From contig JADFMD010000008.1 of assembly GCA_022564055.1 (NCBI GenBank), positions 1-57,527 on the forward strand: a stretch of DNA of 57,527 bases, written 5' to 3'. The position numbers and the translations under genes were made by a program. This document shows, piece by piece, positions 1 to 57,527 of this stretch (its first letter is position 1; every line of letters starts with the position of its first letter). Under the pieces are notes generated by a model. That model was not told the DNA's origin and did no database searches. It saw only the letters and a list, made by a program, of their open reading frames with translations. Source of the stretch: Gemmatimonadota bacterium. Lineage in GTDB: Bacteria; Gemmatimonadota; Gemmatimonadetes; Longimicrobiales; Gaopeijiaceae.

Positions 1-672
1 GCGCTCATGATGAGCATTCTCGCGTACGATTGGGTGATGTCGCTCGAGCCCCACTGGTACTCCACGATGGTGGGCCCGTGGTTCTTCATGGGCGCCTTCT
101 GGAGCGGCATCGCGGCCACGGCACTTTCGACGATCTTTCTGAAGCGGGGTGGTGGCGTGGTGGACAAGGCGATGGGCCGGCAGCAGCTCCATGACCTCGG
201 CAAGCTCACCTTCGCCTTCTGCGTGTTTTGGACCTACCTGTTCTTCGCCCAATATCTGGTGATCTGGTACGGAAAACTCCCTTGGGAGCAGGCTTGGATC
301 ATTCACCGGGCTGAAGAGCCCTGGGGCAAGTGGTCGGCGCTCTTGATCGTGATGTGCTTCGTGATTCCGTTCGCAGGCCTGATTGGCCGGAAGGCGAAGA
401 TGAATTCCGCGGTCTTTGGAGTCGTTACGCTGGTGCTTCTCGCAGGATTATGGTTGGAAAAGCACCTCATGGTGGCGCCCTCCATCCGTAGCCCCGATAC
501 TCCGACGTTGGGCGCTACGGAGCTACTCGTGGCGCTCATGTTTCTGGGGATCTTCCTGTACGCCATCCGGTGGTTCCTTTCCACCTTTCCACTCATCCAG
601 GTGTGGCAACCGATGGTGGATCCGGAGACCTTCGAGGTGGAGATGGCGGCTTCAGGGATTCACTCCGCGTGA
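1..672 (+). CDS. actF: Alternative complex III subunit ActF (partial, 5' end missing)
   Basis: C-terminal part of the quinol-interacting membrane subunit ActF of alternative complex III, the quinol:cytochrome c oxidoreductase that stands in for cytochrome bc1 in Gemmatimonadota, Bacteroidota and Chloroflexota. The frame is open to the left edge; the two codons before the first visible Met (Ala-Leu) are in frame, so the Met at base 7 is internal. The visible 223 residues carry the family-typical stretch AYDWVMSLEPHWYSTM, then about five hydrophobic helices and a short hydrophilic tail (seen). ActF usually closes the actABCDEF operon, so the other subunits should lie to the left (inference). 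It ends 16 bp before the convergent GGDEF gene. The related NrfD-like subunit ActC is the main alternative but fits the motif less well. Confidence 0.85.
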   Translation, partial: ALMMSILAYDWVMSLEPHWYSTMVGPWFFMGAFWSGIAATALSTIFLKRGGGVVDKAMGRQQLHDLGKLTFAFCVFWTYLFFAQYLVIWYGKLPWEQAWIIHRAEEPWGKWSALLIVMCFVIPFAGLIGRKAKMNSAVFGVVTLVLLAGLWLEKHLMVAPSIRSPDTPTLGATELLVALMFLGIFLYAIRWFLSTFPLIQVWQPMVDPETFEVEMAASGIHSA

Positions 673-688
673 TGTAACGGCCGCCGGG

Positions 689-2176
689 TCAGCGTTTGGC
701 GGCTTTGTTCTTGTACATGTTCCGGTCTGCGGCCTGAATGAGTTCCTCGACCCCCACCATTTCGGCGGCCTCGAACTCGGCCACGCCAGAACTCACGGTG
801 ACTCCGTGAGACGCCAGGAGGGGGTCTCCCTTGACGCCTTTGTGGATCCGTGCCAGATAACCCTGCGCGCCCTGCGCGTCGCCCTCCGATAGGACCGATA
901 CGAACTCGTCGCCGCCGTATCGCGCGACAAGATTCATGGCCCGATTCTCCTGAGTGAGAATCCCCCCGAAGGCCTTCAGGATTTGGTCTCCAACCACATG
1001 GCCGAGCGTGTCGTTGTAGTGTTTGAACGAGTCCAAATCGAATAGGACAAGCGCCAGTTTTCTGCCACGCCGAGCGGCGGCGACTTCTCGCTCGAGATGG
1101 AGCTGAAGGTGCCGGCGGTTGGACAATCCAGTCAGGGCATCGGTGAGGGAGAGAGCCTGAATACTTGCGTGCAACTCGGCATTATCCAGCGCGGCGGAAG
1201 CTTGTGCCGCCAGCCGGCCCAACATTCGCACATCGGTGTCGGTGAACCGGCGCACCTGCTTGGATCGGGCGGCGAGCGCGCCAACGACCCGGTCTCCGAC
1301 CTTGATCGGGGTCGAGACGGCGCTTCCGGTCTGGAAGCAAATTCCGAGCAGGTCTTCTCGGTTGTCATGGGAGCCGACGTCCTCGATCCGAAAGGGCTCG
1401 CCATTCACCAATACGGCTTCGGCTACGGCGTCAGAGAGGGTCCAGGTGGTTCCTACGGGAAACGGGATTTCCCCGACGGATGTTCGCACGGTGCCACACC
1501 CGTCTTCATGCGTCCAGACCCCAGCCCCGTCGAGATGGAGAAGTTCCATCGTCGCGTAGGAGACCCGCTCCAAGACCTCTTCAAAATCGAGGGAACTCAC
1601 CAGGACTCGACCGATCTCTTCCAGCTTCTCCGCTTCGAACGAGCGCCGCTGTAGCTCTTCCACGTGACGCATGTTCTCCAGGGCGACCGCCGCGAGATCG
1701 GCCACGCGTCCCAGCACTTCGGAGTCGGCGGCCACGTATGCATCGGGGTGCGATGAAAATACTGCGAGTGCCCCGGTGACATGGTTCCTCCACAGGAGGG
1801 GGACCGAGAGGGTCGACCGGGCGCCAGCGCCGGGCGCGCCGTCGCCGGGAAAAAGGAGGGCACCCATATCGGTTTGGTTCTCGATGGCGGTGGGTTCGCC
1901 TGTCCGTAACACTTCGCTGTCGGAACCCGCGTAGGTGAGTCCAGACTTGCTCTCTTTGCCTTCTTTCGCGCTGAAGACGACGGTAGCGACCTCACTCTGA
2001 TCGTCGTAGAGGGAGAGCATGAATCCTGAGAGTTCGATCACCTTGGCGGTCTCGACGTAGATCGTTTGATAAAGGTCCCGCGAGGTGGAGCTGCCGAGGA
2101 AGGTGCGGCCCAAGCCGAGCAAGGCCCGATAACGCTCTTCGAGCGGTGCGGTACCGGTCGGCTCAGGTGTTTTCAT
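689..2176 (-). CDS. GAF-GAF-GGDEF diguanylate cyclase
   Basis: Predicted cytoplasmic diguanylate cyclase of 495 residues that makes cyclic di-GMP from two GTP. Order of domains: a first GAF-like sensor domain at about residues 15-165, a second GAF domain at about 185-330, and a GGDEF domain at about 335-495 with an intact active-site loop GGDEF at 421-425. The domain also has FDLDSFKHYNDTLGHVVGD, the usual Mg2+/GTP-binding helix. The allosteric inhibition site (RxxD just before the active loop) reads RAMN, so product inhibition is probably lost. No membrane helix or signal peptide is visible, so the GAF domains should sense an internal ligand. It is convergent with actF and separated from the upstream trmJ-like gene by a terminator-like hairpin, so it is probably its own transcript. 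The family is certain; the signal sensed is unknown. Confidence 0.93.
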   Translation of the reverse strand: MKTPEPTGTAPLEERYRALLGLGRTFLGSSTSRDLYQTIYVETAKVIELSGFMLSLYDDQSEVATVVFSAKEGKESKSGLTYAGSDSEVLRTGEPTAIENQTDMGALLFPGDGAPGAGARSTLSVPLLWRNHVTGALAVFSSHPDAYVAADSEVLGRVADLAAVALENMRHVEELQRRSFEAEKLEEIGRVLVSSLDFEEVLERVSYATMELLHLDGAGVWTHEDGCGTVRTSVGEIPFPVGTTWTLSDAVAEAVLVNGEPFRIEDVGSHDNREDLLGICFQTGSAVSTPIKVGDRVVGALAARSKQVRRFTDTDVRMLGRLAAQASAALDNAELHASIQALSLTDALTGLSNRRHLQLHLEREVAAARRGRKLALVLFDLDSFKHYNDTLGHVVGDQILKAFGGILTQENRAMNLVARYGGDEFVSVLSEGDAQGAQGYLARIHKGVKGDPLLASHGVTVSSGVAEFEAAEMVGVEELIQAADRNMYKNKAAKR

Positions 2177-2241
2177 ATCGGGGGGCCGAAGAAGAGCCGC
2201 CGGACGGGGCAGAAAGATCGTCCCTCTTACTGCGGAACGTG

Positions 2242-2261
2242 TTGACTGTGCTACAAGTCAA
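2242..2261. repeat. Short inverted repeat in GGDEF upstream region
   Basis: TTGACT (2242-2247) and AGTCAA (2256-2261) form a 6-bp inverted repeat with an 8-base gap, inside the AT-richer leader of the diguanylate cyclase gene, about 66 bases upstream of its start. It could be a protein-binding site; no promoter hexamers are clear enough to place it relative to a start of transcription. Confidence 0.3.
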
Positions 2262-2294
2262 TAAGATAAGGACAAATAAGTGAGGTTTCCAAGG

Positions 2295-2324
2295 GAAAAA
2301 AGGTCCGATGCACTCCTCATCCGG
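2295..2324 (-). terminator. Probable intrinsic terminator after the trmJ-like gene
   Basis: On the minus strand, CCGGATG and CATCGG form a stem with one bulged base (hairpin at 2305-2324), and two bases later there is a run of six U residues (2296-2301). It lies 26 bases beyond the trmJ-like stop codon and before the GGDEF gene, so it would end the acyl-CoA dehydrogenase-tatA-trmJ transcript. Confidence 0.5.
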
Positions 2325-2350
2325 TCATCGTCCGAGGCGGGATCGCGGAC

Positions 2351-3133
2351 TCAGGAGCGCTCCCGGAGGGAAGCGCGGCGCTCACTTCCCGCCTCGTCTC
2401 GGTCAAAGTAGCGCTCCATCTCGAACCCCATGGCCCGTACCAGACGTGTTTCCCGGAGATCCGGCTCGGCCCGGGAAAAAATGGTACGAAGAAGGCGCAT
2501 GACACTGTCGGGGTGCCGGTCCCCTTTGAAAAAGTCGATTCGGTGCAACCCCCGATCGAGGGCGGCGTACATTTCCTCGAGGTCCTTTTGGGTTGCCGGC
2601 CCCTGGTCCCGTTTGCCCTTTGGTAACGGAGCGTCCTCGGATGCCACGAGATAGATCTCGTAGCAGAGAACCAGACAGGCCTGAGCCAGGTTGAGGCTCG
2701 GATATTCCGCGGACGTCGGAACGATCGCAACCGTCTGACAGAGGTCGAGTGCCTCGTTTGTGAGTCCTCGGTCTTCCCTGCCGAAGACCAGAGCCACGAG
2801 TCCATTGCCGGTGCTCGTGACGATTCGGGGCGCGACCTCCCTGGGCCTGGCATAATTACGCTGTGCGGTCCGGGGCCGGGCGCTGGTTCCGACGCTGAGC
2901 ACCACGTCGGACAGGGCGTCCTGGAGAGTGTCGTAAATCTCCGCTGCTTGCGTCAGATCTTCGCTTCGGTGGGCGATACCGCCGATGCGGTAAGTGTCGA
3001 AGTCGTCCGGGTTCACGAGGCGTAACCTGGACAGGCCCATATTCATCATTACGCGGACGACGCCGGCGACATTTACAACGTCCTTGGGCTCGTCCAACAC
3101 GATGACGACGTTGTCGAGGGCCGCCGTCTCCAT
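2351..3133 (-). CDS. TrmH/SpoU-family RNA 2'-O-methyltransferase (TrmJ-like)
   Basis: SPOUT-fold S-adenosylmethionine-dependent RNA ribose methyltransferase, 260 residues. The knot motifs are visible: VVNVAGVVRVMMNMG near the N-terminus (motif 1, with the usual N/R positions partly altered), LVFGREDRGLTNEALDLC in the middle (motif 2), and YPSLNLAQACLVLCYEIY (motif 3, residues about 178-195). The C-terminal 60 residues form a helical extension as in TrmJ, which methylates position 32 of the tRNA anticodon loop. The tRNA assignment is inference from the overall layout; an rRNA target is possible. It lies 12 bp downstream of tatA and appears to be the last gene of the acyl-CoA dehydrogenase-tatA-trmJ transcription unit. 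Confidence 0.85.
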   Translation of the reverse strand: METAALDNVVIVLDEPKDVVNVAGVVRVMMNMGLSRLRLVNPDDFDTYRIGGIAHRSEDLTQAAEIYDTLQDALSDVVLSVGTSARPRTAQRNYARPREVAPRIVTSTGNGLVALVFGREDRGLTNEALDLCQTVAIVPTSAEYPSLNLAQACLVLCYEIYLVASEDAPLPKGKRDQGPATQKDLEEMYAALDRGLHRIDFFKGDRHPDSVMRLLRTIFSRAEPDLRETRLVRAMGFEMERYFDRDEAGSERRASLRERS

Positions 3134-3145
3134 CAGGTTTTCGTT

Positions 3146-3340
3146 CTAGGACCTGTCGTCTTCCGGGGGGTCCTCGAGCGTGCGGTCGCTTGGGGTCTCG
3201 TCACTCTTGCCGAGGGCCATCTTGAAGTTCCGAATGCCCTCTCCGAGGCCGCGACCGATCACGGGAATCCTTTTCGCCCCGAAGAAAAACATCACGATCA
3301 GGAGGATCAGGCCAATCTCCCAAATTCCGAGCCCGGTCAT
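3146..3340 (-). CDS. tatA: Sec-independent translocase protein TatA/E
   Basis: Small single-span membrane protein of 64 residues, a TatA-type component of the twin-arginine protein export pathway that forms the pore-like oligomer. It has a short N-terminal transmembrane helix (residues about 5-20), the hinge FFGAKRIP with the conserved Phe-Gly, and an amphipathic helix (IGRGLGEGIRNFKMAL), followed by an acidic tail rich in Asp, Glu and Pro. The length is at the short end for the family but complete. The start codon overlaps the stop of the acyl-CoA dehydrogenase gene (ATGA), which suggests translational coupling. tatB and tatC are not in the window. Confidence 0.92.
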   Translation of the reverse strand: MTGLGIWEIGLILLIVMFFFGAKRIPVIGRGLGEGIRNFKMALGKSDETPSDRTLEDPPEDDRS

Positions 3341-4512
3341 CCGAGAAGTACCCTGGCGATGGTTTGAAGCTGCATATTCGTCGTGCCCTCGTAAATCGTG
3401 CCGATCTTAGAATCGCGATAGAATTTTTCTACCGGATATTCGGTGGTAAACCCGTACCCACCGTAAAGATCGATACACAAAGAAGTCACCTTCTGTGCCA
3501 TTCGCGAGGAATGTAGCTTGGCCATCGCCGCTGGCACCAGGAAGTCCTCGCTGGCGTCCTTGAGCCGAGCCGCGTTGTAGACCAGAAGTCTGGAGGCCTC
3601 CAACTCCGTCGCCGCGTCCGCCAACTGGAACTGTACGCCCTGAAAATCGACGATCGGGCGGCCGAACTGTTCTCGTTCTTTTACATAACGCAAGGTGTGA
3701 TCCAGCGCTCCCTGTGCGGTGCCTACCATCTGCGCACCGATCCCGATTCGGCCCTCGTTCAGGGTCTCGATCGCCACCTTGTATCCCTTTCCGACCTCAC
3801 CCAAGACATTTCCGTCGGGAACTCTCACGGCGTTGAGAATCACCTCCGTCGTGGAGGAGGCGCGAATTCCGAGCTTGTCCTCCTTCTTTCCCACCGAGAA
3901 CCCCTCGCTGTCGCGATCCACGATGAAGGCCGTGATGCCCTTATACCCTGCGTCGGGATCCACCGTGGCGAAGACGACGAACATGGAGGCCTCACTCCCA
4001 TTCGTGATCCACAGCTTCTGCCCCTCGAGCACCCAAGCGTCGCCATCTCGAGTCGCTCGACACCTCAGCGAAAAAGCGTCGGAGCCGCTTCCGGCCTCCG
4101 AGAGGGCGTACGCGCCCACCCACTCAGAAGCGAGCTTGGGAAAGTAGTGTGCTTTCAACTCGTCGGATCCCCACCGACCGAGTGCGTTGTTGACCAGCGT
4201 GTTCTGGACATCGACCAAGGTCGCTACGGAGGGATCGGTCCTCGACATCTCCTCCACGACCAGGACCGAGGTGAAGAAGCTGGATCCGGCTCCACCGAAC
4301 TCCTCCGGGATCTCGATCCCCATGAGACCCAGCTCGAAGAGTTGGGGAAGCAGACCAGCGTCCAGCTCCTGTGATCGATCCATTTGAGATACGAGCGGAG
4401 CGATCTCCGAGGTCGAGAAATCCCGTACCGCCTCCCGGAACATTTGCTCTTCGTCCGAGAGGGAGGTCAGGGCCGGACGGATCTCGGATTCGGTCTTCTT
4501 GAACGTATCCAT
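3337..4512 (-). CDS. Acyl-CoA dehydrogenase
   Basis: FAD-dependent acyl-CoA dehydrogenase of 391 residues, catalysing alpha,beta-dehydrogenation of acyl-CoA thioesters in fatty-acid or branched-chain amino-acid breakdown. Visible landmarks: YALSEAGSGSDAFSLRCRA (FAD-binding region), LWITNGSEA, the long C-terminal helical domain with REQFGRPI, and the C-terminal IYEGTTNMQLQTIAR that carries the catalytic Glu of short/medium-chain enzymes. The frame is open another 78 codons upstream, but that part overlaps the gcvH region and is not family-like; the Met at 4510-4512 starts a normal N-terminus (SLSDEEQMFREAVRDF). The substrate chain cannot be read from sequence. It is first in a unit with tatA and trmJ-like and divergent from gcvH. 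Confidence 0.93.
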   Translation of the reverse strand: MDTFKKTESEIRPALTSLSDEEQMFREAVRDFSTSEIAPLVSQMDRSQELDAGLLPQLFELGLMGIEIPEEFGGAGSSFFTSVLVVEEMSRTDPSVATLVDVQNTLVNNALGRWGSDELKAHYFPKLASEWVGAYALSEAGSGSDAFSLRCRATRDGDAWVLEGQKLWITNGSEASMFVVFATVDPDAGYKGITAFIVDRDSEGFSVGKKEDKLGIRASSTTEVILNAVRVPDGNVLGEVGKGYKVAIETLNEGRIGIGAQMVGTAQGALDHTLRYVKEREQFGRPIVDFQGVQFQLADAATELEASRLLVYNAARLKDASEDFLVPAAMAKLHSSRMAQKVTSLCIDLYGGYGFTTEYPVEKFYRDSKIGTIYEGTTNMQLQTIARVLLG

Positions 4513-4665
4513 GTTCTCTATACTTTTGCGCCGAGATCGTTGTAAAAGGGCCGAAAGCTCTCGTCGAAAAACTACCGGAATACTCTGGAAGTTAACACAC
4601 GAGAAATCCGCCTGGTGATTGACCGCCTCATACCAATCTTTGAGACACCTTAGCCTGGAGAAGTG

Positions 4666-5055
4666 ATGTCCGAAATCCCCGATGGGCTGCGATATACCGA
4701 GGATCATGAGTATATGAAGGCGACGGATGAGAGCGGGGTATATCAAGTCGGAATTACGGACTATGCCCAGGGGGAGTTGGGGGACGTCGTTTTCCTCGAG
4801 TTACCTGCAGTCGGGGAGAGCTTCGAGGTAAAGGCCACGTTCGGGACGATCGAGGCCGTCAAGGCGGTGAGTGATCTGTACTGTCCGGTGGACGGTGAAA
4901 TCGTTGAGGTGAACGCCTCGCTGGAGGAGGACCCCTCGATCGTAAACAGTGACCCCTATGGCGCGGGTTGGATGGTTCGGCTGCGCGTCGGTGATCAGGG
5001 TGCGGTCGATGCCCTCATGGACGCCTCGGCCTATCAGACGTTAGTGGGCGAGTAG
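4666..5055 (+). CDS. gcvH: Glycine cleavage system H protein
   Basis: Lipoyl-carrier protein of the glycine cleavage system, about 129 residues. It shuttles the aminomethyl group from the P protein to the T protein and then passes reducing equivalents to the L protein. The lipoylation motif [10 protein letters not shown] is present with the acceptor Lys at residue 66, and the N-terminus [13 protein letters not shown] is typical of the family. A GTG at 4663 is in frame, but GGAG at 4657-4660 is well spaced only for the ATG at 4666. gcvP follows after a 10-bp gap, so the two are co-transcribed. No T-protein gene (gcvT) is next to them. Divergent from the acyl-CoA dehydrogenase gene across 153 bp; no glycine riboswitch was recognised there. 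Confidence 0.95.
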
Positions 5056-5065
5056 CTGGACACGA

Positions 5066-7969
<2,904 letters not shown>

Positions 7970-8004
7970 ATTTCCTCTAAAGGCACATTGAGGAGACGTT
8001 TCAC

Positions 8005-8694
8005 ATGGCAGTGCTGGACTACTACGGTCACTCGACGTTCGGCCTCACGACGGACGACGGGACCCGAGTGATCATCGACCCGTTCTTCGACGACAATCCC
8101 TGGACGGAGGTGAGCCCATCCGACGTCGAGGCCGACTTCATCTTCTGTACGCACGGCCATTTCGACCATTTCGTGGACGCGATCGCCATAGCCAAGAACA
8201 CGGGCGCCACGGTCGTGGGCGCCTTCGAGCTCATCGAATATGTCCAGAGCCAGGGAGTGGAGAACGTCCACCCGATGCACATTGGGGGTGGTTGGGACTT
8301 TCCCTTCGGGCGCGTGAAATTGACCGTCGCCATCCACGGAGGCAGGGTCCACGGAGAGGGTGCCGAGGGCTTCACCACCAGCCCTGCTGGGCTGCTCTTC
8401 GACCTCGGCCCGGGCAAGCGTCTGTACCACGCGGGTGATACCGCTCTGACCATGGATATGCAGCTTCTCAAGGGAAGGGTCGACGTTGCCCTGCTCCCGA
8501 TGGGGGACAACTTCACCATGGGACCGGAGGATGCGGTGACCGCGATCGAGTTCATCGAGCCCTCCGTGGTGATTCCGATCCACTACGACACTTGGCCCTT
8601 CATCGAGCAAGACGTCGAGGCCTTTGCCGCCCTCGTCGGCGCCCGCGCCCGAGTCGTGATCATCGAGCCTGGAAAGGGTTCGTACGAGTTTTGA
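8005..8694 (+). CDS. UPF0173 metallo-beta-lactamase-fold hydrolase
   Basis: Metal-dependent hydrolase of the UPF0173 family (YtkL-like), 229 residues, a soluble cytoplasmic metallo-beta-lactamase fold. The metal site is visible in THGHFDH (HxHxDH type, around residues 50-56), with further ligands in LYHAGDTALTMDM and the C-terminal PIHYDTWPF. The N-terminus DYYGHSTFGL is family-typical. The substrate of the family is not established. It lies between gcvP and the lipoate ligase-family gene, with a good ribosome binding site (GAGGAG before the start), and is probably co-transcribed with both; whether it takes part in glycine or lipoate metabolism is unknown. Confidence 0.9.
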   Translation: MAVLDYYGHSTFGLTTDDGTRVIIDPFFDDNPWTEVSPSDVEADFIFCTHGHFDHFVDAIAIAKNTGATVVGAFELIEYVQSQGVENVHPMHIGGGWDFPFGRVKLTVAIHGGRVHGEGAEGFTTSPAGLLFDLGPGKRLYHAGDTALTMDMQLLKGRVDVALLPMGDNFTMGPEDAVTAIEFIEPSVVIPIHYDTWPFIEQDVEAFAALVGARARVVIIEPGKGSYEF

Positions 8695-8726
8695 CGGTCG
8701 CCTCCGGGTTCGCACTGCCAGGCTCG

Positions 8727-9593
8727 ATGCGACCCGAACAGGGCCGTGGCGCGCCAGGGCGGGGTGTACTCGGGACCGAGGCGCTCAGGTGGAGGGTTCT
8801 CGTCGATCCACCGGCTTCCGGTCCGAGAAACATGGCCGTGGATCACGCGCTCGCGGCCTGTCTTTGTCCCGGCGAGGCGGTGTTCCGCGTCTACCGGTGG
8901 AGTCGTCCTACCGTGTCCTTCGGCCGCAACGAGCCTGCCCGCGACCGCTACGATCCCGCCGCCGGTCGCAGCGCCGGCATCGAGTTCGTACGCCGGCCGA
9001 CCGGCGGACGGGCCGTTTTACACGACCGGGAGCTCACCTATGCAGCGATCCTTCCGCTCAAGGGGCGGGGAGGCCTCAGAGCGACGTACGAGCTGATCAA
9101 CCGGGGGTTGGTGCAGGCCCTTGGGTCATTGGGCGTCCCGGCCGTGATGGTGGAGGTAGGAGGCTCGCCCGCGGGTCTGGACTCTGGACCCTGTTTTAAT
9201 CAGCCCGCCCCCGGCGAAGTGACCGTGGGGGGGAGAAAACTCGTCGGAAGCGCGCAGGCTCGGCTCGAGGGGGCGATTCTCCAGCATGGATCTCTGCTCA
9301 TCGGTCCCGGGCAGGAGCGGCTACTTGGGCTGGGGTCGCCGTCTGCAGGGTCCAGGGCGGGTGGAAAAGCGATGGAGCCTGGGAAATACGAGCGTGTTCA
9401 GGCGCCGATCTCCCTCGAGGAAGTGCTGGGCCAGGCCCCGTCCTGGTACGATCTTGCAGAGGCCGTCATCTCGGGTCTGAGGGGTTTGGCAGGGGGCGAT
9501 TGGCATCGCGGCGAACTCACCGAGCCCGAGCGGGTCAAGTCCCTGGAATTTGCCGAGCGGTACGCTTCGGCGGAGTGGACGTGGCGCCGGTAG
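8727..9593 (+). CDS. Lipoate-protein ligase A-family protein (BPL/LPL domain)
   Basis: Cofactor transferase of the biotin/lipoate ligase fold, about 288 residues. Such proteins attach lipoate or octanoate to carrier domains such as GcvH. Landmarks: ARNMAVDHALA-like start helix (here RNMAVDHALAACL), VRRPTGGRAVLHDRELTYA (the RRxTGGRAVxH substrate-binding motif) and the conserved Lys in VGGRKLVGSAQAR. It may be a lipoate ligase (LplA) or an octanoyltransferase (LipM-type); LipM enzymes have a conserved catalytic Cys, and the Cys in SGPCFNQPAPGEV is in a suitable region, so LipM is a good alternative. The start is uncertain: the ATG at 8727, or a TTG at 8691 overlapping the previous stop (TTGA) with GGAAAGGG upstream. 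Its place behind gcvH-gcvP supports a role in GcvH lipoylation (inference). Confidence 0.85.
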   Translation: MRPEQGRGAPGRGVLGTEALRWRVLVDPPASGPRNMAVDHALAACLCPGEAVFRVYRWSRPTVSFGRNEPARDRYDPAAGRSAGIEFVRRPTGGRAVLHDRELTYAAILPLKGRGGLRATYELINRGLVQALGSLGVPAVMVEVGGSPAGLDSGPCFNQPAPGEVTVGGRKLVGSAQARLEGAILQHGSLLIGPGQERLLGLGSPSAGSRAGGKAMEPGKYERVQAPISLEEVLGQAPSWYDLAEAVISGLRGLAGGDWHRGELTEPERVKSLEFAERYASAEWTWRR

Positions 9594-9626
9594 GAGTGGC
9601 GCAGGCAATGGGCCGCGGACCCCGTT

Positions 9627-9634
9627 GAGGAGGG
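9627..9634 (+). promoter_or_regulatory. Ribosome binding site pointing to a CTG start
   Basis: GAGGAGGG lies 4 bases before an in-frame CTG at 9639 and 28 bases before the first ATG (9663) of the first substrate-binding lipoprotein. Only the CTG has normal spacing, and it adds a basic n-region (L/M-RKTRCVA) to what is otherwise a very short signal peptide. Confidence 0.5.
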
Positions 9635-9662
9635 CGCCCTGAGAAAAACTCGATGTGTCGCG

Positions 9663-11411
9663 ATGATGCTGGCGCTGATGGCCTTTGGGACGAGTGCGTG
9701 TCGTGACGGGGGCGCTCCCGTTGCCAAAAGCTCCCCATGGAGTCTGGACCCCTCGGTAGTGGAGGCGGGAGCGGGCATCCCCTTCTGTGAAGAAGCCACG
9801 GCCCGGGTCGCGGAGTTCATGAGTCGCTTCGAGGGGCAGGTACCTCCGTCGCAACGGTATGGGGGCACGGCCGTTGTTGGCGTACCGGGTGAGATGGCAG
9901 GCGGGATGAACGCGCATCTCTCCGCTCAGCATGAAAGCAGTCAGCACCAGATCTTCGTCAACCTCATGACGCTCGTCCGGTATGACTCGGATTTGAATCC
10001 GACGCCGTATTTAGCCGAGTCCTGGGATGTGTCGGACGACGGCACGGAGCTCACTTTCCACCTCCGGGACGATGTGTATTGGCACGACGGAGAACTCACC
10101 GATGCCTACGATGTAGCGTACACGTTCGAGCGCGCCACCGACCCCGCTACGGGTTTTTCAAACGAGGGATGGTGGACGTACGTGGACAAGGGTCCGAGCT
10201 CGGTAGAGATCATCGATTCCTTGACCGTGCGCTTCCGCATGACGCCCCACGCTGATTTCATCGATCCGTGGACAATGCTGGCCATTATGCCGGGCCATCT
10301 ATTAGAGGACGTGCCTGCTGAGGAGCTGCGGACGCACCCGTACGGATCGGTATGTCCGGTAGGGAACGGGCCGTTCATTTTCGTCTCGCATCGGCAGGAT
10401 GCGAGCTGGACGTTTCAGGCGAACCCCGTGTTTCCGGAGGGTCTTGGAGGGCGGCCGTACCTCGACCGGTACGTATACCGGAGTGTGACCGATCAGACCA
10501 CGTTGTTGACGGAGCTGCTGACGGAGAGGCTGGACGTGTTCGTTTCGCCCACACCGGACCAAGCGGCGGTAATCGTTGATTCGGACGTGCTCGATTTGTA
10601 TCGATTTACCAATCGGCAGATTGTCCTAGTCGCTTGGAACTCCCGCCGTCGCCAGCTCGCGGACAAGAGAGTTCGGATGGCGATCACGAGGGGGACGAAC
10701 CGCGAAGAGATTGTGGCTGGCCTCGTCGGTGACTACGGAGTCGTGGCGAACGGCACCGTACCCTCGTACCACTGGGCTTACGACGCGTCTCTGGGAGCTG
10801 AGGCGACGTCATACGATCCGGGCGCCGCACGGGCACTTCTGGACCAGGCCGGATGGAGGGACCGGGACGGAGACGGGGTGCGGGAGAATCCCGAGGGCGC
10901 CCCTCTCTCTTTCACGCTCAAGTATAACCCGGACCAGGTGCGGCAAGCTGTCGCGGAGATCATGCAGGCTCAACTTTTGGACATCGGCGTCGAGGTCGTC
11001 CCGACGGCGGTGGATCTGGGAACATTGATCCAGCAGGTGACGGATCCCCGATCCAGGGACTTCGAAGGTGCGATCCTGGGCTGGGTGACGGACATTAGGT
11101 TGGATGACACGAGCCTTTTTCACAGCGAACGGACCGAAGGCCCTCTCGCGTGGGCCGGCACCCGACGCCTGGATATCGATCAATATCTGGACCGGCTTCC
11201 CTTGATCCTGGACCGTGGGATGGCCAAGCCGATTTGGGACGCGTACCAGGAACTCCTGGTCGACGAGCAGCCCTACACCTGGCTTTATCAACCGGATCGG
11301 TTGAACGGGGTAAACAAGCGCATCCGGGACGTAGTCATGGACATTCGGGGCGATTGGGTGAACCTCAAGGATTGGTGGATCCCATCTGAGCTGAGGCGCG
11401 TTACACGGTAG
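9663..11411 (+). CDS. Peptide ABC transporter substrate-binding lipoprotein (copy 1)
   Basis: Extracytoplasmic solute-binding protein of family 5 (DppA/OppA-like), 582 residues from the ATG. It would deliver oligopeptides or a related solute to the permeases encoded downstream. The N-terminus is a lipoprotein signal ending in FGTSAC; the core has the family features YLAESWDVSDDG, LRDDVYWHDGELTDAYDVAYTF and RVRMAITRGTNREEI-like helix (here KRVRMAITRGTNREEI). The ATG at 9663 gives a short signal lacking basic residues; a CTG at 9639 with an ideal ribosome binding site would add MRKTRCVA and is probably the real start. The next gene is a close paralogue (roughly two thirds identical by eye), a tandem duplication. 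First gene of the importer operon, about 70 bp after the lipoate ligase gene. Confidence 0.9.
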   Translation: MMLALMAFGTSACRDGGAPVAKSSPWSLDPSVVEAGAGIPFCEEATARVAEFMSRFEGQVPPSQRYGGTAVVGVPGEMAGGMNAHLSAQHESSQHQIFVNLMTLVRYDSDLNPTPYLAESWDVSDDGTELTFHLRDDVYWHDGELTDAYDVAYTFERATDPATGFSNEGWWTYVDKGPSSVEIIDSLTVRFRMTPHADFIDPWTMLAIMPGHLLEDVPAEELRTHPYGSVCPVGNGPFIFVSHRQDASWTFQANPVFPEGLGGRPYLDRYVYRSVTDQTTLLTELLTERLDVFVSPTPDQAAVIVDSDVLDLYRFTNRQIVLVAWNSRRRQLADKRVRMAITRGTNREEIVAGLVGDYGVVANGTVPSYHWAYDASLGAEATSYDPGAARALLDQAGWRDRDGDGVRENPEGAPLSFTLKYNPDQVRQAVAEIMQAQLLDIGVEVVPTAVDLGTLIQQVTDPRSRDFEGAILGWVTDIRLDDTSLFHSERTEGPLAWAGTRRLDIDQYLDRLPLILDRGMAKPIWDAYQELLVDEQPYTWLYQPDRLNGVNKRIRDVVMDIRGDWVNLKDWWIPSELRRVTR

Positions 11412-11465
11412 AGGCCGGGTATATTGGCGTTACTGGGCATCTTGACATCAGCAGAGGAGAGGAGC

Positions 11466-13235
11466 ATGCGGGAAAGTCGGTTAACGAGGTCGATTCAGTT
11501 AGCTGGGCTGGCTATGGTGGTGGGAGCATGTGGGAGCGGCGACGGTGGGGCCTCCCGCGCAGCCGGACCCTGGATGCTGGAAGCCTCGTTGGCCGAGGCC
11601 GGAGCGGGTGTCCCGTTCTGTGAGGAGGTCACGGCAAACGTTTCGGCGTTCATGTCCCAGTTCGAAGGGCAGATGCCTCCGTCCGAGCGGTATGGCGGCA
11701 CGGCGGTCGTCGGTTCGATCGGCGAGATCCCCAACGGTATGAACAATCATATTTCTCAGGATTACACAGCTTCGCAGCACCAGAATTTTGTGAACCTCAT
11801 GACTCTGGTGCAGTACGACGAAGACCTTAATCCGGTGGCGTATTTGGCCGAGTCGTGGGACGTGTCGGACGACAATAGCGAGATCACGTTTCACATCCGA
11901 AACGACGTGTATTGGCACGACGGTGAGCTGACGGATGCCTACGATGTAGCCTATACGTTCAAGCGTGCCATCGATCCCGAGACGGCCTTTCCGAACACGG
12001 CGTTCTGGACGCATTACGATAAGGGGCCTGAGGGGGTGGAGGTGGTCGACTCCTTCACCGTGAAGTTTCGTATGCGGCCCCACGCAGACTTCATCGATCC
12101 CTGGCGGGCTACCGCGATCATGCCCGAGCATCTGCTCGCGGATGTCCCCTCCGCCATGCTAGGTCAACATCCTTTCGGGATGGTCTGCCCCGTGGGCAAT
12201 GGACCGTTCATTTTCGTGGAACACCGGCAAAACTCGAGTTGGACGTTCCAGGCGAATCCGGCGTTTCCGCATGATCTCGGTGGTCGACCCTTTGTCGACC
12301 GCTACGTCTACCGAAGCATTTCCGAACCCACCACGCTCCTCACCGAGCTTCTGACGGAGGGTCTGAGCGTCTACATTCGCCCGACGCCCGATCAGGCGCA
12401 GGCCATTCTCGATTCGGATGCCGTGGATCTTCTGCAGTATCCGTTCCGGGATTATGTCCTCGTTGGTTGGAATTCACGTCGCCCACAACTCGCCGACAAG
12501 AGGGTGCGCCAAGCGCTTACGAGGGGCACGAACCGGCAGGAAATCGTTGAGGCCCTTTTGCAGGGACAGGGGACGGTGGCGAACGGTAGCATACCTCCGT
12601 TCCATTGGGCGTATGACGGGTCCTCATCTGAGGACGTGATGTCGTACGATCAGAATGCTGCTCGGGCTCTGCTCGACGCCGCGGGTTGGGTGGATCGGGA
12701 CGGTGACGGGGTCCGGGAGAACGCCTCCGGGGAGCGACTTTCCATCTCCATCAAGTACAATGACGGGAACGACCTACGGCAGGATATCGCGGAGATCATG
12801 CAGGCGCAGCTGGCCGAAATCGGTGTGGAGATCGCGCCGACCGTGGTCGAATGGGGCACCCTCATCAGCCAGATCAGCGACCCGGTCGATCGCGACTTCG
12901 ATGGTGTGGTCATCGGTTGGGTAGTCGAGTACAAGTTGGACGACACCGACCTTTTTCATAGCAGCAGTCTGTCCGGGACCTACGGCTGGGCCGGTACCCA
13001 GCGTCCGGATATCGACCGTCTCCTGGACCAGCTGCCCCTGGTCGTCGATCGCGAAAAAGCCAAGCCGCTTTGGAGGGAATATCAAGAGCTCCTGGTGGAT
13101 GAGCAGCCTTATACGTTCTTTTACTTTCCCGACCGGATTGATGGCGTGAGCAAGGGTCTCAACGCTGTGGTGATGGACTCGCGCGGGGAATGGCTCAACA
13201 TCAAGGATTGGTGGATTTCCGTCGACCGGCGATGA
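11466..13235 (+). CDS. Peptide ABC transporter substrate-binding lipoprotein (copy 2)
   Basis: Second family 5 solute-binding protein, 589 residues, closely similar to the gene before it along its full length (for example YLAESWDVSDDNSEI and HDGELTDAYDVAYTF in both). The signal peptide MRESRLTRSIQLAGLAMV ends in the lipobox VGAC, so it is a lipoprotein anchored in the periplasm. The frame is open 14 codons further upstream, but the ATG at 11466 has a GAGGAGAGGAG ribosome binding site and a proper basic n-region. Differences from copy 1 are scattered, which suggests an old duplication kept for a different ligand range rather than a recent one (inference). Followed after 48 bp by the permease genes. 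Confidence 0.92.
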   Translation: MRESRLTRSIQLAGLAMVVGACGSGDGGASRAAGPWMLEASLAEAGAGVPFCEEVTANVSAFMSQFEGQMPPSERYGGTAVVGSIGEIPNGMNNHISQDYTASQHQNFVNLMTLVQYDEDLNPVAYLAESWDVSDDNSEITFHIRNDVYWHDGELTDAYDVAYTFKRAIDPETAFPNTAFWTHYDKGPEGVEVVDSFTVKFRMRPHADFIDPWRATAIMPEHLLADVPSAMLGQHPFGMVCPVGNGPFIFVEHRQNSSWTFQANPAFPHDLGGRPFVDRYVYRSISEPTTLLTELLTEGLSVYIRPTPDQAQAILDSDAVDLLQYPFRDYVLVGWNSRRPQLADKRVRQALTRGTNRQEIVEALLQGQGTVANGSIPPFHWAYDGSSSEDVMSYDQNAARALLDAAGWVDRDGDGVRENASGERLSISIKYNDGNDLRQDIAEIMQAQLAEIGVEIAPTVVEWGTLISQISDPVDRDFDGVVIGWVVEYKLDDTDLFHSSSLSGTYGWAGTQRPDIDRLLDQLPLVVDREKAKPLWREYQELLVDEQPYTFFYFPDRIDGVSKGLNAVVMDSRGEWLNIKDWWISVDRR

Positions 13236-13283
13236 CGAGGGGCAAATCCGGACGCCTTAGGGCCGGACAGTGAAGGGCACCCG

Positions 13284-14267
13284 ATGAGAACATTCATGGT
13301 GCGGCGGCTCCTCGGTGCCATACCCCTCGTCCTTGGCATCGCTACGATCATCTTCTTCGTCGTGAACCTCGCCCCGGGCGACCCCGCTCTGAGGTTCTTG
13401 AACCCCAATATGACGCCGGAGGTGCTCGAGCAGATACGCGTCAACATGGGGCTCGATCAGCCGGTTCATATCCGCTACGTGCGGTGGATTGGGGCGCTTG
13501 CTCGAGGGGACCTCGGGTTCTCCTTCACTAGTAATCGGCCGGTTCTGGACATTATCAAGGAGCTCCTGCCCAACACGCTGGTGCTTTCCGCCACCGCGAT
13601 CGGAGTCGCGTTCCTCTTGGGGATTCTTCTTGGAATCGTACAGGCTGTTCGACAGTACTCCCTGCTGGATTCCGTCGCCTCGATCGTCGGTCTCTTCTTT
13701 TACTCCATGCCCTCTTTCTGGCTGGCACTGATGATGGTGCTCGTGTTCGGCCTCTTCGCCTATCAGGGGCAGTGGTTCATTCAGTTCCCGCCCTCGGGTA
13801 TGCAGAGCGTCGACTACGCGTTTCTGAGTCCGATGGCGAAGGTCCAGGACCGGCTCATGCACCTGGCGCTTCCGGCCACGTCTTTGGCTTTGGTCCTGGC
13901 CGCCGGAATCGCCCGCTATACGCGTTCGAGCATGCTGGAGGTGATCCGCCAGGACTTCGTTCGGACGGCGCGGGCCAAGGGCCTCTCGGAGCCCGTCGTG
14001 ATCTTCAAGCATGCCCTCCGAAACGCCTTGATCCCAGTGATCACACTGCTCGGCCTCTACCTTCCCTTCCTGTTCAGCGGCACCGTTTTTATCGAGTCGG
14101 TGTTCGCATGGCCGGGGATGGGTAAGCTCGTCGTAGACTCGATCTTGGAGCGCGACTATCCGGTGATCATGGGCGGCACGCTGATCTTCGCCATGATGGT
14201 GGTGGTGGGAAACCTCGTTGCGGACGTCCTCTACGCCGTCGTGGATCCCCGGATTCGATATGACTGA
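13284..14267 (+). CDS. Peptide ABC transporter permease, DppB-like
   Basis: Inner-membrane permease of 327 residues for the peptide importer. The N-terminus MVRRLLGAIPLVLGIATIIF is the usual first helix of DppB/OppB proteins, followed by LAPGDPA and a loop, then five further hydrophobic segments. The ATPase-coupling loop (EAA motif) is seen as VRTARAKGLSEPVVIFKHAL, and the C-terminus carries FIESVFAWPGMGKLVVDSI. It pairs with the DppC-like permease, whose start codon lies 8 bases inside this gene. The substrate cannot be told from this subunit; the genes for two binding proteins upstream point to peptides. Confidence 0.94.
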   Translation: MRTFMVRRLLGAIPLVLGIATIIFFVVNLAPGDPALRFLNPNMTPEVLEQIRVNMGLDQPVHIRYVRWIGALARGDLGFSFTSNRPVLDIIKELLPNTLVLSATAIGVAFLLGILLGIVQAVRQYSLLDSVASIVGLFFYSMPSFWLALMMVLVFGLFAYQGQWFIQFPPSGMQSVDYAFLSPMAKVQDRLMHLALPATSLALVLAAGIARYTRSSMLEVIRQDFVRTARAKGLSEPVVIFKHALRNALIPVITLLGLYLPFLFSGTVFIESVFAWPGMGKLVVDSILERDYPVIMGGTLIFAMMVVVGNLVADVLYAVVDPRIRYD

Positions 14268-15450
14268 CGCCGGTTTTGAAACGTCTGACCTCCGCGTCGA
14301 CCCGACCGGATCCGGACCGAATCGGTCCGTTGGACGCGGGCGGGGCGGAGTAGTTCTTTCTGCGATCCTTCCAGGGGTACCGCAGCTGCTAGTGGGTCGG
14401 TGGGGGGTCGGCGGATTGGGTCTGATCGTGTGGACAGCACTTTTGGCCGTGCTCCTGACTCGGTGGACCCGGTTCGCTGCCGGTTGGGGTGGCCCACTTG
14501 ACCACCAGATCGCGTCGCTGACCGTGGTGGCCGGCCTCCTCGGCGTCTGGGGATGGTCCATGTTCGACGTGTCGCGCCCTGCCGAGGTGAAGCGCACCGG
14601 GGTAGGTCAGTGGAGCCTCGCCGCTAAGGCATTCGAGAAAAACCGGATCGCGGTGTTGGGTTTGATCGTCGTCGTGTGCGTATACCTGATCGCTTTGGTG
14701 ACCCCCTTGGTCACCCCGCACGATCCGGCTACGCAGGCTTCACTGGTGACGGCCCGGCTGGTTCCTCCCGGCGGTGAATTTCCTCTCGGGACGGACCATT
14801 TGGCTCGAGACGTGTTCTCCCGCATCATGTATGGCGCAAGGATCTCCCTCTCGATCGGTTTCGTCGCGGTGGGGATCAGTGTCACGATCGGCACGCTGCT
14901 GGGTGCGGTGTCCGGTTACCTGGGCGGTTGGGTCGATACGGTGGTGATGCGCTTCGTCGACATGGTCATCTCATTTCCACGTCTGGTGCTACTCATCACC
15001 ATCGTCGCGCTATTCGATTCGAACTCCATCTTCATGATCATGGCCGTCCTGGGCTTTACCCAGTGGCCCGGCACCACGCGAATCGTCCGTGGCGAAGTCC
15101 TCAGTCTGCGAGAGCGGGAATTCATCGAGGCGGCTCGGGCTCTCGGGTTCAGTCGCAGCCGCATTATTCTCCGGCATGTGATCCCCAACGTGCTGGCTCC
15201 GGTGATTGTTGCGTCGACGCTCGGCATCGGAAACGTCATCGTGCTGGAGGCTGGCCTCTCCTTCCTCGGCATGGGGCTCCAGCCGCCTACGCCCTCCTGG
15301 GGGTCCATGGTGGCGGACGGCCGGGACCATCTCCTCGCCGCGTGGTGGATATCGACGTTTCCAGGTCTCGCCATCGTGCTCACCGTGGTCGCGTTCAATC
15401 TGGTCGGCGATGGGCTGAGGGACGCTTTCGACCCGCGGCTGAGGACGTGA
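14260..15450 (+). CDS. DppC-like ABC permease with extra N-terminal membrane module
   Basis: Second permease subunit, 396 residues from the ATG at 14260, which overlaps the end of the dppB-like gene by 8 bases. The C-terminal 290 residues are a normal DppC/OppC permease: helix QWSLAAKAFEKNRIAVLGLI, then PHDPATQ, GTDHLARDVFSRIMYGARIS, and the coupling loop FIEAARALGFSRSRIILRHV. The first 110 or so residues are extra: a charged leader, then LSAILPGVPQLLVGRWGVGG with two to three hydrophobic segments, similar in style to the small LPGxGQLxxGR membrane modules found alone or fused in other bacteria (recognition by pattern only). The usual family length is about 290-300 residues, so this is a fusion. 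Its function is unknown. Confidence 0.9.
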   Translation: MTDAGFETSDLRVDPTGSGPNRSVGRGRGGVVLSAILPGVPQLLVGRWGVGGLGLIVWTALLAVLLTRWTRFAAGWGGPLDHQIASLTVVAGLLGVWGWSMFDVSRPAEVKRTGVGQWSLAAKAFEKNRIAVLGLIVVVCVYLIALVTPLVTPHDPATQASLVTARLVPPGGEFPLGTDHLARDVFSRIMYGARISLSIGFVAVGISVTIGTLLGAVSGYLGGWVDTVVMRFVDMVISFPRLVLLITIVALFDSNSIFMIMAVLGFTQWPGTTRIVRGEVLSLREREFIEAARALGFSRSRIILRHVIPNVLAPVIVASTLGIGNVIVLEAGLSFLGMGLQPPTPSWGSMVADGRDHLLAAWWISTFPGLAIVLTVVAFNLVGDGLRDAFDPRLRT

Positions 15451-15468
15451 CGTGAGACGAACTCGCTG

Positions 15469-16479
15469 ATGCCGCTTCTCGAGGTTACGGATCTCCGCAC
15501 CTATTTCACGACGGACGCAGGCGTAGCGCGGGCCGTCGACGGTGTGTCCCTCCAGCTCGAGGCTGGAGAGACGCTGGGGATCGTCGGGGAGTCGGGGTGC
15601 GGCAAGACCGTGATGGCCCTCTCCATCTTGGGGCTGATCCCTTCGCCTCCCGGCGAGATCGTGGCCGGCAGTTCCATTCGCTTCAACGGTGAGGAGCTGC
15701 TGGAAGTAAAGCCTGCCAGGCTCCGCGAAATTCGCGGCAACGAGATCTCGATGATCTTTCAGGAGCCGATGACCTCGCTGAATCCGGTCCTCACGGTGGG
15801 GCACCAGATCGAGGAAGTACTCAGGCTGCACCGCGGGTTGAAGAGGCGGGAAGCCCGTGCGGCAGGGGTGGCCCTTCTCGCGGAGGTCGGGATCTCGGAG
15901 CCCGATCAGCGCTACGACAGTTACCCGCATCAGATGTCGGGTGGAATGCTCCAGCGCATCATGATCGCCATCGCTCTCTCCTGCGAGCCACGACTCTTGA
16001 TTGCGGACGAGCCTACCACGGCCCTGGACGTGACGATTCAGGCGCAGATCCTGGATTTGCTCGTGAGCTTGCAGCAAAAGCACGGCATGGCCCTTCTGCT
16101 CATCACCCACGACCTGGGGGTCGTCGCGGAGGTTTGCGATCGCGTGGTGGTCATGTATGGCGGTCAAGTCGTGGAGACGGGAACGACAGAGGAGATTCTT
16201 TCTCATCCCAAGCATCCGTACACCCAGGGGTTGCTCGCCTCACTTCCCGGAATCGGAGACCGTGACGTCCGTCTGAACCCTATTCCGGGCACCGTGCCGA
16301 GCGCGGTGGATTGGCCGGAGGGATGCCGATTCCGGGACCGCTGTTCTTTTGCATGGGAGCGTTGCGCGGAGTCCGAGCCGGATCTGTTGCCGGTGGTCGC
16401 TGGGGCGAGCCGATCGGCAAGGTGTTGGCTCGTGCATCCAGATGAGTCGTCCATCGACCGGGCCGGAAAGCCGACGTGA
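15469..16479 (+). CDS. Peptide ABC transporter ATP-binding protein, DppD-like
   Basis: Cytoplasmic ATPase subunit of 336 residues. Walker A is [13 protein letters not shown] (residues about 40-52), the Q-loop is [12 protein letters not shown], the signature is [15 protein letters not shown] and Walker B is [14 protein letters not shown] with the following H-loop [10 protein letters not shown]. The C-terminal OppD/DppD extension is present with LPGIGDR and a Cys-containing segment [14 protein letters not shown] that in relatives binds an iron-sulfur cluster. It ends in a GTGA overlap with the start of the DppF-like gene, so the two ATPases are translationally coupled. Powers peptide import together with the DppF-like subunit. 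Confidence 0.95.
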
Positions 16480-17528
16480 TATCACCGGATGGGGTGGAGT
16501 CGGCGGTGGACGGAAATGGTGCGTCCGACTCCGAGCCGCTTCTCGACGTTCAGGACCTGAAGAAATATTTCCCCGTTCATGGCGGGATTCTGGGGCGTAG
16601 CGTGGATCAGGTCAGGGCTGTGGATGGCGTGAGCTTCCGCCTCAAACGTGGAGAGACGCTCGGACTCGTTGGGGAGTCCGGTTGCGGAAAGTCCACCACG
16701 GGCCGAGCCATCCTACGTCTCATCGAGCCGACCGGCGGGCGTGTGCTCTTTGACGGCCAGGACCTCAAGGAACTCGACCGTGCTCAGTTAGGAGCGTTTC
16801 GGCGACGCGCCCAAATCGTTTTTCAGGATCCCTACGGGTCGCTCAATCCGCGGATGACGGTCGGCAGCATGCTGGCGGAGGTTCTCAAAGTACATGGGTT
16901 GGGCGAGACGGGCGTGGATCGGTTGGCCCGTGTCCACGAGCTACTCGAGATGGTGGGGTTGCACACCGAGCACACCGGCCGCTTCCCGCACGAGTTCAGT
17001 GGCGGCCAAAGGCAGCGCATCGGGATCGCCCGCGCACTGGCTGTGGAGCCCGAGTTCATCGTCTGCGATGAGCCGGTCTCGGCGCTCGACGTGTCGGTCC
17101 AGGCGCAGGTGATCAATCTGCTCCGGGATCTCCAGAGGGACCTCGGCCTCACGTACCTCTTCATTGCTCATGACTTGGCCGTGGTCGAGTATATGAGCGA
17201 TCGCGTGGCGGTCATGTATCTAGGCAAAATCGTGGAAATGGCTGCCGCCCAGGAGCTTTACAAGAACCCACGGCATCCCTATACCCGGGCGCTTCTATCG
17301 GCGGCTCCACGCCGCGATCCAAGGGCGGGTCCGGTGCGGAAGCGCATAAGGCTTTCGGGAGATGTACCCAGTCCAATTCGACCACCTTCGGGATGTCCGT
17401 TCTACGCCCGATGCCCGCACCCGGGGAAGGATGAGGAATGTCGGAGGCTAGCCCCCCTCCTGGTCGAAAAGGCTCCGAGTCACCTAGCCGCGTGCTGTAA
17501 GGATCCAATGCCTACGGACGGGGCTTGA
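16476..17528 (+). CDS. Peptide ABC transporter ATP-binding protein, DppF-like
   Basis: Second ATPase subunit, 350 residues. Walker [15 protein letters not shown]-loop [17 protein letters not shown], signature [15 protein letters not shown], Walker [15 protein letters not shown] and H-loop [15 protein letters not shown] are all intact. The C-terminus has the Cys-rich oligopeptide-type segment [16 protein letters not shown]. The start is a GTG at 16476 that overlaps the previous stop codon; no better ATG lies in frame nearby. Last gene of the importer operon. No T-rich terminator hairpin was seen in the 100 bp after it. Confidence 0.95.
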
Positions 17529-17631
17529 CAGGGTTGTCGGGCATCGGCAGGTTCGGATCTCTGAAAATCGAGGTCCGTCGCCCTCATGGGCGGCCCCGCA
17601 ACCTTGGTAGAACTCTTTGCTGGAGGTCGTT

Positions 17632-18339
17632 TTGGTCGGTGTGATGCGTGTCTATAGTGCCCTACTGCAGATTCCCGGGGTGGACGGTGTGCCGGAAGAG
17701 ACCTTTTCCGAATTGGTTTCCCGTACTTGGGACGATCTGGGAATCATGGGTGTGCCCCTATCGGCCTGCATAATCGTCGGCCTCATCGTCATCGTTTGGA
17801 AGTTCTTCGACCTCTACACCAAGTCGGCTCGTACGAAGATAATTCTGAGTGAGGTCGACGTGCTTCTCGACGAGCACCGCGTTGAGGAGGCTCTCGAGGC
17901 GACCCGGAACTCGGACACTCCTGCCGCGAAAATCCTCTATGCCGGTCTGGACCGGCACCAGGAGGGCACGGAGCGTGTGATGAAGGCCATCGAAAACCAG
18001 GGTCTCCTTGAGTTGAGCAGGCTCGAGAAGGGCTTGGTGATCCTAGCAACTCTCACCAATGTGGCCCCGCTACTCGGCTTCCTCGGAACCGTGATCGGAA
18101 TGATCATCGCCTTCCAATCCATTGAAGCGGCGGGCGAGGTTGAGGCCACGCTGGTTGCAGGTGGGATCAAGGTGGCTTTGACCACCACGGCAGCGGGACT
18201 CATCATCGCGATCCCCGTGAGCATCTCGCACAACTATTTCGTTGCGCGCATCGACAGCATGGTCATCGACATGGAGGAGTCGGCTCAGAAAATGATCGAC
18301 ATGCTCCACGCCATGGAGGCGGATCGCGCCGGCCGCTAG
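17632..18339 (+). CDS. MotA/TolQ/ExbB-family proton channel protein
   Basis: Inner-membrane protein of about 235 residues from the TolQ/ExbB family, which forms the proton channel that powers TonB, Tol-Pal or gliding motors. A first helix (MGVPLSACIIVGLIVIVWKF) is followed by a cytoplasmic loop and then the two conserved helices: NVAPLLGFLGTVIGMIIAF (channel-lining, with the typical LLGFLGTVIGM motif) and VALTTTAAGLIIAIPVSISH (with the conserved TTAAG). The start is uncertain; a TTG at 17632 is well spaced from GGAGG (17622-17626), while the ATG at 17644 is too far. No ExbD/TolR partner follows: a strong terminator comes right after the stop, so this gene is alone. It could be a duplicate ExbB working with a partner elsewhere. 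Confidence 0.88.
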   Translation: MVGVMRVYSALLQIPGVDGVPEETFSELVSRTWDDLGIMGVPLSACIIVGLIVIVWKFFDLYTKSARTKIILSEVDVLLDEHRVEEALEATRNSDTPAAKILYAGLDRHQEGTERVMKAIENQGLLELSRLEKGLVILATLTNVAPLLGFLGTVIGMIIAFQSIEAAGEVEATLVAGGIKVALTTTAAGLIIAIPVSISHNYFVARIDSMVIDMEESAQKMIDMLHAMEADRAGR

Positions 18340-18361
18340 GAAAGCTCGCAGGAACGACCGG

Positions 18362-18395
18362 AAGGGGCCGCCCAAAAGGGTGGCCCCTTTCTTTT
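18362..18395 (+). terminator. Strong intrinsic terminator after the exbB-like gene
   Basis: A 12-bp stem (18362-18373 with 18378-18389, one G-U pair) with an AAAA loop is followed by a T-rich tail (TCTTTT, 18390-18395). It starts 22 bases past the stop codon and ends the transcript of the lone channel protein. Confidence 0.9.
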
Positions 18396-18567
18396 GTCAC
18401 ACGGGTGGTGCACTCCACCCTCCCTGCGGGGCTGCCCGATGGGTGCTGAGGGTCGGTAGGTATTATGAGAGGTCCGCACTATTATTAAGTGTCCGCCTCT
18501 TGAAGTATCTGTTTCCAGAACAGGGCTTACTTATCAGGCTTTCCTTCGTGTCGGGTAGTGTCTGTCG

Positions 18568-20970
18568 GTGAAACTCCTCGGGTCGATCTCTGTTCTCTTG
18601 GCGCTGTGGGCGGGCGGTCCTACGGCTCCGCCTTTTTCCGCTCCCCGGCTTGCCTTCGACGAACGGCCTTTTACGGAAGACGGCCAGTATTTCACGATCC
18701 GATCCTCGGCCGCCCTCCTCGTCCCTGCAGATGCTGCTGATCCCACGGTCGATTCGGCCAGAGCCGAGCTCGAAGCAGGAAGGTTTTGGCACGCAAGTCG
18801 GTTATTGAGAGAACGTGACGCCGACGAAGCTCCGCTGACGCCCCTGGAGGTACTCCTGCTCGCGCGTGCGGATGCGGGCTGGAACCATTGGGAGGGTGTG
18901 CTGGCGGAGCTGGAAGGGGCGGACTGGCTCGATCAGCTCAGGGGTGGCGAGGGCAGGCTGCTGCTGGCGCGCTCGCTCGAGGCGGCGGGGCGATGGGAGG
19001 AGGCGGCCCGACAATACGAACACTTCCGGTCGACGGGCGCGATGTCGGAGGAAACTCCTTGGGCGGCTTCTCGTGAGGCGCAGGTTGCGGCCCGGGCCGG
19101 CCTTTGGGGGCCGATGCTCGATGCCTTGCAGGCGACAGGACGGCGTTCATCGGAGCTGTCGAGATGGACCGTGTTGCAGTTGGCCCGAAACTTCCTCGAG
19201 CAGGGAGATGCGGAACAGACGCTTCAGATTCTTCCGCTGATGAGCGGAGACGCCACCATTTCCGGCTTGGCGTGGGATTTAGAAGCTCGTGCCTGGCTGG
19301 TGGCGGGCGACACGGCCCGCGCCCTGGATCGTTATGGAGAGGTGGTGCGGGGGAATCTTGGGGCGGCACGGCGTGGTGAGGCGTTCGAGGCCATCGGCGC
19401 GTTGGCGGCGATCGCTGGAGACATGGGGGCAGCCCGCGAGGCGTACGAGGCGTCCTTGGATGCCTATTCAGAGGGGGCGAGCGGCGCGAGGTCGGCTTGG
19501 GGGATTCTACGCACCGGTGCGGTGGATGCGGAACAGGCCCTTCGCTCGGCTCGGATCCTGGACCGGGTCAGGGAAAACCATCAGGCACTACAAGCCTACA
19601 ATCGGTACTTGGCCGGGTTGCCGGAGGCGGTCCAGCCTGAGCCCATGGCACTGCTGAATCGTGCGCGCCTGCTCTCCGCGGTTGGGACCCACGAGGCGGC
19701 GGTCGTGGAATTCAGGAAGCTGGTCGAGACCGACGACCCTGCTTTCGAGCTCCGCGTACTCGACCAGTGGCGCCGGGCTCGGAACCGGCAGGGCCGGCGA
19801 GCTGCAGTGCGGACGATCGAGGGATGGATCATCGACCGGTACCCCGAGAGCCGCGAGGCGGTCGATATCGTCGTCTCACGGGCCCACTCTGCGCTGGGGC
19901 GAGGCACGTACGGGGAGGCCGCCGCCGGATACCAGCGGGCGATCGCGATGGAGCCGTCGCATGCTTCGGCGGGTTTGGCCCGAATGCGACTCGGTCAGAT
20001 CCGTCTTCAGCAGAACGATGTAGAGGCGGCGGCCGAGGTGTTCGGTAGCTATCTCGAGGAATTTCCCGATGGGCGGCGCTGGGCCGAGGCCACCTACTGG
20101 GTGGCTCGAAGCCTGAGAGCTCTCGGGCGCGACGAGGAGGCTGGGGCGTACCTGCGTGAGATCCGAGACCGAGATGTCCTGTCCTACTACGGTGTGCTCG
20201 TGTTCGACCTCCTCGAGGAGCCTTTTCGCCCCGATGTGCCTCCGGGGCCGCTCTCGGCACCGAGACGCTGGCTCCGAGATGAAATGAGAACACTCGACCT
20301 GCTGGTAGCAGCAGGTCTCGACGAAGGCGTGGAGGCCCACGTCGATGGGCTGATCGCGCGAACGAACGGGTCGGTTCCTGAAGCGCTCGACTTGGCCGAT
20401 GCCTTGATCGAACGGGGTTTCTCCATCAGGGGGATCAACATTGGGCGGGATCTGGAGCGGGGTGGAGCCCCACAGACCAAGCGCCTGCTTCGGGTGCTGT
20501 ACCCGTTTCCCTATCGGGAGTTGGTGACCAGGGAGGCAGCTGAGCGCGACATCGATCCGATTTTTCTGGCTGCTTTGATTCGGCAAGAATCGGCTTTCAC
20601 GCCGAGAATTCATTCGCCGGCGGGCGCCATCGGCCTCATGCAGGTGATGCCAGCGACAGGGCGGGAACTCGCTCGGAGTCAGGGAGTTCGGGGGTTCACG
20701 GCTGCGAGTCTCGAGACCGCGGAAATCAACCTTCACTTGGGAACGAGGTTTTGGCTCGACATGGAGCGACGCTACGGCGATGGGGAGCTGCCGTTGGTGC
20801 TGTCCGCATACAATGCCGGTCCCACCCGAGCCCGTCGTTGGAGGCGACTTCCTGAGTTTGCGGATCTCCTTCGGTTTACAGAGCGTATTCCCTTCGACGA
20901 GACCAGGGGATACGTGAAGAACATCACGCGAAACATCGGGCTCTACCAGTTTCTATACGGGGACAATTAG
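18568..20970 (+). CDS. Slt70-type lytic transglycosylase with TPR-like helical domain
   Basis: Exported murein lytic transglycosylase of 800 residues, cleaving the MurNAc-GlcNAc bond with 1,6-anhydro product formation. The GTG start gives MKLLGSISVLLALWAGGPTA, a signal peptide. Residues about 50-640 are alpha-helical repeats (TPR/superhelix, with many ARxxLGxxxxAA-like units), as in the doughnut of Slt70 but longer and TPR-like. The catalytic domain is at about 650-800: FLAALIRQESAFTPRIHS with the catalytic Glu at 674, then AGAIGLMQVMPATG, and LPLVLSAYNAGP near the end. Usual length is 640-700, so the helical part is enlarged. Stands alone, between the exbB terminator and the cspA gene. Confidence 0.92.
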   Translation: MKLLGSISVLLALWAGGPTAPPFSAPRLAFDERPFTEDGQYFTIRSSAALLVPADAADPTVDSARAELEAGRFWHASRLLRERDADEAPLTPLEVLLLARADAGWNHWEGVLAELEGADWLDQLRGGEGRLLLARSLEAAGRWEEAARQYEHFRSTGAMSEETPWAASREAQVAARAGLWGPMLDALQATGRRSSELSRWTVLQLARNFLEQGDAEQTLQILPLMSGDATISGLAWDLEARAWLVAGDTARALDRYGEVVRGNLGAARRGEAFEAIGALAAIAGDMGAAREAYEASLDAYSEGASGARSAWGILRTGAVDAEQALRSARILDRVRENHQALQAYNRYLAGLPEAVQPEPMALLNRARLLSAVGTHEAAVVEFRKLVETDDPAFELRVLDQWRRARNRQGRRAAVRTIEGWIIDRYPESREAVDIVVSRAHSALGRGTYGEAAAGYQRAIAMEPSHASAGLARMRLGQIRLQQNDVEAAAEVFGSYLEEFPDGRRWAEATYWVARSLRALGRDEEAGAYLREIRDRDVLSYYGVLVFDLLEEPFRPDVPPGPLSAPRRWLRDEMRTLDLLVAAGLDEGVEAHVDGLIARTNGSVPEALDLADALIERGFSIRGINIGRDLERGGAPQTKRLLRVLYPFPYRELVTREAAERDIDPIFLAALIRQESAFTPRIHSPAGAIGLMQVMPATGRELARSQGVRGFTAASLETAEINLHLGTRFWLDMERRYGDGELPLVLSAYNAGPTRARRWRRLPEFADLLRFTERIPFDETRGYVKNITRNIGLYQFLYGDN

Positions 20971-20998
20971 CAGTTTTGAGGCCTTTGAGAAGAGTTTC

Positions 20999-21026
20999 TT
21001 GACGGCTACCCGGTCCGACCCATAAC
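20999..21026 (+). promoter_or_regulatory. Possible cspA promoter
   Basis: TTGACG (20999-21004) and CATAAC (21021-21026) with a 16-base spacer resemble a housekeeping promoter, about 98 bases before the cold-shock gene. Transcription from it would give a leader of some 90 bases, as cold-shock mRNAs often have. The -10 match is partial. Confidence 0.35.
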
Positions 21027-21123
21027 CTAGGGGCGGGTCGCCAGACCCGGTCACGGCCCTCGGCCGGACGCAGTGCCTTGGGCGTGACGAACCATTGTTC
21101 ATGCCGCAGAAGGAGAAGGCCGT

Positions 21124-21324
21124 ATGTCCAAAGGGACCGTCAAATGGTTCAACGATACCAGAGGTTATGGGTTTATCGCTCGTCCAGAGGGCGATGACCT
21201 GTTTGTTCACTTCTCAGCCATCATAACCGATGGCTTTCGCACGCTCACGGCGGGGGAGGAAGTGGAGTTCGAGCTGACGGAAACCGAGAATGGGATCCAG
21301 GCTTCTAACGTGGTCAGGGCCTGA
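21124..21324 (+). CDS. Cold-shock domain protein
   Basis: Single cold-shock domain protein of 66 residues, a small five-stranded barrel that binds single-stranded RNA and DNA and acts as an RNA chaperone. The RNP1-like segment RGYGFIARP and RNP2-like LFVHFSAI are intact, and the N-terminus MSKGTVKWFNDTRGYG is the classical CspA start. AGAAGGAGAAGG just before the ATG is a strong ribosome binding site. It has its own leader of about 90 bases and sits alone between the lytic transglycosylase and DNA polymerase I. Whether it is cold-induced cannot be told from sequence. Confidence 0.96.
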   Translation: MSKGTVKWFNDTRGYGFIARPEGDDLFVHFSAIITDGFRTLTAGEEVEFELTETENGIQASNVVRA

Positions 21325-21351
21325 CACCGTCACAACGGATGGAGCCGCCCC

Positions 21352-21381
21352 CGGATTGAGGAAATCCGCAGGGCATTTTTT
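21352..21381 (+). terminator. Weak terminator candidate after cspA
   Basis: CGGATT (21352-21357) and AATCCG (21363-21368) form a 6-bp stem with a 5-base loop; a run of six T residues (21376-21381) follows after seven bases. The gap between stem and T-run is longer than usual, so confidence is low. Confidence 0.35.
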
Positions 21382-21478
21382 CGGAAGGCACCATGTGGCC
21401 TCGCGTTCCCGGGTTGCCTAAGTTCGCCCGTCTATGAGTTTCCAGCCCCGACAGCTCTGTGATTCGCGGACCTAGCCG

Positions 21479-24271
21479 ATGGACGTCCCACCGAAGAAGG
21501 CGCCCCGTCTCTTCCTTATCGATGCCTACGCGCTGATCTACCGCGCGTTCTTCGCCTTCATTCGCCGCCCTCTCACCAACTCGAAGGGGGAGAACACATC
21601 GGCCCCCTTCGGCTTCGCGAACTTCCTGATTGATATCCGTGACAAATACCAGCCCGACTATCTCGCGGTGGTCTTCGACGCCGGAAATAGCCACCGGGAA
21701 GAGCTCTACCCGGCATACAAGGCGACCCGGGAGAAGATGCCCGATGAGCTCAGGGCCAGCTTACCCCGGGTGCGCGAGCTCGTGGCGGGTTTCAACGACG
21801 CCCTCGTCGAACTGGACGGGTACGAGGCCGATGACGTAATCGGCACGCTCGCGATCAAGGCGAGAGACGCAGGACTCGAGGCCGTAATCGTTTCCGGAGA
21901 CAAGGATCTCTATCAGCTCGTGGGACCGGGTATCCACCTCCTGAACCCCGGGCGAGGCGGACGCACAGGTGTGGCGGCCGAATGGGTGGACGAGCGTAAC
22001 GCTCACGAAAAGTTCGGCATTCCGGCGACCCAGGTAGTCGACTACCTCGCCCTGATCGGGGACTCCTCCGACAACATTCCAGGAGCTCCGGGTGTAGGGC
22101 CGAAAACGGCCGTCAAGCTTCTCGATGAATACGGGAGCCTGGACGAGATTCTCGAACACGCGAGCGACATCTCCGCCAAGCGTGTGCGGGAGTCGCTCAC
22201 GGAGAATGCCGACCAGGTCCGACTCTCCAGGCAGCTCGTGACGCTCATGACGGATCTCGACGTCGAGCTGGACCTGGAGGCGCTGCGGGTGCGGGAGCCC
22301 GATCATCCCCGGCTTCACCGGTTCTTCGCCGAAATGGAGTTTCGGCGCCTCATGGAGCGTTTTGCGCCCGATTCCTCACCCGGGGATGAGGCGGCGGGTC
22401 CGCCGTCCACCGCTTCGGACGGGCCCCCACCCGTCCGTTGCCACTTGGTCACCGAGCCGGACGATATAGGGGCGCTGGTCGCTCGGGCCCGTGAGGCAGG
22501 TCGCTTGGCCGTGGGGGTGCAAAACGCCTTTCTCGATCCGCATCGAGCTGGTCTGGTTGGCCTCGCGCTGGCGGTGGACGAGGGCGAGGCCTTCTATCTC
22601 TCGTTCGGTCACGTGCCTCATGGTGAGCCGGCTCTGGCGTTCGAGTCGTCCGGGATCGCCAATCTTCCGGAAATGGGCCACGACGCGCTCACCGCCCTGG
22701 TCGATCTTCTCGAGGATCCCGGCGTCGAGAAGCTAGGGGCCGACCTGAAGACCTCGGCGCTGTCTCTGGCCCGAGTAGGCGTCTGCCTCAGGGGGATGAC
22801 GTTCGATGTGACCCTCGCGTCCTATGTGCTCGATCCCGGCCGGCGGAAGCACGATCTCGACGCACTCTGCCAGGATTTTCTCGCTTTTTCCCGGACGCCC
22901 TACAAGGAAGTGGTCGGGACGGGCCAAAAACGGATCAGCTTTTCAGAGGTGGACCAGGAGATGGCCCGGGACTATGCCGCTCAGGGCGTCGATGCCGTGC
23001 TCCGCCTGGCGGAGATCTTCGCCACGGATCTCGCGGCTCAGGAGCTTACCGGACTCTTCGAGAACCTGGAGATGCCACTCGTGCCGGTTCTGACCGGGAT
23101 GGAGCAGGAGGGGATCCGCATCGATCCGGCCTTTTTCCAGGCGATGAGCGAGCGTCTGGATCGCGATTTGACGCTCATCCGGGAAGAGATCTACAAGCTA
23201 GCCGGGTCGGAATTCAACCTGAACTCCACGCCGCAACTACGTGAGGTCCTCTTCGAACAGCAGGGGCTTCCCGTGATCAAGAGGACGAAGACGGGGGCCT
23301 CCACGGACTCCTCGGTCCTGGAAGAGCTGGCGACACAGGGGCATGAAATTCCACGGCTCATGATGGAGTACCGGGAGCTGGAGAAGCTCCGGTCGACCTA
23401 TGTGGATGCCCTGCCCCAGCTCATTCTTCCGCGAACGGGCAGGCTGCACACCCGCTTCAACCAAACGGTGGCGGCCACCGGGCGCCTTTCGTCGAGCGAT
23501 CCCAATCTCCAAAACATCCCGATAAGAACGGATTTGGGGCGGGAGATCCGCAAGGGATTCATCCCCGCGGATGGCTACCTGTTCTATGGAGCGGATTATT
23601 CCCAGGTGGAACTGCGTATCCTGGCGCATTTCTCCGGAGATGAGCCCTTGGTGCGAGCGTTCCGGGAGGGGATCGACGTTCATAAGCAGACCGCCGCCGT
23701 CGTCTTCGACATTCCCCTCGATCGGGTGACCCCCCAACAGCGGGGCCAGGCGAAGACGATCAACTTCGCCACCCTGTATGGGCAAGGCGCGTTTTCGCTG
23801 GCCCGCCAGCTCGGCGTCGGCCGCGAAGAGGCCAAGGCGTTCATCGATCAATACTTCGAGCGCTTCAGCGGTGTGCGGGCGTATCTGGACAAGCAGGTGG
23901 CGAGTGCTCACGAGAAAGGGTTCGTCGAGACCCTTATGGGGCGGCGGCGCCACATCCCGGAGTTGCAAGCCAAGAACTGGAACGTCCGCCAGTTCGGGGA
24001 ACGGGTCGCCCAGAACACACCGATCCAGGGCACGGCGGCGGACATGATCAAGAAGGCGATGCTCGACGTGACCGCCGCCTTGGCCGAGGTGGACTCGGGC
24101 GCCCGTCTTCTCCTTCAGGTCCATGACGAGCTGCTGTTCGAGGTACCGCGTGGCGAAGAGGACGCGCTTGCCGAGTTGGTGGTGTCGGCGATGGAGGGCG
24201 CGATGGAGCTCAGCGTTCCGCTGGTGGTCGAGGGAGTTGTGGGAGAGAGCTGGTTCGAGACCAAGGGCTAG
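21479..24271 (+). CDS. polA: DNA polymerase I with inactive proofreading domain
   Basis: Family A DNA polymerase of 930 residues for Okazaki fragment maturation and repair synthesis. The 5'-nuclease domain (about 10-300) looks active (FLIDAYALIYRAFFAF, GYEADDVIGTLA, VSGDKDLYQLV, ALIGDSSDNIPG). The middle 3'-5' exonuclease domain (about 310-520) lacks its metal ligands: by alignment from memory with E. coli Pol I, Asp355 becomes Gly346, Glu357 becomes Gln348, Asp424 becomes Ser426 and Asp501 becomes Gly503. The polymerase domain is intact: motif A YSQVELRILAHFSGD with Asp706, motif B AKTINFATLYGQ, motif C QVHDELLFEVP with Asp883. No clear ribosome binding site precedes the ATG. ssb follows after about 156 bp. 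Confidence 0.96.
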   Translation: MDVPPKKAPRLFLIDAYALIYRAFFAFIRRPLTNSKGENTSAPFGFANFLIDIRDKYQPDYLAVVFDAGNSHREELYPAYKATREKMPDELRASLPRVRELVAGFNDALVELDGYEADDVIGTLAIKARDAGLEAVIVSGDKDLYQLVGPGIHLLNPGRGGRTGVAAEWVDERNAHEKFGIPATQVVDYLALIGDSSDNIPGAPGVGPKTAVKLLDEYGSLDEILEHASDISAKRVRESLTENADQVRLSRQLVTLMTDLDVELDLEALRVREPDHPRLHRFFAEMEFRRLMERFAPDSSPGDEAAGPPSTASDGPPPVRCHLVTEPDDIGALVARAREAGRLAVGVQNAFLDPHRAGLVGLALAVDEGEAFYLSFGHVPHGEPALAFESSGIANLPEMGHDALTALVDLLEDPGVEKLGADLKTSALSLARVGVCLRGMTFDVTLASYVLDPGRRKHDLDALCQDFLAFSRTPYKEVVGTGQKRISFSEVDQEMARDYAAQGVDAVLRLAEIFATDLAAQELTGLFENLEMPLVPVLTGMEQEGIRIDPAFFQAMSERLDRDLTLIREEIYKLAGSEFNLNSTPQLREVLFEQQGLPVIKRTKTGASTDSSVLEELATQGHEIPRLMMEYRELEKLRSTYVDALPQLILPRTGRLHTRFNQTVAATGRLSSSDPNLQNIPIRTDLGREIRKGFIPADGYLFYGADYSQVELRILAHFSGDEPLVRAFREGIDVHKQTAAVVFDIPLDRVTPQQRGQAKTINFATLYGQGAFSLARQLGVGREEAKAFIDQYFERFSGVRAYLDKQVASAHEKGFVETLMGRRRHIPELQAKNWNVRQFGERVAQNTPIQGTAADMIKKAMLDVTAALAEVDSGARLLLQVHDELLFEVPRGEEDALAELVVSAMEGAMELSVPLVVEGVVGESWFETKG

Positions 24272-24385
24272 CGTCTGTCTAGGGTAGCCACACAGGCCCG
24301 TCCAGCCATCCTCCGGCCCCTCCCGACTCCACACCTTCCGTCGTTCCCATTCAAGAACAGGCCGCCGCGATCCGAGCTCGATGGA

Positions 24386-24403
24386 GCCGGCCCACGGGCC
24401 GGC
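24386..24403 (+). other. GC-rich hairpin in ssb leader
   Basis: GCCGGCCC (24386-24393) and GGGCCGGC (24396-24403) are perfectly complementary and would form a tight hairpin 24 bases before the ssb start and just ahead of its ribosome binding site (GGGAGG). There is no T-tract, so it is not a usual terminator. It might affect mRNA stability or translation. Confidence 0.3.
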
Positions 24404-24427
24404 CGCGAACTTACGCGGGAGGATGAG

Positions 24428-24778
24428 ATGAGCCGCACCATCAACAAGGTCATTCTCGTAGGCAACGTCGGACGCGATCCCGACGTCTTCGAGACCAAGA
24501 CCGGAACCAAGGTCGTGCACCTGAGTCTGGCGACGAACCGCCCGCCATTCGGCGACGATGACGAGCAGCGGACCGATTGGCATCGGCTCACGCTTTGGGC
24601 CGGGTTGGCGAAGTTCACGGAGGAAAACGTGAAGAAGGGTGATCGGATCTATGTCGAGGGACGACTGGAGTACGATACGTACGAAAGGGAGGGTGTGAAG
24701 ATTCCCACCGCCGACGTCAACGTACGCGAGCTGGTGCTGCTCACCGCACGGGAGGCTGAGGTCGAAGTAGCCGCCTGA
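24428..24778 (+). CDS. ssb: Single-stranded DNA-binding protein (OB fold, no acidic tail)
   Basis: SSB-type OB-fold protein of 116 residues that coats single-stranded DNA. The N-terminus INKVILVGNVGRDPDVF, the segment VVHLSLATNR, the DWHRLTLWAGLAKF core and GDRIYVEGRLEYDTYE are typical of the family. The protein ends 10 residues after the OB fold (AEVEVAA) and lacks the flexible linker and acidic DDDxPF-type tip that bacterial replication SSBs use to recruit partners. It may be a second SSB, with the tailed one elsewhere in the genome. Good ribosome binding site (GGGAGG) 5 or 6 bases before the ATG. Downstream of polA but probably with its own leader. Confidence 0.93.
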   Translation: MSRTINKVILVGNVGRDPDVFETKTGTKVVHLSLATNRPPFGDDDEQRTDWHRLTLWAGLAKFTEENVKKGDRIYVEGRLEYDTYEREGVKIPTADVNVRELVLLTAREAEVEVAA

Positions 24779-24792
24779 ATCGGCCACGACCC

Positions 24793-24816
24793 GCTGTGCT
24801 TCTTCAACAGCTTTCT
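24793..24816 (+). terminator. Weak terminator candidate after ssb
   Basis: GCTGT (24793-24797) and ACAGC (24807-24811) can pair across a 9-base loop and are followed by TTTCT. Convergent with the end of the barrel gene. Low confidence because the stem is short. Confidence 0.25.
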
Positions 24817-24834
24817 AGGGGCGGGGCCGGATTT

Positions 24835-26934
24835 CTATAACCATTCCCAGAAGCGGCGCTGGACGGAAAAGACCAATTCCCAGTCCCCTCCGTCGTTCAG
24901 GCCCCGCCCCAGGTCGAAGCGCAACAGATCCCAGCCCAGCTTAACGCCCATCCCGGCGGAGCTTTTCAATCCGTCTGTGCTTCTGCGAAGCCATAGGGGG
25001 TCGGGAAGACCGGAGCGGGAGAAGCCGGTCCACCCGGCCGCACCGAATATGTGGAGCTTGATCCAAGGAGCGAGTACAGTCTGGCTGGCCTCGACTCGAA
25101 GCAGGGCCATCTGGTTTCCGATGAACGAGCGATAGGGGTAACCCGGCAGGGTGTGCCGGCCGCCCAGGAGAAAAAGCCTTTGAACGGGGGCGGCATCGGT
25201 CGAGATGCCGAGGCGAAGCCCAGCCTCGAGGGTGGTGCCCCGCTCGCGGAATTCCCGCCGGAGCGTCGTGGTCCACGAGAGCGAGGCGTACGGCTGGTCT
25301 TCCAATTGCCCGACCCGCGCCGTGGCAGAGCTTTCGAGCCCTCGGGCGGGGGTCCGGGTGGCATGCGTCACCTCGACCGCACGGTCGTCGCCTTCGTCGA
25401 CGGATAGTACCGGGCGGCTGATCCCGGACTCGGTGGCGGGATTCCCGCCGGGTCCATCGGCCACCACGTTCGTTCCGGAACGATGACGTTCCCATTCGAC
25501 GCCCACTCGGAGTGTGCTGGCCCCGCCCAGGCTCCATCCGTAGCGGATCCGGGCTCCCGACGTGAAGTAGGGATCGGTGTAGTCGCGGTTCGTGAGCAGG
25601 CCGCTCAGCGTGTTGACCGCTTGGCTGGCGCCCGGGAGTCCGCCGCCCGCGTCCTGAAGCTCGTTCCACCATACACCCATGTTGAGGCCCCCCGCGGTGG
25701 GGCTCGACCGGACGTCGACGGCGAGTTGACCACTCTTCCGGTCGATTGCGTAGCCGCCGCGCGAACGAAGACTCCAGGTCGAGCCCAGCCGAAAGGACGC
25801 GCCGGCTCCCAGGAAGGAGCCCTCCGCCCGGTTGTATCGGTACACGGATGAAAGGGATGGCACGTGGAGCCGGGACCCCTTCAACCCACTCAGGTACCGC
25901 CTTCCCAAGACGGAGCTCACCTGCTCACGGATCGCTTCGATCTCCGGTGAAGGGTCCAAGCCCTCGTCCGAGAGTTGATCGTATAGCCCGGACTCGAACG
26001 GAAAATTCCTGCGGTCGGCAGCCGGAGCGGAAGTGAAGGCTCCACCGAGGAAAAGATCCTCCGGAAGTTCTGGATTGAACCGGTAATTCCTAATTTCGAA
26101 GCGGCCCCGGATGACGCTGCCTCCCAGAAAATCGATGATGGGGAGCTCCCGCCTGAGCTCGAATTCCTGCCTATAGGGAAGCCAATACCTTCCGTCCCAT
26201 ACGGAGTTGTCCATGGAGATACGGATGTAATCCAGGCTCCCATCCACGTACGAAGCAGGGGTGAAGGTGAAGCTCATCCGGACGATGGCACCTGTCCCTC
26301 GCTCCAAGAACAGGCTCCCGATAACGCCTGGAGCCTCAGGGTCCCTCGGTCGAATCTCAACCTCATAGACCCGGATTTCTGTAACTGGACTCGGAATCGT
26401 CACGGTCAAAGAGTCCGTGAGACGGTAGTCGTAGATGGCCTCCGACCCGGGTGCTACCGGATGAACTACAGCCTCGACTTCATCACCATTCCCGAGGCGG
26501 ATCAGATCTCCGTAATCATCTTGCACGATGGTCAGATGATCGAGGTGATAGGTGATGTTGGTGGGGAGCGCCTTCGCGTCGCGTCGGCCGACCAAACGTT
26601 GCGTGGTCTGGCCGGGTGCCTTCCAAAAGACCTCGAGGGCCACCTGGTCGGTCTTTACCAGCGTCCGTTCGTCGCTTTCGGTTCGATCGATGAAGAAGTA
26701 CACATAACCGCGCGCGTCGGCCTGGTAGGCCTGCAGGGCCGAGTCCACCGCCGTAGCCTGACGGAGACTTCGGGCCTGCCGCACGAGCCCGAGTACCCTC
26801 TCGCTGTTCCAATTGGACTGGGCTTGGACCCGAGCCTGGGCGTTCGCGGCCCACGGCCAGAGAAGAGCGATGATCAGGCCTCCGATGGTCGTCGCTGACG
26901 GCATCAGAGTATTCGGGGAATTTCCACTATTCAT
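24835..26934 (-). CDS. Outer-membrane beta-barrel protein, Omp85-like C-terminus
   Basis: Exported protein of about 699 residues, not recognised by name. The signal peptide region IIALLWPWAANAQA follows a Met at 26904 or 26934. Residues about 60-290 are a beta-rich domain with no known motif (GYVYFFIDRTESDERTLV, then EVEIRPRDPEAPGVIGSLFL), resembling the N-terminal part of DUF5686-type proteins that handle lipids or surface proteins. From about residue 350 to the end there are alternating aromatic and glycine-rich strands (RLGSTWSLRSRGGYAI) and GGRHTLPGYPYRSFIGNQMA, like the (V/I)RGY loop of Omp85 barrels. It ends with a terminal aromatic strand (VFSVQRRFWEWL). Its ribosome binding site is directly beside the U-tract of the sigma-factor terminator, so its expression may need read-through. 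Confidence 0.75.
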   Translation of the reverse strand: MNSGNSPNTLMPSATTIGGLIIALLWPWAANAQARVQAQSNWNSERVLGLVRQARSLRQATAVDSALQAYQADARGYVYFFIDRTESDERTLVKTDQVALEVFWKAPGQTTQRLVGRRDAKALPTNITYHLDHLTIVQDDYGDLIRLGNGDEVEAVVHPVAPGSEAIYDYRLTDSLTVTIPSPVTEIRVYEVEIRPRDPEAPGVIGSLFLERGTGAIVRMSFTFTPASYVDGSLDYIRISMDNSVWDGRYWLPYRQEFELRRELPIIDFLGGSVIRGRFEIRNYRFNPELPEDLFLGGAFTSAPAADRRNFPFESGLYDQLSDEGLDPSPEIEAIREQVSSVLGRRYLSGLKGSRLHVPSLSSVYRYNRAEGSFLGAGASFRLGSTWSLRSRGGYAIDRKSGQLAVDVRSSPTAGGLNMGVWWNELQDAGGGLPGASQAVNTLSGLLTNRDYTDPYFTSGARIRYGWSLGGASTLRVGVEWERHRSGTNVVADGPGGNPATESGISRPVLSVDEGDDRAVEVTHATRTPARGLESSATARVGQLEDQPYASLSWTTTLRREFRERGTTLEAGLRLGISTDAAPVQRLFLLGGRHTLPGYPYRSFIGNQMALLRVEASQTVLAPWIKLHIFGAAGWTGFSRSGLPDPLWLRRSTDGLKSSAGMGVKLGWDLLRFDLGRGLNDGGDWELVFSVQRRFWEWL

Positions 26935-26954
26935 GCCGGTGGAACCCTCCGAGC

Positions 26955-26988
26955 AAGAAAAAGGGCCCCGTCTGGCGTGACGGGGCCC
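26955..26988 (-). terminator. Strong terminator between sigma factor and barrel gene
   Basis: Perfect 10-bp GC-rich stem (26963-26972 with 26979-26988) and a 6-base loop, followed on the minus strand by TTTTTCTT (26962-26955). The start codon of the barrel gene is only 20 bases further on, with its GGAGGG ribosome binding site (26950-26945) immediately after the tract. Clear terminator for the sigma factor and possible attenuator for the next gene. Confidence 0.9.
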
Positions 26989-27013
26989 GGAGTTCAGTCG
27001 AGGATTCAGCTGG

Positions 27014-27874
27014 TCAGTTGGCGCTCCAGAATCCCAAAAGCGAGCCGCCGTGCGGACTTTCCCGCAGCTTCTCGAAGGCGCGGTTCCGTATCTGGCGGAT
27101 CCGCTCGCGGGTGACGCCGAGCAGAGATCCGATTTCCTCGAGCGTACGTTCTTCGCCATCATCCAAACCATAGTAGAGGTAGAGAATCTTCCTCTCCCGC
27201 TCGGTGAGATAGCTGTCGAACATCGTGTCGAGGAAATCCCGGCGAGCGATGGCTTCCACGTCCTCTTCGATGTCGGTCGCCTCGATTCCGGCGAAGCGCT
27301 CACCGAAGCTCGCGCTGTTTCCGTCACTGCGATCGATGGGAGCATCGAGGCTCAACTCGCTGGCGGCTACCCTTCGAAGAGCGCGGATCGTCTCGATCGG
27401 CTCCTCCATCTCACGAGAAATTTCCTGGATGGTGGGGGAGCGGCCGAGTTGTTGGGTGAGGGCGGTGTCGATTCGGGCGAGCTTGGCGAGGTTGGAGTTC
27501 TGGTTGAGCGGAATTCGAACCGACCGGGTTTGCTCAGCCAGGGCCTGGAGGACGGTTTGGCGGATCCACCAGACCGCGTACGAAATGAATTTGACACCCT
27601 TGTCCGGGTCGAATTTCTTGACCGCCTTCAGCAGACCCTCGTTGCCGATGCACACCAGTTCGGCGAGTCCCAAGCCACGGCCCTGGTATTTTTTTACGTA
27701 AGAAATAACGAACCGGAGATTGGCGGTAACGAGTCGCTCAGCGGCCTCTTTGTCTCCGGATCGGGCTCGGCGAGCGAGCGCTCGTTCCTCCGCTGGATCC
27801 TGAATGAGAGGGTATTTCTCGACGTCTTGGAGATACTGGTCGAATGAGTCCAGGCCTCGGGAAGTGGAAAACAT
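27014..27874 (-). CDS. rpoD: RNA polymerase primary-type sigma factor (RpoD/SigA, compact form)
   Basis: Sigma-70 family factor of 286 residues, lacking region 1.1, as in the compact primary sigma of Bacteroidota. Regions 1.2 and 2 are visible: DSFDQYLQDVEKYPLI, then ANLRFVISYVKKYQGRGL, and the core-binding and -10 recognition block KGVKFISYAVWWIRQTVLQALA. Region 3 and 4 follow, with region 4.2 reading TLEEIGSLLGVTRERIRQIRNRAFEKLR for -35 recognition. The length and the NLRFV/ISYAVWWIRQ motifs argue for a primary or very close group 2 factor. If it is the housekeeping one, the promoter consensus may be non-classical (TTG then TAnnTTTG as in Bacteroidota), which would explain weak sigma-70 matches in this window. 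A strong terminator follows; TAACTTTA lies upstream at 27988-27981 on its strand. Confidence 0.9.
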   Translation of the reverse strand: MFSTSRGLDSFDQYLQDVEKYPLIQDPAEERALARRARSGDKEAAERLVTANLRFVISYVKKYQGRGLGLAELVCIGNEGLLKAVKKFDPDKGVKFISYAVWWIRQTVLQALAEQTRSVRIPLNQNSNLAKLARIDTALTQQLGRSPTIQEISREMEEPIETIRALRRVAASELSLDAPIDRSDGNSASFGERFAGIEATDIEEDVEAIARRDFLDTMFDSYLTERERKILYLYYGLDDGEERTLEEIGSLLGVTRERIRQIRNRAFEKLRESPHGGSLLGFWSAN

Positions 27875-28044
27875 TCGTGCTGGGCGCCTCGTCTAGAAGG
27901 TGATGAGGTGTCTCTAACAGCAACCAATCCATACCCTTCGTAGCAACGCTACCTACGCACGAGGCAATGGAACAGATGTTTAAAGTTACCAAGCGAAGGG
28001 AAAATAAACTAAAACTTTTGTTTCCGACGTCAAAGGGGCCCGGC

Positions 28045-29844
28045 CTAACGCCCCACCGAAGGATCGGGAAAAAGGCTCGGGCCGACGCCAGCGCGGCGGC
28101 TCCGGCGTAGCTGCCTGTCCTCGACCCCGCGCCTCAGCCCGAGCAGCTCGGCCGAGATGCGGAAGGTGGGGGAGCCGAACGCTTCGGCGCCGTTGAGCGG
28201 GAACGCGAAGTCGATCCGGGTGACGCCTCGAGTACCGCCCGGAAACCCGATCCTCAGCCCGGCCCCAGCCGTGGCCCGAAGGCCGGAATCTGCTCCGAAA
28301 GGCACTCCCCCCTCCCAGATCGATCCCACGTCGACGAAGGCGGTCATCCCCAGATCCAGGAAGCCGTTCCCCGGGGACCCGAAATAGATCCGATCTTCCA
28401 GGGAGGCGATGAGGCGCTTCCCTCCCGGGAGGTCGTCCACGCTGTACCCTCTCAGCCCCGATACTCCACCCAGCGTCAGCTGAAACGGACCGGTGACAGA
28501 CCAGCCTCCGGCACCGGAGATACGGGCGAAGAGCGTATGCCGTGACGTTTCCGACGGGCGCCAATAGGAATAGATATCGAACTCACCGAGTACGTCCTTC
28601 CATCCTTTTTCGGCTCCGCCAAAGATCTGCCGACCTTCGATGCTGACCGCCGATGCCAGGACCCAGCGCCCGGGTGCCAGTCCACCGAAGACGCGGAACC
28701 GCGCGAAGAAATCGGAGTCCTCATTTGCGGCGCTCGATCCGAGGAACGGAATGCTCCGACCGAGAACGAGAGCCACCTCTCCGCCGACCGCGACGTCTTG
28801 AACGCTTCTGAGCGCGTCCAGGCGGTCGCGCCGCTGGAAAGAAAGGTTTCTCTGCGCCAGGACCACGTTCACACGCGTGGCAGAGTAAGAACGGAGCTGT
28901 GGGGCTAAGATGTCGGAAATTCCGGGGGGCGCCGGCTCCGCGTTTCCGAAATCCCGGTCCCGGACGACCTCCGCCCCGTCCGGGAAGAGGGATGTCGTGT
29001 ACTCCCACTCCTCCCTCGAGAGTCCACCGCCGAGGATGGTGAGGCGCCCTGGCCGTCCGACTCTTCCGGCCACCGTCATCTCGCTCGACCGTTGCCAGTA
29101 GGGCTGGACGACGTGGGTGTACGTCCCTCCCGCAGGGAGGCTGTAGGAGAACAGGTCCTCCCGCTGGACAAACGACTGTACCGCCGCCCGGCGGCCTACC
29201 TCCCCTACAAAGGGGTAGAGGAAGCCTTGTTGGAAGGACTTCCCGGCCCGCGTTCGGCTGGCTTCAAGCAGGGTATTCCAACGAGTGCCGAGGAGGCGGG
29301 GGCTCTGGAATCTTCCTCCGACATCGAGGCGCTCCCGATTTTGTCGGTAGAAACCGCGAAGCAGGATGCCTCTTCCGAACAGGTTCCTCTCCGTGACGTC
29401 GAGCCCGGCGAACTCGAACCCCTCTTCGAAACGGAAACGCACGTTGAACTGGAGAGTCCACCGGTTCCAGGTTTCGACCCTGATATGTACGGACCCGTCC
29501 GGCTGGCGTTCACTGGTAACCTCCGCTCGATCGATGAAACCGAGTTGGCGTAGGAGTCGCTCCGATTCGTCCACCAGAAACGGGTCGTAGCAGTCGCCGA
29601 CTCCCAGGAGTAGCTCCCCCCTGAGAAAATCCTCGTTTGTGTCGGCGTGGATCGCGTTCGCGACCTTGAAGAACCACGAAATGGTGCCCCCATCCGTGGC
29701 ATCGTCCGTTTCGAAGTAGGAATGGGGGGTAACCAGGACCGCCGAGACCTCTCCCTCGGGACACACCTGGCCGGCGAGGGCCGTTGCCGAAGTCATACCG
29801 AGCAGGGCGAGTAGCGTTAACGTATGTGTGGGATAAATGGCCAT
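28045..29844 (-). CDS. Omp85/BamA-superfamily outer-membrane protein
   Basis: Exported outer-membrane protein of 599 residues. The signal peptide is at residues 1-24 (LLALLGMTSATALAGQ). A POTRA-like region (about 60-135, with DESERLLRQLGFIDRAEVT and DGSVHIRVETWNRW) precedes a 16-stranded-type barrel. The conserved loop motif reads GGVSGLRGYSVDDLPGG (the (V/I)RGY of Omp85 proteins), followed by a strand region ending in ISAELLGLRRG. A 27-residue tail rich in Arg continues after the last strand instead of ending in an aromatic residue. With one visible POTRA, it is a single- or few-POTRA relative rather than BamA itself. Divergent from maeB across 78 bp. The role (lipid or protein export to the surface) is inference. 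Confidence 0.85.
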   Translation of the reverse strand: MAIYPTHTLTLLALLGMTSATALAGQVCPEGEVSAVLVTPHSYFETDDATDGGTISWFFKVANAIHADTNEDFLRGELLLGVGDCYDPFLVDESERLLRQLGFIDRAEVTSERQPDGSVHIRVETWNRWTLQFNVRFRFEEGFEFAGLDVTERNLFGRGILLRGFYRQNRERLDVGGRFQSPRLLGTRWNTLLEASRTRAGKSFQQGFLYPFVGEVGRRAAVQSFVQREDLFSYSLPAGGTYTHVVQPYWQRSSEMTVAGRVGRPGRLTILGGGLSREEWEYTTSLFPDGAEVVRDRDFGNAEPAPPGISDILAPQLRSYSATRVNVVLAQRNLSFQRRDRLDALRSVQDVAVGGEVALVLGRSIPFLGSSAANEDSDFFARFRVFGGLAPGRWVLASAVSIEGRQIFGGAEKGWKDVLGEFDIYSYWRPSETSRHTLFARISGAGGWSVTGPFQLTLGGVSGLRGYSVDDLPGGKRLIASLEDRIYFGSPGNGFLDLGMTAFVDVGSIWEGGVPFGADSGLRATAGAGLRIGFPGGTRGVTRIDFAFPLNGAEAFGSPTFRISAELLGLRRGVEDRQLRRSRRAGVGPSLFPDPSVGR

Positions 29845-29871
29845 CGAACCTCTGTCACGCTTTTGACTCGC

Positions 29872-29879
29872 TAACTTTC
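29872..29879 (+). promoter_or_regulatory. Possible -7/-10 element of maeB
   Basis: TAACTTTC is 7 of 8 to the TAnnTTTG core of Bacteroidota-type promoters and lies 43 bases before the maeB start. TCTG occurs 17 bases upstream (29851-29854). A similar TCTG-N17-TAACTT arrangement stands before the penicillin acylase gene. Tentative. Confidence 0.3.
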
Positions 29880-29922
29880 TCGTCGGCTAAGCTAACCCAA
29901 CCCCTCTCCGCGAGGCTTCCGA

Positions 29923-32184
29923 ATGGACGCTCGTACGAAAGCAGCCCTCGAGTATCACACCAGGGGCCGCCCCGGGAAGATCGAGGTCATTCCCACCAAA
30001 GCGCTCAACACGCAGCGTGATTTGTCGCTCGCTTATAGTCCTGGAGTGGCCGCCCCCTGTCTCGAAATCCGCGATGATCCGGACGCGGTGTTCAAGTACA
30101 CAGCCCGAGGAAATTTGGTTGCCGTCGTGTCCAATGGGACCGCGGTACTGGGTTTGGGGAATATCGGTGCGAGTGCGTCGAAGCCGGTCATGGAGGGCAA
30201 GGGGGTGCTCTTCAAGAAGTTTGCCGGCATTGATGTGTTCGATCTCGAAGTCGGATCCGAGGACCCCGAGGACGTGATCCGCTTCTGCGAGCTTCTCGAG
30301 CCTACGGTCGGTGCGATAAACCTCGAAGACATCAAGGCGCCCGACTGTTTCGTGATCGAGAAGCGGCTCCAGGAGTCCTTGGAGATACCGGTGTTCCACG
30401 ACGATCAGCACGGCACGGCGATCATCGCTGCCGCGGCGCTGCTCAATGCGTTGGAGCTAGCCGGAAAGAAGGCCTCGAAGGTACGGGTGGTGTTCAGCGG
30501 TGCTGGCGCCGCAGCGCTCTCCACGGCTGAGCACTTCACTCGGATGGGCGTCGCACGCGACAACCTGATCTTTGTCGACAGCAAGGGGGTGGTCCACGAG
30601 GGGCGCGAGGAGGGGATGAACGAATACAAGGCCCGCTTCGCAGTCGCTACGGACCTGCGCACGTTGGCGGAGGCCTTGAAGGGCGCCGACGTGCTGATAG
30701 GGCTGTCCGTTCGGGGGCTGGTTACAAAGGAGATGGTCGCCTCGATGGCTCCGCGTCCGATCATATTCGCGTTGGCCAACCCCGACCCGGAGATCACGCC
30801 CGAGGAGGTGGCTGAAGTGAGGGATGACGCCATCATGGCTACGGGGCGCTCCGATTATCCGAATCAGGTCAATAACGTTCTGGGATTCCCGTTTCTTTTT
30901 AGAGGTGCGCTCGATGTTCGCGCGCGTGCCATCAACCCCGAGATGATGATCGCCGCCACCCGGGCTCTGGCCGATTTGGCGAAGGCTACCGTCCCGCCTG
31001 CGGTGGCCGCCGCCTATGGTGGAGAGGTCTTCGAGTTTGGACCCGAGTACCTGATCCCCAAACCCTTCGACGCGAGAGTCCTTTTCTACGTCGCACCCGC
31101 AGTGGCGAAGGCGGCGATGGATTCCGGCGTCGCCCGTGTGAGCATCGACATCGAGCTTTACGGGGATCGGCTCAAGGCGAGCATGGGCCCAGGCGGAGAG
31201 GTGATGAGGGGCCTGATCAGCCGGGCCCGAAAGCGTCTGATGAAAGTGGTTCTGACCGATGGTTACAACGAACGGGTGATCCGCGCGGCCCAGGAGATCG
31301 TGGAAGAGGGCATAGCGGCGCCGGTGCTCGTCGGACGTGAGGTCAAGGTAAACGAGATCGCCGAGCTGCACGGTCTCGACCTGGGGGGTGTGGAGATCGT
31401 CCATCCCATCGTGAGCGAGGAAATACGGCACAAGTACGCGGAAGCGCTACACGTGGCCCGGAAACGGAAGGGTCTCACGCGGGCCGAGGCACGCTCGAAG
31501 ATGTACCAGCTGAACTATTTCGCCGGCATGATGGTCCGGTGCGGTGACGCCGACGCCATGGTAGGAGGGATCGAGTCACACTATTCTGAGGCCATACGGC
31601 CGGCGCTGGAGGTCATCGGACGGGCGGATGGGGTGCGAAGGGTCGCCGGCATGTATATGGTGGCGCTACGGGATCGGGAATTGCTCTTCTTCGCCGATAC
31701 TGCCGTGAACATCGATCCGGACGCCGATACATTGACGGAGATCGCGTTGCTCACGGCCGGCTTCGTGGAGAGGTTGGGCATCGTCCCGAGGATAGCGATG
31801 CTGTCTTTTTCGAACTTCGGATCGGTTCGGCACCCCCAGGCGCGGAAGGTTAGGCAAGCCGTCACGCAGGTGAAGGAGCTTCGGCCTGATATCGAGATCG
31901 ATGGCGAGATGCAGGCCGATACAGCCCTGAATAAGGAGCTCCTGCGGTCGCAGTACCCTTTCAGCGACCTGAAAAAGGCCGCGAACGTGCTTATCTTCTC
32001 AGGGCTCGCTGCGGCCAATTCGGCTTACAAACTGTTGGCTGAATTAGGGGGAGCCGAGGTGATCGGACCCGTGCTCCTGGGAATGCGGCATCCCGTGCAT
32101 TTTCTCCAGCGGGGATCCACGGTCCAGGACATCGTGAACCTGGTGACGCTCGCGTCGGTGGATGCACAGGCCCGTTCGGATTAA
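29923..32184 (+). CDS. maeB: NADP-dependent malic enzyme with phosphotransacetylase-like domain
   Basis: Bifunctional-looking protein of 753 residues: malic enzyme at about 1-415, phosphate acetyltransferase-like domain at about 430-753. It decarboxylates malate to pyruvate with NADP reduction. Landmarks of the first part: [47 protein letters not shown], and the Rossmann segment [17 protein letters not shown]. The second part ([16 protein letters not shown] through [20 protein letters not shown]) resembles Pta; in characterised MaeB proteins this part regulates through acetyl-CoA and is not a transacetylase. The length matches E. coli MaeB. Followed after 54 bp by pckA, so the two enzymes feed pyruvate and PEP from C4 acids and are probably co-transcribed. 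Confidence 0.95.
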
Positions 32185-32238
32185 TCTTCCAGTCGGCCGG
32201 CTGTAATTCTCTAACGACCTTGTCCTACCTGGGTTCAT

Positions 32239-33864
32239 ATGGCGACGAGAACCGAGAGTAAAACGGAAGTGATCAGCACGGGAACGGTAGGCGTTGCTGG
32301 GTTGGACACACACGGACTCGAGCCGCGGAAGTCCGTGCACTGGAATCTTTCGCCCGTTCAACTCTATGAAAGGGCGTTGGAGCGGGGCGAAGGCCGGCTC
32401 GCCCACATGGGCGCTTTCGCCGCCGTCACCAGTCCTCACACCGGTCGCTCCCCCGGAGACAGGTTTTTCGTGAAGGAGTCATTGACCGGGGACACCGTTG
32501 ATTGGGACTCCGTTGGACGACCTCTTAGCGAGGAGCAATTCTACGCTCTTCGAGAGGAGGTCATCGCGTTTCTGAACGGGCAAGAACTCTTTGTTCGGGA
32601 CGCCCGTGCCGGCGCCGATCCCGATCACGTTCTGAACGTCCGGTTTGTGAATCAGAACGCGTGGCACAACCTGTTCGCCTACAACATGTTCCTCCGGCCC
32701 ACATCGGAGGAGTTGGCCGTCTTCCAGCCCGAATTCACGGTGCTGCACGCACCGGGAGTGGAAGCCGATCCGAGAAAGCACGGGACGGCCACGGGCACCT
32801 TCATCGTGATCAACTTCAAGGAGCGCCAGGTCCTGATCGGCGGGTCCAACTACGCCGGCGAGATCAAGAAGTCCATCTTCACGGTGCTGAATTACATGCT
32901 CCCCGATCAGGGTGTTCTGCCGATGCACTGCTCCGCCAATATCGGCTCGGACGGGGACACGGCGCTTTTTTTTGGCCTCTCCGGCACGGGCAAGACCACG
33001 CTGTCGGCCGACCCGGAGCGTCGCCTCATCGGGGACGACGAACACGGATGGGGCGATGGCGGGGTGTTCAACTTCGAGGGAGGGTGCTACGCGAAGGCCA
33101 TGCGGCTCTCCCTGGAGAGCGAGCCGGAGATCTACCGCGCGACGCAGATGTTCGGAACGATCCTGGAAAACGTGGTTCTACGCGAAGGGACCGCGGAGAT
33201 CGACTTCGACGACGCGACGATCACCCAGAACACGAGGGCTTCGTACCCCCTTCACTACATCCCGAACGCGGTCTTTCCGAGCCGGGGGGACCATCCGAAG
33301 AACGTCGTTTTCCTGACCGCCGATGCCTTTGGCGTGCTGCCTCCGATCTCGAAGCTCACCCCGGAGCAGGCCATGTACCACTTCCTGTCCGGGTACACGG
33401 CAAAGGTGGCCGGAACGGAGCGTGGCGTCACGGAGCCCGAGGCGACGTTCAGCGCCTGTTTCGGTGCGCCCTTTCTACCCCGTCATCCCGGGGTATACGC
33501 GAAGATGCTGGGCGAGCGGCTGCAAGAGCACGGATCGAACGTCTGGTTGGTGAACACCGGATGGAGTGGTGGCGCGTACGGCGTGGGCAGCCGGATGAAG
33601 CTGTCCTACACCAGGGCCATGGTACGGGCTGCCCTGGCGGGTCGTCTGGACGATGTCGCGGCCACGCCCGATCCGTTCTTCGGTTTGCACGTCCTAGCCG
33701 AGGTCCCGGATGTGCCTTCCGAGATCCTGAACCCGCGCGACACCTGGGGGGACGGCGCGGACTATGATGCGGCCGCCCAGAAGCTGACGGCGATGTTCAG
33801 GGAGAACTTCGTCCGATTCGGGGCGCAGGTTCAGGACGGGGTGAAGGCCGCGGGGCCGAAATAG
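32239..33864 (+). CDS. pckA: Phosphoenolpyruvate carboxykinase (ATP)
   Basis: ATP-dependent PEP carboxykinase of 541 residues, converting oxaloacetate and ATP to PEP and CO2, the first step of gluconeogenesis. The P-loop is GLSGTGKTT at 246-254, followed by LIGDDEHGWGDGGVFNFEGG, which holds the metal-binding Asp and kinase motifs. Also seen: KSVHWNLSPVQLYE, RSPGDRFFV and NTGWSGGAYGVGSRMKL. Length is normal for the ATP type. A run of eight T residues (32966-32973, two Phe codons) precedes the P-loop; it is unusual for this GC-rich DNA and a possible slippage site. Downstream of maeB, apparently in the same transcript. Confidence 0.97.
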   Translation: MATRTESKTEVISTGTVGVAGLDTHGLEPRKSVHWNLSPVQLYERALERGEGRLAHMGAFAAVTSPHTGRSPGDRFFVKESLTGDTVDWDSVGRPLSEEQFYALREEVIAFLNGQELFVRDARAGADPDHVLNVRFVNQNAWHNLFAYNMFLRPTSEELAVFQPEFTVLHAPGVEADPRKHGTATGTFIVINFKERQVLIGGSNYAGEIKKSIFTVLNYMLPDQGVLPMHCSANIGSDGDTALFFGLSGTGKTTLSADPERRLIGDDEHGWGDGGVFNFEGGCYAKAMRLSLESEPEIYRATQMFGTILENVVLREGTAEIDFDDATITQNTRASYPLHYIPNAVFPSRGDHPKNVVFLTADAFGVLPPISKLTPEQAMYHFLSGYTAKVAGTERGVTEPEATFSACFGAPFLPRHPGVYAKMLGERLQEHGSNVWLVNTGWSGGAYGVGSRMKLSYTRAMVRAALAGRLDDVAATPDPFFGLHVLAEVPDVPSEILNPRDTWGDGADYDAAAQKLTAMFRENFVRFGAQVQDGVKAAGPK

Positions 33865-33969
33865 CGGTTGCAGCGCGGCTGACCCTCCCTCCCTGAACCG
33901 TCCCGGGTGGGCTTGCGAAGGGGTGGACCATGTGGGATTCTGACTGCCCTCGACTGAACTAACTTCTCA

Positions 33970-33981
33970 GGCCGTAAGGCC
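33970..33981 (+). other. Small hairpin with GUAA tetraloop before the acylase gene
   Basis: GGCC-GTAA-GGCC forms a 4-bp hairpin with a GNRA-type tetraloop, just upstream of the ribosome binding site CCAGGAG (33987-33993). It may stabilise the 5' end of the mRNA. Small, so low confidence. Confidence 0.25.
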
Positions 33982-34000
33982 ACAGGCCAGGAGTACTGCG

Positions 34001-36490
34001 ATGTCCGGACGTCCCAGGATACAGGTGGTGGCTTTTCTCGCCGGAACGCTTCTTCTCCAGGCTCCCGTCTGGAATGAGCTTGGCGCACAAGAAGCTCCGC
34101 GGGAGGCCACCCAGGAGACGGTCTCCGTTCCGGGTCTGGAGCAGAGCGTCGAGATCCTCCGGGACCGCTGGGGAATTGCCCACATCTACGCCGAGACGGA
34201 ACACGACCTGTTTTTCGCCCAGGGATACTCGGCGGTGCGTGACCGGCTCTTCCAGTTCGAGTTGTGGCGGAGGCAGGCCACCGGCACGGTCGCGGAGATC
34301 CTCGGGCCGAGGGAAATTCGGAGGGATATCGGCACCCGCCTGTTCAAGTTCCGCGGAGACCTCGATCAGGAGCTCTCGCACTACCATCCCAACGGTGTCG
34401 AGATCGTCAACGCCTTCGTCGACGGGATCAATGCCTACGTGGACGAGGTGCTCGCGAATCCCGACCTGTTGACCGTCGAATTCGAGCTGCTCGGCATCGT
34501 GCCCGGGAGGTGGACCCCGGAGGTCGTGATCTCGAGACACCAAGGCCTCCTCGGAAACATCACCACAGAACTGAACTATGGGCGTGCCGTGGCTGCGGTG
34601 GGTCCGGATGTCGTGAAGAGCCTCCGTGTTTTCGAGCCGCGGGATCCGCTTCTCGAGTTGGATCCGGCGGTGGACGGTGATCTGCTTTCGCAGGATATTT
34701 TGGGCTTGTACAACGCTTTTAGGGCTTCGATAGATTTTCAGCCGGAGGACATAGCGACGGAATACCGGCTTGCTTCGAGCGAAGAAGCAGAGCGTGGGGT
34801 CGAGCGGTTCGATGCCGCGGACCCGGCCTTTTCGGCGGCCCAGATTTTGGATTTCCCTCATGATGACGGCCTCGACATCGGGAGCAACAACTGGGTGGTC
34901 GACGGAAGCCGAAGCGAGAGCGGCTACCCGATCATGGCGAACGACCCTCACCGGGCGCAGGCCGCTCCCTCCCTCCGCTACTGGGCGCACCTGGTCGGGC
35001 CTGGGTGGAACGTGATCGGCGGAGGCGAGCCGGTGCTCCCGGGAATATCGATCGGCCACAACGAATATGGGGCCTGGGGACTCACCGTCTTCAGGACGGA
35101 CGGCGAGGATCTCTACGTCTACGAGACGAATCCCGCCGATCCGAATCAGTACCGGTACCAGGGGCGTTGGGAGGCGATGAGCATCATCCAGGACGTTATC
35201 CCCGTGAGGGGTGGAGCCGATGAGTCGGTCGAGCTCAAATACACGCGCCACGGCCCCGTCGTCTTCGAGGATCGGACTCGGAACGTCGCCTATGCGGTCC
35301 GGGCGGCGTGGATGGAGGTGGGTGGCTCTCCCTACCTGGCCAGTCTGCGGATGGACCAAGCCCAGACGTGGGAGGAATTCCGGGAGGCCAGCAACTACAG
35401 CAATATTCCGGGCGAGAATATGGTGTGGGCGGACCGGGCCGGGAATATAGGCTGGCAGGCCGTAGGCATCGCGCCGGTGCGCCGGAACTGGAGCGGCCTC
35501 GTGCCCGTGCCCGGCGACGGACGATACGAGTGGGACGGCTATTTGCCCATCAAGGCGAAGCCGCACGTCTATAATCCGCCCGAGGGATACTTCGCGACGG
35601 CCAACAACAATCTGACCCCGCCAGATTATCCCTACATGGACGCGATCGGGTATTCGTGGACCGACCCCTACCGATGGCTCCGGGCCGTGGAGGTGTTGGG
35701 GAGCGGCCGGCGGTTCAACATGACCGACATGATGAGCCTCCAAACCGACGCGCTTTCGGTGCCTGCACGCACGATCGTGCCGATGCTTGCAGCCTTGTCG
35801 GCAGCAGACCGCCGCACGGAGGAGGCACGGCAGCGTCTCCTCGACTGGGATTATGTGCTGGACGCCGAGTCCGTCGAGGCCGGGATCTATGTGGCATGGG
35901 AGAGGAGGATCAATACCAACCTCTATGACCTGATGGTGCCGGAGGCGGCACGGCCGCACCTCCGGTCGGTCCCCCTACGGAAACAAATCGAGTGGTTGAC
36001 CTATCCGCCGGGCGAATTCGGGACCGACCCGGTCGCCGGACGTGATGCTCTTCTCATTCGGAGCTTGGAGGAGGCCGTGGAGGGTCTGCGGGCGAGCTTC
36101 GGCTCCAATATGAGCGATTGGCAGTACGGCCAGTCGGGCTACAAGCACGTCCTGCTCGAGCATCCTCTGAGCTCGGCGGTCAACGAACAGATGCGCGAAC
36201 GGCTCGAAGTCGGTCCGTTTCCCAGGGGCGGATATGGGTACACCCTGCTCGCGACCGGCTCGGGCAACAACCAGACGTCCGGTGCGTCCTTCCGAATCAT
36301 CGTCGACACGAGCGACTGGGACCGGACGGTCGGCATGAACAATCCGGGCCAGAGCGGTGATCCGGATCATCCTCACTACGAGGATCTTTTCGAGCTATGG
36401 GCTACGGACCGCTTCCACCCCGTCTTTTTCAGCCGGGAGAAAATCGAGGGGGTTACGGAGGCCCGGCTCCTGCTTGTGCCACGGCGCTGA
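34001..36490 (+). CDS. Penicillin acylase-family N-terminal nucleophile hydrolase
   Basis: Exported amidase of 829 residues in the S45 family, which cuts amide bonds of penicillins, acyl-homoserine lactones or other N-acyl compounds. The signal peptide is residues 1-29 (VVAFLAGTLLLQAP region). The alpha-chain segment DRWGIAHIYAETEHDLFFAQGY is typical. The catalytic Ser, which becomes N-terminal after self-cleavage, is Ser295 in LDIGSNNWVVDG. NDPHRAQAAPSLRYW, GISIGHNEYGAWGLT and GENMVWADRAGNIGWQ follow as in the family. Length is normal. The substrate cannot be predicted; peptide or acylated amino-acid hydrolysis would suit the neighbours. Ribosome binding site CCAGGAG lies 7 bases before the ATG. 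Confidence 0.92.
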   Translation: MSGRPRIQVVAFLAGTLLLQAPVWNELGAQEAPREATQETVSVPGLEQSVEILRDRWGIAHIYAETEHDLFFAQGYSAVRDRLFQFELWRRQATGTVAEILGPREIRRDIGTRLFKFRGDLDQELSHYHPNGVEIVNAFVDGINAYVDEVLANPDLLTVEFELLGIVPGRWTPEVVISRHQGLLGNITTELNYGRAVAAVGPDVVKSLRVFEPRDPLLELDPAVDGDLLSQDILGLYNAFRASIDFQPEDIATEYRLASSEEAERGVERFDAADPAFSAAQILDFPHDDGLDIGSNNWVVDGSRSESGYPIMANDPHRAQAAPSLRYWAHLVGPGWNVIGGGEPVLPGISIGHNEYGAWGLTVFRTDGEDLYVYETNPADPNQYRYQGRWEAMSIIQDVIPVRGGADESVELKYTRHGPVVFEDRTRNVAYAVRAAWMEVGGSPYLASLRMDQAQTWEEFREASNYSNIPGENMVWADRAGNIGWQAVGIAPVRRNWSGLVPVPGDGRYEWDGYLPIKAKPHVYNPPEGYFATANNNLTPPDYPYMDAIGYSWTDPYRWLRAVEVLGSGRRFNMTDMMSLQTDALSVPARTIVPMLAALSAADRRTEEARQRLLDWDYVLDAESVEAGIYVAWERRINTNLYDLMVPEAARPHLRSVPLRKQIEWLTYPPGEFGTDPVAGRDALLIRSLEEAVEGLRASFGSNMSDWQYGQSGYKHVLLEHPLSSAVNEQMRERLEVGPFPRGGYGYTLLATGSGNNQTSGASFRIIVDTSDWDRTVGMNNPGQSGDPDHPHYEDLFELWATDRFHPVFFSREKIEGVTEARLLLVPRR

Positions 36491-36537
36491 GGCTCCCATT
36501 GCTGGTTTCATTTCAACCTCACCGACGAGCACATACG

Positions 36538-38496
36538 ATGATTCCACGAACCGCATGCCAGGTGGGCGCGGCAATCTTGCTGGGCCTTCCCCAGATGCTC
36601 ACAGGCCAGGTGGCGCCGAACAGGCGACCCATACCGTATCCGGTTGTTCCTTCACAGGAGTTCCGACTCGCGATCGAGAACGGTACGCGCACCGCGACCG
36701 GTGAGCCGGGCCCGGCCTACTGGCAGCAGTGGACGGATTACGAGCTCAGCGCGACGCTCGACCCGGACGAAAAACGAGTCACCGGGTCGGCGCGAATCAC
36801 ACATTTCAACCGGTTTGCCCGGCCTCTGCCCGTGGTTGCGCTCCACCTCCATCAGAACGTCCATGCGGCCGGGGCCGTGCGGAACGAGCCCGTGGAGATC
36901 ACCGGTGGGATAACACTCGATCTCGTGGTTGCCGACGGTATGACTTTGGAGGAGGGCTCAACCCAGGCCGGGCCCGCGTACCAGGTCGACGGCACCCTCC
37001 TGGTGATCAGGCCGCCCAGGCCGGTCCCTGCCGGAGGGTCCATGGTTTTTGAATTCGAGTGGTCGTTCATCGTCCCCAAGTCCGGGTTGGGCCGTATGGG
37101 GTGGAACGACGACAATCTGTTCATGGTCGCCTACTGGTTCCCGAAGATGGCCGTGCTGGATGATGTGGTCGGATGGCACCTCGATCCGTATCTGGGGAGC
37201 GCCGAGTTCTATGACGGCTTCGGCAGCTACGATCTGAGCATCGACGTGCCCGCCGGTTGGGTCGTGATGGCCTCGGGGGAGCTCATGAACCGCGAGGAGG
37301 TCCTGCAGCCTCACATTCTGGAGCGGCTTGCCGAAGCCGAGGCCAGCGACGACGTGATTGAGGTCGTGAGCCAGGACGATATCAGTTCGGGCCGGGTGAC
37401 CCTACCCGGCGTCGACGGACGGGTCACGTGGCGATTTCAAGCGGATACTTTGCGAGACGTGGCCTTCAGCGCTACGCGTGAATCACGTTGGGACGCGGTG
37501 CGAACGCCTGTGGGAGATCGGGACGGCGATGGCCAGCCCGACTACGCTCGCATCGATGCGTTCTACCGCTCCGACGCGGAGCGCTGGACCGAGATGGCCC
37601 GATACGCCCAACATTCCATCGACTTCCTTTCACGCTACACGGGTCTGCCGTACGCGTGGCCTCACATGAGCTCGGTAGAGGGCAGCGGGATCATCGGGGG
37701 TGGCATGGAGTTCCCGATGATGACGCTGATCGGTGACTACAACCAGAGGGGTGACGTCGCTCTCTACAACGTGACGGCGCACGAGTTGGCTCACATGTGG
37801 GTGCCGATGATGGTGGGTGTCGACGAGCGGCGCTACGCGTGGATGGACGAAGGCACCACGAGCTTCAACGAGAACCAAGCCCGCACCGAATTCTTTCCGG
37901 GCGAAAACCACAATTCCGGCGAGCAGGAGCAGTACGTCCAGATTACCCGGTTGGGCATCGAGGGTGAGTTGATGCGGCGTACCGACTACCACTACGAGGA
38001 CTTCGCGCGTGGGGTGGCTTCGTACTCCAAACCCGCGTCGATCCTGGTGGCGCTGCGTGGGCTCCTGGGCGAAGAGACCTTCATGCGGGGTTACCAGAAG
38101 TACCTGGCGGATTGGGCCTACAAGCACCCCAAGCCGATGGATTTTTTCAACACCATGGCGACCGCGGCCGGGCAGGATCTCGACTGGTTTTGGCGCACCT
38201 GGTACTACGAGACCTGGTCCCTGGACCAGGCCATCGTCGACGTGACGACCTCCGGGGGAGAGACTCGGATTGTGATAGACGATTTAGGATTGGCGCCCAT
38301 GCCCGTTCCTCTGACCCTCACTCTGGAGAACGGTGAGGTACGCCAGGAGACCATCGGTGTGGAGGTCTGGCTGGCGGGCGAGCGCACGACGACTCTCACC
38401 CTCCGCGTCCCGTCGCCTGTGGTCCGGGTGGAGATCGATCCGGAGGAGAACTTCCCCGATACGGATCGCACCAACAATGTCTGGACGAGGGACTGA
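36538..38496 (+). CDS. Exported M1-family metallopeptidase
   Basis: Gluzincin aminopeptidase-like protein of 652 residues. The Met at 36538 starts a signal peptide (QVGAAILLGLPQMLTGQVAP); longer in-frame starts lie inside the preceding acylase gene. An N-terminal beta-domain (about 60-270) precedes the catalytic domain, where the zinc site is HELAH at 415-419 and Glu438 after 18 residues, the M1 pattern. The upstream substrate loop reads GGGMEFPMM rather than GAMEN, a variant frequent in exported bacterial M1 proteins. The C-terminal 90 residues form a beta-sandwich with VRVEIDPEENFPDTDRTNN. The gene follows the acylase by 47 bp, probably in the same transcript, and would trim peptides outside the cytoplasm (inference). 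Confidence 0.93.
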   Translation: MIPRTACQVGAAILLGLPQMLTGQVAPNRRPIPYPVVPSQEFRLAIENGTRTATGEPGPAYWQQWTDYELSATLDPDEKRVTGSARITHFNRFARPLPVVALHLHQNVHAAGAVRNEPVEITGGITLDLVVADGMTLEEGSTQAGPAYQVDGTLLVIRPPRPVPAGGSMVFEFEWSFIVPKSGLGRMGWNDDNLFMVAYWFPKMAVLDDVVGWHLDPYLGSAEFYDGFGSYDLSIDVPAGWVVMASGELMNREEVLQPHILERLAEAEASDDVIEVVSQDDISSGRVTLPGVDGRVTWRFQADTLRDVAFSATRESRWDAVRTPVGDRDGDGQPDYARIDAFYRSDAERWTEMARYAQHSIDFLSRYTGLPYAWPHMSSVEGSGIIGGGMEFPMMTLIGDYNQRGDVALYNVTAHELAHMWVPMMVGVDERRYAWMDEGTTSFNENQARTEFFPGENHNSGEQEQYVQITRLGIEGELMRRTDYHYEDFARGVASYSKPASILVALRGLLGEETFMRGYQKYLADWAYKHPKPMDFFNTMATAAGQDLDWFWRTWYYETWSLDQAIVDVTTSGGETRIVIDDLGLAPMPVPLTLTLENGEVRQETIGVEVWLAGERTTTLTLRVPSPVVRVEIDPEENFPDTDRTNNVWTRD

Positions 38497-38587
38497 TTCC
38501 GCCCCTCCTCCGCGGTGATCGGTTGCCGGACGGCTCTCCGGCGGGCTATTTGTGAAGGCCTACCCTCTCAAGGTCAGGAGACTACCC

Positions 38588-41500
38588 ATGCCGACGAGTG
38601 TGCCCGGATCTCCCCGCCGCTTCAGCCTGCTCCTCGGCTTCCTCGCCTTGTTTGCGACAACGCCCGTGCAGGGTCTGATACAAGACATCTCCCCCGATCT
38701 CTACCAGAGCCTCAGGTACCGTCATATTGGCCCCGTGGGGAATCGGATCGCCTCGGTTGCGGGCGTGCTGGGCGACCCACTGACCTACTACGCCGGGGCC
38801 GCATCCGGTGGTATCTGGAAATCGGAGGACGGTGGCGAGTACTGGGAGCCCATCTTCGACGGCGAGACGGACCACTCCATCGGTGCTCTAGCGGTGGCGC
38901 CGTCGGATCCGGCGATCATCTGGGCAGGGACCGGTGAGCCGCACATCCGCTCGAACGTCTCCCTCGGCACCGGCGTCTACAAATCCACGGATGGGGGCGA
39001 CAGCTGGCGGCACATGGGACTCGGCGAGGGCGGACCGACACGCACATCGCGGATCGTCATCCATCCGACGAACCCCGACATCGTGTACGTGGCGGCGCTA
39101 GGACACGCCCACGGCCCTCAACAGGCAAGAGGCATCTTCCGCACCGAGGACGGCGGGGAGACCTGGGAGCACGTGCTCTTCGTGGACGAGAACACGGGTG
39201 CCTCCAGCCTCGAGATGGACCCGCACAACCCTCGCAAACTCTTCGCCGGAATGTGGACGGTAGAAGTCCACACCTGGGGACGTGAGAGCGGGGGAGAAGG
39301 CAGCGGGATTTACGTGTCCAAGGACGGGGGCGATACGTGGACGAAACTCGAGGGGAACGGCCTGCCGACCCTGCCGGTGGGGAAGACGGACATCTGCCTG
39401 ACGCCTGCGGACCCAGATCGCGTGTACGCGCTGATCGAGACGGGTGACGGCGTGCCCTGGCACGGCCGGGAGACGGAGAGCGGCGAGCTCTGGCGCTCCG
39501 ACAACGGTGGCGCCACGTGGCAACTCATCAACCACAGTCGCGATCTCGGCGGGCGCACCGCGTACTACAACAACTGCTTCGTCAATCCCGACGATGCGGA
39601 CGAAGTCTACTTCCAGACCTCGGGTCTCGCCCGCAGCCTCGACGGAGGGCACACCTACGTGAACGAGCGCGGCCGCCGCCGCCCGGGGGGTGACTACCAC
39701 GACATGTGGATCGATCCCGAAGACGGCGACCGCATGATCATCGGAAACGACGGTGGCCTGGCCGTCTCGGTGAACCGCGGCGATACGTGGCACCGGGTCC
39801 AGCTCCCCATCGCCCAGATGTACCACGTGACCGTCGACGACGCGATTCCGTACAACGTGATGGGGAATAGGCAGGACGGTCCCTCGTTCCGGGGTCCGAG
39901 CAACAGCCCCGGGGGCGGGGCCATCCAACGCTCGGAGTGGACCACCGTCGGCGGTGGAGAGAGCGGCTTCGCCACACCCGACCCCCAGGATTCGAATATC
40001 GTGTGGTCCAGCGCTTCGGGCTCAGGCGCTCGGGGCGGAATCGTGGTGCGCTGGGATGCACGCACCCGACAGTTCCGCAACGTTGAGGTGTGGCCTGAGC
40101 TGGCCAGCGGACATCCAGCGAGCGAGGTCCGCTACCGGTTCCAGTGGACCTTCCCGCTGCACCTCTCGCCTCACGACCGGAACACCGTGTACGTCACCAG
40201 CCAGCACGTGCACCGGACGACGAACGGCGGTCAGAGTTGGGAGGTGATCAGCCCTGACCTCACGACCAACGACGTGTCCAGACAGGGAATCTCGGGCGGG
40301 CTCACCCCGGACAACATCGGGGTGGAGTATTGCTGTGTGATCTACGCTTTCGACGAGTCCCCGGTCCAGCCCGGCGTGTTGTGGACGGGATCGAACGACG
40401 GCCTCGTTCACGTGAGCAGGGACGGCGGCAGCAGTTGGACGAACGTGACGAGCAACTTCCCGGACCTTCCGCCGGACGGCGTGGTCCGGAACATCGACGC
40501 ATCGAGATACGACGCCGGCAAGGCATACATCGTGATCGAGCACCATCAGCAAGGCAACTTCGAGCCTCACGTCTACAAGACGGAGGACTACGGGGACAGC
40601 TGGACGAAGATCGTAGATGGCATCGCCGACAGCCCTCTGAGCTACGCGAGGAGCATCCAAGAGGATCCGGTGCGCCCCGGGCTCCTTTACCTGGGCACCG
40701 AGAACGCGCTGTACGTCTCCTTCGACGATGGCGAGAGGTGGCAGCCGTTGCAGAACAACCTTCCGGCGAGTCCCATGTACTGGCTCGCGGTGCAGGAACG
40801 CTTCAACGATCTGGTGGTGGGGACGTACGGGCGCGGCTTTTGGATCCTGGACGACATCACCCCGCTGCGGCAATTGACGGCGGAGGTCCTGGCGTCCTCA
40901 GCGCATCTGTTCGAGCCACGGGACGCGTACCGGTTCCGGCCGTTGACCAGGGCGCGCGCCCTGCCCAACGATCCGTCGGCCGGCCAGAACCCGCCATACG
41001 GTGCGTCGATCAACTACTGGCTGGCCGATGCCCTCGAGGATAGCGTGACGTTGAGGATCACCGATCGCTCGGGACGATTGGTCCGGACGCTGTCGGGGCC
41101 GCACAGTCCCGGCGTGAACCGGATATGGTGGAACCTCCGGGACGAGCCCTCCACGCAGATCAAGCTGCGCACGAAGCCCCTGTACGCCGACTGGGTGGAC
41201 CTCGGTGACGAAGGATGGCGGTCGGGCGGCCGAGAGCTCTCCATGCTGGTCCCTCCCGGCACGTACATGGTGACGCTGGAGGTGGATGGCCAGAGCCCCT
41301 CGCAGCAGGAGCTCAGGGTGCTCAAGGATCCCAACTCCGAGGGCACGGAGGCGAACATCCGGGCGCAGACGGCCATGTTCTCGGAGCTCAGGGACGACTA
41401 CGAAATCGTAGTGGGCATGGTGAACCGACTTGAATGGATTCGTCGCCAGCTCTATGACCTGAACCGCGTGCTCGAGGACCAGGGGGATGCGCCCGGGATT

Positions 41501-41818
41501 ATCGAGGCATCCACCGAGTTGAACGACAAGCTCCACGCCGTCGAGGGCAACCTGATTCGGCTCATGACCACCGGCACAGGACAGGATGGAGTCCGCTGGG
41601 CTCCCAAGCTCGCGGAGGACATCCACTACCTGGCTGGCGCGGTGGCCACCGCGGATTTTCCCCCGACGGATCAGGCGCGACAGGTGCAGGTCATCCTGAA
41701 CCAGAAGGTCACCCGGTACCGCGCCGAGGTCGACGAGCTGCTTCGGACGGACGTAGCGGGGTTCAACCGCATGCTCCGCGACCGGAATATGCCAGGAGTG
41801 ATCAGCGACCTGGACTGA
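38588..41818 (+). CDS. Exported Asp-box (BNR/VPS10-like) beta-propeller protein
   Basis: Large exported protein of 1076 residues. The Met at 38588 has GGAG 7 bases upstream and a signal peptide (LLLGFLALFATTPVQG). About 750 residues form propeller blades with 11 Asp-box-like motifs, for example SEDGGEYW, STDGGDSW, TEDGGETW, SKDGGDTW, SDNGGATW, TTNGGQSW, SRDGGSSW and TEDYGDSW. The C-terminal 300 residues contain a beta-sandwich (SVTLRITDRSGRLVRTL) and a helical, coiled-coil-like segment. Databases often name such proteins glycosyl hydrolase or sortilin-like, but the sialidase Arg triad is not evident, so no enzyme function should be claimed. Abundant paralogues are known in Gemmatimonadota. 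Located 91 bp after the M1 peptidase, with a strong hairpin behind it. Confidence 0.85.
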   Translation: MPTSVPGSPRRFSLLLGFLALFATTPVQGLIQDISPDLYQSLRYRHIGPVGNRIASVAGVLGDPLTYYAGAASGGIWKSEDGGEYWEPIFDGETDHSIGALAVAPSDPAIIWAGTGEPHIRSNVSLGTGVYKSTDGGDSWRHMGLGEGGPTRTSRIVIHPTNPDIVYVAALGHAHGPQQARGIFRTEDGGETWEHVLFVDENTGASSLEMDPHNPRKLFAGMWTVEVHTWGRESGGEGSGIYVSKDGGDTWTKLEGNGLPTLPVGKTDICLTPADPDRVYALIETGDGVPWHGRETESGELWRSDNGGATWQLINHSRDLGGRTAYYNNCFVNPDDADEVYFQTSGLARSLDGGHTYVNERGRRRPGGDYHDMWIDPEDGDRMIIGNDGGLAVSVNRGDTWHRVQLPIAQMYHVTVDDAIPYNVMGNRQDGPSFRGPSNSPGGGAIQRSEWTTVGGGESGFATPDPQDSNIVWSSASGSGARGGIVVRWDARTRQFRNVEVWPELASGHPASEVRYRFQWTFPLHLSPHDRNTVYVTSQHVHRTTNGGQSWEVISPDLTTNDVSRQGISGGLTPDNIGVEYCCVIYAFDESPVQPGVLWTGSNDGLVHVSRDGGSSWTNVTSNFPDLPPDGVVRNIDASRYDAGKAYIVIEHHQQGNFEPHVYKTEDYGDSWTKIVDGIADSPLSYARSIQEDPVRPGLLYLGTENALYVSFDDGERWQPLQNNLPASPMYWLAVQERFNDLVVGTYGRGFWILDDITPLRQLTAEVLASSAHLFEPRDAYRFRPLTRARALPNDPSAGQNPPYGASINYWLADALEDSVTLRITDRSGRLVRTLSGPHSPGVNRIWWNLRDEPSTQIKLRTKPLYADWVDLGDEGWRSGGRELSMLVPPGTYMVTLEVDGQSPSQQELRVLKDPNSEGTEANIRAQTAMFSELRDDYEIVVGMVNRLEWIRRQLYDLNRVLEDQGDAPGIIEASTELNDKLHAVEGNLIRLMTTGTGQDGVRWAPKLAEDIHYLAGAVATADFPPTDQARQVQVILNQKVTRYRAEVDELLRTDVAGFNRMLRDRNMPGVISDLD

Positions 41819-41823
41819 CCTTG

Positions 41824-41861
41824 CCGCCGGAGGCGTAACCGATCATTTGCGCCTCCGGCGG
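41824..41861 (+). terminator. Hairpin after the propeller gene
   Basis: CCGCCGGAGGCG (41824-41835) and CGCCTCCGGCGG (41850-41861) are perfect 12-bp complements with a 14-base loop, 5 bases past the stop codon. No T-tract follows, so this is either a factor-independent terminator without tail or an mRNA-end stabiliser. Confidence 0.55.
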
Positions 41862-41934
41862 AGGTCTCGAGAGGATTGACGAACAGGCTGGCGAGAGACG
41901 CGGGACCTGCCTCCTCCCTGTAACAAATTCCACC

Positions 41935-41970
41935 TCCCAGGTGTTCTACCTAATCCCAGGTGTCCTACCT
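41935..41970 (+). repeat. Tandem 17-bp direct repeat
   Basis: TCCCAGGTGTTCTACCT (41935-41951) and TCCCAGGTGTCCTACCT (41954-41970) are direct repeats with one mismatch and a 19-bp period. The first overlaps a small inverted repeat CACCT-CCC-AGGTG. Located about 105 bases before the small lipoprotein gene; possible binding site for a regulator, or a chance duplication. Confidence 0.55.
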
Positions 41971-42075
41971 CCGGTGGGTCGCCGCCGACCCGTAGACCCA
42001 GCAGTGGCGCCGGAGCCCGCTGTAAGGCAGCGGTGTTCCGTCTTTTTCAATCAACACTGCGTTGGGAGAGGGTAG

Positions 42076-42627
42076 ATGGGCTGCAGGAGGTTCTTGAAGG
42101 AGTACGGCGTGTCGCGCACAGCACGATGGTGCGCGTTCAGCCAGGAAACAGCGAGCCGGTTCAGGGCGTGCACCCTGCTGGCCACCGTGAGCATCGCGGC
42201 GTGTCAGACGAGTGCTACCGGGCCCGATTTTCTCGACCGACTGGTCGATGGGATCACTTACAGGGTGACGGAATTCGTTATCGCCGAGTCCTTCCCCGTT
42301 CAACTCCGGATCACGGTGGAGCTCGAGAACGAATCCGCGACGCCGAAATCGGTGACCTTCCCGGACGGGTGCGTGGTGTTGATCAGGGCCTACGATGTAG
42401 GGAGAGAGCCGGCGTGGGACATGGGCAGCACCGTGGCCTGTACTCTGGCCCTAATAGAGGTCAACCTCGCCGCCGGCGAGAGCCAGACGTTCGACACGGG
42501 CCTCGTGAGCGCCGCGACAATTCTGGGGGACAGCCTACCGGACGGGGAGTACCGAATCACGGTCTACCTGCGTCCCGGACAAATCGTGGAGCTCGAAGCG
42601 GGATTGGTGGATCTAGCCGCTCTGTAG
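42076..42627 (+). CDS. Small exported lipoprotein, BsuPI-like fold
   Basis: Protein of 183 residues. After a long N-region, a hydrophobic segment (CTLLATVSIAAC) ends in a lipobox, so it is probably a lipoprotein with mature Cys at about 43. The rest is a single beta-sandwich-like domain: VQLRITVELENESATPKSVTF, the short cysteine-containing CVVLIRAYDVG, NLAAGESQTFDTG and the C-terminal PDGEYRITVYL. This order and spacing (hydrophobic strand, W, NLxxGE, PxGxYxI) resembles the BsuPI intracellular proteinase inhibitor domain, here exported. The assignment is by pattern only. Ribosome binding site GGGAGAGGG stands shortly before the ATG. A tandem repeat lies upstream. A role as inhibitor or binding protein is speculation. 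Confidence 0.65.
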   Translation: MGCRRFLKEYGVSRTARWCAFSQETASRFRACTLLATVSIAACQTSATGPDFLDRLVDGITYRVTEFVIAESFPVQLRITVELENESATPKSVTFPDGCVVLIRAYDVGREPAWDMGSTVACTLALIEVNLAAGESQTFDTGLVSAATILGDSLPDGEYRITVYLRPGQIVELEAGLVDLAAL

Positions 42628-42665
42628 TCGTCGCGGAATCCGCCCCCGGTCGGCTCGGTCGGCCC

Positions 42666-44054
42666 TCAGTCCGTGGCGAACCTTCGGGCGATCTCGTCGA
42701 GTCGTTCCTGGATGTAGGCTCCGGAGAACCAGCGACCCCTCACCATCACGCCGGCCCGGTCGGCCACGTTGCCGATGTCGTCCAGTGGATTTGCGTTGAG
42801 CAGGATGAGGTCGGCGCGCCGACCCACGGCCACGGTGCCGAAGGTGTCGCTCCGCCGGAAGTACTCGCCCACCGCCCGTGTGCCCGAAACCAGGATCTCG
42901 TAGGGTGACATTCCGGCCTCGGCCATCGCTCGCATCTCCCGGTGCAGCGAAAAGCCCGGCACCGAGAAGATCTGAGGTGAGTCCGTCCCCATGAGAATGC
43001 CTACGCCGCCGTCCGACAGGGCCTTGAGCACCTCCAGCCTGTTGCTGGCCCACAGGTCGGCTGCACCCGGATCCGCCTGCGCTCGTTGTGCGGCGCCGGC
43101 GTGCCTGCGGATCCACCCCTCCACACCCTCGAGCACCCCCGGGATGTTGCGTTTGGGCCAGTAGCGCATCTCGGGACGGGCTGCCAGGGCCTGGGCGTTT
43201 CCGCGGCCGATGATGCCCACGTCCCAGAGCACCAGGGTAGGCACGACCCAGGCACCCGCGCCCTTGACCATCGTGACCAGCTCCTCGAGGCTGCCTCGGT
43301 CGATGGGCTCGTCGAACGCATCGAGGTACTCGATGAACCCGTCGAGGTGGTCGAAGGTCTCCTGGCCCATTTGGATGGCGTGTTCGAGTCCCACATCGGC
43401 GGGAACGTGACCGCCAAACCGGATGCCCACCTCGTGGGCCGTGATGGCCATGGCATCGTATTCGGGGACCGTAAGCCCCGGGTGGATCTTCAAGAGGTCC
43501 CAGCCCTGGTCCTTCTGGGTACGGACCTTCTGGGCGGCCTGCTCCGGAGAGGATACCGAGTTGTCGTTGAAGCTGGGTCCGGCCAGGTAGAGGGTCGGAG
43601 CCACGATCTCGCCGGCGTTCGCCTTGCGGCGCAGCTCCATGTGGCCGTCGAGACCGAGCATGCCTCGGACGGTGGTCACACCATTGGCCACGTAGAGGAA
43701 CATCACCATCTCCTCCACGTCTCCACCGGGCATGTGGCCGTGCATCTCCGCCAGGCCGGGCATGAGGTACTTACCCGATCCGTCCACCGTCGTGACACCA
43801 GCAGGAACCTGGACCTCGTCCGCAGATCCCAAAGCGCGGATCCTTCCCTGCTCCACGAGAACGGTCTGGTCCCTCAGAACTCGCTCGGAGTCCATGGGAA
43901 CGACGTTGACGTGGGTGAAGGCGACCGCTGGGAGAGCGCTCTGCGCCGCCGCGGGAAATGAGGAGGGGTCGGGTGCGCCAGGTCCGCGCGAGGCAGCAAG
44001 CATCGAGCCGCTCACGACGACGACGCCCAACGCGACGGCAGCGAGAGTCTTCAT
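42666..44054 (-). CDS. Exported amidohydrolase (imidazolonepropionase-like)
   Basis: Metal-dependent amidohydrolase of 462 residues. The Met at 44054 has AAGGAG 7 or 8 bases upstream and starts a signal peptide (LAAVALGVVVVSGSMLAAS). Metal-site features are visible: LMPGLAEMHGHM with HxH in the first strand, Lys in LLKIHPGL, GGHVPADVG, and the Asp of LMGTDSPQ. The C-terminus returns to the small beta-domain (GRRADLILLNANPLDDI). The substrate is unknown; related exported proteins include prolidase-like and N-acyl amino-acid hydrolases, so a peptide or amide role is plausible. Convergent with the small lipoprotein gene and divergent from the M24 peptidase gene. Confidence 0.88.
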   Translation of the reverse strand: MKTLAAVALGVVVVSGSMLAASRGPGAPDPSSFPAAAQSALPAVAFTHVNVVPMDSERVLRDQTVLVEQGRIRALGSADEVQVPAGVTTVDGSGKYLMPGLAEMHGHMPGGDVEEMVMFLYVANGVTTVRGMLGLDGHMELRRKANAGEIVAPTLYLAGPSFNDNSVSSPEQAAQKVRTQKDQGWDLLKIHPGLTVPEYDAMAITAHEVGIRFGGHVPADVGLEHAIQMGQETFDHLDGFIEYLDAFDEPIDRGSLEELVTMVKGAGAWVVPTLVLWDVGIIGRGNAQALAARPEMRYWPKRNIPGVLEGVEGWIRRHAGAAQRAQADPGAADLWASNRLEVLKALSDGGVGILMGTDSPQIFSVPGFSLHREMRAMAEAGMSPYEILVSGTRAVGEYFRRSDTFGTVAVGRRADLILLNANPLDDIGNVADRAGVMVRGRWFSGAYIQERLDEIARRFATD

Positions 44055-44263
44055 GTGGGAGCTCCTTACTTCATCATCCAACATTTCAACGGCCCTGAAC
44101 CTTGAGAGGATCGGGGGTGAGGGCAAGGCTGAAGACGACGTGGGGCCGGCTGTCACCCGCGCTCAGCGGAACGGTGCCGACCTTGTGAACTCTCCAGCGG
44201 CCCGGCCATGTTCTTCGGGGCAGGCCCTCAAACATCCCACCACGTTGAGTCAGGACAAAACGT

Positions 44264-45652
44264 ATGGACATCTCACATAGCTCCCGTTTTCGCGCTTCGA
44301 TCATGAGCCTCGTAGGGGCGTTGGTCCTCCTCGCGCCGAGTGCGCTTCGGGGCCAGATCCGCGAATACGATGCTGCCCGCCCATTCGGGACCCTCCGTGA
44401 GCAGGCTGAGGTGCAGCAGGCGTGGTTGGAAGAGCGTCTTGGGACCAACCTGCCCATGCTCATGCGGAAGCACGAAATAGACATGTGGGTCGTGGCCATG
44501 CGCGAGTACAATGAGGACCCGGTATTCAGGGGTCTCGTCTCCGCAACCACCTTTGCGGCGCGCCGTCGCACGATCTATGTCTTCTTCGACCGCGGCCAAG
44601 ATGAGGGTGTCGAGCGTCTGGCGTTGGGCGGAAACTCACAGGGCGGGGTCTACGAGGTTGTGCGGGCCGCTGCGGTGGCATCTGACGGTCGAGCGGCGGA
44701 GCTCGTGGGGAACGAGCAATGGGACTTGTTCGCCCGCATCGTCGCTGAGCGGGATCCCAAACGGATTGCCGTGAACATCTCGCACGACATCAACGTCGCG
44801 GATGGGCTGACGGCGGGTGAGTGGGAGCAGATGGAGGAAGCGCTAGGATCGGAGTTGGCCGGACGCGTGGTCCGAGAGCCCCTTCTGGCCGTCGACTATT
44901 TGAGCATGCGGGTTCCTGGTATGACCCCGACGTACCGCCGCATGCAGACCATCGTACACGAGATCATCGGGACCGCGTTCTCCGAAGTGATCATCCAGCC
45001 CGGCAAGACCACCACGGCAGAGTTGGTGTGGTGGATGCGTCAGCGGGTCCACGATCTGGGACTGGGCTCCTGGTTCCAGCCCTCCGTGTCCGTGCAACGC
45101 CGAGGCGTGGAGATGGGCGACTCGATCGCGCCGGTCATCCTGCGGGGTGACGTGCTTCATTGTGACTTCGGCCTCGTCGCCATGGGGATGAACACGGATA
45201 CGCAGCACATGGGCTACGTTCTGCTGGAAGGGGAAAGCGAGGCCCCCGAGGGCCTTCAACGGGCTCTGGCCAGAGCCAACCGCCTCCAGGACATTCTCCT
45301 GGAGGAGATCAGAGTCGGCCGGTCCGGAAACGAAATCCTCGCCTCGGTCCTGAGCGTCATGCGCTCAGAGGGTCTGGATGGGACCATGTACACGCACCCC
45401 ATTGGCGACCACGGTCACGGCGCCGGTCCCTTGATCGGCCGGTGGGACAACCAGGAGGGGGTGCCCGGTCGCGGTGACCCGTTCGTGATTCCCAGCATGT
45501 GGTTCTCCACCGAGCTCCAGGTTACGACTCCGGTGAGCGAGTGGGACGGACAGCGAGTGCGCATGGCCCTGGAAGAGGAGGCCGAGGTCACCGCGGCGGG
45601 CGAGATGCGGTGGATGCTTCGGCGCCAGACGGAGCTGCATCTAGTGCACTGA
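44264..45652 (+). CDS. Exported M24-family (Xaa-Pro-type) peptidase
   Basis: Metallopeptidase-like protein of 462 residues in the pita-bread family that includes Xaa-Pro aminopeptidase. A signal peptide is at the N-terminus (SIMSLVGALVLLAPSALRG). The N-terminal half is the creatinase-like domain. The metal ligands are visible in order: Asp in VLHCDFGLVAMGMNTD with the second Asp in the same strand pair, His in YTHPIGDHGHGAGP, and Glu in STELQVTTPV and MALEEEAEVT. Length matches prolidase-like members. The gene is alone, 209 bp from the divergent amidohydrolase and convergent with the metallo-beta-lactamase gene. It would act on Pro-containing peptides outside the cytoplasm (inference). Confidence 0.9.
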   Translation: MDISHSSRFRASIMSLVGALVLLAPSALRGQIREYDAARPFGTLREQAEVQQAWLEERLGTNLPMLMRKHEIDMWVVAMREYNEDPVFRGLVSATTFAARRRTIYVFFDRGQDEGVERLALGGNSQGGVYEVVRAAAVASDGRAAELVGNEQWDLFARIVAERDPKRIAVNISHDINVADGLTAGEWEQMEEALGSELAGRVVREPLLAVDYLSMRVPGMTPTYRRMQTIVHEIIGTAFSEVIIQPGKTTTAELVWWMRQRVHDLGLGSWFQPSVSVQRRGVEMGDSIAPVILRGDVLHCDFGLVAMGMNTDTQHMGYVLLEGESEAPEGLQRALARANRLQDILLEEIRVGRSGNEILASVLSVMRSEGLDGTMYTHPIGDHGHGAGPLIGRWDNQEGVPGRGDPFVIPSMWFSTELQVTTPVSEWDGQRVRMALEEEAEVTAAGEMRWMLRRQTELHLVH

Positions 45653-45665
45653 TCCGCGGCGAGCC

Positions 45666-46514
45666 CTACGGCAAAGCAGCCGCGATCTCATCGTAGAAGC
45701 CAGGAATGCTTCTCTGCATGAAAAGGCCGTTCTCCGCCATCGTCCAGCTGAGTTCTTCGGTCTTTATGCGAGACGATGCCTCGCTCTTGGGCACTCCCGA
45801 CCTGATCAGATCCGCCATGCGGGCTCGAACCGCCTCCATCTGATTACGAAAATTCACCACATCATCGCGACTCATGATCGCACCGTGCCCCGGAATGGCG
45901 GTGTCGAAATCCAGGGCAAGAATGTTGTTGATGGTAGAGACCCAACCGCTGCTGCTGCCGCCATTGCCGTAGTCGATAAATGGCGCGATCCCATGAAGCA
46001 AATCGCCCCCGTGGACGGTACGCAGATCGGGAAAATAGATCACCGCATCACCGTTCGTGTGTCCACGGCCCATGTAGAAGGCTCGTACCTCAACGCCACC
46101 GAGATAAACCGCGGTCTGATCGGTAAAAACCAATCTCGGCGGTGCATCCTGGTTCCCTCTCACCATGTTGTCTCTGGCGTTCTGGTGCGCGATGATCTCC
46201 GCGATGTTGATGTACTCCACGTTGCCACCGGCGTGGTCGCCATGATGATGCGTGTTGAGGACGTATCTGACCGGCTGATCGCTTACCTGGGCCACCAGCT
46301 CCTGAATCTCGGCAAAGTTTCGCGGGAATTTGTCGTCGATCAGGATCACTCCTTCGGAGGTAACACGGACACCGACGTTTCCACCGCTGCCGATGATGAC
46401 ATAGAGGCCATCCTTGACCTGTTCAATGGACAGGCTGTTCTGCGCGTGCGCGCCAGTGAGCGTAGCTGCAACAAGGACGCTGCCCAGAAATATTCCTCGT
46501 ACCAAGTTGATCAT
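45666..46514 (-). CDS. Exported MBL-fold metallo-hydrolase
   Basis: Metallo-beta-lactamase-fold protein of 282 residues with a signal peptide (LVRGIFLGSVLVAATLTGAHAQ) from the Met at 46514, which has AGGAGG 4 bases upstream. The metal site is NTHHHGDHAGG (HxHxDH), with further ligands in MGRGHTNGDAVIYFPD and IPGHGAIMSRDD. This arrangement is like the quinoprotein relay and class B lactamase-like families of unknown substrate. A long C-terminal helical segment follows (about 205-282). Divergent from another MBL gene at 46753 across 238 bp that holds a small inverted repeat. No sign that it degrades beta-lactams specifically. Confidence 0.88.
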   Translation of the reverse strand: MINLVRGIFLGSVLVAATLTGAHAQNSLSIEQVKDGLYVIIGSGGNVGVRVTSEGVILIDDKFPRNFAEIQELVAQVSDQPVRYVLNTHHHGDHAGGNVEYINIAEIIAHQNARDNMVRGNQDAPPRLVFTDQTAVYLGGVEVRAFYMGRGHTNGDAVIYFPDLRTVHGGDLLHGIAPFIDYGNGGSSSGWVSTINNILALDFDTAIPGHGAIMSRDDVVNFRNQMEAVRARMADLIRSGVPKSEASSRIKTEELSWTMAENGLFMQRSIPGFYDEIAAALP

Positions 46515-46638
46515 GAGTCCTCCTGCCGGCGTCTTATCGCCGCGGTAGGTGCATGGGTTCGGCACGGAACCCCTTGCTTGACCTAAACACACGAATGCGA
46601 GAAATAACTGAGCCTGATCCGAATCGCGAGGAGCCGTC

Positions 46639-46656
46639 CTGAAGCTTACCCTTCAG
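46639..46656. repeat. Inverted repeat between two MBL genes
   Basis: CTGAAG (46639-46644) and CTTCAG (46651-46656) form a 6-bp inverted repeat with a 6-base gap in the 238-bp divergent region between the two metallo-hydrolase genes. It could be an operator or a weak hairpin; nothing else recognisable is in this stretch. Confidence 0.3.
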
Positions 46657-46752
46657 CTCAGTGGCGGCTCGCGCTCGCACGTGACATTTTGGGTGCCATC
46701 AACTGACGTCGGTCGTGCCGGAAGGCTGCCGAAGAAAGGGGAGCATCGTCCA

Positions 46753-47883
46753 ATGCTGAACCGCAAATCGCGCGCCCGTTCAGAGTTTTTTCCTGCGGTC
46801 TTGCTTACGCTTCTTTTGGCTGTCCCGCTGGCCACCGCGCAGGCGCAGACGCAGGAAACTCTCGAGATATACCTGATCGACGTCGAAGGTGGGGGCGCGA
46901 CCTTGTTCGTCTCGCCAGCCGGGGGGACCCTGCTGATCGATACTGGAAACGGTGGACAGAACGCGGCTCGAGATACCCGTCGCATTCGGGACGCGATGGA
47001 CGACGCAGGCGTCGCTGACATCGACCACCTGATCACCACGCACTGGCACGGCGACCACTACGGAGCGATGCAGGAGCTGGCGAGCCAGGTTCCCGTACGA
47101 CACTTCATCGACCACGGCCCGAGCGTCGAGTCGAACGAAAGGGTGGCCGAGTTTCTCAACACCACGTATCGGGCTTTGTACGAAGGTGCGGAGCACACGG
47201 TCGTCACGCCCGGGGATCGGATTTCCCTCGCCGGGATCGACATCACCGTAGTTGCCTCCGCGAAGCGGGTCATCGACCGGCCGCTACCGGGTCGCGGCGG
47301 ACCGAATCCCTACTGTGCCGATTTCGTCTCGCAGGCCGAAGACAACGGCGAAAACGCGCAGTCGGTGGGCATTCTCGTCCGGTTCGGCGAGTTCCGTGTC
47401 CTCCATCTGGGCGACTTGACGGTCAACACCGAGTTCGAGCTCATGTGCCCGAACAATCCGTTTGGTACGGTCGACCTCTTCGTCGTCTCCCACCATGGAC
47501 AGCCGATCTCCAACGCGAAGGTCCTCGTCCACGCCATCGAGGCCCGTGTGGCCATCCTGAACAACGGCACGCGAAAAGGTGGGCAGCCGGAGGCGATGCG
47601 AGTCCTTTACTCCGCTCCCGGCCTCGAAGACCTCTGGCAGCTTCACTTCTCCCAACTGAGCGGCCAGGAATACACGGTGCCCGGTCTGTTCATCGCGAAC
47701 CCGGTCGATGACGTACAAGAGGTCATGCCCATTGCGCCGCTGACTGGGCCGAGCCGTGGGGCCGGAGCCCCTCCCCGGCCGGTGCACAACGGTGACGCGC
47801 ACTGGATCAAGGTGTCAGGGCACGGCGATGGCTCATTCACGGTTACGAATAGTCGGAATGGGTTCACGAAGGAGTATCGGTAG
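46753..47883 (+). CDS. Exported MBL-fold metallo-hydrolase, ComEC-type
   Basis: Metallo-beta-lactamase-fold protein of 376 residues, exported by a signal peptide (LLTLLLAVPLATAQA) from the Met at 46753 (a GTG at 46681 is in frame but lacks a signal context). The fold resembles the ComEC/Rec2 competence-type domain: IYLIDVEGGGATLFVSPAGG, then ITTHWHGDHYGAM (HxHxDH), LHLGDLTVNTEFEL and VSHHGQPISNAKVLVHAIEA. These families often act on nucleic acid or phosphodiester bonds, though many are uncharacterised. The gene ends 1 base before the convergent MarR gene stop codon, so transcripts would face each other. Confidence 0.88.
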   Translation: MLNRKSRARSEFFPAVLLTLLLAVPLATAQAQTQETLEIYLIDVEGGGATLFVSPAGGTLLIDTGNGGQNAARDTRRIRDAMDDAGVADIDHLITTHWHGDHYGAMQELASQVPVRHFIDHGPSVESNERVAEFLNTTYRALYEGAEHTVVTPGDRISLAGIDITVVASAKRVIDRPLPGRGGPNPYCADFVSQAEDNGENAQSVGILVRFGEFRVLHLGDLTVNTEFELMCPNNPFGTVDLFVVSHHGQPISNAKVLVHAIEARVAILNNGTRKGGQPEAMRVLYSAPGLEDLWQLHFSQLSGQEYTVPGLFIANPVDDVQEVMPIAPLTGPSRGAGAPPRPVHNGDAHWIKVSGHGDGSFTVTNSRNGFTKEYR

Positions 47884-47884
47884 C

Positions 47885-48436
47885 TCAGTCTCCTTCCGGT
47901 TGATGGCCCGTGAGAGTCCGACCCGCTGACGTAGGCGGGACCGCACGGCCCTGACGCGACTCCGCCGGTCCGGTGACCTCGAGCCGATCGCGCAGAATCT
48001 CCAGGATCTCGGTGAGGCGGCTGGCATCTTCATTGGAAAGAGCCGCCTGCATTCGGGCGTCCATCTCTTGGATTGGCCCGTCCATCTCTTTGAGAAGGTC
48101 GAGACCTGCCCGGGTGATCCGCACACACACCATCCGCCGATTGGTCGGGTTGGGGCGCCGGCTGAGGAGGCCACGCTTCCGGAGCTTTTCAACCAGGCGT
48201 GTCGTGTTGGCCGTCCGGTTCAGCATCCGTTGCTGAACGTCGCCTAGACAGTACGTACCCTCCCGATTGCCGCGCAGGATCCGGAGAATGTTGTACTGCT
48301 CGTGAGAGATTCCGAATGCGTTCAACTCCCCTTGCACGATCCGCAGCAGCCAATTGCTTGTGAAGTGCAGGTTGAGGACCGCCTCGGTGTGAACGCTCCT
48401 GAACGTGGATTGCTGGATTTCTTCAGATAGTTTCAC
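47885..48436 (-). CDS. MarR-family transcriptional regulator
   Basis: Winged-helix repressor of about 183 residues from a GTG at 48436. The start was chosen because the N-terminus MKLSEEIQQSTFRSVHTEAV is family-typical; the frame is open 29 codons further upstream to an ATG at 48523 without such character. The winged-helix core is FGISHEQYNILRILRGNREG through CLGDVQQRML, NRTANTTRLVEKLRKRGLL, and the wing NPTNRRMVCVRITRAG. A C-terminal dimer helix (MDARMQAALSNEDASRLTEI) and a disordered tail follow. Divergent from the NmrA-like gene; a palindromic operator lies between them. MarR proteins usually repress themselves and a neighbour and lose DNA binding on ligand or oxidant; the ligand here is unknown. 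Confidence 0.92.
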   Translation of the reverse strand: MKLSEEIQQSTFRSVHTEAVLNLHFTSNWLLRIVQGELNAFGISHEQYNILRILRGNREGTYCLGDVQQRMLNRTANTTRLVEKLRKRGLLSRRPNPTNRRMVCVRITRAGLDLLKEMDGPIQEMDARMQAALSNEDASRLTEILEILRDRLEVTGPAESRQGRAVPPTSAGRTLTGHQPEGD

Positions 48437-48527
48437 GGGTGCTCTTGTCCCTCGGCCTAGGGTTTTGATCTGATCGAGACTCCGGCGTCCACCCGAAAGG
48501 TCCCTGAAAGGAACCCCTCTCAATCTC

Positions 48528-48557
48528 TTGACACGAGAACAGATACCGTTAATCTTG
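48528..48557 (+). promoter_or_regulatory. Promoter of the NmrA-family gene
   Basis: TTGACA (48528-48533) is a perfect -35, and TAATCT (48550-48555) is a fair -10 with a 16-base spacer. The same bases also fit the Bacteroidota layout: TTG (48528-48530), 19 bases, then TAATCTTG (48550-48557) against TAnnTTTG. Transcription would start near 48562, inside the palindromes. Reading both ways is inference. Confidence 0.55.
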
Positions 48558-48559
48558 TG

Positions 48560-48581
48560 TATTCAACATTTGAATATTCAA
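48560..48581. promoter_or_regulatory. MarR operator with three alternating half-sites
   Basis: TATTCAA (48560-48566), a 3-base gap (CAT), then TTGAATA (48570-48576) form a 17-bp inverted repeat. The second half is shared with a perfect 12-bp palindrome TTGAATATTCAA (48570-48581). Three half-sites therefore alternate, overlapping the likely start of transcription of the NmrA-like gene and 124-145 bases from the MarR start. Strong operator candidate. Confidence 0.7.
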
Positions 48582-48639
48582 TAATTAGGTCGCTACGTCA
48601 AGACGCTCGGGCGGGCGACCGAAGTCAAGGAGAGGTACG

Positions 48640-49533
48640 ATGTCGAACTCAAAGCTGGTCCTCGTCACCGGAGTTACAGGGAAGCAGGGCGGTGCCGTCG
48701 CCCGCGCACTGCTTGAGAAGGGCCATCGCGTTCGCGGCCTGACACGAAACGTGGACGGTGCCGCGGCACAGGCCGTGGCGGCACTCGGTGTGGATCTCGT
48801 GACGGGTGACTTCGGGGCTCCGGACTCTCTCTCCACTGCCACCACCGGCGTCGATACGGTGTTCGCCATGAGTACCCCGTTTGAAGCGGGGGAGGCGGCC
48901 GAGGTCGCTCAGGGAAAGGCGATCGTGGATGCGGCCGTCGCGGCTGGGGTCGATCACTTCGTGTACACATCCGTCGCCTCGGCCGACAAGAGCACCGGGA
49001 TCCCACATTTCGACAGCAAATGGGAGGTCGAGCAGTACCTCGCCTCGACCGACTTGGACTGGAGTGTGATCGCTCCGGTCTACTTCATGGAGAATCTTTT
49101 CTTTGGGCAGAACCTGGATGCCCTCCAGACTGGCTCATATCCGTTGCCTCTTCCCGCCGATCTTTCCCTGCAGCAGGTGGCCGTGAGCGACATTGGCGCC
49201 TTCGGTGCGCTCGTGGTCGATAGAAAGGACGAATTCGTGAGCCGTCGGGTGGAGATCGCGAGCGACGAGTTGACGTCCGAGCGGACCGCGGTGGTCCTAG
49301 GGCAGCTCCTGGACCGGGCCGTGGAGCACTACGAGGTGCCCATGGACCAGATCCGAGCTTTCAGCGAGGATTTCGCGTTGATGTACGAGTGGTTCATCGA
49401 AACAGGATACTCGGTCGATATCGAGGGCCTCCGAACCGCTTATCCGGAGGTGGGGTGGTGCCGGTTCGCCGACTGGGCCGCCTCGGTCGTTCCATCGGCC
49501 TTGGCCGAGGCGGAACGCTCGGCGGGCGCCTAG
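48640..49533 (+). CDS. NmrA-like NAD(P)-binding protein
   Basis: Rossmann-fold protein of 297 residues of the atypical short-chain dehydrogenase NmrA/HSCARG group, which includes redox-sensing regulators and quinone or aldehyde reductases such as QorB-like proteins. The dinucleotide motif is GVTGKQGG at 11-18, and the NADP-selecting Arg is in LTRNVDG. Later motifs: DTVFAMSTPF, HFVYTSVASADKSTGIPHFDSK and VIAPVYFMENLFF. The catalytic Tyr-Lys pair of classical SDRs is absent, as usual for the group. AAGGAGAGG is well placed before the ATG. A divergent MarR gene and its operator make it the probable regulated target, possibly as a response to an electrophile or oxidant (inference). Confidence 0.9.
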   Translation: MSNSKLVLVTGVTGKQGGAVARALLEKGHRVRGLTRNVDGAAAQAVAALGVDLVTGDFGAPDSLSTATTGVDTVFAMSTPFEAGEAAEVAQGKAIVDAAVAAGVDHFVYTSVASADKSTGIPHFDSKWEVEQYLASTDLDWSVIAPVYFMENLFFGQNLDALQTGSYPLPLPADLSLQQVAVSDIGAFGALVVDRKDEFVSRRVEIASDELTSERTAVVLGQLLDRAVEHYEVPMDQIRAFSEDFALMYEWFIETGYSVDIEGLRTAYPEVGWCRFADWAASVVPSALAEAERSAGA

Positions 49534-49648
49534 AGCTCGCGGGGACCCCTTAAACTGGCCCTACCCGCATTGGGGATTACCTTAACCGGGGCGGGTGACG
49601 CACTAGGCGACGCTCCGCCCGGGTCGATCTGCCGGTTTCGGAGGGTAA

Positions 49649-52471
49649 ATGGATCGGAAGTGGGTGTATCTTTTCGACGAGCTCAAAGCTGCGGAAGCCG
49701 CGGCGGGTGATTGGGAGGCGGTCCGGGGGCTTCTTGGTGGGAAGGGCGCGAATCTAGCGGAAATGGCGCGGATTCAGGTCCCCGTGCCCTCCGGCTTCAC
49801 GGTGACAACCGAGGCGTGCATCGCCTACCTAGCGGTTCAGGGCAGTTTTCCCGCGGACATCTGGCAACAAGAGATCGAGGCCCTGAGCCGGATCGAGGCC
49901 GAAACGGGCAAGGAGTTCGGGAATCCCGAAAAGCCCTTGCTGGTTTCGTGCCGATCGGGGGCGAAATTCTCGATGCCCGGGATGATGGACACCATCCTGA
50001 ACCTGGGCTTGAACGACCAGGTGGCCGAAGGGATGGTGGAGCTCACGGGTGACGCGCGCTTCGTGTACGACTCCTATCGACGGTTGATTCAGATGTTCGG
50101 GACCGTGGTTCGGGGGATGGAAGACGAGGTTTTCCAAGCGGTCATCGAACAGAGTCGATTGGCTGCCGGGGTCGTCTCGGATACAGAGCTTGGAGCGGAT
50201 GATTGGATGGCCCTCACGCAGCGCTTCAAGGAGCTCGTCCGGACACACACCCGGGCCCCCTTCCCGCAAGATCCTTTGGAACAATTGCAGGCGGCCACGG
50301 AGGCCGTGTTCGATTCCTGGAATACGAAACGCGCCGTCGACTACCGAAACGCATCGGGAATTCCGCACGACCTCGGTACGGCGGTGAACATCCAGACGAT
50401 GGTCTTCGGGAATATGGGCGAGTCGTCCGGGACGGGAGTCGTGATGTCCCGCAACCCGTCCACCGGAGAGCCGGGGCTGCACGGGGACTTCTTGGTGAAC
50501 GCCCAAGGAGAGGACGTGGTGGATGGAACCCGGAAGACCCTCGACATCAGCGTGATGGCGAAACTGTTCCCGGGGCCCCACAAGCAGCTCCGTGAGATCG
50601 CGGATACGCTCGAGCACCACTACCGAAATATGCAGGACCTCGAGTTCACGGTCGAAAACGGAACCCTGTGGCTCCTCCAGACGCGAAACGGTAAACGCAC
50701 CGCTCAGGCGGAGGTGCGGATCGCCGTGGACATGGTTGAGGAGAAGCTCCTTGGCCGAGAGGAGGCCGTGCTCCGGGTGAGCCCCGAGCAGGTGGATTTC
50801 TATCTACATCCTCAGTTCGACGAGGAGGCCAGAGCCAAGGCACAGGTGTTCGCGAAGGGTCTTAACGTATCGCCTGGAGCGGCTGTAGGGATCGTCGCAT
50901 TCGATGCGGATACGGCAGAGCGATGGGCCAAGGAGGACGGAAAAGCGGTAATCATGGTGCGGCCCGAGACGAGGCCCGACGACGTTCACGGGATGCTCGC
51001 GGCGGAGGGGATCGTTACCAGCCGGGGGGGACGGACCAGCCACGCGGCATTGGTAGCACGTCAGTTCGGTAAGCCGGCAGTCGTCGGCGTCGAGGACCTC
51101 GATATCGATTTGAACGACCGCGAGGCGCGGGTCGGAGACCTCACGATTCGGGAGGGGGCTGAAATTTCCATCGATGGGGCGCGCGGAGAAGTCTACCTGG
51201 GCGCACTACCGACCGTCGTTCCGGACATCGAGGACCCTTGGCTCACCAAACTGCTGGGTTGGGCGGACGAGTTCCGGACCCTCGAGGTCTGGGCGAATGC
51301 GGACTACCCCGATGATGCTCGCCGCGCCCGCGATTTGGGGGCCCAGGGAATCGGCCTTTGCCGGACTGAGCATATGTTCTTCGAGGAAGATCGCCTCCCT
51401 GTGATGCGGGAGATGATCATGGCCCGAAACCATCTGGAGCGCGAGGACGCCCTCGATCGGCTCCTACCCCTTCAGCGCAGTGATTTCGAGGGGCTCTTCC
51501 GGACCATGGACGGTCTTCCGGTCGTGGTGCGTCTTCTGGACCCCCCGCTTCACGAGTTCCTCCCCGACCATCAGGAGCTCCTGCGCGAGTTGGCGGAGCT
51601 CAAGGTCCGGCTCCAGCACCTGGAAACGCTTCGCGAGATCGACGACACACTCGAGGAGATCCGGGAGAAACAAGATTTCCTCGAGCGGACCGAGGATCTT
51701 CTGGAGGCGAATCCCATGCTGGGCACGCGCGGGGTCCGTCTCGGAATGCTACGCCCGGAAATCACCCGTATGCAGGCTCGTGCCCTCTTTCAGGCCGCGG
51801 CGCGCTGCGTGCGCGATGGGGTCGACGTCAAGCTCGAGGTCATGATCCCCTTGGTGTCACACGTGAACGAGCTCAAGACCCAGCGTCAACTGGTGGAAGC
51901 CGAGGCGCTGAAAGTGATGGAGGAAGAGGAGCAGGAGATACCGTATAAGCTCGGGACGATGATCGAGATCCCGCGGGCGGCCCTCACAGCGGACGAAATT
52001 GCGGCGTCGGCTGATTTCTTCTCGTTCGGAACGAACGATCTGACGCAGACGGTATTCGGGATCTCCCGGGACGACGCTGAATCGGGATTCCTTCTTCATT
52101 ACCTGGAGCAGGGCGTTCTCCCCGATAATCCGTTCGCGACCCTCGACATAGAGGGAGTGGGGAAAATCATGCGGATGGCGGTTGAACTTGGGCGAGGCGT
52201 CCGTCCGGATCTCGAGATCGGGATCTGCGGCGAGCACGGAGGCGATCCCCGTTCGGTGGAATTCTGCCACAACTTGGGCCTGAACTACGTGAGTTGCTCT
52301 CCGTTCCGTGTCCCGGTCGCACGCCTCGCGGCAGCGCAGGCGGCTGTAAAAGAGGCGGGCTGGCATCCGATGCCCGCGGCGCCCAGGGACGAATTCCGGA
52401 AGGAGAGGGTGCCAGGCGCTGCGCCGGCGGCGAAGGAGACTGCTGCCTCCCCTCCGGACGCGGTGGGTTGA
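49649..52471 (+). CDS. ppdK: Pyruvate, phosphate dikinase
   Basis: PPDK of 940 residues, reversibly converting pyruvate, ATP and phosphate to PEP, AMP and pyrophosphate; a gluconeogenic or glycolytic node enzyme. The N-terminal ATP-grasp domain (GGKGANLAEMARIQVPVPSG) is followed by the swivelling phospho-His domain with the catalytic His at residue 465 in GGRTSHAALVARQFGK. The C-terminal PEP/pyruvate TIM barrel ends with GICGEHGGDPRSVEF and NYVSCSPFRVPVARLAAAQA, carrying the catalytic Cys. The enzyme is some 40-60 residues longer than usual because of a Pro/Ala/Lys-rich tail of unknown function. It works with maeB and pckA found 16-20 kb away. Confidence 0.96.
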   Translation: MDRKWVYLFDELKAAEAAAGDWEAVRGLLGGKGANLAEMARIQVPVPSGFTVTTEACIAYLAVQGSFPADIWQQEIEALSRIEAETGKEFGNPEKPLLVSCRSGAKFSMPGMMDTILNLGLNDQVAEGMVELTGDARFVYDSYRRLIQMFGTVVRGMEDEVFQAVIEQSRLAAGVVSDTELGADDWMALTQRFKELVRTHTRAPFPQDPLEQLQAATEAVFDSWNTKRAVDYRNASGIPHDLGTAVNIQTMVFGNMGESSGTGVVMSRNPSTGEPGLHGDFLVNAQGEDVVDGTRKTLDISVMAKLFPGPHKQLREIADTLEHHYRNMQDLEFTVENGTLWLLQTRNGKRTAQAEVRIAVDMVEEKLLGREEAVLRVSPEQVDFYLHPQFDEEARAKAQVFAKGLNVSPGAAVGIVAFDADTAERWAKEDGKAVIMVRPETRPDDVHGMLAAEGIVTSRGGRTSHAALVARQFGKPAVVGVEDLDIDLNDREARVGDLTIREGAEISIDGARGEVYLGALPTVVPDIEDPWLTKLLGWADEFRTLEVWANADYPDDARRARDLGAQGIGLCRTEHMFFEEDRLPVMREMIMARNHLEREDALDRLLPLQRSDFEGLFRTMDGLPVVVRLLDPPLHEFLPDHQELLRELAELKVRLQHLETLREIDDTLEEIREKQDFLERTEDLLEANPMLGTRGVRLGMLRPEITRMQARALFQAAARCVRDGVDVKLEVMIPLVSHVNELKTQRQLVEAEALKVMEEEEQEIPYKLGTMIEIPRAALTADEIAASADFFSFGTNDLTQTVFGISRDDAESGFLLHYLEQGVLPDNPFATLDIEGVGKIMRMAVELGRGVRPDLEIGICGEHGGDPRSVEFCHNLGLNYVSCSPFRVPVARLAAAQAAVKEAGWHPMPAAPRDEFRKERVPGAAPAAKETAASPPDAVG

Positions 52472-52500
52472 GGCGAACACCGAGAACCGGTGAGATAATC

Positions 52501-53484
52501 ATGAAGAAATCCTGCCGAACATCACCGTCGCGCCTTTGCCTCGGTCTGGTGGCGTTGTGTACCCTCCTCGCCCCTCCCGGGCTCTTCGCCCTCACGCCAA
52601 TGGGTGCGCAACAGGGGGACGACATTCGCCTCAGCCGCGTGATCGACCTCCTCGACGGGGGAGAGGCGGTCTTCGGAATCATCAGCTCAGACCGGTCCCT
52701 CAACAATGCCCGCTCCCTCGCCAGGTCCGGCCTGGATTTCATCATCATCGACATGGAGCACGGCCCGTGGAGCCCCGAGACTCTGCGGATCTTCCTCCTC
52801 GGCATGACCGACAGACAGAGGACCGCGGCCAACGGTCACCTGCAGATGGCCGTCACCCCCCTCGTCCGGGTTCCTCAGAACGGCGTGGAGATGATGAGCT
52901 TCGTGGTGAAGCAGGCGCTGGATGTGGGAGTGTTCGGCGTCATGTTTCCCATGATCGAGAACCGCGAGCAGGCGCTCAACGCGGTGTCGTCGATGCGGTA
53001 CCCCCGGCCACTGAGCTCCGACATCCGTGAGCCCAATGGCCGTCGCGGTCGTTCGCCGGGCATCGCCTCCTGGTTTTGGGGAATCGGAGGCGGCGCGTAC
53101 TACCAGAGCGCTGATGTATGGCCCCTGAGCTCCGGTGGAGAGTTGCTCACGATAATCCAGGTCGAGACCCCGGGTGCCGTCGAGAGGATCGAGGAGATCA
53201 TCACCACCCCCGGCGTCGGCGTCATCTTCATCGGTCCGTCGGACCTCTCCACGCAGATGGGCTACGGCGACAACCCCGGCGCGCCCCAGGTGGAGCAGGC
53301 CATCCAAACGGTTCTGGCCGCTTGTCTGCGCCACGACGTACCGTGCGCGATCACTACGGGCGCCGCTTCGGTGGAGGATCGTCTCAGCCAAGGGTTCCGC
53401 ATGGTGACGGTGGGAGGGGACGGCGGGATTACCGCGGGGACCGCACGCGCTCTCGGATTAGGCCGGAGCGCGGCAGGGCGCTAG
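52501..53484 (+). CDS. Exported HpcH/HpaI aldolase-like protein
   Basis: Member of the HpcH/HpaI (class II pyruvate aldolase, citrate lyase beta) family, 327 residues from the ATG at 52501. The family core is visible: FIIIDMEHGPWSPETLRIFL, VFPMIENREQALNAV-like strand (here GVMFPMIENREQALNAV), VQVETPGAVERIEEI with the metal-binding Glu, and FIGPSDLSTQMGYG with the Asp. The unusual part is the N-terminus: a basic start and hydrophobic stretch (SRLCLGLVALCTLLAPPG) with AQQ after it, a signal peptide that relatives do not have. It would act outside the cytoplasm (inference). It follows ppdK by 29 bp, so it may be co-transcribed. The true substrate is unknown. Confidence 0.85.
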   Translation: MKKSCRTSPSRLCLGLVALCTLLAPPGLFALTPMGAQQGDDIRLSRVIDLLDGGEAVFGIISSDRSLNNARSLARSGLDFIIIDMEHGPWSPETLRIFLLGMTDRQRTAANGHLQMAVTPLVRVPQNGVEMMSFVVKQALDVGVFGVMFPMIENREQALNAVSSMRYPRPLSSDIREPNGRRGRSPGIASWFWGIGGGAYYQSADVWPLSSGGELLTIIQVETPGAVERIEEIITTPGVGVIFIGPSDLSTQMGYGDNPGAPQVEQAIQTVLAACLRHDVPCAITTGAASVEDRLSQGFRMVTVGGDGGITAGTARALGLGRSAAGR

Positions 53485-53519
53485 AGGCGGGCCCAGGCGC
53501 GCTACGCCTCGGCGCTGCT

Positions 53520-54587
53520 TTAGAAGATGGCGATCGGGTTTACCGGGGAGCCCGTGCCGTTGGGAATCGGTAGCGGCGCGAGCATCAGCATGAACTCCCA
53601 TCGTCCTTGGGCCGCCGCCACCTCACTCAGCGCATCTAAATCCGCACGGTCGAGGAGATGTATTCCCAGCATGGTCAACGCGAAGTCGTGCAAGGCGAGC
53701 CTGGGAAGCTCGCCGGGTGGCCGTGGCATATAGCCTGGAGTCTCCCACCCGATGAGCGCCACGTCCCGAGCCTTCAGCCAGGGGATGACCGAGTTGTCGA
53801 GCCCCGCCGCCTCGGCCCCGGTATCGAACGCTCCTATCGCCTCCTGCCTGGCCCAACGGCCCCATCGCAGGAGGAACGCGTCGCCCGGACCGACTTTTAC
53901 ACCGATACGCGCCTCCCACGCCTCCAGATCCTCGACGGTGATGCGCGTACCCGGCTCCAGGTAAGGCACCCCCTTGAGCCGGGGAATATCGTAAAGCACG
54001 CCGCGGGTCACGATTCCGTTTTTCAGCGTGAGGATGTCGTTTTTCAACGCGCCCTCTTCCATCGTGACCAGGTCGGCCACGTCATAGCCGTTCCACATCT
54101 TGCCGTCGAAAAAGCGATGGGCGAAGCCGTCGATGTGTGTCGTGCCGGGGCCGTGAATGCACCGATAGGCGATCCGATCGGTAGCCCCGCTCCGGTTGGC
54201 GTTGGCCATCTCCCATTCGAGGGGGCAGGGGTTGTCGATGGTCCGTTCGGTCTGCGCAGTCGAGGCGAGCGACACGGTGATCCCCTCCCGCACCAGCGCA
54301 GTCGCGGCTAACCGCTTCGCCGGAGTGATGAGGTTGAGCGCGCCGAGCTCGTCATCCGGCCCCCAACGGCCCCAGTTCGAGAGCTCCACCTGCCACCGCT
54401 CGTACTCGGCTTCCGTGATCAACGGCGGGACTTCTTGGGCGCTGACGATGGGAACGGCGCCAAGGAGGACCATGAAGCCAAAGACCGCGAGCGCCCCTAA
54501 GAGCCGGGGAGCAAAGGTTCGACGGGCAATAAACCGTTGTTCTGCGCCGCGGCGTCCCGCCTTCCAGTTTCTCGCGTTCATCAGCAT
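53520..54587 (-). CDS. Exported cyclase-family protein (kynurenine formamidase-like)
   Basis: Protein of 355 residues from the cyclase/KynB family, metal-dependent hydrolases acting on formylkynurenine or other amides. The metal site motif HGPGTTHIDGFAH corresponds to the family HxGTHxDxPxH. The N-terminal 55 residues include a signal peptide (LLGALAVFGFMVLLGAVPIVSA) after a long basic leader, so it is exported, which is known for some members. Also seen: LGALNLITPAKRLAATALVREG and GDAFLLRWGRWARQEAIG. The ATG at 54587 has GGAGGAGG beside it; a second ATG at 54581 is equally possible. It follows the DUF3500 gene by 24 bp in the same direction, so the two are co-transcribed. Confidence 0.88.
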   Translation of the reverse strand: MLMNARNWKAGRRGAEQRFIARRTFAPRLLGALAVFGFMVLLGAVPIVSAQEVPPLITEAEYERWQVELSNWGRWGPDDELGALNLITPAKRLAATALVREGITVSLASTAQTERTIDNPCPLEWEMANANRSGATDRIAYRCIHGPGTTHIDGFAHRFFDGKMWNGYDVADLVTMEEGALKNDILTLKNGIVTRGVLYDIPRLKGVPYLEPGTRITVEDLEAWEARIGVKVGPGDAFLLRWGRWARQEAIGAFDTGAEAAGLDNSVIPWLKARDVALIGWETPGYMPRPPGELPRLALHDFALTMLGIHLLDRADLDALSEVAAAQGRWEFMLMLAPLPIPNGTGSPVNPIAIF

Positions 54588-54611
54588 GGGCCTCCTCCCT
54601 GCTCCCAGCGT

Positions 54612-55673
54612 CTAGTGCACTACCTGCGCCATGTGGTCCCGCAACAGGTCGCGTCCGAAGTCCCCGTCGAAGTCACGCCACGCCGAGTGGATGTGATTCG
54701 GATCGCGTTGTGTGTGGTCGAACTCGATCAAGAAGCTGGGGCCTTGCACCCGGAAATAAGAAACGTCGCCGTACTCGGTCCCACCGGCCCATGCGAACGT
54801 GACATTCTCGATGCCATCATCTTGAACTTTTGCCAGTCGAAGCGCGGCGATGTCATCGCTCATCACCGACGTGTAGAACTCGATGACATCCATCAGCAGA
54901 TCGCGCTGCGCCGCCGTGAGGTCCGAGCCCACAATGCCCACCGGGGAGAGGGGATCGGGTGCGAGCTCCACGCCGCTCACGATGTTCGTCGGTGCGACCT
55001 CGTCGAGGATCGCGACCTCACGTTGTGACGCGTCCAGGGACGCGAGCAACGCTCGACCCGCATCCTCCAGGGAACCCAGTGGACGCAGCCCCGCTCTGGG
55101 TCCATCCCTGACCTCTGCAGGGCTCGCGGCCAGGAAGGTCGGCGCGCTGACGGTGATCGCCCCGTCGATGATCGTGAAGTGCAGCGAGAGGTGGTGTCCC
55201 TCAAACCTCCATGCCCACGTGCCGTCGGTCGAGGGTGTCCCGAACACGGACACGAAGTACAGGTCCGGGTCACGCGAAAACGCCTCGCCGCCCTCCAGCG
55301 CCTCTAGAATCGCTTCGAGCTCGATGATCTCGGTAGCGGTCATGTACCCGCTCTGACTGAGGCCAGTCTTGAGCAGATCATGGGCCAGGCTTCTCTGCTC
55401 GGTGCTCATATCCTCGAGGGGTAGTCCGTGGCGCTCGAACGTCTCGGGCGGGACGAAGTGAAACCGCTCTCGCTCGTCCGAATCGAAGTCGAACGTCGCG
55501 CGCTCCCTCTCCTCGTCAGACAAAGACATGAGAAACTGATCCGCGCCGCTCGCCATCTGTGCGACTTCCTGGGAGCCCGAGCCGGCCTCGCCGCCGCACG
55601 ACGCCCCTGCCAGACCAATCACCACCGGGAGACCTAAGAACATCGCCATACGCCCGATTGCGGACCGCTTCAT
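54612..55673 (-). CDS. DUF3500-family lipoprotein
   Basis: Protein of 353 residues of the DUF3500 family, which has no established function. The signal peptide MAMFLGLPVVIGLAGASC ends in a lipobox, giving a lipoprotein. The family core is clear: FLMSLSDEERERATFDFDSD at the start, PETFERHGLPLEDMSTEQR, FSVFGTPSTDGTWAWRFEGH-like segment (VFGTPSTDGTWAWRFEGHHL) and, near the end, SFLIEFDHTQRDPNHIHSAW with several conserved His. The His and Asp residues suggest metal binding, but this is not shown. Operon partner of the cyclase-family gene downstream (24 bp), so both may act on the same exported substrate. Confidence 0.85.
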   Translation of the reverse strand: MKRSAIGRMAMFLGLPVVIGLAGASCGGEAGSGSQEVAQMASGADQFLMSLSDEERERATFDFDSDERERFHFVPPETFERHGLPLEDMSTEQRSLAHDLLKTGLSQSGYMTATEIIELEAILEALEGGEAFSRDPDLYFVSVFGTPSTDGTWAWRFEGHHLSLHFTIIDGAITVSAPTFLAASPAEVRDGPRAGLRPLGSLEDAGRALLASLDASQREVAILDEVAPTNIVSGVELAPDPLSPVGIVGSDLTAAQRDLLMDVIEFYTSVMSDDIAALRLAKVQDDGIENVTFAWAGGTEYGDVSYFRVQGPSFLIEFDHTQRDPNHIHSAWRDFDGDFGRDLLRDHMAQVVH

Positions 55674-55709
55674 GGGTTCCTCCCCTAGATGCTATGAGAT
55701 GTAATCAAA

Positions 55710-55744
55710 CCCGCCCCTCCGCCGCATGGGGCGGGAGGGGCGGG
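55710..55744. terminator. Bidirectional-looking terminator hairpin
   Basis: CCCGCCCCTCC (55710-55720) and GGAGGGGCGGG (55734-55744) are perfect 11-bp complements. On the minus strand they are followed by TTTGATT; on the plus strand by CTTTT. It lies 28 bases beyond the heme-copper gene stop codon and would end that minus-strand transcript before the DUF3500 gene promoter. Confidence 0.75.
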
Positions 55745-55771
55745 CTTTTCCCCAACTACCTTTTACCCGCC

Positions 55772-57166
55772 CTACCGTCCGTTCTGCGCCTCGGCTCGCT
55801 CCCGCCGTCGCTGCTCGCGCGCGCGTGCCTGTTCGAGAAGGTCTTCGGGGATCTCCTCACCCACGACGATGCCCTGCTTGGTCACGGGAGCAAAATAAAT
55901 CCGGGCGTTGGCCATCTCATCCGTGGTCGCCGCTCCGTACACCACATCCACTGTCGAATCAGGGTTGTAGCGATTTTCGGCGGAATTGTCGAACCACCAG
56001 GTCATGTGAAGCTTGGAGCCGGCCGGAACGAGGAGCGGCTCCTTGTACTCGTAAAGGAACTGCCAGTTGAAGTCGTAGTCCGGGACCCAGAGCAGGGTCT
56101 CCATCTTCCCGTCCGGATACTCGAGCTCGTACTTCACAGCCTTTCCCCGGTAGTGCATGTGCGGCCCCATGGAAAGGAGATAGGTGTCTTCCTCGAACAG
56201 ACGCTGGTGCTTCACCTCGTAGTTCGGATCACCCGCAGGAATCTTCCACTCCCGCGTGAAATTCAGGTCCGTTTCGACCACATAGTCGATCACATCGCCG
56301 GGCTCGTAGAAAATGAACCCAGCCTGGGTGAAGTCTTGTACGGCCGTGCCCGGCCCTGGCTGCTTGTGATAGTGAATGTTGACGGTGATGTAGGGATCCT
56401 CGGGCAGGAGTACGCCCCAACCCTCCGGGTAGGTGAACGGCCCCCGGCCGGGGACGCCCACGCCCATGTGGCTGGACACGATATGGTGAACCCACGGACC
56501 ACCGGGGCGAAGCTCGGCCTTCGATACCCACCTGGCTTCGGTGTGCTGGCCCTCGGGGACGGGCATGGTGAACGTCGGCTGCCAGTCCATCACGTCGTCC
56601 GGCACATCCACCGGCTCCGAGAACGCCACGATCAGATCCGGATCGCCGATCCACCAGCCCGAGGGTGGCAGCGTCGTTCCGCCCTCCTCCACCTCTCCGG
56701 CTGCGACACGAGCCTCCCATGCCCTCAGGTCCGCCAGGTCTCCGGCCGGTGCCCCCGCATCCACCCAGGCGATGAGCGTCGCCTTATCGGCATCCGGGAT
56801 GTAGCGCTCGTCCTTGAAGGTTCCCTGGTGCTGCACGTGGGCTCCCCAGGGAGGCATGTACCCCGTCTCCAGAGCCCGTTTGATGCGACTGGCCCAAGGG
56901 CGGGCGTCTTCGTACGCGATGAGCGACATCGGGGCCGTGAGTCCACCGACGGACGGACCGTCCGGTTGGTGACAAGCCACGCAGTTCTTCTGGAGGATCG
57001 GAAGCGCATCCGCGTAGAAAGTGGGTACGCCTGCCACGGGGCCCGAAGCCAGAACCGCACCGTCCGTGCGCTCGACGCCACTCGTCTGCATGTTCGCGCA
57101 GCCGCTCAGCCCTAAGACTCCAACCCCCAGCAGACCGAACAAAGCCCTCATTCTCTCGACGCTCAT
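55772..57166 (-). CDS. Exported heme c / PHM-like copper protein
   Basis: Lipoprotein of 464 residues from the Met at 57166, with AAGGGGG 5 bases upstream. The signal peptide (LFGLLGVGVLGLSGCA) has a lipobox. A heme c motif CVACH (about residue 55-59) sits in a short cytochrome c-like domain (QKNCVACHQPDGPSVGG). The rest, about 200-450, resembles a copper type II ascorbate-dependent monooxygenase (PHM/DBH) fold: WVHHIVSSHMGVGV, VNIHYHKQPG, MGPHMHYRGK and TWWFDNSAENRYNP with paired His residues that would bind two coppers. Such heme-copper fusions are known from genome annotations of related bacteria but have no established function. A separate transcript upstream of DUF3500. Confidence 0.85.
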   Translation of the reverse strand: MSVERMRALFGLLGVGVLGLSGCANMQTSGVERTDGAVLASGPVAGVPTFYADALPILQKNCVACHQPDGPSVGGLTAPMSLIAYEDARPWASRIKRALETGYMPPWGAHVQHQGTFKDERYIPDADKATLIAWVDAGAPAGDLADLRAWEARVAAGEVEEGGTTLPPSGWWIGDPDLIVAFSEPVDVPDDVMDWQPTFTMPVPEGQHTEARWVSKAELRPGGPWVHHIVSSHMGVGVPGRGPFTYPEGWGVLLPEDPYITVNIHYHKQPGPGTAVQDFTQAGFIFYEPGDVIDYVVETDLNFTREWKIPAGDPNYEVKHQRLFEEDTYLLSMGPHMHYRGKAVKYELEYPDGKMETLLWVPDYDFNWQFLYEYKEPLLVPAGSKLHMTWWFDNSAENRYNPDSTVDVVYGAATTDEMANARIYFAPVTKQGIVVGEEIPEDLLEQARAREQRRRERAEAQNGR

Positions 57167-57257
57167 TAGTCCCCCTTGGAACCGGTAGCGAGACGATATT
57201 CCGACGAACAGGAAGTCCTGAAAAATGTGGCATCCTCCCGCACACGCAAACCCACAG

Positions 57258-57527
57258 TCAGGGTAGCATCGGCTTGCGCCTGTGGGCAAGGCTGGCGTAA
57301 CAAGTTGGGCAGGAGGTAAGACCAAAGGATAACCTGAAGGCCCCCTCGGGCCCCGCTTGGATCTCGGTCGCGACGGCCTGAGCCTCGTCGAGGACCCGCT
57401 TCCCGAGGTCGGGATTTTCGAGCTGAGGAATCAGGAATGCGGGCGCCGGAACCAGTTTCCTGCCGCGATCTGTAAGCACCGGACAAAGCGGGGTGAAAGG
57501 GACATGGTAGGCCTCTCGACGAGCGCT
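57258..57527 (-). CDS. Possible protein C-terminus running off the window
   Basis: An open frame enters from the right edge and runs 89 codons to a stop at 57258. Its end has CPTCYASLAHRRKP with a CxxC pair; nothing else is recognisable. Third-position bias is moderate, so this could be a real gene or an accidental frame. No start lies in the window. Confidence 0.35.
   Translation of the reverse strand, partial: SARREAYHVPFTPLCPVLTDRGRKLVPAPAFLIPQLENPDLGKRVLDEAQAVATEIQAGPEGAFRLSFGLTSCPTCYASLAHRRKPMLP

Follow-up and report, generated by a model that had tools for sequence, protein, structure and literature searches.

A predicted double MarR operator between divergent marR and nmrA-like genes of a Gemmatimonadota bacterium

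Between a marR gene and an nmrA-like gene of a Gemmatimonadota bacterium lies a cluster of repeated half-sites, and the question it raises is how many such half-sites there are and in which register a MarR dimer would read them. The original prediction counted three and placed them in a MarR-type operator over the promoter region of the nmrA-like gene. The stretch of DNA that we analysed (the window, 57,527 nucleotides) makes up contig C77; the draft genome to which it belongs has 3.38 Mb and is 87% complete.

The gene pair and its intergenic palindromes

The MarR-family regulator gene occupies positions 47885–48436 of the minus strand, with a likely GTG start at 48436–48434, and its product matches PF01047 (E 1.3e-07, 31.8 bits against a cut-off of 24.6). 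The MarR protein match is whole over 47966–48436, and the N-terminus aligns with those of relatives from the GTG start. The gene of an NmrA-like NAD(P)-binding protein, which is the likely target, lies divergently on the plus strand (48640–49533; PF05368, 2.4e-49, 169 bits against a cut-off of 27), and Pfam thus bore out both of the earlier family assignments. The redox-sensing cysteine of OhrR occupies an N-terminal position; the first 60 residues of the window's MarR, counted from the GTG start, contain no cysteine, and the idea that the system answers to electrophiles or oxidants found no support. Elsewhere in the neighbourhood, positions 45666–47883 hold two adjacent metallo-beta-lactamase-domain genes on opposite strands, and a 940-residue frame at 49649–52471 is presumably a pyruvate phosphate dikinase, which it resembles by eye.

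Inside the 203-base region between marR and the nmrA-like gene, we identified a 27-bp block, TTGTGTATTCAACATTTGAATATTCAA, at 48555–48581, which is composed of TTGtgtATTCAA, three bases and TTGAATATTCAA. The pieces originally listed were exact: TATTCAA at 48560–48566, CAT at 48567–48569, TTGAATA at 48570–48576 and TTCAA at 48577–48581. Two overlapping palindromes of different spacing do exist, centred at 48568 and 48575.5. The former is the odd-centred, 17-bp TATTCAA-CAT-TTGAATA (48560–48576), which has seven perfect pairs in the window, and the latter is the even-centred 12-bp palindrome TTGAATATTCAA (48570–48581), which is perfect (six of six pairs). The earlier count of three half-sites did not hold. 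TTCAA is the tail of another TATTCAA (48575–48581), and a degenerate fourth half-site that had been missed, TTGTGTA at 48555–48561, pairs with the first TATTCAA as a second, imperfect 12-bp palindrome, TTGTGTATTCAA (48555–48566, four of six pairs). The half-sites therefore number four and form two tandem even-centred palindromes whose midpoints, 48560.5 and 48575.5, are 15 bp apart. A repeat finder reported a 15-base direct repeat (48555–48569 and 48570–48584), which makes this plan of two tandem palindromes visible. The odd-centred palindrome is best read as their junction, made of the right arm of the left site and the left arm of the right site. The observation that started this analysis is partly confirmed.

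Chance expectation and conservation in a congener

A single palindrome as good as the best one is not rare, as it arose in 110 of 1000 shuffles of positions 48434–48639 (the 203 intergenic bases and the marR start codon). Two good palindrome centres within 10 bp of each other were found in 3 of 1000 such shuffles; this threshold is passed by the odd palindrome (48568), the right even one (48575.5) and a further centre at 48571.5, and the left even palindrome falls below it. The window contains the arrangement TATTCAA-N1..12-TTGAATA a single time and none of 100 shuffles has it, and the tandem pattern TTGN6CAA-N3-TTGN6CAA was likewise absent from 100 shuffled windows. Across the draft genome, ATTCAANNNTTGAAT occurs at a single place (backwards control 0), and the right site is the sole perfect copy of TTGAATATTCAA. 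Allowing up to two mismatches to TTGAATATTCAA gave 23 places (backwards control 3), two of which are the neighbouring palindromes, the left even site among them. At the one-mismatch place (L066), the one whose surroundings were read, nothing links the sequence to the marR/nmrA system. A regulon search with TTGA-N4-TCAA returned eight places in the genome and two for the backwards control. In the available portions of the literature, the exact 12-bp palindrome occurs in work on insertion sites of horizontal gene transfer and on a staphylococcal toxin-antitoxin system.

The tandem pattern TTGNNTANNCAANNNTTGNNTANNCAA was present in 2 of the 395 genomes of the phylum sample, namely those of the window and of a congener, and in both it lies between marR and nmrA. 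Since the backwards control of this pattern was found in 4 of the 395 genomes, at one place each, the low count carries no weight by itself, and the argument rests on where the pattern lies.

This congener (G241) keeps both palindromes, as TTGTGTACGCAA CAG TTGAGTATTCAA, and there too they separate divergent marR and nmrA-like genes, whose products are 87% (MarR) and 82% (NmrA-like) identical to those of the window. The alignment is free of gaps from 48527 to the nmrA start, and both -35-like hexamers stand at the same distances. Along it, the two sequences agree at 7 of 7 positions in CTTGACA (48527–48533), 9 of 20 in the spacer that follows, 27 of 31 in the operator block (48554–48584), 6 of 11 between this block and CGTCAAG, 7 of 7 in CGTCAAG itself (48596–48602), 7 of 21 in the stretch after it, and 16 of 19 in the Shine-Dalgarno sequence and nmrA start. 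When the columns corresponding to 48534–48623 were shuffled, a 31-column block with at least 27 identities appeared in 57 of 10000 cases. The marR leader of the window (48437–48554) is about 50 bp longer than that of the congener, and the nmrA side is without indel.

From the window to the congener, the symmetry of the left site changes from four to five of six pairs and that of the right site from six to five, and together the even sites hold 10 of 12 pairs in both species. Over 27 bp, the odd palindrome has 10 of 13 pairs in both species, one of them changed in compensatory fashion from T-A to C-G. Because both registers keep their symmetry in both species, the comparison of window and congener alone cannot separate them. 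Four genomes of the genus were compared; G378 gave only a partial MarR match (50%) and G265 no match. The operator reading depended on conservation in relatives, and the block is indeed kept, in one congener.

Register of the sites upstream of marR homologues

A wider view of the register came from 111 regions upstream of marR homologues, 109 of them from the phylum (window and congener included) and two from Bacteroidota, with the strand taken from tblastn. TTGA-N4-TCAA was identified in 11 of these regions, again including window and congener, and the maximum in 100 shuffled sets was 2; the expectation of 0.2 underestimates chance where the first half is concerned, as many homologue sites begin with TTGACA, which may also serve as a -35 element and is unmodelled in the shuffles. 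At every other gap from 0 to 12, TTGA and TCAA were found together in at most 2 of the 111 regions, and this sharp peak at gap 4 is independent of the overlap with TTGACA or a -35 element. The inverse order, TCAA-N3-TTGA, was found in a single region, that of the window (shuffle maximum 3). The other 100 homologue upstream regions lack TTGA-N4-TCAA. The nine further loci that carry it (L016, L088, L090, L099, L101, L111, L118, L130 and L150) belong to Gemmatimonadota, encode MarRs 34–39% identical to that of the window and have one such site each. They thus share the TTGA-N4-TCAA format with the window, but differ in the number of sites and in the recognition helix, which in the window MarR is LNRTANTTRLVEKL (a comparison that leaves out the wrong-frame rows L006, L013, L015, L021 and L026).

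Shorter motifs gave a more mixed picture. TTG-N6-CAA was present in 21 of the 111 regions (3.9 expected, maximum 11), and TTG-N1-CAA in 25, mostly as TTGACAA resembling a -35 element. CAA-N3-TTG was mildly in excess (9 of 111, 4.0 expected, shuffle maximum 9; window and congener among them), as was CAA-N6-TTG at 12 of 111 (4.0 expected, maximum 9), and these two excesses count against the even-register reading. Palindromes of 18 bp with at least eight of nine pairs within 90 bp of marR were even-centred in 11 of the 111 regions and odd-centred in 2, where chance would give about 1.2 of either kind; this count does not take in the window and the congener, whose sites are more distant from marR. 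Examples of such near-perfect palindromes include TACTTGACATGTCAACTA and TAGGTGTTATAACACCTA; the even palindrome of L101 is a GC-rich stretch and may be due to chance. Among seven oriented upstream stretches of distant relatives inspected by eye (L004, L033, L034 and L153–L156), three have clear even palindromes, for instance TAGTTTACGCGTAAACTA in L154 and TTGTTTAAACAA in L034, and no palindrome was seen by eye in the other four. Taken together, the homologue upstream sequences appear to favour the even-centred register.

Further Gemmatimonadota loci, among them L072, L013, L135, L141, L018 and L020, present a second class of putative marR operator. Its 18-bp palindromes are exemplified by TAGGTGTTATAACACCTA and TAGTCGTTATCACGACTA, and several directly follow a TTGACAA -35-like element.

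The NmrA-like protein offered a further point of entry, for which we took its best 30 matches (window and congener included). A marR gene lies within the fetched flank at four of these loci, which are the window, the congener, L046 and L054, and among these best 30 the divergent pair recurs beyond the window in the congener only. At L046 and L054, marR precedes nmrA on the same strand, separated from it by another frame, and perfect 18-bp even palindromes (TACTCCTCGCGAGGAGTA and TAGTTAGAATTCTAACTA, respectively) stand directly ahead of the marR start or across it. The association of MarR with NmrA thus recurs with the same symmetry in other sequence. A look for the same site beside other MarR/NmrA pairs had been proposed; the congener has it, and at L046 and L054 the tandem site was not seen. 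Upstream of nmrA-like genes, TTGN6CAA was found at 0 of the 28 other loci among the best 30 matches, where the upstream stretches of L050 and L056 are shorter than 300 bp and that of L059 is no genuine upstream sequence, its match beginning only at residue 114.

The surroundings of these loci have features of their own. In L046 (1–1600, G126), a small frame separates the MarR-family and NmrA-like genes and TACTCCTCGCGAGGAGTA precedes marR. In L054 (1–1100, G025), the perfect TAGTTAGAATTCTAACTA extends over the marR start, and the similar TAGTTAGATTTCTAATT precedes the frame between marR and the NmrA-like gene, which we take to be DoxX-like, with all three in one direction. On the 3' side of marR in L010, a TTGA-N4-TCAA site, TATTGACTAGTCAATA, stands before a frame that looks DoxX-like by eye, and does not lie ahead of the marR relative itself; the palindromes at L008, L010 and L014 are similarly not upstream of marR.

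Promoters, alternative readings and a proposed mechanism

The block is flanked and overlapped by promoter-like hexamers. A putative -35 element of the nmrA-like gene, TTGACA, lies at 48528–48533 (plus strand), is unchanged and equally spaced in the congener and is followed after 17 bp by a weak -10 hexamer at 48551–48556 (AATCTT, three of six positions; AACCTT in the congener, two of six). A promoter scan of 48430–48660 did not call a promoter for nmrA. The predicted marR promoter is the only promoter-like site that was found in this stretch (0.2 expected), with a putative -35 element, TTGACG, at 48596–48601 (minus strand), part of the conserved CGTCAAG, and a putative -10 element, AATATT, at 48573–48578 (minus strand), inside the right palindrome (AATACT in the congener). 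If both spacers are 17 bp, transcription is predicted to start near 48563 for nmrA (plus strand) and near 48566 for marR (minus strand).

This architecture resembles that of a characterised MarR-family system. According to the accessible parts of the report on SCO3205 from Streptomyces coelicolor (PMC3737563), two operators, O3204 and O3205, lie between the divergent genes sco3204 and sco3205 and were footprinted to 24 bp each, with KD values of 1.3 and 2.4 nM. Their consensus, TTnAAnnnTCAA, has symmetry-equivalent positions 7/16 and 9/14 and is therefore even-centred, and in the DNA-bound crystal structure the recognition helices reach into successive major grooves (PMC3737563). The right palindrome TTGAATATTCAA fits this consensus exactly on both strands, and the left site does not fit it. 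Both systems thus have a MarR-family regulator and two even-centred sites, predicted ones in our case, facing a divergent gene. As far as the same source extends, they differ in that the SCO3205 sites stand apart, without overlap, within 119 nt of intergenic DNA, whereas the centres here are 15 bp apart, and in that the SCO3205 partner resembles an extradiol dioxygenase rather than an NmrA-like protein; the likeness drawn here is one of operators.

PecS of Agrobacterium fabrum and Vibrio vulnificus is comparable in being divergent from its target and in having several intergenic palindromes. The sections available describe binding to several of them, two of which overlap in the A. fabrum pecM promoter, and two V. 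vulnificus palindromes whose centres are 57 bp apart, with binding predicted on opposite faces (PMC6391409, PMC12288460). PecS differs from the present case, as seen in these sections, in its efflux-pump target, in the 57-bp distance of the V. vulnificus sites and in sequence. MarR-family genes are described there as frequently divergent from their targets (PMC6391409), and PMC5487221 depicts this layout as well. Our literature search returned no paper that joins MarR, NmrA, the divergent arrangement and an operator, and the match for MarR family and NmrA was, judged by its title, unrelated.

Could the odd-centred palindrome itself be the operator? In that case, which we regard as unlikely, the 17-bp palindrome within its 27-bp imperfect extension would be the true site, a single central dimer would block both starts and the outer arms would provide wing contacts. 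Odd-centred MarR-family sites exist, including those of OhrR, and the palindrome in question combines seven perfect pairs with the best palindrome score in the intergenic stretch, a symmetry that both species keep through a compensatory change, and a spacing (CAA-N3-TTG) in mild excess upstream of homologues. Its fuller order TCAA-N3-TTGA is nevertheless confined to the window among the 111 homologue regions, odd-centred near-perfect palindromes are at chance level there, and two adjacent even palindromes of such sequence give rise to an odd one automatically.

The two remaining alternatives concern how many half-sites are read, and by what. The original proposal was of three half-sites, read either by one dimer that settles on one of two registers or by two dimers whose registers overlap at a distance of 7.5 bp. 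Both of its palindromes, at 48568 and 48575.5, are present in the sequence, and overlapping MarR-family sites have been published for A. fabrum PecS (PMC6391409, PMC12288460, as far as these sources were available). We consider it very improbable. TTG is outermost in the half-sites of the even register and innermost in those of the odd register; the half-sites thus point in opposite directions about the dyad in the two registers, and a rigid MarR dimer would be expected to manage just one of them. The congener retains the fourth half-site, and both the homologues and the SCO3205 sites favour the even register. Three half-sites with a choice of register were accordingly replaced by four half-sites, on the basis of the symmetry in the congener and the 111 homologue upstream regions. 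It is also highly unlikely that the repeats bind another regulator or are kept mainly as promoter sequence of both genes. Promoter-like hexamers do accompany the block and the link to MarR is sequence-based, but conservation spans both palindromes beyond the hexamers, and the tandem site adjoins marR in both genomes that have it. The earlier interpretation is thus partly supported: there is support for a putative MarR-type operator in the divergent marR/nmrA promoter region, its palindromes shared with the congener and the TTGACA close by likewise conserved, and none for three half-sites or for a single dimer choosing between registers.

We therefore return to the double operator, which from its sequence we judge to be the probable arrangement: tandem even-centred palindromes for the adjacent MarR, bound by one dimer each, that would repress both face-to-face promoters. 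Each 12-bp palindrome would bind one MarR dimer, with the predicted nmrA promoter approaching from the left (TTGACA at 48528) and that of marR from the right (TTGACG at 48601–48596). The left site would cover the edge of the nmrA -10 element and the start, and the right site the marR -10 element. Bound MarR would in this way shut both genes, marR itself included, until a ligand or stress signal releases it. Centres 15 bp apart correspond to about 1.4 helical turns and would rotate the dimers by about 154 degrees at 10.5 bp per turn, so that both may fit at once.

A bolder version of the double operator, which we put forward as doubtful, is a compact toggle in which two dimers on nearly opposite helix faces each sit over one of two face-to-face promoters with near-coincident starts. 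If this were true, the polymerases would exclude each other, and the relative strengths of the two sites would set which gene is released first. On this evidence, the conserved, probable MarR double operator is an ordinary example of a well-known gene switch, and no general principle is altered. What the comparison of relatives contributes is that half-sites which appeared to offer an alternative register resolve into two tandem sites, and that an uncharacterised MarR/NmrA-like pair of the Gemmatimonadota now has a specific predicted operator.
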